Positions 1-64,000 of a stretch of DNA of 64,000 bases are shown in pieces (position 1 is the stretch's first letter; each line of letters starts with the position of its first letter). The stretch comes from Astropecten irregularis (lineage: Eukaryota; Echinodermata; Asteroidea; Paxillosida; Astropectinidae). The stretch lies in assembly GCA_963971285.1 (NCBI GenBank), contig OZ020255.1:6634001-6698000 (forward strand), written 5' to 3'. The translations under genes were made by a program, and so were the position numbers. The notes below the pieces were generated by a model. That model did not search any database and was not told the DNA's origin. It was given only the letters and a program-made list of their open reading frames with translations.

Positions 1-453
1 CAGAAGCCGTTGGAAAATCTCCATTGTATAAATGTGTATTATAAAAAAGCGTTACGTACGTACGTAGGTCCGTGCAGTAAAGCATAGCACGCTATGGCAT
101 TATTACAATACAAAAATCCTCACATGTGATAAAGCATAGGACGCGTTCAAATCAACGGCAGCGTGTTGTGCATGTACCTATAGCACTGGTACTCTGCACT
201 ATGACAGCGTGTGTAAACCAGATGTCAGATAACCAGCGCTCTTTATCTTTGGCCTTTAAAACAAAATTCACTTCATCTCTTCGTTTGAACTGAGGTTGAA
301 TATCTTTAAGTCAAGCATTCATGATATTCATCTTGGATAGGAAATAAACGTACATGAAAGATCTTTGTTTGAAAAAATGATAAACAATAAAATAAATGGA
401 GGAAAGAAAATATTGAATGGTCATATTTTTTAAAATCCACTTCTTGACTAACT
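1..453. other. Left edge, no gene seen
   Basis: AT-rich sequence before the tRNA gene. I see no exon-like reading frame, tRNA fold or recognisable repeat, except short ACGTACGT runs near 51-66. Confidence 0.5.
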
Positions 454-470
454 GTCTCCGTGGCGCAATT

Positions 471-527
<57 letters not shown>
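454..527 (+). tRNA. tRNA-Asn (anticodon GTT)
   Basis: This 74-base gene folds as a full cloverleaf and would carry asparagine to ribosomes. The 7-bp acceptor stem pairs 454-460 with 520-526, with one T-G wobble. The D arm contains the A-box-like TGGCGCAATTGGTTAGCGC. The anticodon stem TTCGG/CCGAA encloses the loop CTGTTAA, with GTT at 488-490. The T arm has GGTTCAAGCC as the B box. A run of T at 537-543 fits a Pol III terminator. No CCA is encoded, as expected in a eukaryotic nucleus. It is intact, so I read it as a real gene and not a SINE head. Confidence 0.95.
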
Positions 528-530
<3 letters not shown>

Positions 531-1877
531 CGATTATTTTTTCCCCTTTTTTATTTTCAGTTCAACTTTCTAAAAATTATATGTGACGAAAATATGATCA
601 GTTTCTGAAAAAAAACAACAACAACCCACAAAAATGTATTCCATTTTATTTTTAATTTCCAACAATAACATTTTTGTCCCTGTAGTATCTTACCGGTACT
701 TTTTATAGTATTCAAAGGTCAACAATAATGATCACTGTACGTATCGATATTATCGACAATTCATAATAAATTGTATTTATTTATTTATTTATGATTATCT
801 TATAATGTTTACCCTGGGTTTCTCATTCAGTAACTAAACTGATCTCCCATGGGTCCCAGCCAATACAAAGGTTATAAAAAATACAGTTTAAAAATCGATA
901 TTAATTTACAGTTGATAAATTGATAAAGAATTTTGTAAAAATTTGATATTATTCATTTTATCATGGAAATTAGTTTGCTCATGCATTACCAGATGTTGGC
1001 AACGTTTCCTTTGTGCCCCAGGTCGAAAATAATAAATAGTCATGAAAACAAACAACACATTCATAAAGGCTAGCCCAGTTTTGATCAGCGCAGCCTGAAC
1101 AAATAATATTTCACATTATACCCGTTTAAATAAATAACTTCTTTAACTTTTATCACCTTTTAATTCAACCGACCTGTTGTTAATAATTAACTCCAATAAC
1201 ACTTCAGTTTTTATTTTTATCACATTAATTTTATTGTCATTGTACAATGAACATGTTCATCATGCACACAGAACAGTAAACACGAATGCGAATGCGAATC
1301 AAGCATCACCGTAAAAGTTGTAGGGCGCACCCAATCGGCCACATTTGGCCATTGAAATAGTCTGATGACTGATGTTTCTCTATCCTGCAAACCCATACAA
1401 AAAATCGAGTCGAAAATCAGACAATGCTTTTAATTGTCGGCTTTTGTTCTTACAGTAGGAATCATAATTGTTAAGTTTTATTACAACAAATCGTGGAGTG
1501 TATGAACAGTTTTTGAAGTGGCGTGTATTTCTTTGTTAATTTTCTTCAGACTTTTCGATTTGGAGAATAATGATGAAAGATCATGTCACCGACAGGAACT
1601 ACACGTTCCAAATAGGATTTCCGGTGATCATTTTCTTTTAGTCTGGTGCCTTGCTATTAATGTGTGTGATAATTATACAGTGAATTCTGTGTACCATACA
1701 TGTAGGATTTTTGGTGGGCATTGCCCATTTTTTGCTGGTGACAAACATAGTCGTGTCAGACGAGTAAGTGGATTTTTACTCTTCACTTCAGTTTTGGTCC
1801 TTCAAAATAGCTGGGATTTAAGCCTCGATTGTTTGTTTTCATCACTCTCCGGTGGGGCCAGGCCCTGAGACGTCAGA
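528..1877. other. Upstream flank of PIP4K2
   Basis: AT-rich non-coding DNA between the tRNA and the kinase start codon, with a (TTTA)n run near 776-793. It presumably contains the promoter and 5' UTR of the kinase, but I see no TATA box at a convincing distance. A half CRE-like ACGTCA lies at 1870-1875, directly before the ATG. The open frame starting at 1518 has no recognisable domain and is probably chance. Confidence 0.4.
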
Positions 1878-2000
1878 ATGGCAGCTATAGCTCCGAAATC
1901 GAAGAAAAAGAAGCATCTGAAACACGTACCCCAGAAAGTGAAATTATTTCGGGCGAGCGAACCACTGTTGAGTGTGTTGATGTGGGGGATTAACAGTACG
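1878..2000 (+). CDS. PIP4K2: PIP4K2 coding exon 1
   Basis: Encodes residues 1-41, ending with WGINST, followed by donor gtaagg. The start ATG has A at -3 and G at +4, a good Kozak context. A lysine-rich stretch [10 protein letters not shown] precedes the conserved [17 protein letters not shown] block. The exon ends in phase 0. The open frame continues to 2084 but runs into the intron. Confidence 0.93.
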
Positions 2001-5000
2001 GTAAGGAAATACACAGTGCTCTGTTTGTTTAAAAGACATTTATACTGGTGTGTTTGTTATTTTGTTACAGATTTTAGTAATTGACCTAACTTTTTGTCGG
2101 CCTATTTGTTTGAATTTATGTATTTAAAGATTTTGCTTCAAATATCTGTGGTGCGCGCAAACGTAAAGTAAACCTGACGTTAGGCGAATGCTTTTTGTTG
2201 TTAAATTAAGTTTGAAAAAATTCAATTTTGCTTTTCGCCGCATTCCTGAACATTACTTTATTTATTAATTAGTCTACTCATCTCTGGTTAGCCTGGTACC
2301 CAGACCCAGTTGGTCGGAGTATGGATTGGTCGGTGTACATGTTGTTTCTTACACTACATAATGTACAAAGTGATGTTGGAATATAGGCAGGACTGAAGAA
2401 TTTTGTGTAAACGTGTAGAACTTTGTTATGTGGATGTCCGGCAATCAAACCTGCTCAAATTTCCACAGGTAGGCCTTCAATTCTTTGGGATTCAAATAAA
2501 AAGTTATAGCATGGAGTTTATAATTATTAGCACACAATTTATAATTTAAAGGTAGTAACTAGTATAATAATATGCCGAAACAGAAATCTTCACAGATTTA
2601 CCTATAACTTACACATGTTTGATGGTAGAAACATACTGTAAAAAATGTTCTTCCTAATATGCTGTATTTATTGAGAAAAGACTGAAAAGTAGGCCTAAAA
2701 GCAATGACTAACAACAATTTTGATCTCTCCTAAAATTAAAATTAAAGATAAAAAATAACAGTGAAATAATTCAATAAATACTGTGGCCGTTTTTCACTGT
2801 TTTCTCAAAAAGTGGGCACCCTATATGGGACTGAAAATTTCACAGATGACTGAACATTACTGTATCTGTCTTGATAATTTTGGTCATGAATCTGCATTTC
2901 TTTGACAAAAACCAAAGTATGATTTTACCTTTAACAGGCTTTGAAGTTCATGCTAACTAGTAACTAGTGCTACCATGGGCAAGGCCCATTTCCCTAAGGA
3001 ACATGTTCCTATTACTGTGTATACAAGAAAAACTTGAAGAAATGTGTGCATCAACATGTACTGTTTGTGTACATAAAATGTAGCAAGGGTCATAAAGGGC
3101 TAATTTACATGGGCCACCAGCCACATATGTTTTTGACATTATGTTTTGGGTTTGTTAAAGGTATAATACACAGGATTAGTAAAGGTGACAGAACTTCTAT
3201 AAACTGTTCAATTTGATTTGTCATGGAATAAAAACAAACCTGTGACATTTTCAACTCATATTCATTATCAGAAACTTTAGAAAACAGTAAAAATAAAAAA
3301 GGAAAAAAAAGAACAATGCTCACGATATTAATAATTTTCAAATCTATTCACAGGACAAAAATGTTTTTGGTTGTTAATTTCTGGATAAATAGAGCTCACC
3401 ATCTGTAATATCCTGAAAGTATGTAGACCTTTTTTTTGCAACGTCACAGACCGAGGCAAAGCCAGGCATAAAAAAATTACATATTTTACCCAATTTGTAC
3501 ACGTTTCATAAACATTAAAAGATATTGCTGAATGTAATGGAAACAACACAAGCAATGCTGGTATGTATTTTGTACTAGGTAGGCCTATGGGAAGTTTACA
3601 AAAACGTTGAAGTTGGTGCTGTTGGTCACGTCGTCTGTCAAGAAGACGATATGATTTGCAACGTTTGGCCGCCCATGCCAACTACATGTATAAGCCAGTG
3701 TTTATAAAGAAAGGTCATACTTATAAAATCTGTGAATATTTCTGTTTAGGAATGTTACAAATCCTGTAAACTGTACATTTAAAAAGCAGGTTGTTAAGAG
3801 TGAGTATTGTATAATTATAAATACTGAGAAACTATTGCAGCCATGCAACTTTTCCTTGGATCAGCCGATTTCCTCTTTTTTTCACTTCAATCTTTTTATA
3901 CCATTGAAAAGTGAGAACAAAAACCATTGCATTGTAAAGATCGGAACTTCCTCGTTTTTGTCAGAATCATACAGTTGTATGCCTGCCATTATTGAGTAAA
4001 CTCCATCATGTTCATGGCAAAATAACTTTGCTGAATAATAAATTATGTTTGGCCTTGCCCTGTTATCTTGTTGTTTCAGTTCTGTTGACATGTTGATGTT
4101 GGCATTCAAATGTCAAAATCGTAAAACACATGAACAGTACGTATGTACATGGATGCGTAGCGTACATTGGACTTGTACTGTACACATGTATGCATAGTGG
4201 TGCTGGTACCCGCAACTTAAAATTGGCATTTTGTTTTTCGTAAATTGACATTATCATAAATTGACATTTTATGGCTAAATTATAAAAAAAAATGATTAAA
4301 ACTCATGACTACACGTTGGCCTACAGTGTGTACACATTTTGGGGATGAAAAAGCCAATTTCACAAGCCTTTTGGGAGCCCAATTAAATATTTACTCAATG
4401 GTGGTTTTACTTTATAAATGGTGTACTGTACATGTACTGTACATTTAGGTGATGTTCATGAATCCATAAATTATAGATTTGTTGCCAGTTTGCCACTGCA
4501 TGTAAGTTGATATCTGTTTGCATACAATTACATGTACATGAACGCATCTATTAGGCATATCTGTGCCTTGTCGAGACCGAGCACAATACATCTAGGTTGA
4601 ATCTAGGTTTCCATTATTCCATAGGGAAATTCTAAAAGTGTACAATGTACATAAAATACATACAAAATATGTAGGTTTTCACAAAACTGATATTTGGAAT
4701 TTACTGAAAAAGGATGATTTTTCCAATTTTTTCCCAAGGTACAGTATACTTAAAATCCGTTGCAAAGAGAAGTATCTTGTACTGTATAAGGGACGTTCGC
4801 TACAAATTTCAACCCAGGAAAGTGATTCCGTTTCAAATGGGAGTGATTTCAATTCTGCTCTTTGGGATGAGAACAAAGCCATGTCTCCACAAGGATACAA
4901 ATTCTGGTATGGATAACATACATGTACACTATATACACTGTACATGTATTCATGTTACAAAAACGTACAAGGTCTATTCTTACATACAGTGTACTTAATA

Positions 5001-8000
5001 ATGTACATGTGTACATTTATGTTCATATACATGTATGTATGTACCTCATGTAGTCACATACCATTACATTACAATATGTAGGCCTACATGAAGGCCAACA
5101 TACTATTGGTACTATGTTGTATGAGTCATGGCATATATACTGGAACATGAAAAGACCTTCTCAATGCAGATAACAGTATGCAAGCAAATACATGAAATAT
5201 GTTCCCTTGGCAGACCTATATACAGTGTACAAAAAACTGTACATGAAGAGTCCTTTTTTCTTTTCTTTTTTTTTTACCACCTGGCCGTCTTAAAATCCCA
5301 GGAGACACACTGATGAAGGCAGAGTGTTTTGATATGTATGTGGCTGTGGAAAAAAGTCTAAGGTTGCACCCAAGTGAATAAACTGCCAGAGACAACAGTG
5401 ATACACGTGTACATGTAAATCCTTATAAAAATACTTCAGAATCATTTAAAAATACTCAGAACTCTCACAGGTGTTCAAGTTGCACAGAAAAATGATAATG
5501 AACATGTCAACTTTCATTTTCTTTTCATTTTATGGTAGGGTGACCATTGCATTTTTGAGATACATAAACTTGTACATTATGGGACTCATTCTCAGCTGAC
5601 CACCCCTAAAACAAGGTACATGTATATGGATCTCTCCAGTCAAAGAAGCCGTTTTCCAAAAAACATCACTCTGCAAAGCGGCTGAAATAGACCCGCTTTC
5701 TCACCCAATAGCATCACAAATGGTCACAAATGGAAGTCCAGAGTCCAGGCAGGAAGTCCAGTGCCATACATGTACATGTATTTCTTCAATCCCTCATTTT
5801 CAAAGCTCTCAGAACTCTCTTATTTAAAATATATTGAGTGCTTAACTTTTATTAATGAGCTCGGCAGACGGAATTTTGGGACTATTTACTTGGGTGCACC
5901 CCTAAGGCTTGCTTGTTGTAACTTGTAAGGCATTACGTATCCTATACATGTATATGTAGTGCTTCAATGCATTATAAAATATAAGTCCTACAATTGCTAG
6001 TACAGGGTATACAAATATCACATGGTTTTAGGGTGGACAGTCGAAATAAACCATGTGATATTTGCTTTACTAAAATACCTCATAAATATTCGTTATTGTC
6101 CACAATTTCATCGAGCAGTCACAAGTGCAGCAAAACGTTTGTTTTTGTGAACTCCATGTAGGGCGAAATTCACGCACGCGAACTGCAAAGTAGGGTAGAT
6201 GCGCAGTGAGATGTGTGTATATATATACACAGTGTATTGGTTGATACATGTATGTGTACCAGTACATACAGTACATACATATATGTATGTACATGTACAT
6301 GTACATATGTAATAACAAAGAAGATAAAGTTAAAACAGTGCACAATGAAGTTATAGTTCACCCAAGCTTTCGGTGCGATGCACCTTCTTCAGGGGAATGG
6401 AAAGGCGTTGAACTCGATGTTCATTCCGTCAGGGTGGAGCGTGCCAAGTTGGAAGATGATCCGCTGTTCCAAAGAAAAAAGAAAAAGTTGCTGCGTTGCA
6501 CTGGAATCATATGATAACAAAGAAGATAAAGTTAAAACAGTGCACAATGATGTTAAAGTTCACCCAAGCTTTCGGTGCGATGCACCTTCTTCAGGGGAAT
6601 GGAAAGGCGTTGAACTCGATGTTCATTCCGTCAGGGTGGAGCGTGCCAAGTTGGAAGATGTTCCGCTGTTCCAAAGAATGGCGCTGTGTGTCGGAAGAGG
6701 CTGTGGCAACAACGCAGACGCACATGTCCTTGGTTGAGTGCGATGGCGCGCTGAAATGTTCAGCCACCGTCAGGCCAGGTGTCTTGAGGCGGACACTCCG
6801 AAGGTGCTCCGTGAAGCGATCGGCGAGACGACGCTTTGTCTCACCGATGTACAGCATACCACTGACGGTGGCTGAACATTTCAGCGCGCCATAATATGTA
6901 GAAAATGTAATATGTAGAAAATGATATTTTCATAAATTGACATTTCGAGTCCAATTCAATAAAATGTGACAATACAAATCTCACTTTGCATTTTTCTTTT
7001 TCCTGTCGACCTACAAAGAGGCAAATAATGACAAAAAAACGAATGAAATTAAATTTCATTTTAAGTGGTTAAATTTAATTGTATCCTGTTCGTGTGTGCA
7101 TGTAAATTGTAATGCATTTGTATTGTGTGTAGTGTGTACATTTTATACTGTACATTAAAATATACACATGTACTGTACGTACAATCGTATACCTGTACAT
7201 GTACAGTTTATGTGATTAACAATACAGCTTAGTGTACAGTTTACACATGTAAGTCTTCACTTAAGATTTGATAAATAGTGCTAATGAAAATACAGTACCG
7301 GTACATGTACGTACTGTACATGTCTTCTGGAGAAATGGCTTTGTTCTCGTGTACTACATGTAAATGAACACTTTCCGAAGAGCATACAGATTTTATAAAC
7401 CCAAGGTTTTTGGTTTTTAGCAAATTTTGGTGCTTAAAGCAGCTCTATGAAATTGGCCCCCTGTTTGGCAGCTGAAGTTCATTCGTTTATATGCCAGGAG
7501 TGCACAATGTATGACATTCATGCATTGTCATCTGCCTTTGAGCAATCTAATCATACAATTGACATTTATGTGTTCCTTAGAGCCACTTCCCTTCCAACAT
7601 CTGGATTACATGTACATGAACAATACACTTGCCTGTGAATTTGTGATATACATGTACATATGTATTTAAAGCAAAATATGCCGTAATACAGTATACTGGT
7701 TAGCTCATATTCAACTTTGTGCGACTCAAATTGTTCAGTGTGAAGTTCAATGACATGCATTTATAACCAACAATTGCCTGAAAGCAAGAGGCGCAATTTG
7801 CTGAAAGGTGTTAAACAACAAGAATTTGAAACTCAAATTCAAATTCAAATTCTGTCATTTTAGGGCCTTTACCATGTTTACGAAATGAGGCTTGTGGCTA
7901 GGCTTGGGATTTATTTTGCTACAGTGTACATGGCCATTTGGTGTACTGAAATGAAGGGCTTGAGATACTTGGTGAAGCTGGAGCCTTTCTTTGGCTTTGT

Positions 8001-11000
8001 CATGGCGTGGCCCAATCCCTTGGTATCGCTTTGTGGGCCTCGAATGGCCGAAGCAAATACAAGTCCCAAGCCTAGCCTCAAGCCTGGGGCCTTTCTCAAA
8101 GCTTGGTTCCGGCTGAGGCTCTGGCTCCGGCTCCATTTCGTGAATCCATTCTGAAATTACGGGTATCAAAATCTATACTTTTGGCTGCGGTTTGTAAGTA
8201 GGCTCTCTGGTTTGAATAGAAAAACTTCAGCTTCATGAGAAACCACAACCAACATTTTCAGCAGATGACAGAGATGAAGCCTGAGCCTACCGGTAAGCCT
8301 GAGCCTGAGCCTGAGCCGAGCTTTGAGAAAGACCCCTGGTTTCTCTAAGGCCCTTAGAAAACCTGTTTGACTCAGTCTGTCAGTGAACTAAATGGTACAC
8401 GTCTTGTTCCCTGTCTTCTCTTGTGTACAGAGCAATGAGCTGAGCCATGTCAACATCCCCGTCATGCTGCTCCCGGACGACTTCAGGGCGTACAGCAAGA
8501 TGAAAGTCGATAACCACATGTACAACAAGTGAGTACTAATATACCCGCTTGCCTTTCTCAATTCTGTTTGTTTGAAAGTCCCGCCCCATTCTGTGGGCGG
8601 GGCAAGAATTCTTAAAACAATCCTCTTTGAGTTAAAAGGTAATTTATCATACTTTGGTTTTTATCAAAGAAATACAGATTCATGGGCAAAAATACAGTAA
8701 CAGTCATCTGTGAAAATTTCAGTCCCATACGGTGCCCACTTTTTCAGAAAACAGTGAAAAACAGCCACAGTATTTCTTAAGTCTTTTCTCTTTTATTTTT
8801 TGAGTTTTGATCTTCCATGCACTGGAAAAGTGTCGTAACTTTTGCACAGTGAAGACTACTTCTCAAAAAAAACAGTCAATTGCAAGACCAAACCATGATT
8901 CAGTTAGCTATAGCAATCAGTTCACATAAATGAAGCATTTTGTGAATTTAATTGGTGAATATACTTAGTTCCATTTCGAAAATGGAATCCGCTTCAAGAA
9001 GCAGATTTCGCGAATTCCGTCCATTTTCTAATCTTGCAGAAAATCAGTGGCCTTTAACATATTCTGTACAAGTGCCGCACATCTGTTGAAAACGGAATGC
9101 AGGTTGTATCATTGGCTTGGGATTTTCACCCATTTCAGCCCGTTTTTTCAGTAGGCTTGGGCAATTCCATGGTGGAATCGATGAGAATCGATTCCAAATT
9201 TGGAATCGGAATCGTGATTCCACTTTGTTGAGGAATAGATTCTGTGAATTGATCGATTTTGAGTTTGGAGTTTCAATTCCAAAATGCGTTGAGCCATTCT
9301 TGGGTTGTTGGATCGATGAACCAACTGAAACGATTCTGACATTCTTCCAAGAAATAAAGCTTGGCTGATTTTTACCCATCGAAGAACTTAACCACATGCG
9401 GCATTGTCTGTGTTTTGTCTGCAAAACGAAGTTTACCATTATTTCAATGTTATTTTTGCCAGGCCAAAATTGGAATCGATTCCGAGTGGAATCGCGATTC
9501 CAGCCTGGAATCGGAATCGATTCTGAAAATGCTGGAAGCGCCCAAGCCTATTTTTCAGATAGTAGATGCTTCCTGAGAAACTGTATGCAACGAGGTACCA
9601 TACAACCGTGCTCTAACATAATTGACCCACAAAATTAGTCTCGGACGGGTGGGTGGGTGGTTTTTCTTAAAATTCTCTACTTTTTCCTCTCTATTCCTGG
9701 CATCTACGCAAATGAAACCTTTTCACAAGAGGGGCTGAGCGCACTTGATCAAATTGTCCGGCAAAGGACGGATGATGGCAGTGTAATTTGTCGTTGGGAG
9801 GACACACTCTGTTCGTGTTTGCCGTTCCCGGGTTCACTCGGCCGTGATCTGTGAAATGTCACGGGCAGAAGCATCTCCTTCCCCTCCTTCCTCCTCAGCC
9901 AACGGACATTATCTCGCGGAGAGGTTGTGCAGTTGTTGTTTGTGATTCTTTACTCGGCTTAAGTCTGTAAGTTAAGGAACCTGGGGTCGATTTTTCTGGC
10001 ATGGAATGAAGTTCTGAAAGGGGCAAGGCCACTTTTCCATTGCAAGGGGTTCTTCGGCCACTTGCATTGGAAAATCATAATGTCTAGGCCTCTGGAAATA
10101 TTTGAAGGGGCAACAAGGCCAAGAACCAGGGCAACGATGGCCGTGGCCTCCGTTAAATTCCAGGTTTGGATTTACTAAGCCCTACCATCAATCGTAACTC
10201 GAAGATACTGTATGAAGGATAACCCACCATCGTAGGACCTATCCTACATACATGCATGTACGTAGGGGTGCAATGCATCATAAGTCCTACGATTGATAAT
10301 AAGTTACGATGAGTTTGGTGAAATCGACCCTAGTATTTTGGTTTGGGTCCCTGATTCATTAACACCGCATTCAGACTAGGGACTTTCCCCGGCAAACCCA
10401 TAGTGTGGATTCTTGCCAGCACTTGTTCTGTTGCCTCTGCCAAACTTGTTGGGCTCGCGGACAATTTTGCGGTGAGTGCTCATAATTGATATATTGCGCA
10501 GCTGTTTTCATCATGTGTAAACTTGTGCGCATTCACTACAGTGCCACGCTCAGAGAAGCTGAAACGATTTCCATGACTTCAGCCGTGATTTGTCCCGGGA
10601 AAGCTGGGAGAAATTGAACACAGTGTGGACAGTCGGTCATAGAAAAAGACAAGCGGTCTCCAAACTACTGTAACCCCAGGTAATTGGGACCTGGTCTGAA
10701 CGCAGAGTAAGTGCCCCTCAGGGAGGCATGAATCATGTGAATCGGGCCTGGCATGGCAGCCTGGGGGATGCACGAAGCAGCGGATCCTATTAATGTCGGG
10801 GACTGACTGGCTGCATGGTGAGCGACGGATTTGGGCAAATGTCTCCGGACAGCAAATTTCACCTGACTAGTTTACTACAGTACACTACAGTAACAAGCCT
10901 TGAATTTAACAGAGGCCACGGAGGCCATGGCCTTCATTACCCTGGTTCTTGGCCTTTGTGCCCCCTTCAAATGTTAGCATCTACATTATGATTTTCAAAT

Positions 11001-14000
11001 GGAAGTGCCCCTTGCAATGGAAAAGTGGCCTTGCCCTTTTCAGAACCAAATTCAAGGCCCGCATAGTACACTCTAGGCCTTTCCTCCTCTTTGATCCGTG
11101 TTGAAACCAACCTGGATCCGCCCCCAGTTCAGCCCGGCAAGTTTTTTAACCGGATCGAAGAGACGCAACGTTCACACATTCTTTCTCACCACCACATTGC
11201 AAGTACTGCATAAAATATTCCTAAATGTGCATTAATGGCTTGTGAATGGCCACCTAAAAGCCACTAACCTGTGGTTGTTAGTGAAATCAAGCCGTTAGAC
11301 ATGAACGTATGAAACATGATGCTGTCTGAAGATGGAATATGATTAAAAGTCTGAATTTGTAGTGCTGCGTGGTGAGCTGCAAGATGGCCAATAAAGAATC
11401 TGTTATTCAGTGTAGACATTAAATGTATTGGTGTACAATTACAGTGTGCATGCACACGTATACTGTTGGTGTATGATTGATTACTGTACAAATTACATTC
11501 AATACATTTTGTAGTAATTTAACCTGTCACGACAACGCTGTACAATAGCACTCCGGACTTGCGCTAAAAAATAGCACTGGATCTCAGACAAACATGGGTG
11601 TGTGCGTGTGCGCTTCCGTGTACATTACGTGTGTGAGATCAGTGTTTGTCTGACATCCGGGGATTTTGTGACGTCATTAGTGCGGAGCACAATTGTAGTT
11701 GTTCATTTAGTGTGTACATGTATTGTACATGTACGTTTACATGTTTTACATGTTATACAGGCCGTGCGCTACCTTTTTTTCCTGGCTAGCCCATCGGAAA
11801 GGACGCACATTGTACAGTACATGTACACGTGCACCTGTACAGCATGTAACGCACAAGAACATGCACAGTGCATTGCCCATGCATGACTCAGATGTAATCC
11901 AGTATGTTGCATACACATTAATTTTTTACAAACGTGTACATGTCGTTTCGGTACATTCATGCTGAACGAAGTACAGGTGAGATTGAACTTGTGTGTACCG
12001 ATTTCTCTAGGGCATGTCTGGTGATCGGTCCAGTTCCTGTGGGTAAATACATATGAACTGTAGCAACAGCACCATTTAATAAGGCATGAACATGTATAGT
12101 TTGTACACGTGTATAGTATGCTGTAATGTGCAATGTAACATATGACATGTATGAGGCCAACCTATTGTACAGTACATTTAGTACAATGTGTAACATTAGG
12201 TATTTCTTTCATCACATATCAATTTGTTTTGTATCAAAATCCCTTAGACTACAGAAAAAGCTGTTTTCTTGTGCACTGGGGAACCCTGCTACTGTATTAC
12301 GCACGCACTCTTGCTGAAGTTTGTGTGTGGAAATTAAAGATGTATTCATTGTATTCATCACTGATACGAGCGCTGATACGACGATACGCTATTGGGCCGT
12401 CCATAAAGTACGTACGCACGGAGGGGGGAGTTGGGGGTTGTTACCGATGCGTACGCCATACGTACAGGGGGGAGGGGGGTTCAGGCCGATGCGTACCGTA
12501 CGCAAACGAAAAAATTTGCATAATTATTTCGCGCAAAAAGAGAGGGGGAAAAACGAGAAAAAGCACCGGGATTGATTTGTTTTTTCCTTTTTTTCTTATT
12601 CAATATGAAACAAAAATTGTAAAATACATCTGTAAATGTATAAAAACCTGTTACACTTTAGTCATTCATTTCAAAATTTGAAAGTGACGTCCCAATAACG
12701 GTACCGGCCTGGATTATTGTGACATTTTAATGATGCTAAAGCAAGGTACTACGAGAAGTGAAAAACCTAATGTGAAATGCGTATGCGTACAGGGGGAAGG
12801 GGGGTTGGGACCATTGCGTACGTCATGCGTACAGAGGGGGAGGGGGGTCAAAAAAGTCGGCATTTCGTGCGTACGTACTTTATGGACGGCCCCTATTCCG
12901 TAGTCCCGGGTTCAAATCCCGCTCAAGCCGATTTGTCTTTGTTAACTTTTCAATGAATATTATCATAGTGATGATTACATGTAATTATTTGAATATTAGG
13001 CCTTACCCCAAGATTGTTTGAATTAATTTCCCAGCCTAGGTTTTAAAGAAAAAAAAATAGATATTCTGTACATAGTGTCTACTGTTTGCTGTTTTTTTAC
13101 TTGGTGTTTAGGCAGTGCAGCAATGCATCCAATACACTGTGTTTATTTTTCAATGCCAAGTTTTTATGGCCATATTTTATGACAGTGTTTGCCATATTGC
13201 TATGATGGCCATAAGGTGGAATTTGTCCCATTATTTACAGTTTCTGCCACAGACGTCTTTATGATTTTTTTTTCTTTATACGAAGTGGCATTTTGTGCAT
13301 GTTTGTATGCGGAGATTTTGCGTTTTCACGAAGAGACAATGTGTAATTAGCCCTTTAAAATATCTCGCTTTTGGAGTTTTGCGTTTTCACGAAGAGACAA
13401 ATATCTACAGTATGGACGTTAATTACTCCGTAATTAAGGGGTCTATTAACTTTTAATTAGCACTTTGTGGTAGTGTGAGTTTCAAGCTTCAAATTGGTAT
13501 AAAAATGTTATAAACATGCCCTCTACAAGTAGGGGGAAAATCTTAAATTTTAAAAAGGGTAAAACTAAGGGGCCACATTTTCAATGTTTTTGAATTGCAG
13601 CGGTGACCAATATGCCATGCAAATGTAGCAGGGAACCAGGCGTATTTATTTAGCCTAACGAGACACACAGAGATTATTGAACACCAGTTGCTAATAACGT
13701 GAAATGTTATAATGTACAACTATACATATAATTATTGATGTATCGTTTACCTGCACATTTGATTCAAATTCCAGCCATTATCTAGTCATACTGTGTTGCA
13801 GTTATAGTTTTAACATGCATTTGAATTCACATGTTTACAAATGTACGATGTACTTGAATAAAAATCAGGGGTTTTTTAATCGAAATTGGGGGTGGGTGGC
13901 TTAAAACAATTATTTTGAAAAAAAAATCGAAATTCAAAAAGATTGAAAACTTTGAGTGGCCCCTAAAGTCCATTTTCTCAAAACTACAGTTTCAATGTAT

Positions 14001-17000
14001 ACATACACAGTACCATTATGTGCAGTCTGTAAAGTTAATACATTGTGATAACTTCCAGCCTCAGCATTAAATTTATATACAATGTATCAAAAAGCTAAAC
14101 ACTGTACATTCTATCTTCCAAGGGACATGTACATGTACACCTACTGCACATATTATGTTGAATGTATTGAGTTACATGTATGTTAAGGTGACCATAATTA
14201 TTTTGTTGAGATGATCTGGGGACAGTGATCTGTGTCCTGAGGGAGGGGTATAATTTTGAATTTTTTTTTAATCCAGATGGTGCTTACATGCAAAATGGTG
14301 GCATCTATGGACATCTTGTCCAGTTGACATGAGTGGGTTACATACTTACATGTCTTAGGCGGTTGCCTTCGCATACTTCTCTGAAGAATGGATCTTCTTC
14401 AGCACAGCATTTGTGTTCAGTTTTTTTTTTTTGAGGACAATTAAAATTTTCGTGGGCATTTCGTTGAATCGGGGACATTTTCGGGGACAATTTTTCATCG
14501 GGGACGGCACTGTCAAATCGGGGACTGTCCCCGGAAAATCGGGGACGTCTGGTCACCTTACTCAGTTACATACATGTGTACAGTAAACAATGGTAAAAGC
14601 AAGAAAAAATATCATATCTGGAGAAAATAGAATTTGATATCACAATATTATTCATTTTCCCTTCTCCTCACCGAAGGTCCTTCCCCCTGCTAAAACCAGC
14701 CCAGGTATCCTGAAAAATAATCATCATTTATGAATTCACAGGGACCTGCTCGCCCCTACGCTTACCCCCTAGGGGCACCAGGGCACGCAGTCCGACTAAA
14801 TCAAGATGCTTATCGTGTCCAAAGTTCTCAAGGGCTTACTCTTGATTTTTTTTTTTCTGTCTCGGAGATCAATATTTCTAGCAAGGGAATCGAGATGAAT
14901 CCATGTATATTATATATTTATGAACAGTGCACAGAGTACATACACATGTACACTGGACAACCCTGCAGTACAGTACTACAGTATACCACAGAGCTACAGT
15001 GTATGACATGTACTTGTAGGAAGAGAGTACACACAAGTAATGCCAGTTTCTCTCAGTCTCAATTTGTTAGCTGTTCCGACATTGCTGATGTCGGATGCAT
15101 TTGGCACTGTGTGTTATTTAGTACTGTGCATATACGTGGACGTGGACTCAGACTTTGGTACTCGGACTCTGCACTGTACTCAACCTTAAATGTACTCGTA
15201 CTCGATACCCTGGACTCGGTCTTGTCTGCAATGTACTCGGACTCAGCCCAGTACTCAGACCTTGAAGTACATGTACAGTACTCAGAGTACTCTGTACTCG
15301 GATTTGAGGAGTGAGGACTTGACTACAGCACTGCCTGTAAGCATAAACGAAGTTTGACGTCATCAGTAAACGATCCACCTGTATGCTCTGCCAGCACGGA
15401 CCTAGATACGATCAACCGGTCAATAGATGTCCAGCCTCCCTCTCGGTCATCTGTCAGAGGCTGGTAATTACTGACCAGTTCTTGCCGGCCCGAGTGGACT
15501 GGACGGTCATGCTTCCGTAGCAGAGTGTGGACAAATCAAACTGACCTGAATTGTTTTTTCCGGCCCACGTTTTGAAAGTCTTTCCTATACCGTGTATATC
15601 CACAGTTTGTTCAATTTGGTAATAATGCCATTAGAAATGCACCATTTGCTTTAAAGGGAAAAATCTACATGGATGTAGAAACGCATTATCTGGTGCCTTG
15701 TGGAGACCGAACACAAAAGGTTGAATATACATGTCTGCACAAGGAAATTCTAAAGGTGTAGGCCTATAGGTCTCCACAAGGTTTTCACTAAACTCTTTAA
15801 CTGTTCTAAAGGCCTTTTCACATGACGCCAAAAACACTCTCAACCATTGAGAAATGCTCGCACCAATGCTTGAGAGTGACCGACGTCCCTGATGAATCGT
15901 TGAGAGATTTTGACCGAGGTCCAGACCTACGACAACATTTCTTAAGGGTCCCTTGCGAAGTGCTTTTGTTTTCTGTGTGTTACATGGCCTTTGCAGACTG
16001 CGTGCTTCACGCTCAACCTCAGTGTTATGATGGTACTAGCAGCGTTTACATATGTACATTCATAAAATGCATAATTTATCGATTACCCCCGTTCCGTCTC
16101 AAGGGAGGCTTGCGAAATGTTACACTGTGCCGTGTGAAAGGACCCACAAACGGCCAGCGTAAAACCGTTTTGTAAGATTTCGCAACCATGAGAAAATGTC
16201 TCAATGGTTGTGAGTTTTTTTTAAGCGTCGTGTGAAAAGGCCTTAAGACTGTTCATGCTTTCAAATGCAAATTTTGTGCTTAAGCAGCTCTATGAAATTG
16301 GGCCCTAGCCTTTCAACCGTCCAGGGTCCCCCCGAAATCTTACACCAACTCAGAGGTCGGTGGATCTCAGCTCGGCAGGTGTGAAAAATCGCTTCCCAGT
16401 TTTACAGCGATTTCTGATTCTCGGCCCAGGTTTATGGTTGACCCAAATTTTCTTGTCACCATTTCCTTCCCTTATACTGCACATAAACATATTGAATCCG
16501 AACACCTGGATCTCTGGTGACATTTCAATTATGCTGTGTGTTGTGTGTAATGGGCTTGGGTTTAAGTACACTACACTGTATGTAATGTACTGTACGTACT
16601 GTACAACTGTACATTCATTGGGCTGACATACGGCTGGTGCAGGTGATGGACTGCATGTTGTGTGACTGATGTATAATATAGAGGTTACGCAAGCGAACGG
16701 ATACGGTTAGTGCGTCGGATACGTCACCAGTATTTGTGTACTTATGGGCTGCGTTCGAGCGGTTACTCCCGGTAACACGAGTGTGATGCGCGCGCAATAC
16801 TCTCCGGTGCAGGAGTATACTCCCCAATGCTGGAGAGTATACTCTCGCTGACCCGAGTGTCGTACTCCGGCTGTTCGAGCGCTCAGGAGTATACTCGTGT
16901 TAACATGAGTAGCTCGCTCGAACGCAGCCATGACGTCACAGTTGTTCCGCTATCCGCTATCTGTCTTTGAGGCACGGATATCTTGCTCGCGTACCGAATA

Positions 17001-20000
17001 TCGCAATTCCCTGTTCATTTTTTGTCATGTGCATTATTAGGTTAATAAAAAGAAAGGATTTGCTGAACACGAATAGTGTATGTCATTTGCATTTTAAAGC
17101 TTAAGAATGAGCCGAAATTATAGACTCAAAGTCAGGTACAAAAGTGGTACTCCGTTGTCAGAAATAGACTTCACAAACATACCCGTATCCATTCGCATGC
17201 GAAACCTCCGCAATGAGTGTACTTTTTGTGCACGTATTAATTTAACCCTAACTCACCTGCATACCACAGTTTACCACATGTTTTCTGTGGTAAGTGTGGT
17301 ATCCTGCATACCACAATACGTGTGCTTTGTGTGGTAATGTGTGGATACAATGAAATGTACGTAGTTAATACAGAACATGGTATTCACAGTGTGCTACAAA
17401 TGCCCCTGACATAACGCATACAGTACATGTACATACAGTATGTTATGCGCATTATGTGAACATCGACCAATGTTGGGGTTGTTCATATGTCATGTATGTT
17501 TGTGTCAACTGTCAAATTGCACTAACTAGTATCTGCAATACTGGTGTCAGTATGCACTATTGATACGTTATCTGACATGTCTTATGTTCGTACCCTATTC
17601 ATCATGGCATTTTTAACTTGACAAGTGGATAGAGTATAAACTATTAAAGGGAACATATAGGATTTGCAAAGATGTGCGTTTTGGCTTAATTTGGTACTTA
17701 AACAGAGGTGAAGGTCTTAAACTTCCTTGCAGACGTTGTTTCATGTACCTTTTTACGCTTTGTTCCATTTGGATAGCATATATACGGCCGAAATAATCTT
17801 GCCCCCTCCAAATCCTTCACGGTTACACCACGCTTTCGAAATGCTACTAAATAGTTCGGACGAACAATCTTTTTAAAAGACACTAAATCTTGATTTCCAA
17901 GATTCTGATGAACCAAGATTTCCCATGGTGACGAACTGTTGAGTCCATTTTCTGTCTCAAACTCAATAAATTTTTTTTGGAGGCCTTGCAAATCCTGTAC
18001 ACTGCCTTTAAGCCTCTATTCTTACCATACAAGACTGTTCTGCTTACCACACATTACCACAGTCTCCACCTAGGGAGAAACTGTGTCATAAACCACACAT
18101 TACCACACAAACCACACTGTGGTGTATGGTGTATTCAGGATACCTCACTAAACCATATTGTGATATATTGTGGTATTCAGGAGGGTTAGGGTTAACTAAA
18201 GATCTTACTATGCTTTATAAAGCTCTGGGCACACCTCTGAAAATTGTGAAAATTAAGATATGCGGTGCCTATGCCCCATAGACCTGTAACCTTTGAAACG
18301 ACGGCGCAAGATTGATTTGGGCCATTTTATACGATCACTACTCATCCTTGGAACAGCTGAAACACAAGGCATTATGACGTCCATTCTTCATTCTAATCCG
18401 GCCGTGTTACATTGAAAGATGTGTTGCCGTCCGCGGTATATACATTCAGAATCAAAGGAGGAAGAAATTGTTGCATTAATATTGCAGGAAGTCTGCGTAA
18501 AAACGTGTCGGCAAGATTGCAAGGCCTGCGACAGAGTGTCTCCTTGGGAATACTTCGTGACGTGCTTTCCGATCTGTGCTCGGTGGACCGTTGTCGTCAA
18601 ATGAGGCCCCATCCTTTTTTCTTAGTTAGCACAGAGCTACTGTGCTCAAGTCATGCTTTGTTGTGAACACTGTGTATTTGGCACATTCGGCAGAGTGGCA
18701 CACTACGGCCGTATGTAAACTAAAGCCCTGTCCGCACCGGACTATTTTGAGGCAAAGTTACCGAGACGCTGGGTACTTTACCGATTTTATGTCCAGTGCG
18801 GACGTACATTGTATCTAGGAATTATTACCTGAATGAGGCATATTGGAGACAAGATTTAAACGTGTATTTTCTGTCTGTCTTTATTGATTAACTCAACGAG
18901 TGACCATAATATTAATACACCCCTCCACCGCGAAAAGAGTCATTTTCCTATTGCGCCTATGTACAATAATTAGCGGTCCATAATATCCATATTCACCCTA
19001 GCGCGTTGAACGCGTAACTTGAACGCGTAACACAACGCGTTCAACGCGTAGGGCCTAACTTCACGTTGAACGAGTTGAAACCATAGATAGTGAAAGATTA
19101 TTTTATTTCTATTTTATTCTTACGATATCTATGGTTCAACTTGGTTCGCGTTTCTTGTTCCTATTCCTATGCACCAGAAAAAGTTGAACTGGTAATAATA
19201 ATAATATTGACTGGCGTTACTTTCTGGAGATACCACATATACTACTACTATGTCGGGACCGCCAGAAAGGCGTCGCGAGCCAAACTACGAATCATCTCCC
19301 TCCAGACATCACGATCCAGCATGCAGGAGCGCAGCTCTTTGACGCTGGTGATGAGGCCCGTATCTCTCTTGAGCTGGTCCATGAAGGTGAGATGCCTCCT
19401 CCCCTGAGTGGTATAGCCTTGCTTTGCCTCCCACAAGATGGTCGTGCAGGCAGACAACTCAGGATGCTAGTCTCATATTGCCCTCGTCTTTGACTCGGGG
19501 CAATATGAGACTAGTTTGGGCCTCAAATGGCGGCCGGTACCTACATTTAAATCTCAAGCCTCATGCCTGGTTTTGTAAAGGCCTTATAGTCATGTATGAT
19601 AAAGTGAGGTGGGGACTGGGGAGACCCACCAACAGTTCTCAGGTGTCTTGTGAGTTTGGGTCGTGTGCCCCTCACTGCCAGAGACGTCGAACCGTTTGCC
19701 CGAGAGGTCGAGCCGTGTGCCGTGTGGCAGCTTAAGATCGAGCCCATGCTTAGCCGGCAATCCCGGCATGTTTACAGAGCTCGCAATATGTACATGTACA
19801 TGTTCGCCTCCTGATCATGATGCAGAAAGAGGGACAGTGGAGAAGATCCGCTATCTAATTCTGACGTCAGTGTACACTGTGTATATAACAAGTGTGTGGC
19901 CTTACTGTCCGATTGTACTGTACACAGAGCAAGATGTCTGCACAGTTCACCTTTGTCTGACCCTACATGTACACAGTATGTTCATTTACGTACATGTACA

Positions 20001-23000
20001 TGTACAATTGTACATTGATGTACATGATGAACGCACTGTGGCCTTCAGAACAAGATTGTGGGCAGATTGTGGTTAAAATGAGGCCATTTTCAATTTGGGC
20101 TGTTGTTCAATATATCATTTATCATGTCTATGTACACATATGTACATGCACATTGACATCAGGGATCTAGCCAGACTGATTTTAGTGGTGGGCTCTAGAA
20201 ATGAAGTTGAGCCGCGGTGAGAAAAATGCAGCGCAACATGATCATGGTCCAGGGCCAATATTTTCACCGTTCCGACGGCAGCGCCACTTAATGGTATAAA
20301 GCTACATTTTAAGGACTGATATTCAATGAATTTCAGGTGTATAACAGAAAAGAGTGAACTTTTATTCAGGAATGTGATCAAAATTAACAATATTGGCAAT
20401 ACTTTTATTCACTCTGCGGAAATTCGTGCTGGGCGGCAGAGTTTATTTTAGACCTAAGTTCCGGGCGCAAATTTCCAGTGCTGGTCTGGCCCGCCCAGCG
20501 CCGCCCACCGTGGCTAGAACCCTGATTGACATACATGTACATACATAAAGTACATGTAACATTAACAGTATAACAGTACACAGAATTCATTGTTTTAAAA
20601 TGCACCAAAAGTGTATACTGGTACAATAGGTCTACTGTATTACATGTACAGTGTAATTGTGTACTAAAATTGGAACCTACATTGTACATGTATACATGTA
20701 TATATGTACATGTACAGTATGAATTTCATGTTTGCATTCAGTTTGTGAAATGCTAAATTGATAATAAAAAAAGGCTGATTTCTTATAACTCACCTGGTAC
20801 AATTTTATAATTATTTTCCTGGTATACATAATTATGTACCGTCATACACCATACATGTTTTATGAAAATGCTTATTATGAATGCTTTTAAAATGCTTTTA
20901 AAATTGTATATATGTACACTGTACTGTACATCTCTGGCGATCAGTTTATTTTCTTGTACACACATTATGGGCCTGCACAATCATCTTGTGCATGATGCTT
21001 ATAATTAGGCCTAATACGTTATGACATGTATGATTCAGTGCATTCTCAATGTCCCAGCCATACAGTAGATTCCAATAGGTACATGTAATTCATATTGTAC
21101 TGCTCCAAGTAATTTGCTTGTTGACACATCAAAACATACAGTGATATGACAGCCATATGACAGCTCCACTACATATGCACTACTGTACATGTACATATGT
21201 AGAGCTCTACATGTATTATATTATAGCCACTAGCCAGTGATGGGCAATTCCAGCGTAATGGCCATGACAGTCACACAGTTTTGGCCTTATTCAGAGGATC
21301 ACAAAGTAGGATTGGCAGTTTGCAAACAATTTTAATTATGCTTATCAGACAAGGGCTGTAAGTTTACGAATAATTTTGTAACCGGTTAATACGATTACCC
21401 GTATAACAAAGAATAACAAAGAAATAGTAAGTTTGTGTCTTTTAGGAACTTGGTTGACAACATTCTTAATTAGACATAGCAAAATGTCTGGCCTTTGCTT
21501 TGCATAAGCCTGCTGGTCCAATTTTCAAAAGATCTTTGACATTTTTTCTTTTTGAACTCGAGAAGTGTCTATGTTTAAAAAAGAAGAGGCCATTAAAAAG
21601 ATACTTTTCGATTAACCTAACTGGGAAAATGTACCCGGGTACCCTTTTGAACGGTCGGTTAACGGTTAACCGGATACAAACTGCAGCCTTATATCAGACA
21701 CATTTAATTATAAGTGACATATGTAGTCATTTTTATGTAACGGACATTCATGACATGTCCATTACGGTCACAATAAGTGCATTTTCTCTACAACTGTTAC
21801 AATGAAATTACATGAAATTTACTACATATGTATGTCACTGATAGTTAAATGTGTCTGATAAGCCTAATTAAAATTGTTTGAAAACTGCCAATCCTACTTT
21901 GTGATCCTCTGAATAAGGTTAAAACTGTGTGATTGTCATGTCCGTTACGCTGGAATTGCCCTGATACTTCTGGAATATGCATACCTGTAGTACATGTATG
22001 TATACATGTCTGATGCTGCTGCCTGTTCACACTGTACATAAACATGTACATGTACATGTAGCTCTTGCCATTGTGCATGAATTACAATGTATTAAGAAAA
22101 ACCACTTCTCTCCACTTGAAAATAATGGGACAAAATCTGCCATTCTGCTGGGAATTTCCTCTACATGTACACGTGTGCATATTTATGATGTTGCTGAATC
22201 GTTGAAGATGCGGTCATTTTGATTCCAAATTTCCCATAACAATGTACGATGTACGTTCACGTACTGGTACTCGTACAGTACATGTTCGTACCATATTATT
22301 AAAGGTACTATCATACTTTGGTTGCATACCGAAACAGAAATCTTCACAGATTTACCTATAACTTACAGGATATAAAGATGGTGATAGTAGAAACATACTG
22401 TTAAAATTTCTCTGCCTGAAATGCTGTATTTATCCAAAAAAGAGTAAAACCAATTAAAATGACCAAAAAACAATTTTGATCTTTTAAAGATTAAAAATAA
22501 TTTGAGAAAATACTTACATTATGTAAGAAATACTGTGGCCGTTTTTCACTGTTTCCTCAAAAAGTGGGCATCGTTTGGGACTGGAAATTTCACAGATGAC
22601 TATTACTGTATCTTAAATTCCTTGATAATTTTGCCCATGAATAAAAAATCTGCTTTTATCCAGAAAAGAGTAAAACCAATGACCAAAAAAAACCAATTTT
22701 GATATTTTAAAGATAAAAAAATAACATTGAAAAGACTAAAAGAAATACTGTGGGAATTGTTTCACTGTTTTCTCAAAAAGTGGGCACCGTATTGGACTGG
22801 AAATTTCACTGATGACTAGCTGTTACTGTATCTTCCTTGATATTTTTGCCCATGAATCTGCATTTATCCAGAAAAGAGTAAAATAATTTTGATCTTTTAA
22901 AGATGAAAGATAACTGTGAAAAGACTTAAGAAATACTGTAGCCATTTTGTCTCTGTTTTCTCAAATAGTGGACACCGTATGGGACTGGAAATTTCACAGA

Positions 23001-26000
23001 TGACTGTTACTGTATCTTCCTTGATACATGGATTTTTGCCCATGAATCTGCATAATTTCTTTGACAAAAAACCAAAGTATGATATTACCCGGTACGTTTA
23101 AATTGAATTGAGTCCGTCACTCTTGGTCTTGTGGGACCAGCCCTCAATATTGAGCCATTATGAAGAGGCAGGACATCATATTTTATTCGCAAACAGGCAC
23201 TTGAAAGCTCAACAGTCTCCGATTTCAGACATGTCAGATTTTAAAATGAAAATAAAACGGACAGGCTTGCCTCAGTTGGAATCTCAAAAATGTTTACGGG
23301 ACGATAGTGGACGACTTTTTTTTTTCTCTTGAGAATAGTGAGTAAAAAAGTCGAGATTTTTTGCTAAGGACGGAGATTTGAAATGTAGTGATTGTATTTC
23401 ATTCACTGGGGTTGATTTCTTGAAGCCCTACCATTGATCGTAACTTGAGTTACATGTTCAGTTAGTACGAAGGATAATTCCCAACTAAGGGCTGCAATGC
23501 ATCATAAGTCCTACGATTGACATGATTGATAGTAAGTTATGATGAGTTTGGTGGAATCCACCCCAGTCTGCCAGATCCACATAAGAAAACGTGGGATTTA
23601 TGGGTTGTGATATCACCGTATTTCCTGAGGGGATTTGTGGATCTCAAGCCTTTATCTCAGTCGACTTGGGACTTGAGTGCAGCCCTGGGTCTAGCAGGGT
23701 TTTCTTTTCAGAGTTCTATATGTACAGTACATACATGTACTGTACATAATGTGTACGTGTATGGTAGTTCAAATACAGTGTACATGTACATGTACACGTA
23801 CATATGTCCAGCAGTGAAATCGCTCCCATTTGAACCAGAATCACTTTCCTTGGTGGTAATTTACAATGTATCAAGCCAACGTCCCTATAAAGTTTCTCTT
23901 TGTGACAGATAAGTACAGTGGTGTGTAGTACTTTGGAAATTACTCATTGTTGAGTTTATATTCCAAATATCAGTTTTGTGAAAACATTGTGGAGACCTAG
24001 ATATGCCTATAGAATTTCCCTGTCTGCCTTTGGAGAATTTATATTTTTAAGAAAGTGCTTACTTTTGACCAAAACGTTACCAAATCAGTACATGTACGCC
24101 CTGCCCCCTAAAAAAGTCCTCCTTAGAACCGATCCACGCAAGAAAAGCATGTGACGTCACCTACAGAACTAGTATCTACAGGCTCGCACCACAGTATAGG
24201 CCTACTGCGTGGCGTTCTGCATGTGAAGTAAGCAAGGTTTTTTGTTACGAAAAGTGTGGTGCTAAATTATGGGCCTAAAACACCTCCGTTTTCAATGTAT
24301 ATTACAATATTTTCTATCACAAACAATGATAGACAAGTTGAGTTTTATAATACAGATGTATTTAACTTCATGTGTTTTGATTACAGTAATCCTTTAAGTG
24401 TAACCCTACATGTACATCAAATGTGTAATACGTGTCTGCTGCTTGTACTGCACTGCTAATTGGAAATTCTGAACATTTCACGAGGCACCCCTCCCTGCGG
24501 ATGCGATTCCAACAGACACTTCACTCTGGGTGCTGGAATGTTTATTACCTTATCTATGAAAACCAGTCAGTAGGAATGGGACTGGCGCTTTCTAAAACCA
24601 TTGCCTTTGCGGTGGTTTTTATCTGAGTTCTGCATCCTGATAAAAAGCCACAGCATTTGCTATCCTGTCATCGGCGTTGGCGTGTATTTCCTGTTTGTCT
24701 ATATAAAGAGCGAAACAATAACACGTTGTCATTCCCAGGGATGCTGGTCTTTGCCCGGAAGCTCCCCCGAAGGCCCCCCCCCCTCCCCTTTGGCCTATAC
24801 ATGTAGGTGTATAGGCTTTACTGAATCCTCTATACTTTGTGCATTTTTTTCACTCTTATTATGAGTGTACACACTGGTCATACACATCTACCTGAATTTG
24901 TATCCTTATTGAGGCATGGCTATACCAATGAAAACTCTCCGAAGAGCAGAATTGAAATTACTCCCATTTGAACCAGGGCCAATTTCACGAAGCACTTAGA
25001 TTGATCTTAAGTGTGAATTCATCTTAATAGCACTGCGCACATGTGCTAAAAAATAGCACCGAACCTCAGACAAACATTGCAACCGGCCATATGCAAACGT
25101 GTGGTGAGTGGGGGTATGTGTGCGCGTGCGACGTGCGTGCATGCATGGCGTGACGTCATTAGCGCTATTGCTAAGCAACATGTGATGTCACAATACAAAT
25201 CACTATGGTGATACTGAACAACTCATCGTAAGATCAATCTTAAGTGCTTCATGAAATCTGCCCCAGAATCACTTTCCATGGGTTGAATTTTCTAATGAAT
25301 GTCCTTTAAATGTGAAATAATTAGCTCTTTGCGACGGATTATTAGTAGGCCTTGGAAATTCCTATAGTTTAGTCAAAACCTTTTGGAGACCTAGGCCCTT
25401 TTCCAAACCTCGGCTCCGGCTCCGGCTCAGGCTCCGGCTCCGTCATCCATATGCTGAAAATAGAGGTTGTGGGTTTTCATTGAAGCTGAAGCTCCGTTTT
25501 CCCTTTCAAACCAGAGAATCTACTTTCGAACCACAGCCAAAAGTCTCAATTTCGATACCCGTTATTTTAAAATTGACTCAAGAAATGGAGCTGGAGCCGG
25601 AGCCTGAGCCGGAGCCGAGGTTTGAAAAAGGGCCCTAGTGTATACTAAGTACACAGTAGAATTTCCCTGTGGAGACATATTGTGTTTGGTCTCCACATCC
25701 ATTTATAATGTGAATCTTTACTTGCATGTTCTTGTCCTCCTGTCATTTAGCCTTTGAGAGATCCTGCTAGGATCAAAACGTCAGGCCCTCCTACATGTAC
25801 ACTAACTCCAAGCTCAAATAAATCTAAATTTAGATACAAAAAAACTTACAGAATCGGAACTTACATGCATATTGATTTCACAGATAAACCTTTTGTTGTG
25901 AACCATGGTACATGTATTGAGGTTGGTTCACGTTAAATAGAAAACCAATTATTTACATACATGTACTGTTGTTGTATATAATTTGCATATTTATTTGAAA

Positions 26001-29000
26001 AGTTTGTGAAATCTGGTTTTAAATACACAAATAGCATTGATATTGATGGTTGTAAATTTTTGAAGATATCTTGAAATGTACATACATTACAAGTCTTAAA
26101 CATCATCACTAATGTTGTCCATCCTCTTGTTTGTTTGTTTGTGTTTCCTTTCCTCCTGTGCAGAGAAAACCTACCGAGTCACTTCAAAGTCAAAGAATAC
26201 TGCCCTCTTGTGTTCCGGAACCTGAGGGAACGGTTCAACGTTACGGACTTGGAATACCAGGTTTGTATACATGTGTGTTTGTCTAAACGCAGCATTTTTA
26301 CATTACATTTCAACAAGTCTCTCATGGTAGCATCTGATATAGCAGCGCCTTCTTTGACTGCAAATGTTTCTTTAAATATGCTAAATCTTAATGGGCAAGT
26401 CAAATCTTAACTTAGTTAGCCTGGTGGTCTAGCCAGGAAAAAAAGTTAGTGCAAGGCCTGCTTTTTTATGGAAGTCCACTCAAGGTGAGGGCTAAAAACA
26501 GAAATTAAAGAGAAGAACCAGCAGCCGATATCGCAAAACTTCAAATGTTGCGTACGCAGCATTTTGTTGCGTAAATTACGCAACATTTTCCTGCCTTGGT
26601 TGCACAAGTTATGGCCGTTTCACGAAACTTATGCAACATTTGCACGTCACGATACGTACGCAACATTTGCACGTTGCGTAAGTTACGCAACATTTTGTGA
26701 AGTCAGCTGCAGTCCTGGGGCCAAATTCATAAAACTGTTCAGCACAAAATATTGCTTAGCACAAAAATGTCTCGCCCAATAAAACAAACCACCATTGAAA
26801 ATTCGATTTGATATTCGTGGTCAGCGAACAACAGCCAAAGAACAAAATTTGCAAGTGATACACAACACATTTTGGTTGTTAACCCTGTTTTTATTAAGAC
26901 AGAAATGTCATGCTTAGCGAATTTTTGTGCTAAGCAGCTCTATGAAATTGGCCCCTGAGCATGAGATATTAGGAGGAAGAAAGATGAGTGTTTATGTTAT
27001 GTTTAAACTGATACAAGTCATAGGTATTAAAGTGGGAGACAGGTTGCAGGTAAAGAGTTCCATAGTGAGGCAGTGCGTGGGAAGATGCTGGAATACCTCA
27101 CAGTATTGGCTTTAAGTATCGTACAACTGCTACATTTTTAAGGATGGCTCTGCCCGACACACATATACACTGTATATTGATCGTATTGATGCAGGGTATA
27201 TATAGGGCACTGTATCCCATAGTCTTTTCTCCTGAAAGAGAATACAAAATCAGTTGCTTGCTTGGGCATTCAGCTTTCTTTGGACCAGGATGTTGAACCC
27301 GTGACCTACCTCTTACCAGTAACCACAGATCCTACTAAGCACTCCATATGCATCGCTCATGGTAATACAATTGACTCCATAACCATAATGTACATGTAGG
27401 TCTGGCACAAGTTGTATGCACAATGCAAAACCTTGATTTTGTGATGCCAGCAAAATCGGGTAATAAATATCTGGTTACTGATTGCAAAACAAAATCAGGG
27501 CCCAATTTCATGGAATCCGTTACGGCCTATTTTTGTGCTTACGGGCACTGCTACGCTTGAAATCTATTTCATGGAATCCGTAAGCAAGACTCTCGGTTAG
27601 CAAAGAATTTCTAGGGTAACGGTGATCATTTTCTGCTAACGCGCTGTCGTATGCATTCTGCACAATTTCTTTGCTTACCGTTACCAAAAAGGAAACTCTT
27701 CCGTGAAATACGTTAACCGTAACCAAAAAAATTATGCTACCATTATTTTTGCTAACGGTAACGGATTCCATGAAACTGGTCCCAGGTTAACAGTTAACCT
27801 ATGTAATCACGTGCGACATGTGTGACATGTGCGATTTATGTGCCATGAAACCACTCACATACCACTATATCCCAAGGATAATTTCATCGATACTTGCAGC
27901 AATGCCGCAACCTGAGAACAGTACACGGGGGATCACTCAAAGAGGATACGGCTATTTCACCATATCACGACTTCCTGCAACCTCTTCATACCGTGGAGCA
28001 AGGCCCATACTCATTGTTATAGCTAGCCAATTTTGAGTGCTGGCTAAATTTACTTATTGTGAAGCTTAGCAAGCAGGGGCCAATTTCATAAAACTGTTAA
28101 GCACAAAAATGTCTCGCTCAATAAAACAAACCATCATTGAAAATTCCATTTGATATTCATGGTCAGCGAACAACAGCCAAAGAACAATCACAAGTGATAC
28201 ACAACATGTGGAAATTTGGTTGTTAACCCTGTTTTTATTAAGACAGAAATGCCATGCATAGCAAGTTTTTGTGCTTAACAGTTTTATGAAATTGGCCCAA
28301 GAGCTTACTCATGCACATATGTGAGCTTGTCAGCAATATTCTGTTCTGTTATCGGGGATGTGGTCAATTTATTTTTCCAAATTTGTCTCCAAGTCAAAAT
28401 AGGCTTACTGCTCTTTCAGTGAAAAAATGCAACATTTATGTTGTAGCTTCATTTTCTGTGATTTTCAAGATTTGTTGTGCCGGTAGTTAACATGGTTTTT
28501 CATCTCTGTGCTGGTCAAAATGGGCTGAGTGCCGGCTGTCCCCGACCGGTGCTGACCACCACGGTGTGGCTAGAACACTGCCCATGCTACAATGTACATG
28601 TAGCTGATGGAGCAACCAACCGCACAGCAACAAATCCCTGATCGTGTACATGTACATGTACACTGTACATTGTACATGTAGTTTGTACACACATGTACAT
28701 ACACTGTATGTGTCTATCTGGTTTGACAGGGCAATGATAAAACCACCTGCGTGTAAGCACGCCTCCATTTCCTCTGCTTCCCAGATCAAATCCTGCAGTA
28801 GTTAAGGCCCATCTGGAACTGTCAGTTAATCAAGTGCATCTTTAAAGGTACTATCATACTTTGGTAGCATACTGAAACAGAAATCTTCACAGATTTACCT
28901 ATAACTTACATAATGGTACGTGTGTATTACGATGGTGATGGTAGAAACATGATGTTACAATTTCCTTGCTTGAAATGCTGTATTTATCCAGAAAAGAGTC

Positions 29001-32000
29001 AAACCAATTAATTAACCAAGTATGATAAAAAAACAGTTTGATCTTGTGAAGATAAAAAAAATAACGGTGCAAAAAATATTTAAAAATGTTGTGTGCGTTT
29101 TTCGCTGTTTTCTCAAAAAGTGGGCTCGGCATGGGACTGGGAATTTCGCAGATGACTGTTGCTGTATCTTTCTTGATATTTTTGCCCATGAATCTGCATT
29201 TCTTTGTCAAAAAACAAAGTATGAAATTTCCTTTAAAGTGGCACTCGAGTCCTCCATTTAATAATGATTTTAAAAAACTAAATTACACAGACAAGTTTAT
29301 TATAAGAAATAAAGAAACTTTCTTGCTGAAATTTGTTTGGTAACAATTATTTTTCAGTATATAGAGAGTTTAAATTAACCTTTTTATTGGCTCAGTGTGG
29401 ATCTGTAGAATCAGTTTGACATTTGGAGTGTAGTGTACACACTATGGCTATCAATGTGAATAAGAGAAGTAGTTTCGATATTAACCTGTTCCATCTTGTG
29501 TCAACATTCAAAGGTCTTTTTCGCAGGTCAATTTTCATGCTCAACTATTAGTTTGAAGTTTTTCCAATTTTTACAATTGATTAACGTCCACGTACTGGTC
29601 CAAATGTGCATGGGTGTGATGTACAGCATCTCATACATGGCACTTATTGTACACTTTATGGAGGTGTACGGAATGGAGGCTCAGGCTCCGGCTCCGGCTC
29701 TGTCATATGTTGAAATTATAGGTTGTGGGTTTGGGTTTTCATTGAAGCTGAAGCTTTGTTTTCTTTTTCAAACCAGAGAATCTACTTCCGAATTGCAGCC
29801 AAAAGCCTCTACCCCAGTATTTTGATACCCGTTATTCTAGAATGGATGAATTTCATGAAATGGAGCTGGGGCATGAGTCCAAGCCTTAAGTGGTTAAGTG
29901 GTTTTTAAAAGTATTACCATTGGCAAACATTGAATGTGTGCACAGTGTACATGTTATCATAATTAGCACTTTACGGTTCTACACCGAGATCCAGTAGGCC
30001 ACACCCCTTGACAAATTGACCAATCACAACGCACTATTTAAGGTCCGACAAATTGCCGCCATTTTGTCCAACATTAGACATAACGTTTTAAATTTTTGTA
30101 TTCTTTACCGCATACTTTTTGTTGATCTAATCATCGAATAACCACAAGGGAAACTTACTGAATTTTAAAGTCATTGAAAAGTGAACAAAGAAAAATTGAT
30201 TGGAGCGGGATTCGAACCGGCGACCTCCTGAATACCATACAGGCGCTCTACCAACTGAGCCATCCAGCCCTACGTTGGTAGTGACCCCAATAGTCAATCG
30301 TCTTTGTTCGTTTGGCAGTCAGAAGCCACGAAACCACACACATACCACCATGACCCAGGGATCATTTCAATGATACACGCAGCAATTCTGCAACCTGGGA
30401 ACGGTACATGGGGGATCACTCAAAGAGGATACGGCTTTTTGTTGAGTTAACTTATAAGTTTTGTTTGTACAAGGCAATGGGAGTCATTGGAGCTGGGTGT
30501 TCAATTTGATAGCGCAAGCACTCAACAACGCATGCCATCTCACAATGGGATACTTTGGAGAACCGGTCTTGAGTCAACAGCGCACGCACACAATTGTGAG
30601 CTTGCACGCATTGTTTTGCACGTGCGTGCGCTGTTGACTTGAAGACCGGTTCTCCAAAGTCTCCCATTGTGCGCGCATGCTCAAAGCTAGCAAAAAAGAG
30701 ACCTCAGTCTGCTGCAACGATTGTTTTGGGTGCTTAAATCGGTCCATCTTCTAAAACTTAGACCGCCGAGGAGGGATGGTCTAGACTACGTAGACTACTT
30801 TTCGGTCTCCGGAGTACTGTGTCTTTAACATGTAGCCATGGCTGCGTTCGAGCGAGCTACTCGTGTTAACACGAGTATACTCCTGAGCGCTCGAACGGCC
30901 GGAGTACGACACTCGGGTCAGCGAGAGTATACTCTCCAGATATGGGGAGTATACTCCTGCACCGAAGAGTATTGCGCGCGCATCACACTCGTGTTACCGG
31001 GAGTAACCGCTCGAACGCAGCCCCTATGTACACAATGTCATGTGCATTACACATGTACATGTACAGTATGTGGACATTTTCTGACAGCAGGAATTGGTTT
31101 TGGCAAGCCAGCCCTTAATGTACTCACTCAGGTTCCTGCTAAATTTGGCTTTAATTACAAGAGTCTCATTTAACATGCACTTCCCAATCTGTGATCACTA
31201 ATCAGACATGCATCACGGACTGCACTGTAGTCTGTATGGCTGGCGGGGTCTCATGTGAACGTGATTAATCAGGACGAACCATCCATGGCACGCGCTCAGA
31301 AACAACTTCGACTCAATTCCTCATTTAGGATTGGTGGGTGGGAGAATGGGAACTTTAAAGGTAGTATCATACTTTGGTAGCATACCGAAACACAAATCTG
31401 CACAGATTTACGTATAACTTACAGGTTATGAAGATGATGATGGTAGAAACATACTGTTTCTGCCTGAAATGCTGTATTCATCCAGAAGTGAGTCAAACCA
31501 ACTGACCCAAGACTAATTTTGATCTCAGGAAGATTGAAACACCTGTGAAAAGATTAAAAGTACCGTACGTGAGCATTTTTCACTGTTTTCTCAAAAAGTG
31601 GGCACCGTATGAAACTGGAAATTTCAAAGATGACTATTACTGTATCTTCCTTGATATTTTTGCCTATGAACATGATGAATCTGCATTTCTTTGTCAAAAA
31701 CCAAAGTATGAAGTTATTTTTTAAAGGTACATGTAGTATCATAATTTGATATTAGAAACCAAAACAGAAATGTTCACAGATTTACGTATAATTTACAGGG
31801 TATGAAAATGGTGGTGGTAGGAACATACATGTACCGTTAAAGTTCTTCCGCCTAAAATGGTGTATTTATCCAGAAATTAGTAAAACAACGTACCGTTAAA
31901 ATGTTTCCGCCTGAAATGGTGTATTTATCCAGAAATTAGTAAAACAAAGCCCAAAAATCTTTTTGATCTTTTAAAAGATCGTGAAGGCACCGTATGGGAC

Positions 32001-32835
32001 TGAAATTTTCACAGATGACTGTTATTGTATCTGTCTTGATATTTTTACCCGTGAATCTGTATTTCTTTTTTAAAAACCAAAGTATGAAGTTACCTTTAAT
32101 ACGGTGGAGACATTCAACCTATTGTGCTCAGTCTCTACAAGGTACATGTACACTGTACATGTACCATACGTTCAAATGTACAGACACACACAAAATCGGG
32201 TTGTAGAATTTCCCGCACTGCCCATCTCAAAGATCTTTGTCGATTTTACTGAGGCAAAGAAGCTCTAGATTGCTGTGACCATGTAGTTAATGCATTACCC
32301 TCGGATGTACGATGTGTAATCCTTGCTTGTGTAAACACTCTCCTGGAAGATATATATCAGTGCAAATGTTTGCTCTTTCTCCCAGGTTTTTCCCGCCTTC
32401 GAAAGCTCCGACGCCGAATATTTGATTATTACGGACGAATTATAAGAAGTCTGTTGAGTGGCTGTTCAATGTTGCTATGCCAGCTGCAGACATGCACAAA
32501 TGGTATAATCTAACAATTGATAATGAAAATATCATTCTTCTTTTTGTAGAATATGAAACGTAGGCACACGCAGCATTGTGTAACTAAGGCATGGGGTATT
32601 GACTTTAGGAAGCGACCGTAATGAAAAGATAATTTTGGGAAGATTTGGCGGTGGGTGAAAAAAGGCGGATGATAGGAAGAATGGTGTGAATTGTTTCTGG
32701 AGGAAAGACAAGAAGATGAAAAATCAGAGGAGGAAATGGTTGAGATGTCTGGAAATTGGGCAACCCAAATTATAGTCAAACTAATTTCACATAGGGGGTT
32801 TAGGAAATGGAGGCTCCGGCTCCGGCTCCGGCTCC

Positions 32836-32888
<53 letters not shown>

Positions 32889-32907
32889 CGGCTCCGGCTC
32901 AGGCTGC

Positions 32908-32946
<39 letters not shown>

Positions 32947-35900
32947 GCCATTTCGTGAATCCATTATAAAATAACCATTCCAAACTAGAGGCTTTTGGCT
33001 GCAGTTCGGAAGTAGATTCTCTGGCATGTCTGGTTTGAAAAGGAAAACAGAACTTCAGCATCAATGAAAAACCACAACCTATATTTTCAGCATATGGATG
33101 ACAGAGCCAAAGCCTGAGCCGAAGCCCCATATAGTGAACGCATATTTGCCTTATGGAGAATGAGCACAATACATGTAGATTGAATATATGTTTCCACAGG
33201 GAAATTCAAAGGTGTATTTACAATGTAGGTCTCCACAAGGTTTTTAACGAAACTGATATTTGGAATTTACTAAAAAAGAGGAATTTCCAAGGTATGTGTA
33301 TGTTATCTGTCACGAAGAGAAGTACCTTGTATTTACATGATTTAAGGGACGCTCCCTAGAAATTTTAACCCAGGAAAGTGATTCTGGTTCAAATGGGAGT
33401 GATTTCAATCCTGCTCTTTGCAGAGTGTTCATTTTGATAGTACATGAGAACAAAGCCATGTCTCAACAATGATACACATTCCGGTATAAACATGATGAAT
33501 CTGTATGCTTACATGTATTAATATCCCTATTGTAATTTCCCTTGACGTAGCACTATAGAATGAATCAGCCTCATATTTCAATATTGTTTTGACACAAACA
33601 AGTGAAGCGTGGCATATTATGTGTACATTGAGACTGGAGTCATTAATCGTGCAAAGCCTGACTGATGATGGATTTTTGTGCCATCATTTATTCATATGCA
33701 TCGTGCATTGGAGGGAATTTACCCAGGACCCAGGGGATATGTATTGCTTGTTGTGTCAACTTCCTTAAGAGTAAAGATGTAGACACTGTGTATAATTCTG
33801 GGTGTACAGTGTGTATGCGTGCTATGCTAATTGCCGTTAGTGCCCAGTGGCTCTGGGACCCATCTCATAGAGCTGGTTAGCACTAAAATTTGCTAAGCAT
33901 GACATTTCTGTCTTTAGTAAAAACAGGATTAACAATCAAATTTCCGTGTGTTGTGTATCACTTGCAATTGTTCTTTGGCTGTTGTTTGCTGGCAATCTGA
34001 CAATGAACATCAAATGGAATTTTCAATGGTGGTTTGTTTTATTGGGCAAGCTGTTTTTGTGCTAAGCATTTTTTTGTGCTAAGCAGCTCTATGAAATTGG
34101 CCCCAGGTTATTGTACGACATCAGTGCAGAAAATTTATGGAAGCAGAAAATTTATATTTTATGGCTGGGGCCCGCTTCAAACATCAAACGTCTGCCGTGT
34201 CTAATTCAAATTTTGGCCCAAGATTTGAATCAGGCACGGCAGAAATTCAACGTTTGAAGCAGCTGCTGGCTTTCTGTCAAAAGTTCGACAGGGCTTTCCG
34301 CTTTTAATGGCAGAAGAGCGGCACGTCTTCAAAACGTTGCTTTTCTGCCGTGTCTAATTCAACTGAAATGTCCCAAGTCTTAGTCAGTACTTTTTTAAAC
34401 TGCGCATGCCCTTTCCCGACAGCTGTTGCAGGAGAGAGAGCGCCTTCTCACAAAAAGAATATAATTATCGTAATGCCATTACAAGCTCCCTATCTCGATT
34501 CGTATGAAGCCAACAATGGAATCTTTTAAGTCTTCATTAAAAACATATTTATTTCAACGGTATTTTATCTAAATTCAGTTCTATTCATGTTTTGTGGAAG
34601 TGTATTTTTAATTTATTTGTAACTTAAAATTTCATATTGCCTTTTTAGTTTTGGTAATCTTCTTTGTAACCTTTTAAGCCTTTTAATTGTTTTTAACATT
34701 TTTAGAATTTTTGTACGTAACTAAATTTCTCTCAATTTTTTAATGTAATTTTATCCATTTGTAAAGAGCTTTGAGATTGTGTTTACAATGTGAAGCGCTA
34801 TTTAAGAATGTATTATTATTATTATTATTATTCATAACTCTCTCTTGGTCTGCCATGTTGAAATTTGCATAAAAACCTGGCGCTTGAAGCAACAGCAAAA
34901 CTTCCACCGCTTTTATGTCGATTGCAATGTGAAGTCTTTAGTTGGAAGAAGAATACCGGTCAGTACCCCACCTTCACGACGCTGGAACAAGTGACTTGAA
35001 GACTGGCTATCTTCGATTAGGACCTTTACTAGTTATAAAATAAAGTTATAGGCTTGCAGTAACACCATGTGGCTTATTTATTTGTTTTGTGAGTATTGGG
35101 TGGCTCCGAAAAGAGCTGGTTAATTCGACGTTCCGGCCAGTATGCTCTGGCCGGCCGTCTTCAGGAGAGTGCTGCAGCTGCGAGATATCTCCTAGCACCT
35201 CTCACCTGAGCTCTGCCGTTTGGAGTTTGACACTGGCAGAGACATTCTTTTAAAGTTGGAGTGACATCAACCTTAACCATGTGGTGTTCCTCTTTTTTCT
35301 CCCTCTCTCTTACTCCTTCTACACCTGTACAGAACTCCTTTGTGTCTTCCGCGCCCACGTACGATGACTCCTCTGGCAAGAGCGGATCCAAGTTCCTGCG
35401 AACGCACGACGGCAAGTTCTTCGTCAAGACCATCACGCGGGAAGAGGTGGAACTCATGTTCAACATCCTTCCTGAGTATCACAAGGTTAGTGGCTGGCTG
35501 GCCATCCTCCCACCCTCCGGAGGGAGGGTCCCTCCAACATCTGTATACCAGTGTTGTATCCGAGTCCACAACCTCTGAGGCCGAGTCCAAGTCCGACTCA
35601 TGGGTCTCCGAGGCCAAGGCCAAGTTTCTCACAAGCAGCCAAGGCCAAGGCCGAGTAGTGGGTCGCCGAGGCCAAGGCTGAATCACAAACTAGCATGTAA
35701 TTTCACTCAGTGAGAGACGGTTCGCTAGTCTAGACGCGGTACCCAAACTTCCCAATGCGGTTTATAACCACACTAGCACAGGGCACTACATGTATGTTCT
35801 TAATTCATTACATTCGATGCATTACACGCTACACAATAATGTCACGATGTAGGTAAGCGCTATTTGCGTGATGTTTAAACTTTCTTTCTGTAAGTGTATT

Positions 35901-38900
35901 TAATGAAAAATTGAAAATTGTCCCCCTAAAATGTTGGGAATCACGTTTCAGTTTTTATGAAAAAAATTTCCCGGCCTCGAGCCGAGTCATCATTCAAAAT
36001 ACTTCGAGTCTGAGGTCAAGGCTGAGTCATGGACCCGCGAGGCAGAGGCAGCAAATTTCTCCTTGTGAATGTTATGCTCAGCAAACAATGGCCGAATACA
36101 AGTCAAAAGCATCACATACAAATTTGGTTAGCAATCCAAGAACTTGAAACATCATCTTCATGTGATACATCTTTTTTGTCTTCTGATTACCTTCCCTCAG
36201 AGCATAGTAGAATCCCACAGCGAAACCCTCCTCCCACAGTACCTAGGCATGTATCGGTTAACGGTGGACGGCACGGAGACCTACATGGTGGTCCTGCGAA
36301 GTATTTTCAGCTCTACAATACCTGTCCACACCAAGTACGACCTCAAGGGCTCCACGATAGACAGGCAAGCCAGCGAGAAGGAGAAGGTGAGGTTATGACT
36401 AGACGGCCCTCAGGAAATTCTAGTCTGGTTCCCAGACCCAAGAAGCTCCCGACTTTTGTCTGTCAAATCTAGGGGCGTTTTCGAAACGGAGGCTCAGGCT
36501 CCGTTTCAGGCTCCGGCTCCATTTCCTGAATCCATTCTAACACAATGGGCAACAAAATAAAGACTTTTGGCTGCGGTTCTGAAGTAGATTCTCTAGTATG
36601 AAAGAAAAAACAGAGCTTCAGCTTCATTGAAAAACCACAACCTATATTTTCAGCATATGGATGTCAGAGCTGGAGCCTGAGCCTCAACCTAAGCCTCCGT
36701 TTCGAAAAGGGTCTGGTATCAGCTAAAATGTACCGGAGGGGCACATGACCAAAAAAGCCAAATGTTGGCTTTGTACGGAAAATTCCGAAACATTACGAAC
36801 TCGTTTTCGTCCAACTTTGGATAGTTACGTCGACTGTCGCAGGCCTTGAATTTGGTTCTGAAAAGGGCAAGGCCACTTTTCCATTGCAAGGGGCACTTCC
36901 ATTTGAAAATCATAATGTCTATGGAAACATTTGAAGGGGGCAAGAAGGCCAAGAACCAGGGCAACAAAGGCCATGGCCTCCGTTGTCCCTAATAGTTCTC
37001 CCTCCACAATTTTCAAACGCTGTGCTCTGTGAGCATATATGGGTTGATGTGGCTGGCAGCCAAGGACACTAATGAATGCTGGCAATTCAGTCATGTTGTG
37101 GTCGTATCCTTCGCAATTCAGCACCCCAGCTGCGAGTTAGGAGCCTTCCAAATTGTTGTGATTAATCCTTGGAGTTAGGAGGGCCTGACGTGTTCGATCC
37201 TAGCTGGATCTTTATCTTTGGATAAAGATCCTGCTATGATCAAAATGCATCAGGCCCTCCTAACTCCAAGCATTTTATAAATTTGAGGTCATTATTTTGG
37301 CTGGTGAGCAGTTTGCAGCAGCTTATTGCTCGTATTTCTCATGATTAATATTATAATTTGCCATCTTCGCTTATCTTTTTTTTTTTTCAGGACAAGGAGT
37401 TACCCACCTTTAAAGACAATGATTTCCTGAGTGACAACAAGAAAATCTACATCGGCACGCAAGCCAAGGACAGCGTCATGGCTAAGCTGAAGAGAGACAT
37501 TGAGGTAAGACAAGAAGGAGGGTCTTAGATTCATAAACCATTCTCCAGAGACCGAACGTTGATATGGTCTTTAGTTACATACGTTGTGGTCTATGTACAT
37601 GTATCATCATCATCGGTTGGCCGTCGGAGTCGATGGATCCAGGACCCTCAGAAACATCAAGTCGTGCTGCCAGATGCACATTCAGTCGCACGCACATGTG
37701 CCTTCTGGTGAGATCGCAGGCCGATGGCCAAACTGCAAACATGAGGACACCGGTTAATACACGGAAAGCTGCCAGGCGCTGCGACACGTTCCTTTCTTCT
37801 CCTTCGCTTTTCCTTTAGGTCCTCCACCCTAGCACGATCGAACTCATCCACAGCTTGCCTGCTAAGAGTCCGCCAAGCTGCCCTGTCTGCCGCCAGACAA
37901 TAGTGCGCCACCATGAGTTTGCAATGAGTTTGGCCAATCACAATATGTGGAATTAATTTTTTTGACAAACTCCATGTGCTGAAAGATGCGCAGTTTGTCG
38001 ACAATATTTACTTCCTGAATTGTGATTGGCCAATGCGTTGCAAACTCTTGGAGGCGCACTATTGTGAATCGCCCCAATTGGAATTAAACATTTATTGTAC
38101 TTGTGTGTTTAATGTGCCATATTGGCACTGTAGTGACAAGTTGTCCAGTCGAAACTTGAAATGGCCTACAGCTATTTTCTTGTAATTCTTAAATTTAATT
38201 TTATTTAACTGTTTTGTTAATTATATATTTTGGTAATTTTTGTTAAGCGCTTAGAAACGTCGTATTAAGCGCTATATAAATACGCATTATTATTATTATT
38301 ATTATCTTTCAAACATTGACCCAAGCTTTTCGGTATAGAAAAACAGCGAACATTGAAAATAATGTCTTGTTTTCCCCCAAACATTTGCTCTTGATAGTTC
38401 CTCTCGGAGCTGAAGCTGATGGACTACAGTCTCCTGGTGGGCATTCACGACCGGGACCGGTACGAGGCCGAGCAGAAGGCCGAGCAGAACGACGAGAACG
38501 GCGAAGAGGAAGACTCGGGCAGCGGGGGCGCCCTGACCCCACCCGACAGCCCCGGACCAATCACGCGGCAGCAGCACCTGTCCAGCGGAGAGTATGACTT
38601 CGACACCGGACAGGACGTGTACGCCATTCCATGCGACGATGGTTAGTGTTGGCTGATTTGCTTAAACTCATATTGCATATGAAAACAGAGACGGGGCCGG
38701 AACCAGAGCCGAGCTTTGAGAAAGGCCCTTGGATTGCTCGAGAACAACAATCAATGTTGCTTAATGCACACATCCTATAGCCTTGATTTGAACCACGCAT
38801 GTTGGGGAAATTTGGTAAGCTCTCGTAGGCCATGTAGGCTGACAAGAATGTGCACATGGTGCTCCCAAATAACAACCTCTGCTAGATTGTCGCACATGTC

Positions 38901-39872
38901 ATTCCCCAGCCAAGAGATTATTAAACCAAAGACTGCATGCTTCCCTTTGTAGGTGCTCCAAGGAACGAGGTGTACTTCTTGGCTCTGATTGATATCCTGA
39001 CCCACTGGGGAGCCAAGAAGAAAGCGGCGCAGGCGGCCAAGACTGTCAAACACGGGGTGAGATCTCTTTACTTCCGTCCGTCCATTCTCCCTCTATAGAA
39101 TTACAGTGAGGGTCTTGCATGCATCCCCATAGGTCATAGGTCAGTCATGCCAAGGGGTAGATTCAAGTAGCATTCATTCCCCCAAAACAACCAAAATATA
39201 AGTAGGATTTGAAGCTTTGCATGGTGGAAGTCACGTAATAAGGAGACACCATGTATAAACTCTTTATAGATATGTGGTTCTGAAAACGACCGGTGAGAAG
39301 TTGGATCTCGACGTTCCGGCAAGTGGACTCTGGCCGTCCTCAGGAGAGTGTGATGGAGTGTGACGTCCTCTGAGGACGGGCAGAGGAGTCCCCTTGCCGG
39401 AACGTCAAGATCCAACTTCTGTGAAAACTCTAGAAAAATGGAGTTGGCCATTTTATTTGGTTGTAGTTTCACTTTTGGTGTCGTACATCTTTTCCGCCCA
39501 TTTTGTGCTGTTGGCTTTGTACATTTGTCCAAAATCTTAGCTTTTTTTTTTACATATTCACAGCCAATAGGGCTCCGCGTTCGAGCTTTTTATAGAATAC
39601 GCCCTTTATATCGACAGCTATAGTTACCCGGATGTTCGGACAAACTTCACACTGTTACGTGTAAGTTAATGGGCCATGTGTGACTGGTTTTTTCCGAACA
39701 TCTAAATGTGACGTCACGCAAGGAGCCCCATTGAGAGAGTATTCACTAGCCATTCACACTTTTTGTTTATCTTGTTTCGTTTCTCCTTTAGGCTGGTGCC
39801 GAGATATCAACAGTGAAGCCAGAGCAGTATGCGAGAAGGTTCCTAGACTTCATTGAAAAAGTATTAGAGTAA
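1878..39872 (+). CDS. PIP4K2: Phosphatidylinositol-5-phosphate 4-kinase type 2, 9 coding exons
   Basis: Spliced gene for a 399-residue lipid kinase that phosphorylates PI5P to PI(4,5)P2 on cytoplasmic membrane faces. Exons are 1878-2000, 8431-8528, 26164-26260, 35333-35485, 36201-36386, 37391-37504, 38398-38641, 38953-39056 and 39792-39872. Together they make 1200 bases including TAA, and all phases join. Landmarks: N-terminal [18 protein letters not shown] (residues about 21-38); ATP-binding Lys138 in FVKTI; DLKGS at 204-208; catalytic [11 protein letters not shown] at 265-275 with Asp266; metal-binding Asp352 in LIDIL; activation segment [16 protein letters not shown]. The Ala at 364 matches the type II specificity residue; type I kinases have Glu there. 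An acidic linker (about 280-305) precedes PPDSPG, as in vertebrate PIP4K2. The length is near the vertebrate paralogs (just over 400 residues), and I cannot assign it to A, B or C. The introns are large (up to 17.6 kb) and full of transposons. Confidence 0.97.
2550..2930 (+). mobile_element. TTAA-flanked MITE, copy 1
   Basis: A 381-bp non-autonomous element flanked by TTAA (2546-2549, 2931-2934). The family has inverted ends of the form AGGTANTATCATACTTTGGT. Shared internal words are CCGAAACAGAAATCTTCACA, TTTGATCTTTTAAAGATC, TTCTCAAAAAGTGGGCACCG and TTTCACAGATGACTGTTACT. Targeting TTAA is known for piggyBac and Kolobok transposons; which one drives this family is not visible here. Confidence 0.85.
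4560..4915 (+). repeat. Dispersed repeat, copy 1
   Basis: Contains GACCGAGCACAATACAT, TTTCACAAAACTGATATTTG, AAAGTGATTCCGTTTCAAAT and ATGTCTCCACAAGGATACAA. The same order of words is seen at 33144-33490 and, reversed, at 24868-25705. Class unknown. Confidence 0.6.
5358..5906. repeat. Candidate inverted-repeat element
   Basis: Imperfect ends AAGGTTGCACCCAAGTGAAT (5360) and ATTTACTTGGGTGCACCCC (5883-5903). No target duplication verified. Confidence 0.4.
6313..6895 (-). mobile_element. Penelope-like element 3' fragment with GIY-YIG domain
   Basis: On the minus strand, 6857 downwards encodes [20 protein letters not shown] and then [18 protein letters not shown]. This is a GIY-YIG endonuclease start as found at the C-terminus of Penelope-like retroelements. 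The 162-bp tail is present twice in direct repeat (6313-6474 and 6514-6676). At the 5' side, TGACGGTGGCTGAACATTTC (6862 onwards) is an inverted copy of 6742-6775. The reverse transcriptase part is missing, so this is a dead, 5'-truncated insertion. Confidence 0.75.
7862..8085. mobile_element. GGCTAGGCTTGGG MITE, copy 1
   Basis: Inverted ends around GGCTAGGCTTGGGATTTATT and AAGTCCCAAGCCTAGCC. The centre is a conserved palindromic GAAGCTGGAGCCTTTCTTTG / GGGCTTGAGATACTTGG region. Abuts the GGCTCC MITE. Confidence 0.65.
8086..8336. mobile_element. GGCTCC-hexamer MITE, copy 1
   Basis: Ends GGGGCCTTTCTCAAAGC and CTTTGAGAAAGACCCC. Next to each end lie GGCTCC/GGCTCA hexamers (GAGCCT on the other side). 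The conserved centre reads TTTTGGCTGCGGTT, AGTAGGCTCTCTGGTTTGA and TTTTCAGCAGATGACAGAG. Confidence 0.7.
8431..8528 (+). CDS. PIP4K2: PIP4K2 coding exon 2
   Basis: Acceptor ttgtgtacag and donor gtgagt flank 98 bases. They encode [18 protein letters not shown] and then [14 protein letters not shown], the conserved N-terminal lobe of PIP4K2. The exon leaves two bases (AA) of Lys74 for the next exon. The open frame is too short to stand out by length alone; family identity and junctions define it. Confidence 0.95.
8636..8815 (-). mobile_element. TTAA MITE, truncated copy
   Basis: Reverse-oriented copy of the family seen at 2550. It begins with the terminal repeat after TTAA at 8632-8635 and breaks off near 8815, after the TTTGATCTT word. 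It is the only reversed copy in the window. Confidence 0.75.
9152..9550. mobile_element. hAT-like MITE
   Basis: 399 bp with inverted ends TAGGCTTGGGC...GCCCAAGCCTA and a perfect 8-bp duplication TTTTTCAG (9144-9151, 9551-9558), the length typical of hAT transposons. The inside is full of GGAATCGATTCC-type palindromic words. No transposase. Confidence 0.8.
10001..10165 (-). repeat. AAGTGGCCTTGCCC repeat, copy 1
   Basis: Shares GGGCAAGGCCACTTTTCCAT, CAAGGCCAAGAACCAGGGCA and CATGGCCTCCGTT-like words with 10905-11066 (inverted) and 36842-36990. Confidence 0.6.
10163..10331. mobile_element. GTTACGATGAG MITE, copy 1
   Basis: ATCGTAACTCG and AGTTACGATGAGTTTGGTGA ends with TAGGACCT...AAGTCCTACGATTGA palindromic words. 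Relatives lie at 23408-23564 and 44614-44883. Confidence 0.6.
10905..11066 (+). repeat. AAGTGGCCTTGCCC repeat, copy 2
   Basis: Inverted relative of 10001-10165, about 740 bp downstream of it. Confidence 0.6.
12345..12965 (+). mobile_element. SINE interrupted by a MITE
   Basis: Joining across the insertion at 12394-12892, the left part (GAGCGCTGATACGACGATAC) and the right part (GTAGTCCCGGGTTCAAATCC, then TTTGTCTTTGTTAACTTTTC) make a tRNA-like head with a B box and the SINE body known from 30180. The A box is weak. Confidence 0.55.
12394..12892. mobile_element. GGGCCGTCC-ended element inserted in a SINE
   Basis: A 499-bp element with inverted ends GGGCCGTCCATAAAGTACGT and GC-rich CGTACGCA-G-run subterminal repeats on both sides. 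The 5-bp duplication CTATT occurs at 12389-12393 and 12893-12897. It carries no transposase and splits a SINE. Confidence 0.75.
14186..14560. mobile_element. AAGGTGACC-ended element
   Basis: Inverted ends TAAGGTGACC and GGTCACCTTA. The right half is built of GGGGACA-type words (ATCGGGGACATTTTC, AAATCGGGGACTGTCCCC). No target duplication seen. Confidence 0.6.
15145..15310. repeat. Degenerate GTACTCGGACTC repeat
   Basis: About a dozen imperfect copies of GTACTCGGACTC / GTACTCAGA-type words in 165 bp, ending with a short inverted block GTACTCAGAGTAC. Likely a diverged minisatellite. Confidence 0.55.
15810..16243. mobile_element. MITE with TAA duplication
   Basis: 434 bp with inverted ends AGGCCTTTTCACA and subterminal CTCAACCATTGAGA / TCTCAATGGTTGTGAG. 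Flanked by TAA at 15807-15809 and 16244-16246. A 3-bp TAA/TTA target fits PIF/Harbinger elements. Confidence 0.7.
16747..16929. mobile_element. GGCTGCGTTCGAGC MITE, copy 1
   Basis: 183 bp with inverted ends GGCTGCGTTCGAGC and flanking ATG repeats (16744-16746, 16930-16932). GAGTATACTC-type palindromes lie inside. It is the reverse of the copy at 30840; both give the same meaningless ORF. Confidence 0.75.
17241..18196. mobile_element. CCCTAAC-ended composite element
   Basis: Inverted ends TTAACCCTAAC and GTTAGGGTTAA, each followed by CCACA-rich subterminal words (TACCACAC, GTGGTATTCAGGA). About 400 bp in the centre (17640-18010) is a different repeat, also present at 61290-61680. A shorter relative lies at 40508-40917. 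Confidence 0.6.
19248..19457 (-). mobile_element. Non-LTR retrotransposon ORF fragment
   Basis: Minus-strand frame with [20 protein letters not shown] followed by [19 protein letters not shown]. This resembles the extreme C-terminus of LINE reverse-transcriptase polyproteins. There are no upstream RT motifs, so it is a fragment. Confidence 0.6.
20160..20525. mobile_element. ATCAGGG-ended element
   Basis: Short inverted ends ATCAGGGATCTAGCCA and TGGCTAGAACCCTGAT. GC-rich inner arms contain GCCGCGGTGAG and CGCCCACCGTGG. About 365 bp, no ORF of note. Confidence 0.55.
21237..21965. mobile_element. Fold-back element with about 115-bp arms
   Basis: Left arm TGATGGGCAATTCCAGCGTA onwards (21237-21352) is mirrored by the right arm ending TACGCTGGAATTGCCCTGAT (21849-21964). 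A second inner inverted repeat, TCAGACACATTTAA / TTAAATGTGTCTGA, lies near 21695 and 21848. No coding content. Confidence 0.7.
22303..23097 (+). mobile_element. TTAA MITE, composite copy
   Basis: One left end after TTAA (22299-22302) and one right end before TTAA (23098-23101), but the inner half (AAAAGTGGGCACCGT, TTTCACAGATGACT, TTTATCCAGAAAAGAG) occurs three times. This looks like tandem amplification, unequal exchange or nested insertion. Confidence 0.8.
23408..23564. mobile_element. GTTACGATGAG MITE, copy 2
   Basis: GGGGTTGATTTCTTGAAGCC left end and GGTGGAATCCACCCC right end, with the same inner words as at 10163. Confidence 0.6.
24085..24393 (+). repeat. Duplicated repeat, copy 1
   Basis: Matches 59737-60020 over most of its length: CCTAAAAAAGTCCTCCTTA, GAACCGATCCACGCAA, GCTAAATTATG, AATACAGATGTATTTAACTT. 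No ends identified. Confidence 0.65.
24977..25263. mobile_element. GGCCAATTTCACGAAGC MITE with CAG duplication
   Basis: 287 bp with inverted ends around GGCCAATTTCACGAAGCAC and AGTGCTTCATGAAATCTGCC, plus subterminal GATTGATCTTAAGT. CAG is repeated at 24974-24976 and 25264-25266. Inside is GCACTGCGCACATGTGCTAA, CTCAGACAAACATT and GTGACGTCATTAGCGC, shared with about 11551-11690. Confidence 0.7.
25394..25634. mobile_element. GGCTCC-hexamer MITE, copy 2 with CTA duplication
   Basis: 241 bp with ends GGCCCTTTTCCAAACC and GGTTTGAAAAAGGGCC; CTA at 25391-25393 and 25635-25637. It interrupts an older repeat whose uninterrupted versions show GGTCTCCAC continuity. Confidence 0.75.
26164..26260 (+). CDS. 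PIP4K2: PIP4K2 coding exon 3
   Basis: Acceptor tcctgtgcag and donor gtttgt flank 97 bases. The first base completes Lys74, then [20 protein letters not shown] and [12 protein letters not shown] follow. The VFRNLRERF block is a PIP4K2 hallmark. Ends in phase 0. Confidence 0.95.
26545..26705. repeat. GTTGCGTAAGTTACGCAAC palindrome cluster
   Basis: Several forms of GCGTAANTTACGC and ACGCAACATTTGCACGT within 160 bp, partly arranged as an inverted repeat around the TTTCACGAAAC centre. Confidence 0.55.
26717..26955. mobile_element. TTAGCACAAAA MITE, copy 1
   Basis: Ends GGGGCCAAATTCATAAAACTG and CAGCTCTATGAAATTGGCCCC, with TTAGCACAAAA inside each. The shared centre reads CCATTGAAAATTCGATTTGA and GTGATACACAACACATTTTG. 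Solo ends of this family occur at 7430-7463 and 16272-16306. Confidence 0.72.
27499..27784. mobile_element. ATGGAATCCGT MITE, copy 1
   Basis: Ends GGGCCCAATTTCATGGAATC and GATTCCATGAAACTGGTCCC; GCTAACGGTAACGG and GGTTAGCAAAGAATTTCTAG inside. A relative lies at 40195-40413. Confidence 0.7.
28076..28298. mobile_element. TTAGCACAAAA MITE, copy 2
   Basis: Same orientation and centre as the copy at 26717; ends GGGGCCAATTTCATAAAACTG and TTTTATGAAATTGGCCC. Confidence 0.72.
28846..29232 (+). mobile_element. TTAA MITE copy
   Basis: Full-length copy of the family seen at 2550, flanked by TTAA at 28842-28845 and 29233-29236. Confidence 0.85.
29660..29890. mobile_element. GGCTCC-hexamer MITE, copy 3 (decayed)
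   Basis: GGCTCAGGCTCCGGCTCC at the left, the conserved centre, and a decayed right end GGAGCTGGGGCATGAG. Confidence 0.6.
30180..30310 (-). mobile_element. tRNA-derived SINE
   Basis: Read on the minus strand it has an A box in TGGCTCAGTTGGTAGAGCG and a B box in GGTTCGAATCCCGC. A TTTCTTTGTTCACTTTTCAA body follows. The tRNA-like head is degenerate and carries no clean acceptor stem, so this is a SINE and not a tRNA gene. Confidence 0.75.
30541..30669. mobile_element. CAATGGGAGACTTTGG fold-back, copy 1
   Basis: ATGGGATACTTTGGAGAACC to GGTTCTCCAAAGTCTCCCAT, arms about 55 bp, inner TTGACTTGAAGACC. Confidence 0.72.
30840..31022. mobile_element. GGCTGCGTTCGAGC MITE, copy 2
   Basis: Inverted counterpart of the element at 16747, nearly the same length and sequence. 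A target duplication is not clear here. Confidence 0.75.
31359..31720 (+). mobile_element. TTAA MITE copy, left of a tandem pair
   Basis: Flanked by TTAA at 31355-31358 and 31721-31724. The right TTAA is shared with the next copy, so one element probably inserted into the target duplication of the other. Confidence 0.85.
31725..32095 (+). mobile_element. TTAA MITE copy, right of a tandem pair
   Basis: Flanked by TTAA at 31721-31724 and 32096-32099. It contains a local duplication of the TTTATCCAGAAATTAG segment (31860-31940) and has lost part of the centre. Confidence 0.85.
32803..33130. repeat. GGCTCC MITE with expanded hexamer array
   Basis: The left hexamer block (32811-32946) has grown to about 22 units of GGCTCC/GGCTCA; other copies have 3-5. 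The centre and right end (GCCTGAGCCGAAGCCCC) are normal. Stop-free in several frames, it yields false Arg-Leu and Ser-Leu repeat ORFs. Confidence 0.8.
33144..33490 (+). repeat. Dispersed repeat, copy 2
   Basis: Same repeat as at 4560: GAATGAGCACAATACATG, GAAACTGATATTTGGAATTT, GATTCTGGTTCAAATGGGAG. Confidence 0.6.
33855..34104. mobile_element. TTAGCACAAAA MITE, copy 3 (inverted)
   Basis: Reverse orientation; left end GGGACCCATCTCATAGAGCT, right end CTCTATGAAATTGGCCCC. Confidence 0.72.
34440..34832 (+). mobile_element. LINE 3' end with (ATT)n tail
   Basis: The frame [32 protein letters not shown] (to about 34571) is the typical C-terminal end of L2/CR1-type LINE polyproteins. A short UTR with AAGCGCTATTTAAGAATG follows, then (ATT)n at 34812-34830. 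It is 5'-truncated, as expected for target-primed insertion. Confidence 0.75.
35100..35169 (-). repeat. Single hairpin copy of the 39/45 kb repeat
   Basis: Minus strand: CTCTCCTGAAGACGGCC, stem GGCCAG/CTGGCC, GGAACGTCGAATTAACC, then the GAGCTCTTTTCGGAGCC-like hairpin. Confidence 0.55.
35333..35485 (+). CDS. PIP4K2: PIP4K2 coding exon 4
   Basis: A 51-codon exon between a pyrimidine-rich acceptor (cctgtacag) and donor gttagt. It starts [15 protein letters not shown], carries the glycine- and serine-rich nucleotide loop region and the ATP-binding Lys138 in [12 protein letters not shown], and ends with LPEYHK. Phase 0 at both ends. Confidence 0.95.
35486..36200. other. PIP4K2: PIP4K2 intron 4
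   Basis: Contains degenerate GAGTCC/AAGGCC hexamer-like repeats at about 35570-35690, with a related patch at 36000-36050 (GAGTCTGAGG, GAGGCAGAGG). Otherwise AT-rich with no gene. Confidence 0.55.
36201..36386 (+). CDS. PIP4K2: PIP4K2 coding exon 5
   Basis: A 62-codon exon, phase 0 at both ends, with acceptor cttccctcag and donor gtgagg. It encodes [20 protein letters not shown], the strand [13 protein letters not shown], and the family motif [18 protein letters not shown]. Confidence 0.96.
36472..36714. mobile_element. GGCTCC-hexamer MITE, copy 5
   Basis: Ends TTTTCGAAACGGAGGCTC and GCCTCCGTTTCGAAAAGG, with the conserved centre between. Confidence 0.72.
36842..36990 (-). repeat. AAGTGGCCTTGCCC repeat, copy 3
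   Basis: Closest to the copy at 10001: CTTGAATTTGGTTCTGAAAA to GGCCATGGCCTCCGTTG. Confidence 0.6.
37391..37504 (+). CDS. PIP4K2: PIP4K2 coding exon 6
   Basis: A 38-codon exon after a long T-tract and cag, with donor gtaaga. It encodes [20 protein letters not shown] and then [18 protein letters not shown], matching the LPTLKDNDF and KLKKDVE region of vertebrate PIP4K2. Confidence 0.95.
37657..37900 (-). mobile_element. Non-LTR retroelement ORF fragment with zinc-finger tail
   Basis: Minus-strand frame with [20 protein letters not shown], then [20 protein letters not shown] and a C..C..H..H-like end ([15 protein letters not shown]). This layout is seen at the C-terminus of some LINE polyproteins. 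Fragment only. Confidence 0.55.
38200..38306 (+). mobile_element. LINE/SINE tail with (ATT)n
   Basis: GCGCTTAGAAACGTCGTATT, AAGCGCTATATAAATACGC and then (ATT)n. The tail resembles those at 34.8 kb and 57.7 kb, so this is probably another 5'-truncated retroelement. No coding part is seen. Confidence 0.55.
38398..38641 (+). CDS. PIP4K2: PIP4K2 coding exon 7 (catalytic loop)
   Basis: A 244-base exon with acceptor cttgatag and donor gttagt. It carries [18 protein letters not shown] (catalytic Asp266), then an acidic, low-complexity insert rich in Glu and Asp (residues about 276-297). After this come LTPPDSPGP and the [15 protein letters not shown] strand. It is markedly more GC-rich than its surroundings, and ends one base into Gly339. 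Confidence 0.96.
38953..39056 (+). CDS. PIP4K2: PIP4K2 coding exon 8 (activation loop)
   Basis: A 104-base exon with acceptor ccctttgtag and donor gtgaga. It completes Gly339 and encodes [18 protein letters not shown] and then [16 protein letters not shown]. Asp352 corresponds to the metal-binding Asp. Ala364 sits where type I kinases carry the specificity Glu, supporting PI5P 4-kinase and not PI4P 5-kinase identity. Confidence 0.96.
39057..39791. other. PIP4K2: PIP4K2 intron 8
   Basis: Holds the hairpin-bearing inverted repeat at 39283-39420. The rest is unassigned AT-rich DNA. Intron 7 (38642-38952) is short and holds only a fragment of the GGCTCC MITE end (about 38690-38730). Confidence 0.55.
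39241..39420. repeat. Inverted repeat with conserved hairpins
   Basis: Left GAGACACCATGTATAAACTC and GTGGTTCTGAAAACGACCGG as at 45.3 kb. Then arms GAAGTTGGATCTCGACGTTC / GAACGTCAAGATCCAACTTC (as ACGTTCCGGC...GCCGGAACGT) flank CCTCAGGAG / CTCTGAGGACGG. Confidence 0.65.
39792..39872 (+). CDS. PIP4K2: PIP4K2 terminal coding exon 9
   Basis: Acceptor ctcctttag, then 26 codons [26 protein letters not shown] and TAA at 39870-39872. It matches the family C-terminus. An A-rich stretch follows; I do not see a canonical AATAAA close by. Confidence 0.95.
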   Translation, partial: AGAEISTVKPEQYARRFLDFIEKVLE

Positions 39873-40194
39873 AGGTACAGAAATTTAAAAAAAATAATCA
39901 AGGTAACAAAAACAAAAACAAAAAATTTCAAAAAAATTATAAAAGACAAAAAAATATTTAAAAATGTTACCGACTTTTGTTGTAAATCTGGTTGTGAATC
40001 GGGGCCAATTTTTACGAGCCTGTCCTAAAGTGGAATGGTTATTTTACTCGTCGTTGTGCTTAAGCGCAAAGCAGCTGATTTTTCAGGCGATGTCTACTGG
40101 GTCATGCGGACGACCGCTGATTACTGTCGACGGCGCTGGTACCAGGGGCAGGGCGGAACGTGGGGGGAAAAACTCAGTCTGAAGTTGGAAGTAG

Positions 40195-40413
40195 GGCCCA
40201 ATTTCATGGAATCCGTAAGGAAGACTTTCGGTTAGTGAAGAATATCTAGGGTTACCGTGATTAATTTCTGTGAACGCGCTGTCATATGCATTCTGCTTCC
40301 GCGTAGTGAGAAAGACAGCTCTCCTGTGAAATATGCTAACCGTAAGCAAAAAAACTCTGCTATTGTAAGTGAAAAATGTTCGCTTACTGTTACAGATTCT
40401 TTGAATTTTGGCC
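40195..40413. mobile_element. ATGGAATCCGT MITE, copy 2
   Basis: Left end GGGCCCAATTTCATGGAATC; right end decayed (GATTCTTTGAATTTTGGCCC). It shares AACGCGCTGTCATATGCATT with the copy at 27499. Confidence 0.68.
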
Positions 40414-40507
40414 CAGATTGAGCCGGTGGAAATATTGCAGGGTTTTGGTGGGAGATCCAATCCATGTGATACTTTACCAATGAGTGACCAAAAGGAATTT
40501 TGATATA

Positions 40508-40917
40508 CCCTAACTCTTCGCACTTACTACTATTACACAAGACAAGAGCTGCTTACCACACATTGCCACAGTCTCCACAGGGTAACTGCATCATAAACCA
40601 TGCATTACCACGGAAACTACATTCTGGTGTATTAGGGAGCTTTAGATTTTCACGTTGACTACGTCGACTGATACGTGATTGCATCTTGCCGAGTCTTTGC
40701 GCATACGTCAAGTCGTCACCAACGTTGTCCCAGTGAGTCGAGGACGCACAAACTATGGTTTTGACATTCAGCACGACGTTGTGGTCGACGCGAATGAGGT
40801 CCACGTTTACACCAAATCTAAAGCTCCGTATTGTGGTATTCAGGATACCACACTTACCACAGGAAAAACCATAAGTGGTAAACCGTGGTATGCACTATGC
40901 AGGTGGGTTAGGGCTAA
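40508..40917. mobile_element. CCCTAAC-ended element, second copy
   Basis: Ends CCCTAAC... and ...GGGTTAGGGC with CCACACATTGCCACAGTCTC and GTGGTATTCAGGATACCACA subterminal words, as at 17241. About 410 bp, without the inserted centre. Confidence 0.55.
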
Positions 40918-41317
40918 TGAGTTTGTGTATTTGTGGCATTTCTTGTGACAAATATTTTCAAGGGTGATGAAAGTAGACTCATTTTTGTCTTGTGGTTCGT
41001 TGCTTTCACGTGCAAGAGGTTTTGCTCCCGTCGTCAAAGCCGTTCTAGCTTTTTTGTGGATTTTATACATAACGCAGTCCGGACTCTATACTCCCGCTCG
41101 TACGCTGCCCGAATTGGGTATCAGAATCGAGGTCATTTCGTTGTATCGAGGTCATAAATTACGAAGCGAAAAGTGACGTTAGAAATTTGCAGCAAAACCA
41201 TCCGTGCAAGTCGAAATTTGCACCGCGTTCTACCCACAAACATTTCCGGGACATCTGTTTTTGATGCCAGTTCCACTTCGAACCCAGGCTTTGATAGTGG
41301 TCTGCGATTGAATTTCC

Positions 41318-41463
41318 ACGAAACCCTAAGATTTAATCTTAAGATGAGTTGTCAGTATCACTATGGTGATTTACATTTTGACAATCTCAATTCTGCTTAG
41401 CGATTATTACATTGATTCATATTTTAAGATTGATCTTAAAGTGTGTTTTGTGAAATCGACCCT
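41318..41463. mobile_element. Short AAGATTGATCTTAA MITE
   Basis: CACGAAACCCTAAGATTTAA and TGATCTTAAAGTGTGTTTTG ends with TCACTATGGTGA at the centre. Related to the outer part of 24977-25263. Confidence 0.5.
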
Positions 41464-41532
41464 CGGTCCTATCAAACTCGAGATCTTGTGGGGAGTTCCG
41501 CAGATTGTTGGGTCGAGATTGTGGATGTTTCT

Positions 41533-41819
41533 AGGCGCGGTTCTAGAGCCATACTTTTTTGGGGAGGCTAGAAGGCTAACATTTTTGGGGGGGGCTAGAC
41601 CCTTCGCACGTGACGTCATCTTCAAACATTCGCTTCTGCTGTCTTATTAGGTGTAGAAATGCAACCTATAGCCCTACACAGCGCGTTTTCAAGTAATTGA
41701 CGCGCAATAACTGAAAAGATCCAGTATTTTCCCAATTTCCAGGATTTTTTTTCCAATTACATTTTAATTTGGGGGGGCTAGACAAAATTTTTGGGGGGCC
41801 CCCTGTAGAACCGCGCCTG
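41533..41819. mobile_element. AGGCGCGGTTCTA-ended element
   Basis: Inverted ends AGGCGCGGTTCTA and TAGAACCGCGCCT. GGGGGGGCTAGAC repeats stand inside both halves. About 287 bp; the flanks show no clean duplication. Confidence 0.6.
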
Positions 41820-42899
41820 GTTGCTTCGCTTCTCCATACTTACGAATGAATCACTACCTCCGATGGTAGAGGCTGCTTTGTGCATTGGCTGTATGAAAAA
41901 GGCTTTGACATAATTAATGATGTAATATGCTGGATTATCATTCTAATAATTCTTTTTTATGTCAAAACAACTTGATAAATAACATCACTTATTATTAATG
42001 AATTGTCATTAATGCGCGTGCGGTCCTCTCTGAAATACAAAAAACAACAAACCTATAAAAGAAAAGAAAACAATTGAAGAACAAAATTACAATTTTAATA
42101 TTTTTTTTACAATACCCTGCGAAAATTATTACCGCAAAATTGAATTTCAAAACATTATTAAAACAAATTTATTTCAGTTCTTGTAATCCTGAAGTAAGAA
42201 TTGGCATGAATGCCGCTGTGCGAAATTGCGCTCTCGTCCAAATGAGAGGGCATTTTATTTTCCATGGTCACTGCCTCGGCAAACTCAAACAGTATTATTT
42301 TGTTTTATAGACGAAAAATGTTTACAGTTTCATGGAACTTGTCTGTAACAATTGTTGGCCCTGTTTTTTTTTTCTGGTGGCAGAAATCCTTCAGAAATTT
42401 GGTAGCGTTCACAGAGATAACTTTAACACACGTACCAGTAATTTTCCGGTTTCGTTTCATGGCTGGAAGTGGTTTTTTTCTGCAGAATTTCTAAGCCAAC
42501 AGACCTTGGCAGCCATCTTGGTCTTGTTTCTGGAAGTCTCATTCAGAAATGCAGTGGATTTGCTTGCAAGTCTCAATAGGCACCAGTCTAGAATTTGTGC
42601 CAATACAGACTTGTAAAGTGGATTGGGTTTTTAGATTCCACCTGGCTCTGTGGGTTTTATCCAGAGTATTACTTTGGGCGGGGGATGTTTTCACATCTAA
42701 ATCTGTAAATATCAGCTTTCCATAAACGTTTCATCAGGCTTTCAAGTTACAGTGCCTAGGGTGCTTTTGAGAAATCCTTGGTTTTCATACGGTAGTTAGA
42801 TAATTAAGCTTTCTCAAGGGGGAAATGAGGTTTGAGAAAGCCACATTCTATTTGCTTTCAGCTATGAGATAACGGAGACCAAGCCTGAGCCTTAGCCAA

Positions 42900-43157
42900 T
42901 GTAGAGATTTTGAAGAAAGGCCCAAAGATACTGCACACCAATATTATGGGTCTTTGCCAAACTAGACTTGAGGCTAGGCTTGGGATTTATTTTGCCATCG
43001 ACATTTTGTGTCCTTAATGAAATGAAGGGCTTGAGATACATGGTGAAGCTGGAGCCTTTCTTCGGCTTCATCATGTGGCGCAATCCCTTTGTTTTGTTTG
43101 TGGACTTCAAATGGTGGTAGCGAAGTTAGTCCCAAGCCTAGCCTCGAGCCTGGTTTC
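42900..43157. mobile_element. GGCTAGGCTTGGG MITE, copy 2
   Basis: Same ends and centre as the element at 7862; directly followed by a TTAA MITE. Confidence 0.65.
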
Positions 43158-43164
43158 GTATTAA

Positions 43165-43518
43165 AGGTGGTATCATACTTTGGTAACATACCGAAACAGA
43201 AATCTTCACAGATTTACATAGAACTTCATGGTATAAAGATGGTGATGGTAGAAACATATCGTTAAAATGGTTCTGCCTGAAATTCTCTATTTATCCTGAA
43301 AAGAGTAAAACCAGTGACCAAAATTATTTTTGATCTTTTAAAGATCAAAAATAAAAGAGAAAAGACTTATGCAATACTGTGGCCGTTTTTCACTGTTTTC
43401 TCAAAAAGTGGGCACCGTATGAAACTGAAATTTTCTCAGATGACTGTTACTGTATCTTTCTCTATTTTTGCCCATGAATCTGTATTTCGTTGACAAAAAC
43501 AAAAGTATGATATTACCT
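43165..43518 (+). mobile_element. TTAA MITE copy
   Basis: Full-length copy of the family seen at 2550, between TTAA at 43161-43164 and 43519-43522. It lies next to the GGCTAGGCTTGGG MITE. Confidence 0.85.
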
Positions 43519-44613
43519 TTAAAGTCCATGTACCTACCCTTCAGTTCAAAGTTCAAAGGTCACCATGGGATAGGTCATTGGTTGCTAAGGCATGGTACTT
43601 TATAGGTAGCGGATTTCCTTCGTCCTGCGTAGCTACGTGGCAGTCGGTACAGATACGGTACGGTACAGCACGTGACTCGCTTCTGTTCAATCGCGATTCC
43701 CCGACCAGCTGCAACAATCACTCCCTTTTTTCTACAGGCTTTTTGCGCGGCTTCAAATGACCTTGTCATTTACTTGATTTTTAATAATTTTTTTTTGTTT
43801 GCAATTTTATGTATTTGATTTGATATTAAATAATAGAAAAAATATGTTTATTACTGAGAGATAAAACTGTAACAAATTTGAAAAAAAAAATCTTATTGTG
43901 GGGTTGTGCCATTCATATTTATTTTCTTTTTGAATAAAATGTATTTCTCGAGTCTCCAAAAATTTAACAAAGAAAATAAAAAAATAAAAATAAGCACCAT
44001 TTTTTTCAAAATTTTTTCACCATGTTTTATCAGAAAATTGGGTCCGTAAATGTATCAATTTTATTGAATTGTATCGTTTTATTTAGGAGAAACATATAAT
44101 ATAAATGGCACAGCCCTATTTGATATTATGAAATTATGTAATTAAAAAAGCAAAAAAATTAAGACGGAAAACTAAGTTGTCTGATAGACCAACATGTATT
44201 TGCGAAATGTATTTTGATTTGTTTGTGTTGCCAGTGTAGGATAAAATGTCCTTAAGGGACAAAAATTAACTTTTTTTTAAAGAAAGGCCAAATTGTTCGA
44301 CTTTTAGCCTACTTTTTGTGTTTTTTTGTTTATTTTTGTGTAAAGCCTGGTTCATAACTCGTGCGAACTTGCAAAACGAAATGAATTTTCTTGCGCCACA
44401 ATTAGAACAAAAAACTAACTGCGTATTGATTAGTGGTTCAACAGAATTTGTCTCGCATCGCAGTTTGCAGGACGTACTAACCCGGCTGAAATTTTTTTGA
44501 CGTTAATGATTTGTTTGGCAGGCTATGCGATAGGTCCAGTGTTGCAGTTTGGCTTGTATACTCACAGTCCAAACCCACACACCCCTCTCCGCGATTTACA
44601 ACCAATTCTTGGG

Positions 44614-44883
44614 GTCGATTTTACGAAGCCATGCAATGGGAGACTTTGGAGAACAGGTCTTCATCAAGTCAACTGCGCATGCGCATGCAATTGTGAGTAT
44701 GCACGCGTTGTTTTGCGCATGCGTGTGTGCGCGTGCGCTGTTGACTTGAAGACCGCTTCTTCATAGCCTCCCATTGATCGTAACTAGAGTTACGAAGGAT
44801 AACCCATCATATCCTACGTAGGACTGCAATGGACAAGTCCTGCGATTGAAAGTAAGTTACGATGAGTTCGGTGAAATCTACCC
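44614..44883. mobile_element. GTTACGATGAG MITE, copy 3, interrupted
   Basis: Outer ends GGGGTCGATTTTACGAAGCC and GGTGAAATCTACCCC. The fold-back element at 44634-44777 sits just inside the left end. Confidence 0.62.
44634..44777. mobile_element. CAATGGGAGACTTTGG fold-back, nested
   Basis: Nearly a complete palindrome: CAATGGGAGACTTTGGAGAA / TTCTTCATAGCCTCCCATTG, inner GTCAACTGCGCATGCGC / GCGCGTGCGCTGTTGACTTG. Confidence 0.72.
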
Positions 44884-45288
44884 CAGAATCCCTATGGCAC
44901 CAGGCTCATGATACTGGGAATAATGCTTTGGCATTTTACTCAAGTACAGTATGGCGAATTGTTTCATACTCGTGATTTGAGGGGTGATGTGCTGTTTGCA
45001 AATACCCAATACACCCTGTAGGTGCCAAAATGGGTACCTGTGGTTGGCCAGGTGAGACCGACAAGGGTCAAAGGTCATTGACTGGGCTGTCAGTCCAATC
45101 CGAGCCAAGCCCGCACACTGACCACACTCAAGCCAGCTGAGCGATGAGACGTCATAATGAATATTTAGTTTCCAAGTCAAATAATCCCACTGTGAAACAA
45201 CCTGGTTGAAAGTTGGTCCCCCACATCTCAAATTCTTAAAGTTTTTGTTGTACATGCTCTAAGTTATCTTGAATGAGTACCGGTAAGA

Positions 45289-45535
45289 CTTGCGGAGACA
45301 CCATGTATAATACTCTTTTAGGAAGATGTGTGGTCCTGAAAAGGACCGATGAGAGTGGATTCTTGATGTTTCAACTAGTGTGCTCTAGTCGTCCTTAGGA
45401 GTCGTCCACTCTCTCCTGAGGACCACTAGAGCACACTAGTCGAAACGTTTAGAATCCACTCTCAACGGTCCTTCTCAGGACCACACACCTTCCAAGAAGA
45501 GTATTATACATGGTGTCACCGCAAGTCTTACTCAT
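45289..45535. repeat. Long inverted repeat with conserved hairpins
   Basis: Arms of about 110 bp: GCGGAGACACCATGTATAAT, GTGGTCCTGAAAAGGACC, GAGAGTGGATTCTTGATGTT and ACTAGTGTGCTCTAGT, mirrored on the right. The right arm reads CTGAGGAC, a stem ACTAG/CTAGT, then CGAAACGT. Single or shorter versions lie at 35100-35169 and 39241-39420. The transposon class is unknown; a Penelope-type terminal repeat is possible. Confidence 0.7.
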
Positions 45536-45843
45536 TCTAGTCTCCCCATCATGCAAAACCTCAAACCCTACTAAGTTATCTTCTTTTGTACAATTTGTGT
45601 AGGTAAGAACATTCGTGCAAATGCATATTCCATGGTATTGCGATACCAGCATTATATTCTACAATTAGCAGGTGTTAATTAAACTCAAATTTGTCCAGAT
45701 TTAATTGATTGTGGGGTGCTGCTTTCAACCGGGCGTTCAAGGCAGTGAGTGGTATGATCGTGTTGTTGTTTTTGTTTGTCGTCGTTAAGTTTACAGGTTT
45801 ACAATACAAACCAAGGCAATTAAAGAACCATGGTGTAGTCTCA

Positions 45844-46085
45844 GGGGGTTTACGAAAGCCGGAGGCTCAGAATCCAGTTCCGTCATCCATATGCTGAAAA
45901 TATAGGTTGTGGTTTTTCATTGAAGCTAAAATTCTGTTTTCCTTTTCACTAAACTAGAGAATCTACTTCCGAACCGCAGACAAAAGCCTCTATTTTGATA
46001 CCCATTATTTTAGAATGGATTCACAAAATGGAGCCTGAGCCTTAGCCTTAGCCTGAGCCTGAGCCTGAGCCTCAGTTTCATAATA
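45844..46085. mobile_element. GGCTCC-hexamer MITE, copy 6
   Basis: Left end TTTACGAAAGCCGGAGGCTC, conserved centre, and right block of GCCTGA/GCCTTA hexamers. Confidence 0.65.
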
Positions 46086-46844
46086 CTCTTAGTCTAGCCA
46101 CAGACTCATGTTTTTCATTGGACTACACAGAAAGACCATGCAAAATCGGTGATGACTCATTTGCGAATATGTATGAACATATGGTTTTGTTTTTGTTAAT
46201 TTTATTATTATTATTATTATTTTTTTTTTTGTCAATTCCTTGTTGCATCACCCAGAATATACTGTTAGGTCTGGTAACCAGTGTTCTCAAATACACATTC
46301 CTGTGATAATTTTTTTCTTGCATTATTACTCTCGAAAGCATACTCTTTTTTTTTAAATATGATGGAAATATAGCCAAATAATAAAGTGACCGTTAATACT
46401 ATGGGCAATGTGGATTGTCATGTGACCAGCAGAGGCGTGTTTGTTTTACGTTTCATTCCTCACAACCTAGACTGGTACCCTGGCGGTACTGGAGATGGAC
46501 TTGATTGAAGTTGGTGACCAGTGTCTTGCTAAGCAAATTGAGTTTCTGCTTAGCGTGTTTGTGAATAACCCCTCGGTCCTCAGCCAAGTATGTTCAATCC
46601 ACATTGTACCAAGTTAATACTCTTTTTTTTTCTATGAATATGTATGATATTTAAATGTTTTGTGCTTCCCTCTCATTGTGATATTAATTAATCTAATTAA
46701 CTAATTAGTCTTTTAATGACTAAAACCGGCTGTATATTATAACACATGGGCGATATACATTTTAAACGTTTAACATACGCCTTTAATTGCTTGCTTATTA
46801 CATGTATACCAAAACAAAATGGCCAGTACAGGAAACTATACATA

Positions 46845-47067
46845 GGGCCTTTACGAAATGGGGTTTGGGGCTAGGCTTGGGATTTACTTTTCTACTGCCA
46901 TTTTGTGTCCTAAATGATATAAAGGGCTTGAGATACTTGGCGAAGCTGGAGCCTTTCTTCGGCTTCGTCATGTGGCCCAATCCCTTCGTTTAGTTTTGTA
47001 GGCCTTAAATGGCGGTAGCAAAATAAGTCCCAAGCCTAGCCTCAAGCCAGTTTCGTAAAGGTCCTTA
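46845..47067. mobile_element. GGCTAGGCTTGGG MITE, copy 3
   Basis: The cleanest copy: 223 bp from GGGCCTTTACGAAATGGGG to TTTCGTAAAGGTCC. Confidence 0.72.
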
Positions 47068-47714
47068 GGAACATTACAATTGACCGTTGTATTACGTCAT
47101 GAGTCTGGTATTGCACAGTGACTCTTGGTGGTGCCCTGGCTAACAATACATACATTGTACAATGACTTCATTCTCGCTTTGGGTGACTGGACTGTATTAG
47201 AAACACTTAATATCTGTCGTGAAGCTTTCCTTTTTCTTTATGAAAGAAAAAGTTCACGAGTCATTTTCCCCTCGCCATTGAATGTTGTAATTTAAAGGGA
47301 TGGTACAGAACTGGTTTTTGTGACAAAACCGTTGCTGACAGTGAAAGCACATAATGTAATCCACCATATACCTTAACTGACAAACCTGTAGAAGTTTGAG
47401 GTCAATCAGCCATCTGGGTCTCGAGAAAATAGTGAAAACCTGTTTACGCATTTCAACAAAGTTGAAAAAATGAATAAAACGCTTCGAAGCGATTTATTCC
47501 AATCGGAAAATAGTTTCATTTATTTCTCAATGAATATGGTTTTCAGACAAAAACATTTCATGGGATGTTTTCTCCTATCATCACCATTCTACTGTGTAGA
47601 GAGGGCTTGAATGAATAGGGAAAAGGAACAAAACACGGAACAAAGCTTATTATACTTGTTAAACGAAACAGTATTTAGCAAAACATCTTTAATACGATAA
47701 GTAATATAGGGCTC

Positions 47715-47935
47715 CAATTGCTCTATTTTGCCATAGACCATTTTTGTACGTATTTTAATAGGCTGGAGGCTAGGCTAAGCTTACAAAACATAATGAAGGG
47801 ATTGGGCCACATGGCGAAGCCGGAGAAAGGCTCCAGCTTCGCCGTGTATCTCAAGCCCTTCATTTCATTAGGACACAAAATGGCGGTAGCAAAATAAATC
47901 TCAAGCCTTAACCTCAATCTGAATTTTGTGGCCAG
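47715..47935. mobile_element. GGCTAGGCTTGGG MITE, copy 4 (decayed)
   Basis: Reverse-oriented, diverged copy (GGATTGGGCCACATGGCGAA, CTCAAGCCCTTCATTTCATT). Confidence 0.55.
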
Positions 47936-49046
47936 TAGATTCATGTGAAACTATCCTTTCAAATACAAAGACCGCACACGGGCATAGTCTGACTTGTCTG
48001 AGTTTTGGCAAAATTTGTGGAGTTTCCTCGCATGCTTTTTGGATCATGGCGCGACTAAGGAACTAAGATAACATAAGGGAACAGAGTGTTGAAGAAAGAA
48101 GTTAAAATAGCTACTCAGTATCTGTAAGGCTGGTTTGGTTTCTATTTAGAACTAAGGTTCCTTTGTGGAACTAAGTTTCTAAGTTGGTTTTTGTGAACAG
48201 GAAATACAAGCCTTCAAGATGAAGGGTTAAGCTTACAGACTTACATTGAAAGAATTATAGCCAACTTGGTAATTTTTGTCTGAATACAACACCAGCATAT
48301 CCTCGGATCGGTATGCATAATGTCTTTTCATAAAATTAATTATTCATAATCACCGGGAGAATGGGTTAATCTGATTGGTTAGCTTATTACTGTAGATAGA
48401 AATGACGTCAATATATAGCAACTCCTCATTGGTTGCGAGATTCTTTGACGTCACAATTTACGCAACGGTTAACTTTTGGCCAGCCTCGGAAGCAATGTTT
48501 GAATTCTGTCTAGTCCGTATGAGTGTTCGTGTTTTAAACAAAAACAAAAAAATTTAAATGATGTCAGTCGTACAATGATCAACCATTATCTATAACTGTA
48601 AAATGCAATGTAATAGACAAAAACAGTTTGGAGGAATAAAAATCCAAGTGAATTGAAAAATCACCATTTTGTTTTGATGATTGTGTTCATTCTTTTACTG
48701 ATGTTTTCAGTGTGGCTTTGATAATGCACTAAACTATTTTGTCAGTGTCAGTGAACTATCCCATAATTTAATGTACATTTTCATACCAATAATGTTTTCA
48801 TCTTTCCACATATCTGGAATCGGCTATGGTAAAATGCAGTTTGATTGAGAGAGTACATCAAGTATATTTGTTTCTATATAGTTTATGTATTTGTGTTCTT
48901 TCAAAGCTTGGCATTATTTTCATCCTTCGATACATATACGAGAAATTTTGAAAAACATGGTAGTTGTACCTGTCTACTTACTATTATTATATACTCAAAA
49001 GCTTTTACGTTTCTGCTTTCATTCACGAAATAATTGTACCAAGTGC

Positions 49047-49117
49047 ACGGTTTATCCCACTTCTGACACCAATTGCAGGTTGCTATCAGTGCAGTGCAAC
49101 CGTCTCTACTGTCCGGC
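49047..49117 (-). repeat. LTR 3' end and primer-binding-site remnant at the receptor stop
   Basis: On the minus strand GACAGTAGAGACGGTTGCAC, a variable spacer, then GCAAT and TGGTGTCAGAAGTGGGATAA. The same order stands on the plus strand at 49974-50040. TGGTGTCAGAAGTGGGA resembles the complement of a tRNA-Leu 3' end, a known primer site type in Ty3/gypsy elements. It overlaps the last nine codons of the GPCR. Confidence 0.6.
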
Positions 49118-49720
49118 CGCCAGCAGTTCCCGAAGCCCCTGGAAAGTTTCCAGCTTGGTCGGTGCGGGAGCTAGTATCACCGGGGCCCTGCCGGCCACGC
49201 TGCTGCCTCCTCGTCTGCTTGAAGCACACCGGGAACGCCTTTTTGAAGTACCGCCTGTAATTCTCGCCCATGAAGGCGTACACGAACGGGTTGACGCTGG
49301 AGTTGGCGTAGGACAGCGTGTGGGCTGCCATCTTGGAGATGTAGGTGGCCTCCGTCCAGGGGAAGAAGGGGTCCAGTCGCATCCAGAGGTGGATGATGTA
49401 GATGGGAAGCCAGCAGATGGCGAAGACCAGGACCACCACCAGTACCATGCGGGTCACCTTGCGCTTCTGGCGAGCGTTGTGCAGGTTGGAGTTCTGGTCG
49501 GGCTCGCCGGGGGAGACACGAGACCAGAGCTTGCGCAGCATTATGCCATAGCACACGGTGATGGTAACGATGGGAATGACGTACAGAAGGATGAAGCTGA
49601 AGACGGCATAGCCGGGGATCATGATGGCCAGGGGCCAGAGCTCTGAGCAGACCAGCTCGCCAGTAGGGGTGACTGCTAGGTCAAAGTAGACGGCCACGGG
49701 AATGGAGATCAAGAAGGAAC
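49086..49720 (-). CDS. GPCR coding exon 3 (TM4 end to C-terminus)
   Basis: Acceptor cccggcag; completes Gly173, then [14 protein letters not shown] and the rest of the receptor to TGA at 49088-49086. It carries ECL2 with Cys197, TM5 (about 206-233), a basic third loop with [10 protein letters not shown]6, TM7 and the [15 protein letters not shown] helix 8. The tail is Arg/Gly/Ser-rich and ends TVETVALH. The last codons and 3' flank match an LTR-like repeat at 49974-50040. The long plus-strand frame over this exon is its shadow. Confidence 0.93.
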
Positions 49721-52700
49721 CTGCCGGGAAGTATAGAGGACAAAAACAAGAAGCTGTACAACATTCAGGACAGTGGTAAATGGGACAACAAGGAAGAAAT
49801 ACTATAGATTTACTTTACATTTTATACTCTTTTGGAGTATAACCCCAGAAAGTAAATAGTCCAATTATCGTACTGACGGGTAGTTTGGAAAGATGCAGCC
49901 CAGTAACTAGTTCTGACATCTATTCGCGAGCTCATGAATATTCCGTAGGCCCTTAAAATCCCTGTAGCTGCAAGACAGTGGAGACGGTCGCACTCTGGAC
50001 TGAACTCAAGCAGCAATTGGTGTCAGAAGTGGGATAAACCACTGTTGAGCTTGTGTGAGGTGCATGTCTTGTTTGAAAGAAAAATAAGGTAATTGCTTCA
50101 TTTCACCAGAAAGTTTGATCACCTTTTGGAAGTATTTTAGAGTTTTTGGACGAGTTTTGGTTTTGTGTTTTTATGATAAACGTTTTCCTGCCAGTTCCCT
50201 TACCTATCCAGATGCAAGCGTTGACGATGCAGGCCACTTTTGTAGTCCGTGTTTTGAGCGATCTGATTGGATGAACGATCGCCTGGTACCGGTCGATGCT
50301 CATGGCTGTCAGTGTGAGGCAGGTGCACTGCCCGGTCACCTGCAGGGGAGGGGAGTCAGGAACCAGACTTCATTCTCTTGGTTTGAGTATAGGCCACCTC
50401 GATTAAAGTAAATCACATTGCTTTGGCTAAAAACAACTTGACTTGACTTACAAGACTTATAACCAGCATTCTCTGAGTCACCCTCCTTAAGAGTCAAGAC
50501 GAACAGAGCACAATGTTCGGAACGAGTGTTAAACCATCGGCTCTTCTCAGAACCTCACACTTAACCGTTACCGCAAACCTACCTATATTTATAGTAATTC
50601 CACCATTCATAGCTTTAAGTCTTATCTAAACTCACAGGAAAATTAGGTCCCGTGCCACACAAAGCAACTTTTACAGGCAATTATACCACACACAAAGGGA
50701 AAATCTTGCTAGAACAAAATTTTTTTCCTTGTGCTTTCTCATTATCTTTAATGAAAGGTATATGGAAATTCAAAGATGAATTGCTATTTCTTCTTGGAAA
50801 TTTTATGGAATGGTTTGCCTGTTAATTGCCTCCTGTGTCAATATTCTTTCAAAATCATGACGTGTCCGGCCCTTCTAAAAATCTTGCTGGTTTCACACAT
50901 CCTTTTCGACCTCAGCGGGAAGTCCTCAATGTAAACATATAACCCCCAAGTCCATGCTGAGATAATCCCTATAATCACTTAAATAAACAACCTGCTCTTG
51001 ACCACAAACTCCAGGGTATGTTGCTGCCTAGCCCTAGGTTGCTGGAACTACTTTCATGTAAAGACACGACTTGAGCCAGGAGAAAGTTTTCCATCCGAAA
51101 ATCATTACAAATAATAAAACACTTTGTAAAACGTTTGCCTTATGGATAATGATCCCGAATTCATTTTTAGATATTTTTAATAATGAATTTAAGTTAAAGG
51201 TTGACTTCGGGGAGAAAATGTAGGTATCAAAACAAATCGCTCACGCTAACCTCAGATTTGTGAAAACTTGTTACTGTTAGGGAGTACCTTTATTAGGAGC
51301 CAAGCTTGTGCAGTTTTGACTAAAATAAAAACCGAAAAACCGTCTGAAAAGGGTAAAATCGCGTCGGAAAACCGATAACAAAAATAATTTAAATAGACGA
51401 CAAAACATTAGAAATTAAAAAATAAAATGAGATCGTAAAACTGTAAAACGTTTGCCCTACAGTGATCGAGAATTGTTTTTGTTTTTTAGTAATGAATAGT
51501 GAATTTAATCACATAATTACAACTTCGGATTTTGGAGAGAAACTGGTACTTTGGTAGCAAATAAAAATCACCTGTTAGCCTCCGATAGGTCTGTGAAAAG
51601 TTCAAATACGTCGTATATTTTGGCGTTCCTGTCGCTGCGATTTAATCCACCGTCATAATGATCCTGCCATTTGCAAATTATAAGTACAGGCGAAATGAAC
51701 ATTCACATTTGGTTATGGAAGATTGCCTTTACAGACAGCGAAACCAAAATTTATTGTCGAAAAGTATGGCGTGCAAAGTTAACATTTAATCGGGAATAGA
51801 GATATCTCTATTAACAATAGAGATATCTCTATTAACAATAGAGATATCTCTATTACAAGACGTGCCAAGTTAACATTTAATCCCGAAATAGAGATATCTC
51901 TATTAATAATAGAGATATCTCTATTGTTAATGGAGATATCTCTATTATTAATAGAGATATCTCTATTAGTAATAGAGATATCTCTATTTCTAATAGAGAT
52001 ATCTCTATTATTAATAGAGATATCTCTATTAATAATAGAGATATCTCTATTACTAATAGAGATATCTCTATTTCTAATAGAGATATCTCTATTAATAATA
52101 GAGATATCTCTATTGTTAATAGAGATATCTCTATTTCGCAATAGAGATATCTCTATTGCACAATAGAGATATCTCTATTTCGCAATAGAGATATCTCTAT
52201 TATAATCAGCTTTCGACGTCAGCAGGTCGCCCTCTACGTTTTGTTTTGTTTAAATTTCTATCATCTTGAGGGGTTTCAAGTCGCGTCTTAATACTGTACT
52301 CCCGCAGTTGTTTACGCTGGGAAGTTTATGTATCTTTTTATGGTACCAGTCTGTCGAGATGTCGCCTAATCTGGCGAATTTCGCTATGTATGCGACGTTC
52401 CAAAACGGTCCTTAATCCAGCCATTATAAATTAATTGAAAGTGCCTGGGCATAATACATGTAATAACGAACATAATAAAATGACTTGATGCATGATGGGA
52501 TATGATGCGCGTGCCCCCTGGCTCACTGAAACTTTGTGCGTGACGTTACAACGACCACTCCGACCGGAAACATTAATAGAGATATCTCTATTAAAACCGG
52601 AAGTACACAATAGAGATATCTCTATTGTTAATAGAGATATCTCTATTACTAATAGAGATATCTCTATTGCTAATAGAGATATCTCTATTGCTAATAGAGA

Positions 52701-55700
52701 TATCTCTATTGCTAATAGAGATATCTCTATTCTTAATAGAGATATCTCTATTCTTAATAGAGATATCTCTATTTCTAATAGAGATATCTCTATTCTTAAT
52801 AGAGATATCTCTATTGTTAATAGAGATATCTCTATTCCCGATTAAATGTTAACTTTGCACGCCATAGAAAAGTGTCTGTCTAAATACATGTTCTCGCGAT
52901 CGTTTTGACTTCCGAGTTCACCAGACACTGGCACAAAATGTACGTACCATGCGTGCAACAGAAGACTGGTTTTGCGAGCGGGTGATCGAAACTTCAATGG
53001 TGACTCTAGAGGAGTCGAGAACTAGACTAGTAAACTTGCATCAGTCGATATCATGGAAACCTCGACGGGACTTTTGCGAAGAGCGTTCGCTCGTGCACAA
53101 CCTTTGGTAGATAATAATAGAATATCGGAACCATAGAAGTACGTACGTGTTTACTTTTGCAGGTGGTCTGATCTATTGAGCTAATCGCAGTGCGTGTTTT
53201 AGAATAGTGAAAATAATGCATTGCAAGGACTGAAGCAAGTTCAATCATTCCGACCACAAGCCTACATTGGGCACAGCACACACACCGGGCACAGCACACA
53301 CACCGCGTGGCATGGTTGCTGTGTTGGCACTGCATGCTGCATGCACCGTACGATCGAGATTGTGTGTGCCGTTGTGTGAGCTTTGTCGCCCGTATGCGCT
53401 GTGTAAGTTCTACGCTTTAGTGGTGTCCTGGTATATAGTTTGTTCCAAAACGATGTAGTTGTGTTACAAATACATGTAGATGAAATTTAAAGAATAAATA
53501 TATCCCATAGTACGTACACTTACAGCCCATTCGTACTATTTTGTTCAATTTTACCGGCAGGACAGCCTACAATATTAATGCGCACGCAACGGTAGCCGAC
53601 TAGCCGTACTCCAACACCGAAAAATAATCGTTCTCTGCGGTTCCTTTATCAATTTTGACGGTTCAAAAACGAAAACCAAACAACTTTTTACAAATATAAT
53701 TATTTTGATATTCACACCAACTCATATCTCCATACGTTTTTAAAGAAATTTCACTAGGGACCATTCAGGCAGGATGGCCTTTCCCCAGTTATCAAACTCA
53801 TTATTGGATTAGTGGTGATAACAATCTTAATCCCCCAGAGGCACTGCTAATTGCCCCTTCAAAAAAGTCCCAAAAGGATGCGTTGCGACCCGAGTTGAGG
53901 CCGGTTTACTCGGGTCTAGCTTAGATGGGGCGGACACGTAATGTGTTCTCCAAAATGACGGTCAAAACAAAGTAGCTGAGCTGTACTAGGCCCATCACTG
54001 TAGAAGTTATTGAAATATATTTAATCCAACTTGAACAAACAAAGAATGAATCCATTTTCAAATTGTCTGATTGTTTTTGTCATTGGCATCAGAAGTTGGA
54101 ATTATAGGGGCGCAATTTTAGCGCTTGCCCCGGGCGCCGTTTTCCCTAGATACGCCGCTGTACAGGATTACGCGATAGGGGGCCAGGGGGGGGGGACGTG
54201 CCCCCCTGGAAAACCTCGTGCCCCCCCCCCCCCCCATTTGAGATTTGGGTTGGTGGAAAAAAATATAATATATATTGTAGTGCCCCCCCCCCCAACAATT
54301 GCTAGTGCCCCCCTTGTGCCCCCCCAGACTCAAAAATCTGGTGACGCCACTCCCCCCCCCCCCCCCCCAAATATTTCGAGGTTGAATATCATTTAAGTTT
54401 ATTGTATAGATTAGAAATATTTCATGATCCTTGTTTTTTTTTTTAAGTCTTCGCAGTGCATTTATAAATACCGAATATCGTTTTTAAATGCTCTAAAATG
54501 CGAATTTTCAACTCTGTTTTTATTAAAAGGTCCCTGGTTTGGGAGGGGGTATCCCACCTCCCACAGCCTCCCCCCGCTCGGTCGCTTCGCTCCATCGCAT
54601 AGGACACCAAATCACCAATCATCCCCCACAATCATGAAAAGAAATCGACACCAGTGGCTATCGTACTCTTCGTATCGTATCGTACTCTTGACCTGATTGT
54701 AAAAGTGTATAGTACACAATTTTACACATCGTTACAAGTGACTTTAGTTAACAAATCATGATGAATTATGACCCAATCGCAATGATGTCGCTCTCACGGT
54801 GTCAGTTGCACATCGTTCTCAACGATCCAATGGACCGTACCGCAGAACATCCAGTTCCAATTCAAAAATGCTTACGAGAAAAACCGTGTTCGGTCCACAT
54901 AGTGATAATTCTTCCAAACCACAATTATTATGTTTTCTTGAGGAAGAAAAACAGGCTAAAAAGCAATGACAGTGGAACATGAACTAAACAACCAACAAAT
55001 CATTCCTCCTCGGATTGATGATGAAACCGCGAAGCCCTAATCATTCTCCCCTCCCGGTGAAATACGACTCGGTCCCTGCGGGCATGTCACCAATTTCCCG
55101 CTCATTATTATCCGCCCGGGGACATTATTTGTCAGTTGAGTTTTTATAGTTTCCCTAATTTTTCCCCATTCCTGTCGGACTTTGTGATTTAAGAGATGCT
55201 TTTAAATGTAGACATTTCCAGTATTCGTTATTATAGGCTTACGGGTCATCATTGAGGACATTGCTTTCACTGAAATCGTCTACCGCAAGCCTTGACAAAT
55301 AAGAGATGTTCAGGTACCATATTAGACTCCGTAAAACAATTGAATCAAGCCCCGCCAAGCCCAAAATGTAAATGCCCTAACATTAATGAAATGATTTTAA
55401 ATAAGGTGTCGAAATTATCAAGGTATTACAGGTAGTATCATACTTTAATAAGAAACCAAAACAGAAATGTAAGTTCACAGATTTACGTATCTTAACAGGG
55501 TAACGTAACTTTACAGGGTATAAAGATGGTGGCGGTAGAAACATACCGTTCAAATTTTCCGCCTAAAATGGTGTATTTATCCAGAAACAACGACCGAAAA
55601 TCTTGTTGATCTTTTAAAAGATCAAAAATAAAAGAGAAAAGACTGAAGAAATACTGTGGCTGTTTTTCACTGCTTCTCAAAAAGTGGGCACCGTATGGGA

Positions 55701-56815
55701 CTGAATTGAAATGTTCACAGATGACTGTTACTGTATCTGTCTTGATATTTTTGCCCATTTTAACAAAAGTATGATACTAACTTTAAATAAGTTTTTATCA
55801 ATATATTAAAATAGATAAGGGGAAAAATGAAATCTTTTGATCGCATAATTACTTAGGGAGACTGGTTAGCGTCTGAAACCGATGAACTTGTGATTGGGGG
55901 ACATCGGTCAATAGGGAGACATTTTAGACGTCTCGCTGAAAAAAAATTATTCTCAAAAACTTCTAATATCGGAAATGTTTTCTTTTAATTCTCGTAGTTT
56001 AAAACATTTGTCTAAAAACGTTTGGTTTAGCTGGGTTTCCTAACAAGGAAAAAAAGAACGGTTTATTCTATTTCGCGGGAAAATCTCCCTGATATTACCC
56101 AAAAGTCGTTGATAATTATGTTATCAATAGCAGATAATTTGAACTTTTTCTTGACATGTTTTGTCAAGCAAGGTGAATGGGAGACTTTGGAGAATCAGTC
56201 TTCGTGTCAACAGCGCATGCGCACGCACAACAGCGCAGGCGTAAAACAAAGCGCGCATGCTCACATTTGCGTGCGCGTGCGCTGTTGACTTGAAGAGCGA
56301 TTCTCAAAAGTCTCCGATTGTTAAAACATGGATAGCTGATAGAAATTATCATTCCCGGCGATGTCTCCCAAAAATTTAATTTTCAGAAGATGAACTGTTT
56401 CCCTATTTTGTAAAAAAAATTAGGTGTACTGTACCTGCATCATGTAAAAAACGAACTTGCACATGAAGCTGCCGAAGAGCCAGTTGGGCAACACGGAGAG
56501 CGTCGCAGTGAACGGCGCACAGCACAGCAGGAAAGATATATCGGTGACGGCCAGGTTGACGATGTAGTAGTTGGTGACCGTCTTCATGTGGCCGTGCCGG
56601 ACGATCACGTAGATGACCAGCGAGTTGCCTACCACGCCACACACCGTGATCAGGCCGAAGATGACCGGGATGAGCCAGGCGGCCTGACCGGCCGTGGCGT
56701 GCTCGACGGCCGCCGTGGTCAGGGCTGCTGCTGACGGGAGGGGGATGGTGGAGTCACCGGTGAGGCTAGCATCTGGTCCGCTCGTGGCGGTACTGGTGGT
56801 GGACGTATTCGTCAT
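49086..56815 (-). CDS. Kisspeptin-receptor-like class A GPCR, 3 coding exons
   Basis: Spliced minus-strand gene for a 383-residue seven-helix receptor, with exons 56435-56815, 50204-50339 and 49086-49720. It should sit in the plasma membrane and bind a peptide ligand. Landmarks: Asn3 in NTS (glycosylation), TM1 with [10 protein letters not shown] (Asn64), TM2 [18 protein letters not shown] (Asp92), Cys119 and Cys197 for the extracellular disulfide, DRY at 143-145, TM4 CIWIGSF (Trp171), TM6 CWLP at 275-278, TM7 NPFVY at 316-320, and Cys338 as a possible palmitoylation site. FLLCCxPFTA, FMCKFV and TLTAMSxDR match GPR54/kisspeptin receptors better than galanin or allatostatin-A receptors. This is a recall-based family call with no search. 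The start ATG at 56815 is the first in frame after a stop in exon 1; a farther upstream coding exon is not excluded. Confidence 0.93.
49721..50203. other. GPCR intron 2 with LTR remnant
   Basis: A 483-base intron. The plus-strand segment about 49960-50041 ends in a GCAAT / TGGTGTCAGAAGTGGGAT junction typical of an LTR 3' end followed by a tRNA-primed binding site. Confidence 0.6.
49960..50041 (+). repeat. LTR 3' end and primer-binding-site remnant in GPCR intron 2
   Basis: TGCAAGACAGTGGAGACGGT, CGCACT, spacer, then CAGCAAT / TGGTGTCAGAAGTGGGATAA. The left limit of the LTR is not clear; it may reach back towards 49820. Confidence 0.6.
50204..50339 (-). CDS. GPCR coding exon 2 (TM3-TM4)
   Basis: A 136-base exon between acceptor cctgcag and donor gtaagg. 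It encodes [18 protein letters not shown], the second intracellular loop [16 protein letters not shown], and TM4 [11 protein letters not shown]. It leaves one base of Gly173. The DRY motif directly after TLTAMS is typical of peptide receptors. Confidence 0.93.
51795..52201. repeat. EcoRV-site palindrome array A
   Basis: About 17-18 units of AATAGAGATATCTCTATT, mostly separated by 3 bases (AAC, ACT, AAT, GCA and so on). Each unit is its own reverse complement and holds a GATATC site. Because 21 is a multiple of 3, the array is stop-free in several frames and gives false ORFs reading NRDISI or LIEISL. Confidence 0.95.
52573..52841. repeat. EcoRV-site palindrome array B
   Basis: Twelve units of the same 18-bp palindrome. 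The innermost is set apart by a short spacer with ACCGGAAGTACAC, the others by 3-base spacers such as GTT, ACT, GCT and CTT. Confidence 0.95.
55430..55782 (+). mobile_element. TTAA MITE copy in GPCR intron 1
   Basis: Copy of the family seen at 2550. The left flank has decayed to TTAC; the right TTAA lies at 55783-55786. Confidence 0.82.
56175..56322. mobile_element. CAATGGGAGACTTTGG fold-back, copy 3
   Basis: AATGGGAGACTTTGGAGAAT to ATTCTCAAAAGTCTCCGATT with an inner GCGCATGCGCACGC block. Lies just downstream of GPCR exon 1. Confidence 0.7.
56435..56815 (-). CDS. GPCR coding exon 1 (N-terminus to TM3 start)
   Basis: 127 codons from [16 protein letters not shown] to FVFYMMQ, then donor gtacag; phase 0. 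It contains the Thr/Ser-rich extracellular N-terminus (1-45), TM1 (about 47-71), TM2 (about 83-107) and the first half of TM3. The in-frame frame upstream has no ATG before a TGA, so this start is the simplest. A possible 5' UTR acceptor (ttttcag) ends at 56930. A good donor (AAG then gtgagt) at 57861/57860 could end an upstream non-coding exon. Confidence 0.9.
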
Positions 56816-56974
56816 GGCCGTCCAGACCGGAAGTTCTTCCGGGCACTTCGTTGACGAAACCTTCTGACACGTTCGTTCTGGGTTCACATCACGGTGAGCA
56901 TGCCATGTAACTCAATGTTGACGTATCTCCTGAAAACCAAACACAAAATGTGGAATGGCTAAACTTTGAACAAT

Positions 56975-57120
56975 GTTATGACAATTAAGCACAAGAGAAA
57001 CTGACTCGATTGAATAGTGAACAAAGAAACTGATTGGAGCGGCATTCGAACCAGCGACCACCGGAATACCATACCGGTGCACTACCAAACCAACTGAGAT
57101 GTCTAGCCCTATATTGGCGG
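56975..57120 (-). mobile_element. tRNA-derived SINE, left of a head-to-head pair
   Basis: Same family as the SINE at 30180, more decayed (A box CATCTCAGTTGGTTTGG, B box GGTTCGAATGCC). It starts next to an oppositely oriented copy. Confidence 0.65.
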
Positions 57121-57262
57121 TGTCCAAACTGCCAGTATAGGGCTGGATAGCCTAATTACATGTAGTAGAGTGCTGGTACGGTTTTCCAATTGTCGCTGGT
57201 TCGAATCCCACCACAGGCAATTTTTCCGTTTTTGTTCACTTTTCAATGACAAATTAGTATCA
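57121..57262 (+). mobile_element. tRNA-derived SINE, right of a head-to-head pair
   Basis: Plus-strand copy with AGGGCTGGATAGCC, a TACATGTAG insertion in the A-box region, B box GGTTCGAATCCCACC and the TTTTTGTTCACTTTTCAATG body. With its neighbour it forms an inverted pair about 285 bp long. Confidence 0.65.
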
Positions 57263-57486
57263 TCATATAATATCAACACAATTTCATGCTAAAGCTGCAT
57301 GTACAAGAAAATGTGGACCCGATTCCAAAGTATAATGCTTTATAAATTCTATCGTGACGTGAAAAGCCATTTTTAGCATCGATTTGTTTTTCATTTTGCT
57401 TGATACAATCTCCAAAACGTATGGTTAGGCCTACTTTGGTCCCTTTTCCACAAAAATGTAGCATACAGATGAAATATGTTTAAAAA

Positions 57487-57790
57487 GTGGTTGCTCCAAA
57501 GTACATTACACCTCTAATTGAAGAACGCCATCGACGGCCTGGCTTTACGCACTCCAGGAATTGTCCTCCAAGTTCCATTGACAAGACTGAGGACATACGG
57601 GGACCGTGCCTTCTCATCAGTAGCTCCACGGCTCTGGAATACACTTCCTGGCCTTCTACTCTCAAAGCTTTAAATCCAGCCTCAAAACCTATACCCTTTT
57701 CAGCAATTAAGTGAACTATTGGTGGAGCCAGCGCCTTTGAATGTGTTTATACAGATAAAATGGTGCTATATAAATTATGTGCATCATCAT
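57487..57790 (+). mobile_element. LINE 3' end with (ATC)n tail
   Basis: Encodes TYGDRAFSSVAPRLWNTLPG (from about 57591), the hallmark C-terminal motif of L2/CR1-type LINEs. This is followed by a UTR with GGTGCTATATAAATTATG and a CATCATCATCATCAG tail. Upstream parts are missing. Confidence 0.8.
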
Positions 57791-58164
57791 CATCAGTAAA
57801 CATTCTGCGTATCTTAAATCGTATAACAAGTTGTAATATCCCATAAGAATTTGCACTCACCTTGTACAGTGCCTAAGTGGAATTCGAAGATTCTCGAGAA
57901 TAATGTACTGTATCACTAACTAAAACACATCCGTCTTTCTCCTTCAAGTGCCAACAGTGCTTGTGGCCTACAGCCCCGCCTAGGTACGATGCGTGTGCCC
58001 GCTCGTCTACGCTTTTCCCGCGATCTCCCGCGCGTCATCATCCGAGAGCACATAAATCCCCTCTGGGCTCGCATTCGGCGGATGGCGCGTCGGAATCGTC
58101 CGCAATTTACGACCCGGTCGAGCACGGCGATGACATGTAGGTAATCTGCGAGCATCCATCTCGA

Positions 58165-58503
58165 TTACTTCGGCTTGTGGGTAAAAAGGAAAGAAGAGAA
58201 AACTAGAAATCTTTCTCGAGTCTTGCTTTTGGTGGATATTGAAAAATCTGGCAAAGCAAACAAACGCAACAATTGCTGGCCAAGATGATGTTTTCTCATG
58301 GGATAGACTGGCTTCAGTCCCTTCGAGTGAAATTCAGTCTTCCCGCCGAGTAGGCAACAGATTCGACCACTGACCTTCTTTGTATTCAAGTAATAAAATG
58401 CTGCAAACTGCCCATCAGCCAAAATGACCTGAAATAATAAAATGTTTAGAGTTAGGAGGGCCTGACGCGTTCCGATCCAAGTAGGATCTTTCTCAAAGGC
58501 CAA
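58165..58503 (-). other. Unassigned frame with a spliceable core
   Basis: Minus-strand open frame of 112 codons. Inside it TTATTTCAG / GTCATTTTGGCTGATGGG ... ACAAAGAAG / GTCAGT looks like an acceptor and donor around 54 bases. I recognise no domain. It could be an exon of an unknown gene, a 5' UTR exon, or chance. Confidence 0.2.
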
Positions 58504-59528
58504 AAGGCTTTTTGTATTCGGTTAAAACGACCACTGCAGGGGGTCTAGTCTCCATCTAACCATTGCTCAATAATAATTTGGGAGGCTAATCATCCTTACT
58601 CGCAGCTGGGGTGCTGAAATGCGAAGGATGCGGCTTCAATGTCATCGAGTTGCAGGCTTTCATGGGCGCCCTTGGCTTTCAGCCACATCAACATCAATGA
58701 ACCATTATGGACAATTGATGGCGTTGTGTAAGACGCCATCTTTAAGGATGGGAGTAGACGCCATCTTTAAGGATGGGAGTCAGAAGATACACTTACATGA
58801 TCATGTAGATTAAAATGAAATCAAGAGTTTAATCATCGTGCTTTTGTGACACATTTGAGCATACGTTAGGCCGAGATGTACCCCTAAAGATGGCGTCGAA
58901 ATAGCACCGTCATTTGGTCAAAAATGACCTATTACATGGATCTCTTATCTGAGGACCTCCCCTGCTTCAATACTGTCACAATCTTGTACCTACGTCACCA
59001 GTCATTCAAATACTGAGCGCCAATCCACCTAAACTACACGCAAGGAACTTTTCACGCGGAAACATGCGACGGAAGGACTGGCACAAGTCTATCCTCCACT
59101 CCCGAGACATGATTGACTTTTCATCAGCATGCCATGTTTATGTTTGGAAGGGGAACAATCCGTTTCGAGCTAAACAAGCCATTATTTTTTTTTTCATTTT
59201 GCAGAAGATGAAAGGGACACAGCAAAATTACTGCACTGATTGGAGAGACTATACAATCATGGGCGGGGCTTGGTGGGGAGGCGGGAGGTAAATGGTATAA
59301 ATGGTTGGAGGGCAAAGGTCAAATAACTGGGTCAAGAATCGTTTCACGTACACAATGAAGGCATTGTCCTTTGTTAAAACAATTATATACTCTGCTCAAA
59401 TCTTAGCTCAATCTTAAATTCCGACTATAGCTCCCTGCAGTTAAACAGTGAGCTCTGCTGAAAGTTAAGCCACGCTTCCCAGCTACTGTAGCAAAGTTTA
59501 ACATATTTCGCAAGTTTCGCTGTGATTT

Positions 59529-59675
59529 TTGTTGTATCGTCATACGCCGTCATGCATTTTCGTTGTTTCGTCATGCAACGTCATTTTCGTTAATTGTTTC
59601 GTCATACAACGTCATACATTTTTGTTGTTTCGTCACAAATTTTTCGTTGTTTTGTCATACAACGTCATACGGTCA
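59529..59675. repeat. Degenerate CGTCATACAACGTCAT tandem repeat
   Basis: Words TTTCGTCATACAACGTCATA, TTCGTTGTTTCGTCA and variants recur at roughly 20-45 bp. No flanking ends identified. Confidence 0.6.
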
Positions 59676-59736
59676 AACTTCATACTCCGCGCATGCCATG
59701 GGCGTAGATCATGTTATACATAATTATGTTACAAAA

Positions 59737-60020
59737 TAAGTACATGTATGTCCCGCCCCTAAAAAAGTCCTCCTTAATTGGAACCGATCCACGCAACAAT
59801 AACGTGTGACGTCACATACAGGCTTGCACCAAAGTATAATGCGTGGCATTCTGCATGTGACGTAAGCATTGTTTTTCGTCGCGAAAAGTACTGTGCTAAA
59901 TTATGGATCTAAAATACCTCGTTTTTCTATATACGATATTTTTTAACACAAACAATGAGTTTTATAACAATACAGATGTATTTAACTTCACTTGAGTTTT
60001 GATTACAGTAAACCTTTAAC
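59737..60020 (+). repeat. Duplicated repeat, copy 2
   Basis: Counterpart of 24085-24393, in the same orientation. Confidence 0.65.
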
Positions 60021-60568
60021 ATATTGTGGAAGTACGACCCAGCCACAGGATCATAATTCCCAGGTCTGAGGACTTGTCCATGGCGCAGAGACACCTTAAG
60101 ATGAACCGATCGTATTATAATTATTTTTCGGCGCTGAGAGCTCGCACATTCCCTTTTTTCCTATTTTATACAGCACATTCAACACACTTGATGATAGAAA
60201 CGTCAGGAAAGCGCTGTAATTATGTGACTGCCGATGCGTATTGCTCAACATTATATGTTGCATGCTTTGGACCACTTATTACTTACTATACTTGGCAACT
60301 ATATCAATAACACTGTGACGAAATTATCATCAAAATACACATCTTATATCACTGGTTCTTAGTCTCAGTAATTGCCTGTATTCACTTTGTTTTGCTTAAC
60401 TTATTTAAGATTTAGTTTAGTTTAATTTTATTGTCCAGTTGGAAAATCATCTTGTCTTCATAAACCCAATGAAACGAAATAATCAAAGATAGGCCTTTAT
60501 ACATTAAAGGTACTTTATACATTACTAGTTGTCAAACTGCTTACACCAAATTTCACTTGATACATTAA

Positions 60569-60929
60569 AGGATCGCGGTATAACATACACAAACAGAAAT
60601 CGTCACAGAATACGTATATAATTTTCAGGGTATGAGGATGGTGCTATAGTAGAAACATATTATACAGTTAACATAATTATTTCCGCCTAATTGTGTATTA
60701 TCTAGAAATTAGTCAAACAAAGATCGAAAACAGTTTTGATCTCTGGGTAAGATAAAAAACCATTCTTTACGTTTTATAAAAAAAACTGAGTTGTTTATTT
60801 TGCTATTTTCTCGTGACTCAGATGTCCAATTGAGCTCAAATTTTCACAGTCTTATTATTTCATGTGCATGCTGCATAATATAAAGTGTGAGTGCTGTTAT
60901 GTGACCTTTACCAATTATGTATTATACCT
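60569..60929 (+). mobile_element. TTAA MITE, diverged copy
   Basis: An older member. The TTAA flanks (60565-60568, 60930-60933) and the words AACAGAAATCGTCACAGA and TTTTGATCTCT remain, but the centre is much changed. Confidence 0.65.
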
Positions 60930-61289
60930 TTAACAAAATTTAATACGACAATATTATTATAAACAGTGATTTTTGGAGGCGGTCAAATTTTTTTCCAGTT
61001 TTAAATACACACAACAGCACAACTTTAATCTGAGTTATAGGAGACGAACTGTGGAGGATGAATGATTTGTGGTGCCTAGTTTTGTTCAAGCCTTGATAGA
61101 TTTCAAGCGACGCTCTGCACTTCTTAATTGTATAGTGTTCATTCAATGGGTGATGGGAGGGAGTTGACAGATCAGATGCTTTGGGATCACTTTTTCTTCA
61201 CAAATTCTGTCTAAATCTTTGACTTTTGTACGACCTTTCCCGCTTGTTTTGTTTTGTTTGTTCCCAGCAAAATTAATATCAAACATCGT

Positions 61290-61669
61290 GTTAAAGGCAG
61301 CGTACAGAATTTTCAAGGCCTCCCAAAAATGTTTTGAGTTTGAGTCAGAAAATGGACTCAACCGTTCGTAAACAGTGCAAACAGTCACCGTGAGAAATCT
61401 TGGTTCATCAGATGCTGGGTTTTTCAAGGAAGTCAAGATTTAGTGTCTTTAAAAAAAAAGATCGTTCGTCCGAACGATTTAGTAGCATTTTGAAAGCGTG
61501 GTGTAACCGTGAAGGATTCAGGGGGGGGGGGGAGATTATTTCGGCCGTGTTTCTGCTATGAGATGAACAAATTAGTGTAAAAATGTACATGAAGCAACGT
61601 CTGTAAGGAACCTTCACTTCTGTTTAAGTACCAAATTCAGCCAACTTAAAACGCCGTTGTTTGCAAATC
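61290..61669 (-). repeat. Dispersed repeat hosting palindrome-array copy 2
   Basis: Reverse-strand relative of 17640-18010. Shared words include TTTGGTACTTAAACAGA, CAGACGTTG, TTCATGTAC and ACTGTTTGCACTG-like AT-rich DNA. Frames over both copies differ and show no known domain. The palindrome-array element interrupts this copy at CAAATC; the sequence resumes at 62833. Confidence 0.65.
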
Positions 61670-61700
61670 TATGGCGTGCAAAGTTAACATTTAATCGGGA

Positions 61701-61985
61701 ATAGAGATATCTCTATTAAGAATAGAGATATCTCTATTAAGAATAGAGATATCTCTATTAGAAATAGAGATATCTCTATTAAGAATAGAGATATCTCTAT
61801 TAAGAATAGAGATATCTCTATTAGCAATAGAGATATCTCTATTAGCAATAGAGATATCTCTATTAGCAATAGAGATATCTCTATTAGTAATAGAGATATC
61901 TCTATTAACAATAGAGATATCTCTATTAACAATAGAGATATCTCTATTGTGTACTTCCGGTTTTAATAGAGATATCTCTATTAAT
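61701..61985. repeat. EcoRV-site palindrome array B of copy 2
   Basis: Thirteen units of the 18-bp palindrome, the last isolated by the CGGTTTT-containing spacer. One unit more than in array B of copy 1. Confidence 0.93.
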
Positions 61986-62354
61986 GTTTCCGGTCGGAGT
62001 GGTCGTTGTAACGTCACGCACAATGTCAGTGAGCCAGGGGGCACGCGCATCATATCCCATCATGCATCAAGTCATTTTATTATGTTCGTTATTACATGTT
62101 TTATGCCCAGGCACTTTCAATTAATTTATAATGGCTGGATTAAGGACCGTTTTGGAACGTCGCATACATAGCGAAATTCGCCAGATTAGGCGACATCTCG
62201 ACAGACTGGTACCATAAAAAGATACATAAACTTCCCAGCGTAAACAACTGCGGGAGTACAGTATTAAGACGCGACTTGAAACCCCTCAAGATGATAGAAA
62301 TTTAAACAAAACAAAACGTAGAGGGCGACCTGCTGACGTCGAAAGCTGATTATA

Positions 62355-62812
62355 ATAGAGATATCTCTATTGCGAAATAGAGATATCTCTATTGTGCAAT
62401 AGAGATATCTCTATTGCGAAATAGAGATATCTCTATTAACAATAGAGATATCTCTATTATTAATAGAGATATCTCTATTAGAAATAGAGATATCTCTATT
62501 AGTAATAGAGATATCTCTATTATTAATAGAGATATCTCTATTAATAATAGAGATATCTCTATTGTTAATAGAGATATCTCTATTAATAATAGAGATATCT
62601 CTATTAGAAATAGAGATATCTCTATTACTAATAGAGATATCTCTATTAATAATAGAGATATCTCTATTAACAATAGAGATATCTCTATTATCAATAGAGA
62701 TATCTCTATTTCGGGATTAAATGTTAACTTGGCACGTCTTGTAATAGAGATATCTCTATTGTTAATAGAGATATCTCTATTGTTAATAGAGATATCTCTA
62801 TTCCCGATTAAA
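62355..62812. repeat. EcoRV-site palindrome array A of copy 2
   Basis: About 20 units of AATAGAGATATCTCTATT, with the internal terminal-repeat duplicate (AAGTTAACATTTAATCCCG in reverse) near 62712-62743. Three units lie between that duplicate and the element end, as in copy 1. Confidence 0.93.
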
Positions 62813-63640
62813 TGTTAACTTTGCACGCCATACAAATCCTATAATTATGCTAGTTGAATCCTGTCACCATCTCAGATAATAATTCCTTATTGCACCTTAT
62901 GTCTTTTTTTACGACTCTCTTCCATGCTAAAAAAAAAAAAAATTTTGCTCGGGCTATTTTTGAATGATATTTAGGATGCCGCGTCTCCATATGGTGAGAT
63001 TGGATTGAAGTATGGGCGCTCGGATCCTAAATATATATCCCTATAAGAGTCATCAGGATAAGTGTTTATAATTCACGATACTTTTTATTTTGGCATTTCG
63101 AGGAGAGCTGCCCTTTCAAAATCGAATGCACAACTGACTAAGAAGCTTCATTTTTGAACTGTGATTTGATCACTGAATCCACACGACGGTGGTGCACTTA
63201 TCACAAATTACATGTATAGTACCCTGACTCCTGGTATGTTACGGCATAGTATAATATGGAGGTTGACTGAGCACCATGTCGATAACTCGTCAGTGAAAAA
63301 AAAACATGTATAGTGTACTACTATAGTATACTAGCTGTATCTTTCAACACATGTACTTTATATTAGAGGCATAAAGCCCATAGATAAGTACATGTATGGC
63401 ACAGGGCTTGACAAGCAAGAAAATAATGATTTTTCGGTTTGAAAGCTTTGCAACGAATAATATCCATAATACTTAATAGAGCCATACTGTACAATATGTA
63501 AATTATTTCCTATCTCCTTTCTTGTCTTCTTCTTTTCCAGTCTAAAGCTGGTTGACTTATAGTTTCCTATTTCTTCACACAGCCCTTTGCACAAGCCTTC
63601 ATTTTAATAAAAAATGAGGAAAGCTGCAAAACTCCTTTAT

Positions 63641-64000
63641 AGGTACATGTAGTATCATTCTTTGGTAAGAGACCAAAACAGAAATGTTCACAGATTTACG
63701 TATTAACTTACAGGGTATGAAGATGGTGGTGGTAGAAACATACTGTTAAATTTTTTTCTGCCTGAAATGGTGTATTTATCCAGAAATTAGTCAAACAACG
63801 ACCGAAAATCTTTTTGATCTTTTAAAAGATCAAAAATAAAAGAGGAAACACTTAAGAAATACTGTGGCCGTTTTTCGCTGTTTTCTCAAAAAGTGGGGAC
63901 TGTAATTTTCACAGATGACTATTACTGTATCGTCCTTTACATCTTTGCCCATGAATCTGTATTTCTTTGACAAAAACGAAAGTATGATGATACTACCCTT
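63641..64000 (+). mobile_element. TTAA MITE copy cut by the window edge
   Basis: Starts after TTAT (a decayed TTAA) and runs to the last base, which falls within or just before the right terminal repeat (GATACTACCCTT). Confidence 0.82.

Follow-up and report, generated by a model that had tools for sequence, protein, structure and literature searches.

Subterminal palindrome arrays in a starfish IS3EU/GingerRoot-like transposon as putative dimer-binding sites

What kind of DNA element devotes about half of its length to one short palindrome, and what might so many palindromes be for? The question is raised by a locus in a 64-kb window of Astropecten irregularis DNA (the whole 64,000-nucleotide stretch analysed here), where a preliminary description had proposed a transposable element at 51765-52866 with terminal inverted repeats (TIRs), a GAAAAG duplication and about 30 palindromic units in two arrays. 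This outline holds. The 1,102-bp element has 30-bp inverted ends starting TATGGCGTGC, both of which are perfect over all 30 bp (TATGGCGTGCAAAGTTAACATTTAATCGGG), and GAAAAG flanks it on both sides as a 6-bp duplication (TSD). Thirty units were counted in the two arrays; 29 are exactly AATAGAGATATCTCTATT and one carries a substitution, so that the self-complementarity first ascribed to every unit applies to all but one. The share of the element taken up by the arrays had been put too high, at two thirds: the units cover 540 of the 1,102 bp (49%), and the array regions, if linkers and two brief gaps of 32 and 16 bp are included, cover 669 bp (61%). The features of the locus are collected in Table 1, including a second copy and a degraded internal TIR copy (from about 51856), both of which had been overlooked. 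In the 64-kb window, TRF (score of at least 50) detected no array with a period of 19-23 bp and at least four copies beyond those of these two elements. The window also holds a GPCR frame with its best match in starfish (73-75%).

Table 1. Coordinates of the focal element and its second copy in the 64-kb window
Feature	Position	Strand	Basis
TSD GAAAAG, left	51759..51764		sequence and duplication comparison
Left TIR, TATGGCGTGCAAAGTTAACATTTAATCGGG	51765..51794	+	first 27 bp: 97 genome matches (up to 3 mismatches), reversed control 0
Three palindromic units, AAC linkers	51795..51854		unit count
Degraded internal TIR copy	51856..51886	+	4 mismatches over 27 bp
Main left palindrome array, 15 units, 21-22-bp period	51887..52201		TRF, unit count
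Unique centre	52202..52574		comparison with 13.8-kb relative
Leftover initial codons of the transposase frame, up to the deletion junction	52353..52424	-	by-eye comparison with the relative's frame
Lone palindromic unit	52575..52592		unit count
Right palindrome array, 11 units, 21-bp period	52609..52836		TRF, unit count
Right TIR	52837..52866	-	end comparison
TSD GAAAAG, right	52867..52872		duplication comparison
Second copy TSD CAAATC, left	61664..61669		duplication comparison
Second copy, 1,163 bp, 33 units, orientation inverse to focal element	61670..62832	-	sequence match
Second copy TSD CAAATC, right	62833..62838		duplication comparison

Throughout the 475.7-Mb genome, the 18-mer AATAGAGATATCTCTATT occurs in 843 exact copies, compared to none for the reversed control pattern. 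The preliminary description had named a lack of consistent ends and 6-bp duplications among the copies as grounds for refutation, and the copies do not bear this out: among 15 complete short copies that bear arrays, the TSD is exact in 12, has one mismatch in one and is absent in two. Because the six bases beyond TATGG repeat exactly in 12 of the 15 copies, a duplication of TA in place of 6 bp is disfavoured. A 218-bp pair without units (L019) is without a 6-bp duplication, and three of seven smaller pairs have an exact one (L079, L080 and L085; not L081-L084). Elements of 80 bp with a single unit also carry exact duplications, which implies that many units are either dispensable or were lost after insertion. 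The focal element is a small, gene-less DNA transposon that was recently mobile.

An autonomous-type relative, suggested beforehand as something to look for, is present in the same genome as a 13.8-kb form with the same ends and arrays as the focal element, and two of three long copies have exact TSDs (CAAATT and CAAAAT). This form encodes an integrase-type transposase (Pfam rva_4; E-values 7.8e-44 and 2.1e-18) and, on the opposite strand, a HECT-domain protein (E-value 1.6e-8); HECT is convergent with rva_4 in all 15 instances in which it lies no more than 15 kb away. The left part of the focal element's unique centre corresponds to the HECT-gene end of this relative and the right part to its transposase end, with the join near 52352. 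The focal element is an internal-deletion derivative of the 13.8-kb two-gene transposon, and being short, without a complete gene and with ends common to a coding relative, it can be called a MITE, or non-autonomous element. In the Pfam comparisons the rva_4 integrase core lies above the cut-off, with rve and HTH_21 below; HTH_21 matches were obtained for 3 of 10 transposases, all under the cut-off. A structural model of a related transposase, that of L064 (pLDDT 85.5), predicts two three-helix groups followed by a mixed strand-helix core. No sequence relative with a known structure was found at E-values up to 1, and of 26 pattern matches in viral contigs none was confirmed as a relative. Polinton/Maverick elements carry polymerase and capsid-type genes besides an integrase; this class does not fit, since among the 15 longer frames listed for the 13.8-kb form the nine that were scanned (all but five array frames and one other) gave only rva_4 and HECT above the cut-off.

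To which class, then, do these elements belong? IS3EU/GingerRoot transposons are described as having TA..TA termini, 6-bp duplications and an integrase-like DDE transposase; rust-fungus members have TAYGG..CCRTA termini and TIRs of more than 30 bp, and in TET-bearing fungal members the partner gene lies opposite to the transposase (PMC10045372, PMC12730594). Judged from these published descriptions, the ends, duplication length and transposase type of the starfish elements appear to fit this superfamily, and the opposite partner gene is a further likeness. The focal family has the termini TATGG..CCATA. Its TIR proper is 30 bp long, and the exact inverted match continues past it into the arrays, so that with array units counted it reaches 71 bp in the focal copy, compared to 50 bp in the other one. 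At the boundaries of other loci, as judged by eye and mostly at one end, we found TACGG (L062/63, L065, L069, L070, L071), TACGA (L059-61, L066, L067) or TATGA (L054-56); for L064 and L068 no clear boundary was found by eye. TTAAGC stands on both sides of L071, and duplications of 6 bp are found overall, as in IS3EU/GingerRoot. The partner differs, being an alpha-kinase (with a TET/JBP gene) in the TET-bearing fungal elements and HECT here. The earlier view that no described family has this layout is thus in need of division: the ends, TSD and transposase fit a described superfamily, whereas the literature searched gave no description of the palindrome arrays, the accounts of IS3EU/GingerRoot included (PMC10045372, PMC12730594). 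Amphioxus 'mirage' minisatellites were considered and rejected, being described as repeats over exon-intron borders (PMC3087553, PMC3902484).

Palindrome arrays are not peculiar to one family. Thirty rva_4 loci were extracted from 61 matches with 1.5-kb flanks, and 18 of these 30 have an array with a period of 21-22 bp. The units are family-specific and range from weakly to perfectly palindromic; for 11 array consensuses (one per family) compared to their own shuffles, the combined p for palindromicity is 6e-10. Weak cases are the unit of L054-56 (score 0.70, shuffle p 0.07-0.08), which is without CGT-N4-ACG, and those of L064 and L065 (both 0.70; p 0.06 and 0.05). The 31-bp array of L053 lacks palindromic character (p 0.72), L074 has a 53-bp array, and no array was seen in the sequence examined for L048 (with L089), L049, L050/75 and L057.

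In five families that belong to a single transposase clade the predominant core is CGT-N4-ACG; in the tree the clade with the CGT-type units has a support of 99/99, and the focal family falls in another (100/99). CGT-N4-ACG is a minority form in L064 (10 of 39 CG-N6-CG sites) and L065 (1 of 10), and L068 has two such sites in seven units. Pairs of CGT-N4-ACG exceed the reversed control at a period of 21 (548 vs 123) and of 22 (166 vs 90). Among the clusters made up by the first 50 places listed for each period, all eight period-21 clusters and 12 of the 24 period-22 clusters lie less than 20 kb from rva_4, the other 12 having no rva_4 nearby, and none of the 32 is near hAT, a control that uses the genome coordinates of hAT matches. 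GAG-N4-CTC, tried as a second general half-site, was not above control (36 and 51 vs 78 and 55).

On balance, we lean towards the view that the focal element is a non-autonomous derivative of IS3EU/GingerRoot type whose arrays are putative subterminal dimer-binding sites for an element-encoded protein. The dimer-binding idea had been raised beforehand, next to extrusion, replication slippage or dsRNA formation as effects that the arrays may have, and the sequences of the related elements favour it. The reader of the arrays would most likely be an element-encoded DNA-binding protein, the leading candidate being the transposase with its HTH region. Units two helical turns apart would face the same side of the DNA, and the arrays might gather bound protein close to the ends and on the upstream side of the genes, where it could promote end pairing and/or gene control; slippage or recombination would alter the number of units, while the palindrome core would be retained.

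The position of the arrays suggests another role, namely that of promoter or operator sites through which a factor of the host or of the element would activate or repress both convergent genes, and which would be mere passengers in deletion derivatives. In all 18 loci with 21-22-bp arrays the array lies upstream of the transposase frame, although the 1.5-kb flanks often fall short of the downstream end, which partly explains this 'upstream only' pattern; in the focal long form, arrays lie upstream of both genes. However, L071 has arrays on both sides of its single transposase frame, the far one downstream, and gene-less copies keep their arrays (L037 has 15 units in 414 bp), even if an internal deletion would spare end-near DNA anyway. 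We regard this role as unlikely. It overlaps with the dimer-binding view, which also admits gene control.

A further alternative is that the palindromes extrude or slip during replication and expand by themselves, as a structural by-product with no binding role. In 12 copies with nearly identical centres the number of units does range between 30 and 37, and the 80-bp copies resemble array-to-array deletions. Cores vary at 14 of 8,658 positions (481 units, 15 copies) compared to 5 of 4,474 in the centre (p 0.63), with no sign among near-identical young copies that cores are under stronger constraint than the centre. Yet slippage alone should homogenise linkers along with cores, whereas within an element the 3-4-bp linkers, of which there are 20 forms in these copies, differ and the cores do not; nor does slippage explain why several families have the CGT-N4-ACG core in common, why the period is 21-22 bp or why the arrays lie near the ends. 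We consider it improbable that slippage accounts for the arrays.

More tentatively, and with more doubt than belief, we extend the dimer-binding view to a whole animal lineage of rva_4 and HECT elements, in which palindromes on a two-turn grid would form an operator strip, each family's palindrome co-evolving with its own DNA-binding domain under a common half-site logic, so that each family would control its own copies only. Should the arrays be docking strips, they would offer a simple, readable code (a palindrome half-site on a 21-22-bp grid) in several families of one genome, and the co-evolution of transposon proteins with their cis-targets would become directly testable. Hundreds of perfect, potentially regulatory palindromes are spread over the host genome.

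Several known systems invite comparison. In En/Spm, short subterminal repeats that differ between families are bound by TNPA and are required in cis by deletion derivatives too (PMC2613891). The starfish elements likewise have numerous short repeats close behind their termini, which vary between families; TATGG termini and a 6-bp duplication speak against membership of En/Spm (CACTA), the element described there having CACTA termini and 3 bp, and the transposase is another one, while the starfish arrays are putative binding sites. In piggyBac and piggyBat, dimeric transposase domains bind to palindromes near the ends (19 bp in piggyBac; PMC11707139); the likeness lies in the near-end palindromes, but these elements are described with a few per end at most, not arrays of at least 10, and have another transposase. 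VANDAL elements carry family-specific, fast-turning tandem motifs in non-coding DNA that are targets of VANC (PMC5735166). The quickly changing, family-specific arrays in non-coding parts of related starfish transposons follow the same pattern, and an element protein on such repeats might keep chromatin open against silencing, as VANC proteins do on VANDALs. The long form does have a second gene, but this partner has a HECT domain, and no link to VANC was seen here, and we think such an anti-silencing role improbable as well. VANDALs are plant elements with VANA, VANB and VANC, for which the description cited mentions neither HECT nor rva_4 (PMC5735166). If the starfish arrays are docking strips, they would give animals an equivalent of the plant arrays that TNPA and VANC target.

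The gene-less focal element and a second, inverted copy both lie in the window, as listed in the table. In the focal element, 29 of the 30 units (18-bp palindromes) are exact, and units make up 49% of its length.

Features of the window (positions in the 64,000-nt stretch)
Feature	Position	Orientation or strand	Description
Focal element	51765-52866		flanked on both sides by the duplication GAAAAG
Focal element ends			perfect inverted repeats, 30-bp
Focal element interior, in order			3 units; degraded internal terminal-repeat copy; 15-unit array; 373-bp unique centre; 1 unit; 11-unit array
Second copy of focal element	61670-62832	inverted	33 units; own duplication CAAATC
First GPCR frame	49089-49814	minus	GPR54-like
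Second GPCR frame	56420-56911	minus	recognised by eye
Histone 3' stem-loops	45307-45507	opposite strands	two (Rfam)

As to neighbouring genes, the first GPCR frame shares 73-75% identity with proteins from the starfish Asterias, Patiria and Acanthaster and, among the matches listed, at most 55% with the remaining proteins; its best matches are starfish GPR54-like (kisspeptin-receptor-like) proteins, and the host is thus probably a starfish distinct from these three. The two histone 3' stem-loops, one per strand, suggest a histone gene pair.

Across the 475.7-Mb genome the focal 18-mer occurs exactly 843 times (control, 0), and the terminal repeat, at up to 3 mismatches, has 97 matches, compared to 0 for the reversed search pattern. 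They can be arranged as 34 inverted pairs, of which 9 measure 80-116 bp, 3 measure 218-673 bp and 19 measure 1,017-1,341 bp; the remaining 3 are 13.8, 13.8 and 24.0 kb long. The 6-bp duplication is exact in 12 of the 15 complete short array-bearing copies, has one mismatch in another and is absent from two; none was found at either side of the unit-free 218-bp pair (L019). As read from the flanks of 7 further smaller pairs, it is exact in L079, L080 and L085 but not in L081-L084; L079 (C23:1556242) and L080 (C28:454750) are 80-bp elements consisting of a single palindrome between two terminal repeats. Because the unique centres are near-identical (5 of 4,474 cells depart from the majority in 12 copies), the family has been mobile recently.

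The same ends and arrays are found on two 13.8-kb copies (C18, C15), 99.5% and 99.8% alike across their two long shared stretches, and on a 24-kb C1 copy that contains extra sequence. The short elements correspond to the two outer parts of this long form, joined near window base 52352, and the opening codons of the transposase frame are retained in their right part. Exact duplications flank the C18 (CAAATT) and C1 (CAAAAT) copies; the C15 copy (L041/L042, C15:18248620-18262792) shows no matching pair of duplications, and an additional, partial element with the same centre sequence comes after it, so that this locus is nested or rearranged. A Pfam scan of 9 of the 15 listed long-form frames gave rva_4, the integrase core, on one strand (7.8e-44 and 2.1e-18) and HECT on the opposite strand (1.6e-8). 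Manual merging of 89 rows gave 47 HECT places genome-wide. For 15 of them an rva_4 hit is found no more than 15 kb away, and since all 15 are convergent with it, the HECT partner is shared by several families of the lineage rather than confined to one.

For other families, we took the best 30 of 61 rva_4 matches, each with a 1.5-kb flank, and scored tandem arrays that repeat every 21-22 bp in no fewer than 3.5 copies. Such arrays are present at 18 of the 30 loci (L054-56, L058-72), upstream of the transposase frame in all 18, the downstream element end often lying outside the flank; L071 has them upstream and downstream, and L062/63 carry an additional, non-palindromic 16-bp array on the opposite side. 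In L059, L060 and L061 the 21-bp array shares its reading frame with the transposase; this frame remains open across the whole array, at 7 residues per unit. Units are family-specific, and their palindromicity varies from weak to perfect: TTAGGGCGTTATAACGCCCTAA in L062/63 is perfect, TAATTCGTTTTAACGAATTA in L066 scores 0.90, and L054-56, L064, L065 and L072 score 0.70; the unit cores of L071 and L070 are TCGTGCGCACGA and TCGTTCGAACGA. A shuffle test of palindromicity combined across 11 families gave p 6e-10 (L053 alone, 0.72). Other periods also occur, 31 bp in L053 and 53 bp in L074, and about 3 kb upstream of the L047 core exon L090, possibly part of the same element, carries a palindrome array with 7 matches to CATGGTTTATAAACCATG or to its form with TACA, at periods of ~38, 51 and 89 bp. 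No arrays were found in the cut-out sequence of L048 (with L089), L049, L050/75 or L057; L051/52/73 represent the long form of the focal element, in which the arrays are situated outside the 1.5-kb flank. Element boundaries, read by eye, begin TACGG, TACGA or TATGA.

Within the clade comprising L054 and L058-L071, the unit core is mainly CGT-N4-ACG in the arrays sampled from five families. This core accounts for 13/13 CG-N6-CG sites in L058, 16/19 in L059, 13/14 in L062, 12/12 in L070, and 3/3 and 4/4 in L071; it is in the minority in L064 (10/39), L065 (1/10) and L068 (2 sites in ~7 units), and absent from the sampled L054 array. Paired cores exceed the reversed control genome-wide at periods 21 (548 vs 123) and 22 (166 vs 90). 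The first 50 places listed per period form 8 and 24 clusters, respectively, of which 8/8 and 12/24 have an rva_4 hit no more than 20 kb away (expected, ~0.5%) and 0/8 and 0/24 a hAT hit nearby. The focal core, GAG-ATAT-CTC, has the same register, and other GAG-N4-CTC pairs showed no enrichment over control. In a tree built from 18 short rows, the focal transposase groups with L046, L048 and L050 (100/99), L046 being unsurely placed because of its long branch, and the CGT families are separate (99/99). An older relative at C11:1008981 has units of the form GAG-ACAT-CTC and units with other centres; this locus (L020 1501-3027 / L077, C11:1008981-1011122) holds a very long array of diverged AATAGAGACATCTCTATT-type units that includes an unrelated stretch, parts of which recur in L089.

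Among 481 units from 15 copies, 14 of 8,658 positions in the 18-bp core depart. The linkers, 3-4 bp long, occur in 20 forms (11 are common), and the order of these forms is largely conserved. Young copies show no difference in variability between core and centre (p 0.63), and the case for constraint is therefore drawn only from units within an element: there divergence has affected the linkers and spared the cores, which suggests that the core is constrained.

A dimer binding palindromes on a 21-22-bp grid would place all its copies on one face of the DNA. We infer that the transposase, and not a host factor, is the putative reader of the arrays; the HECT protein is less likely in this role because in L071 the arrays flank a single transposase frame, all within ~1.7 kb. 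In the predicted structure of the related L064 transposase (282 residues; pLDDT 85.5, pTM 0.54), the integrase core is preceded by two three-helix groups, which may be helix-turn-helix domains. HTH_21 matches, below cut-off, occur in 3 of 10 transposases, and sequence search returned no relative with a solved structure.

We found no prior description of these palindrome arrays in a literature search outside Repbase, Dfam and most subscription literature. No work treating IS3EU, the superfamily that the focal element fits, together with HECT was found; among the matches listed, searches pairing IS3EU with palindromes or with tandem or subterminal repeats gave no IS3EU paper, those of HECT with transposase terms never contained 'HECT domain', and those on sea star or echinoderm palindromes nowhere described these arrays. 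For the proposed array binding we take as working analogues TNPA of En/Spm, VANC of VANDAL elements and the piggyBac/piggyBat transposase.
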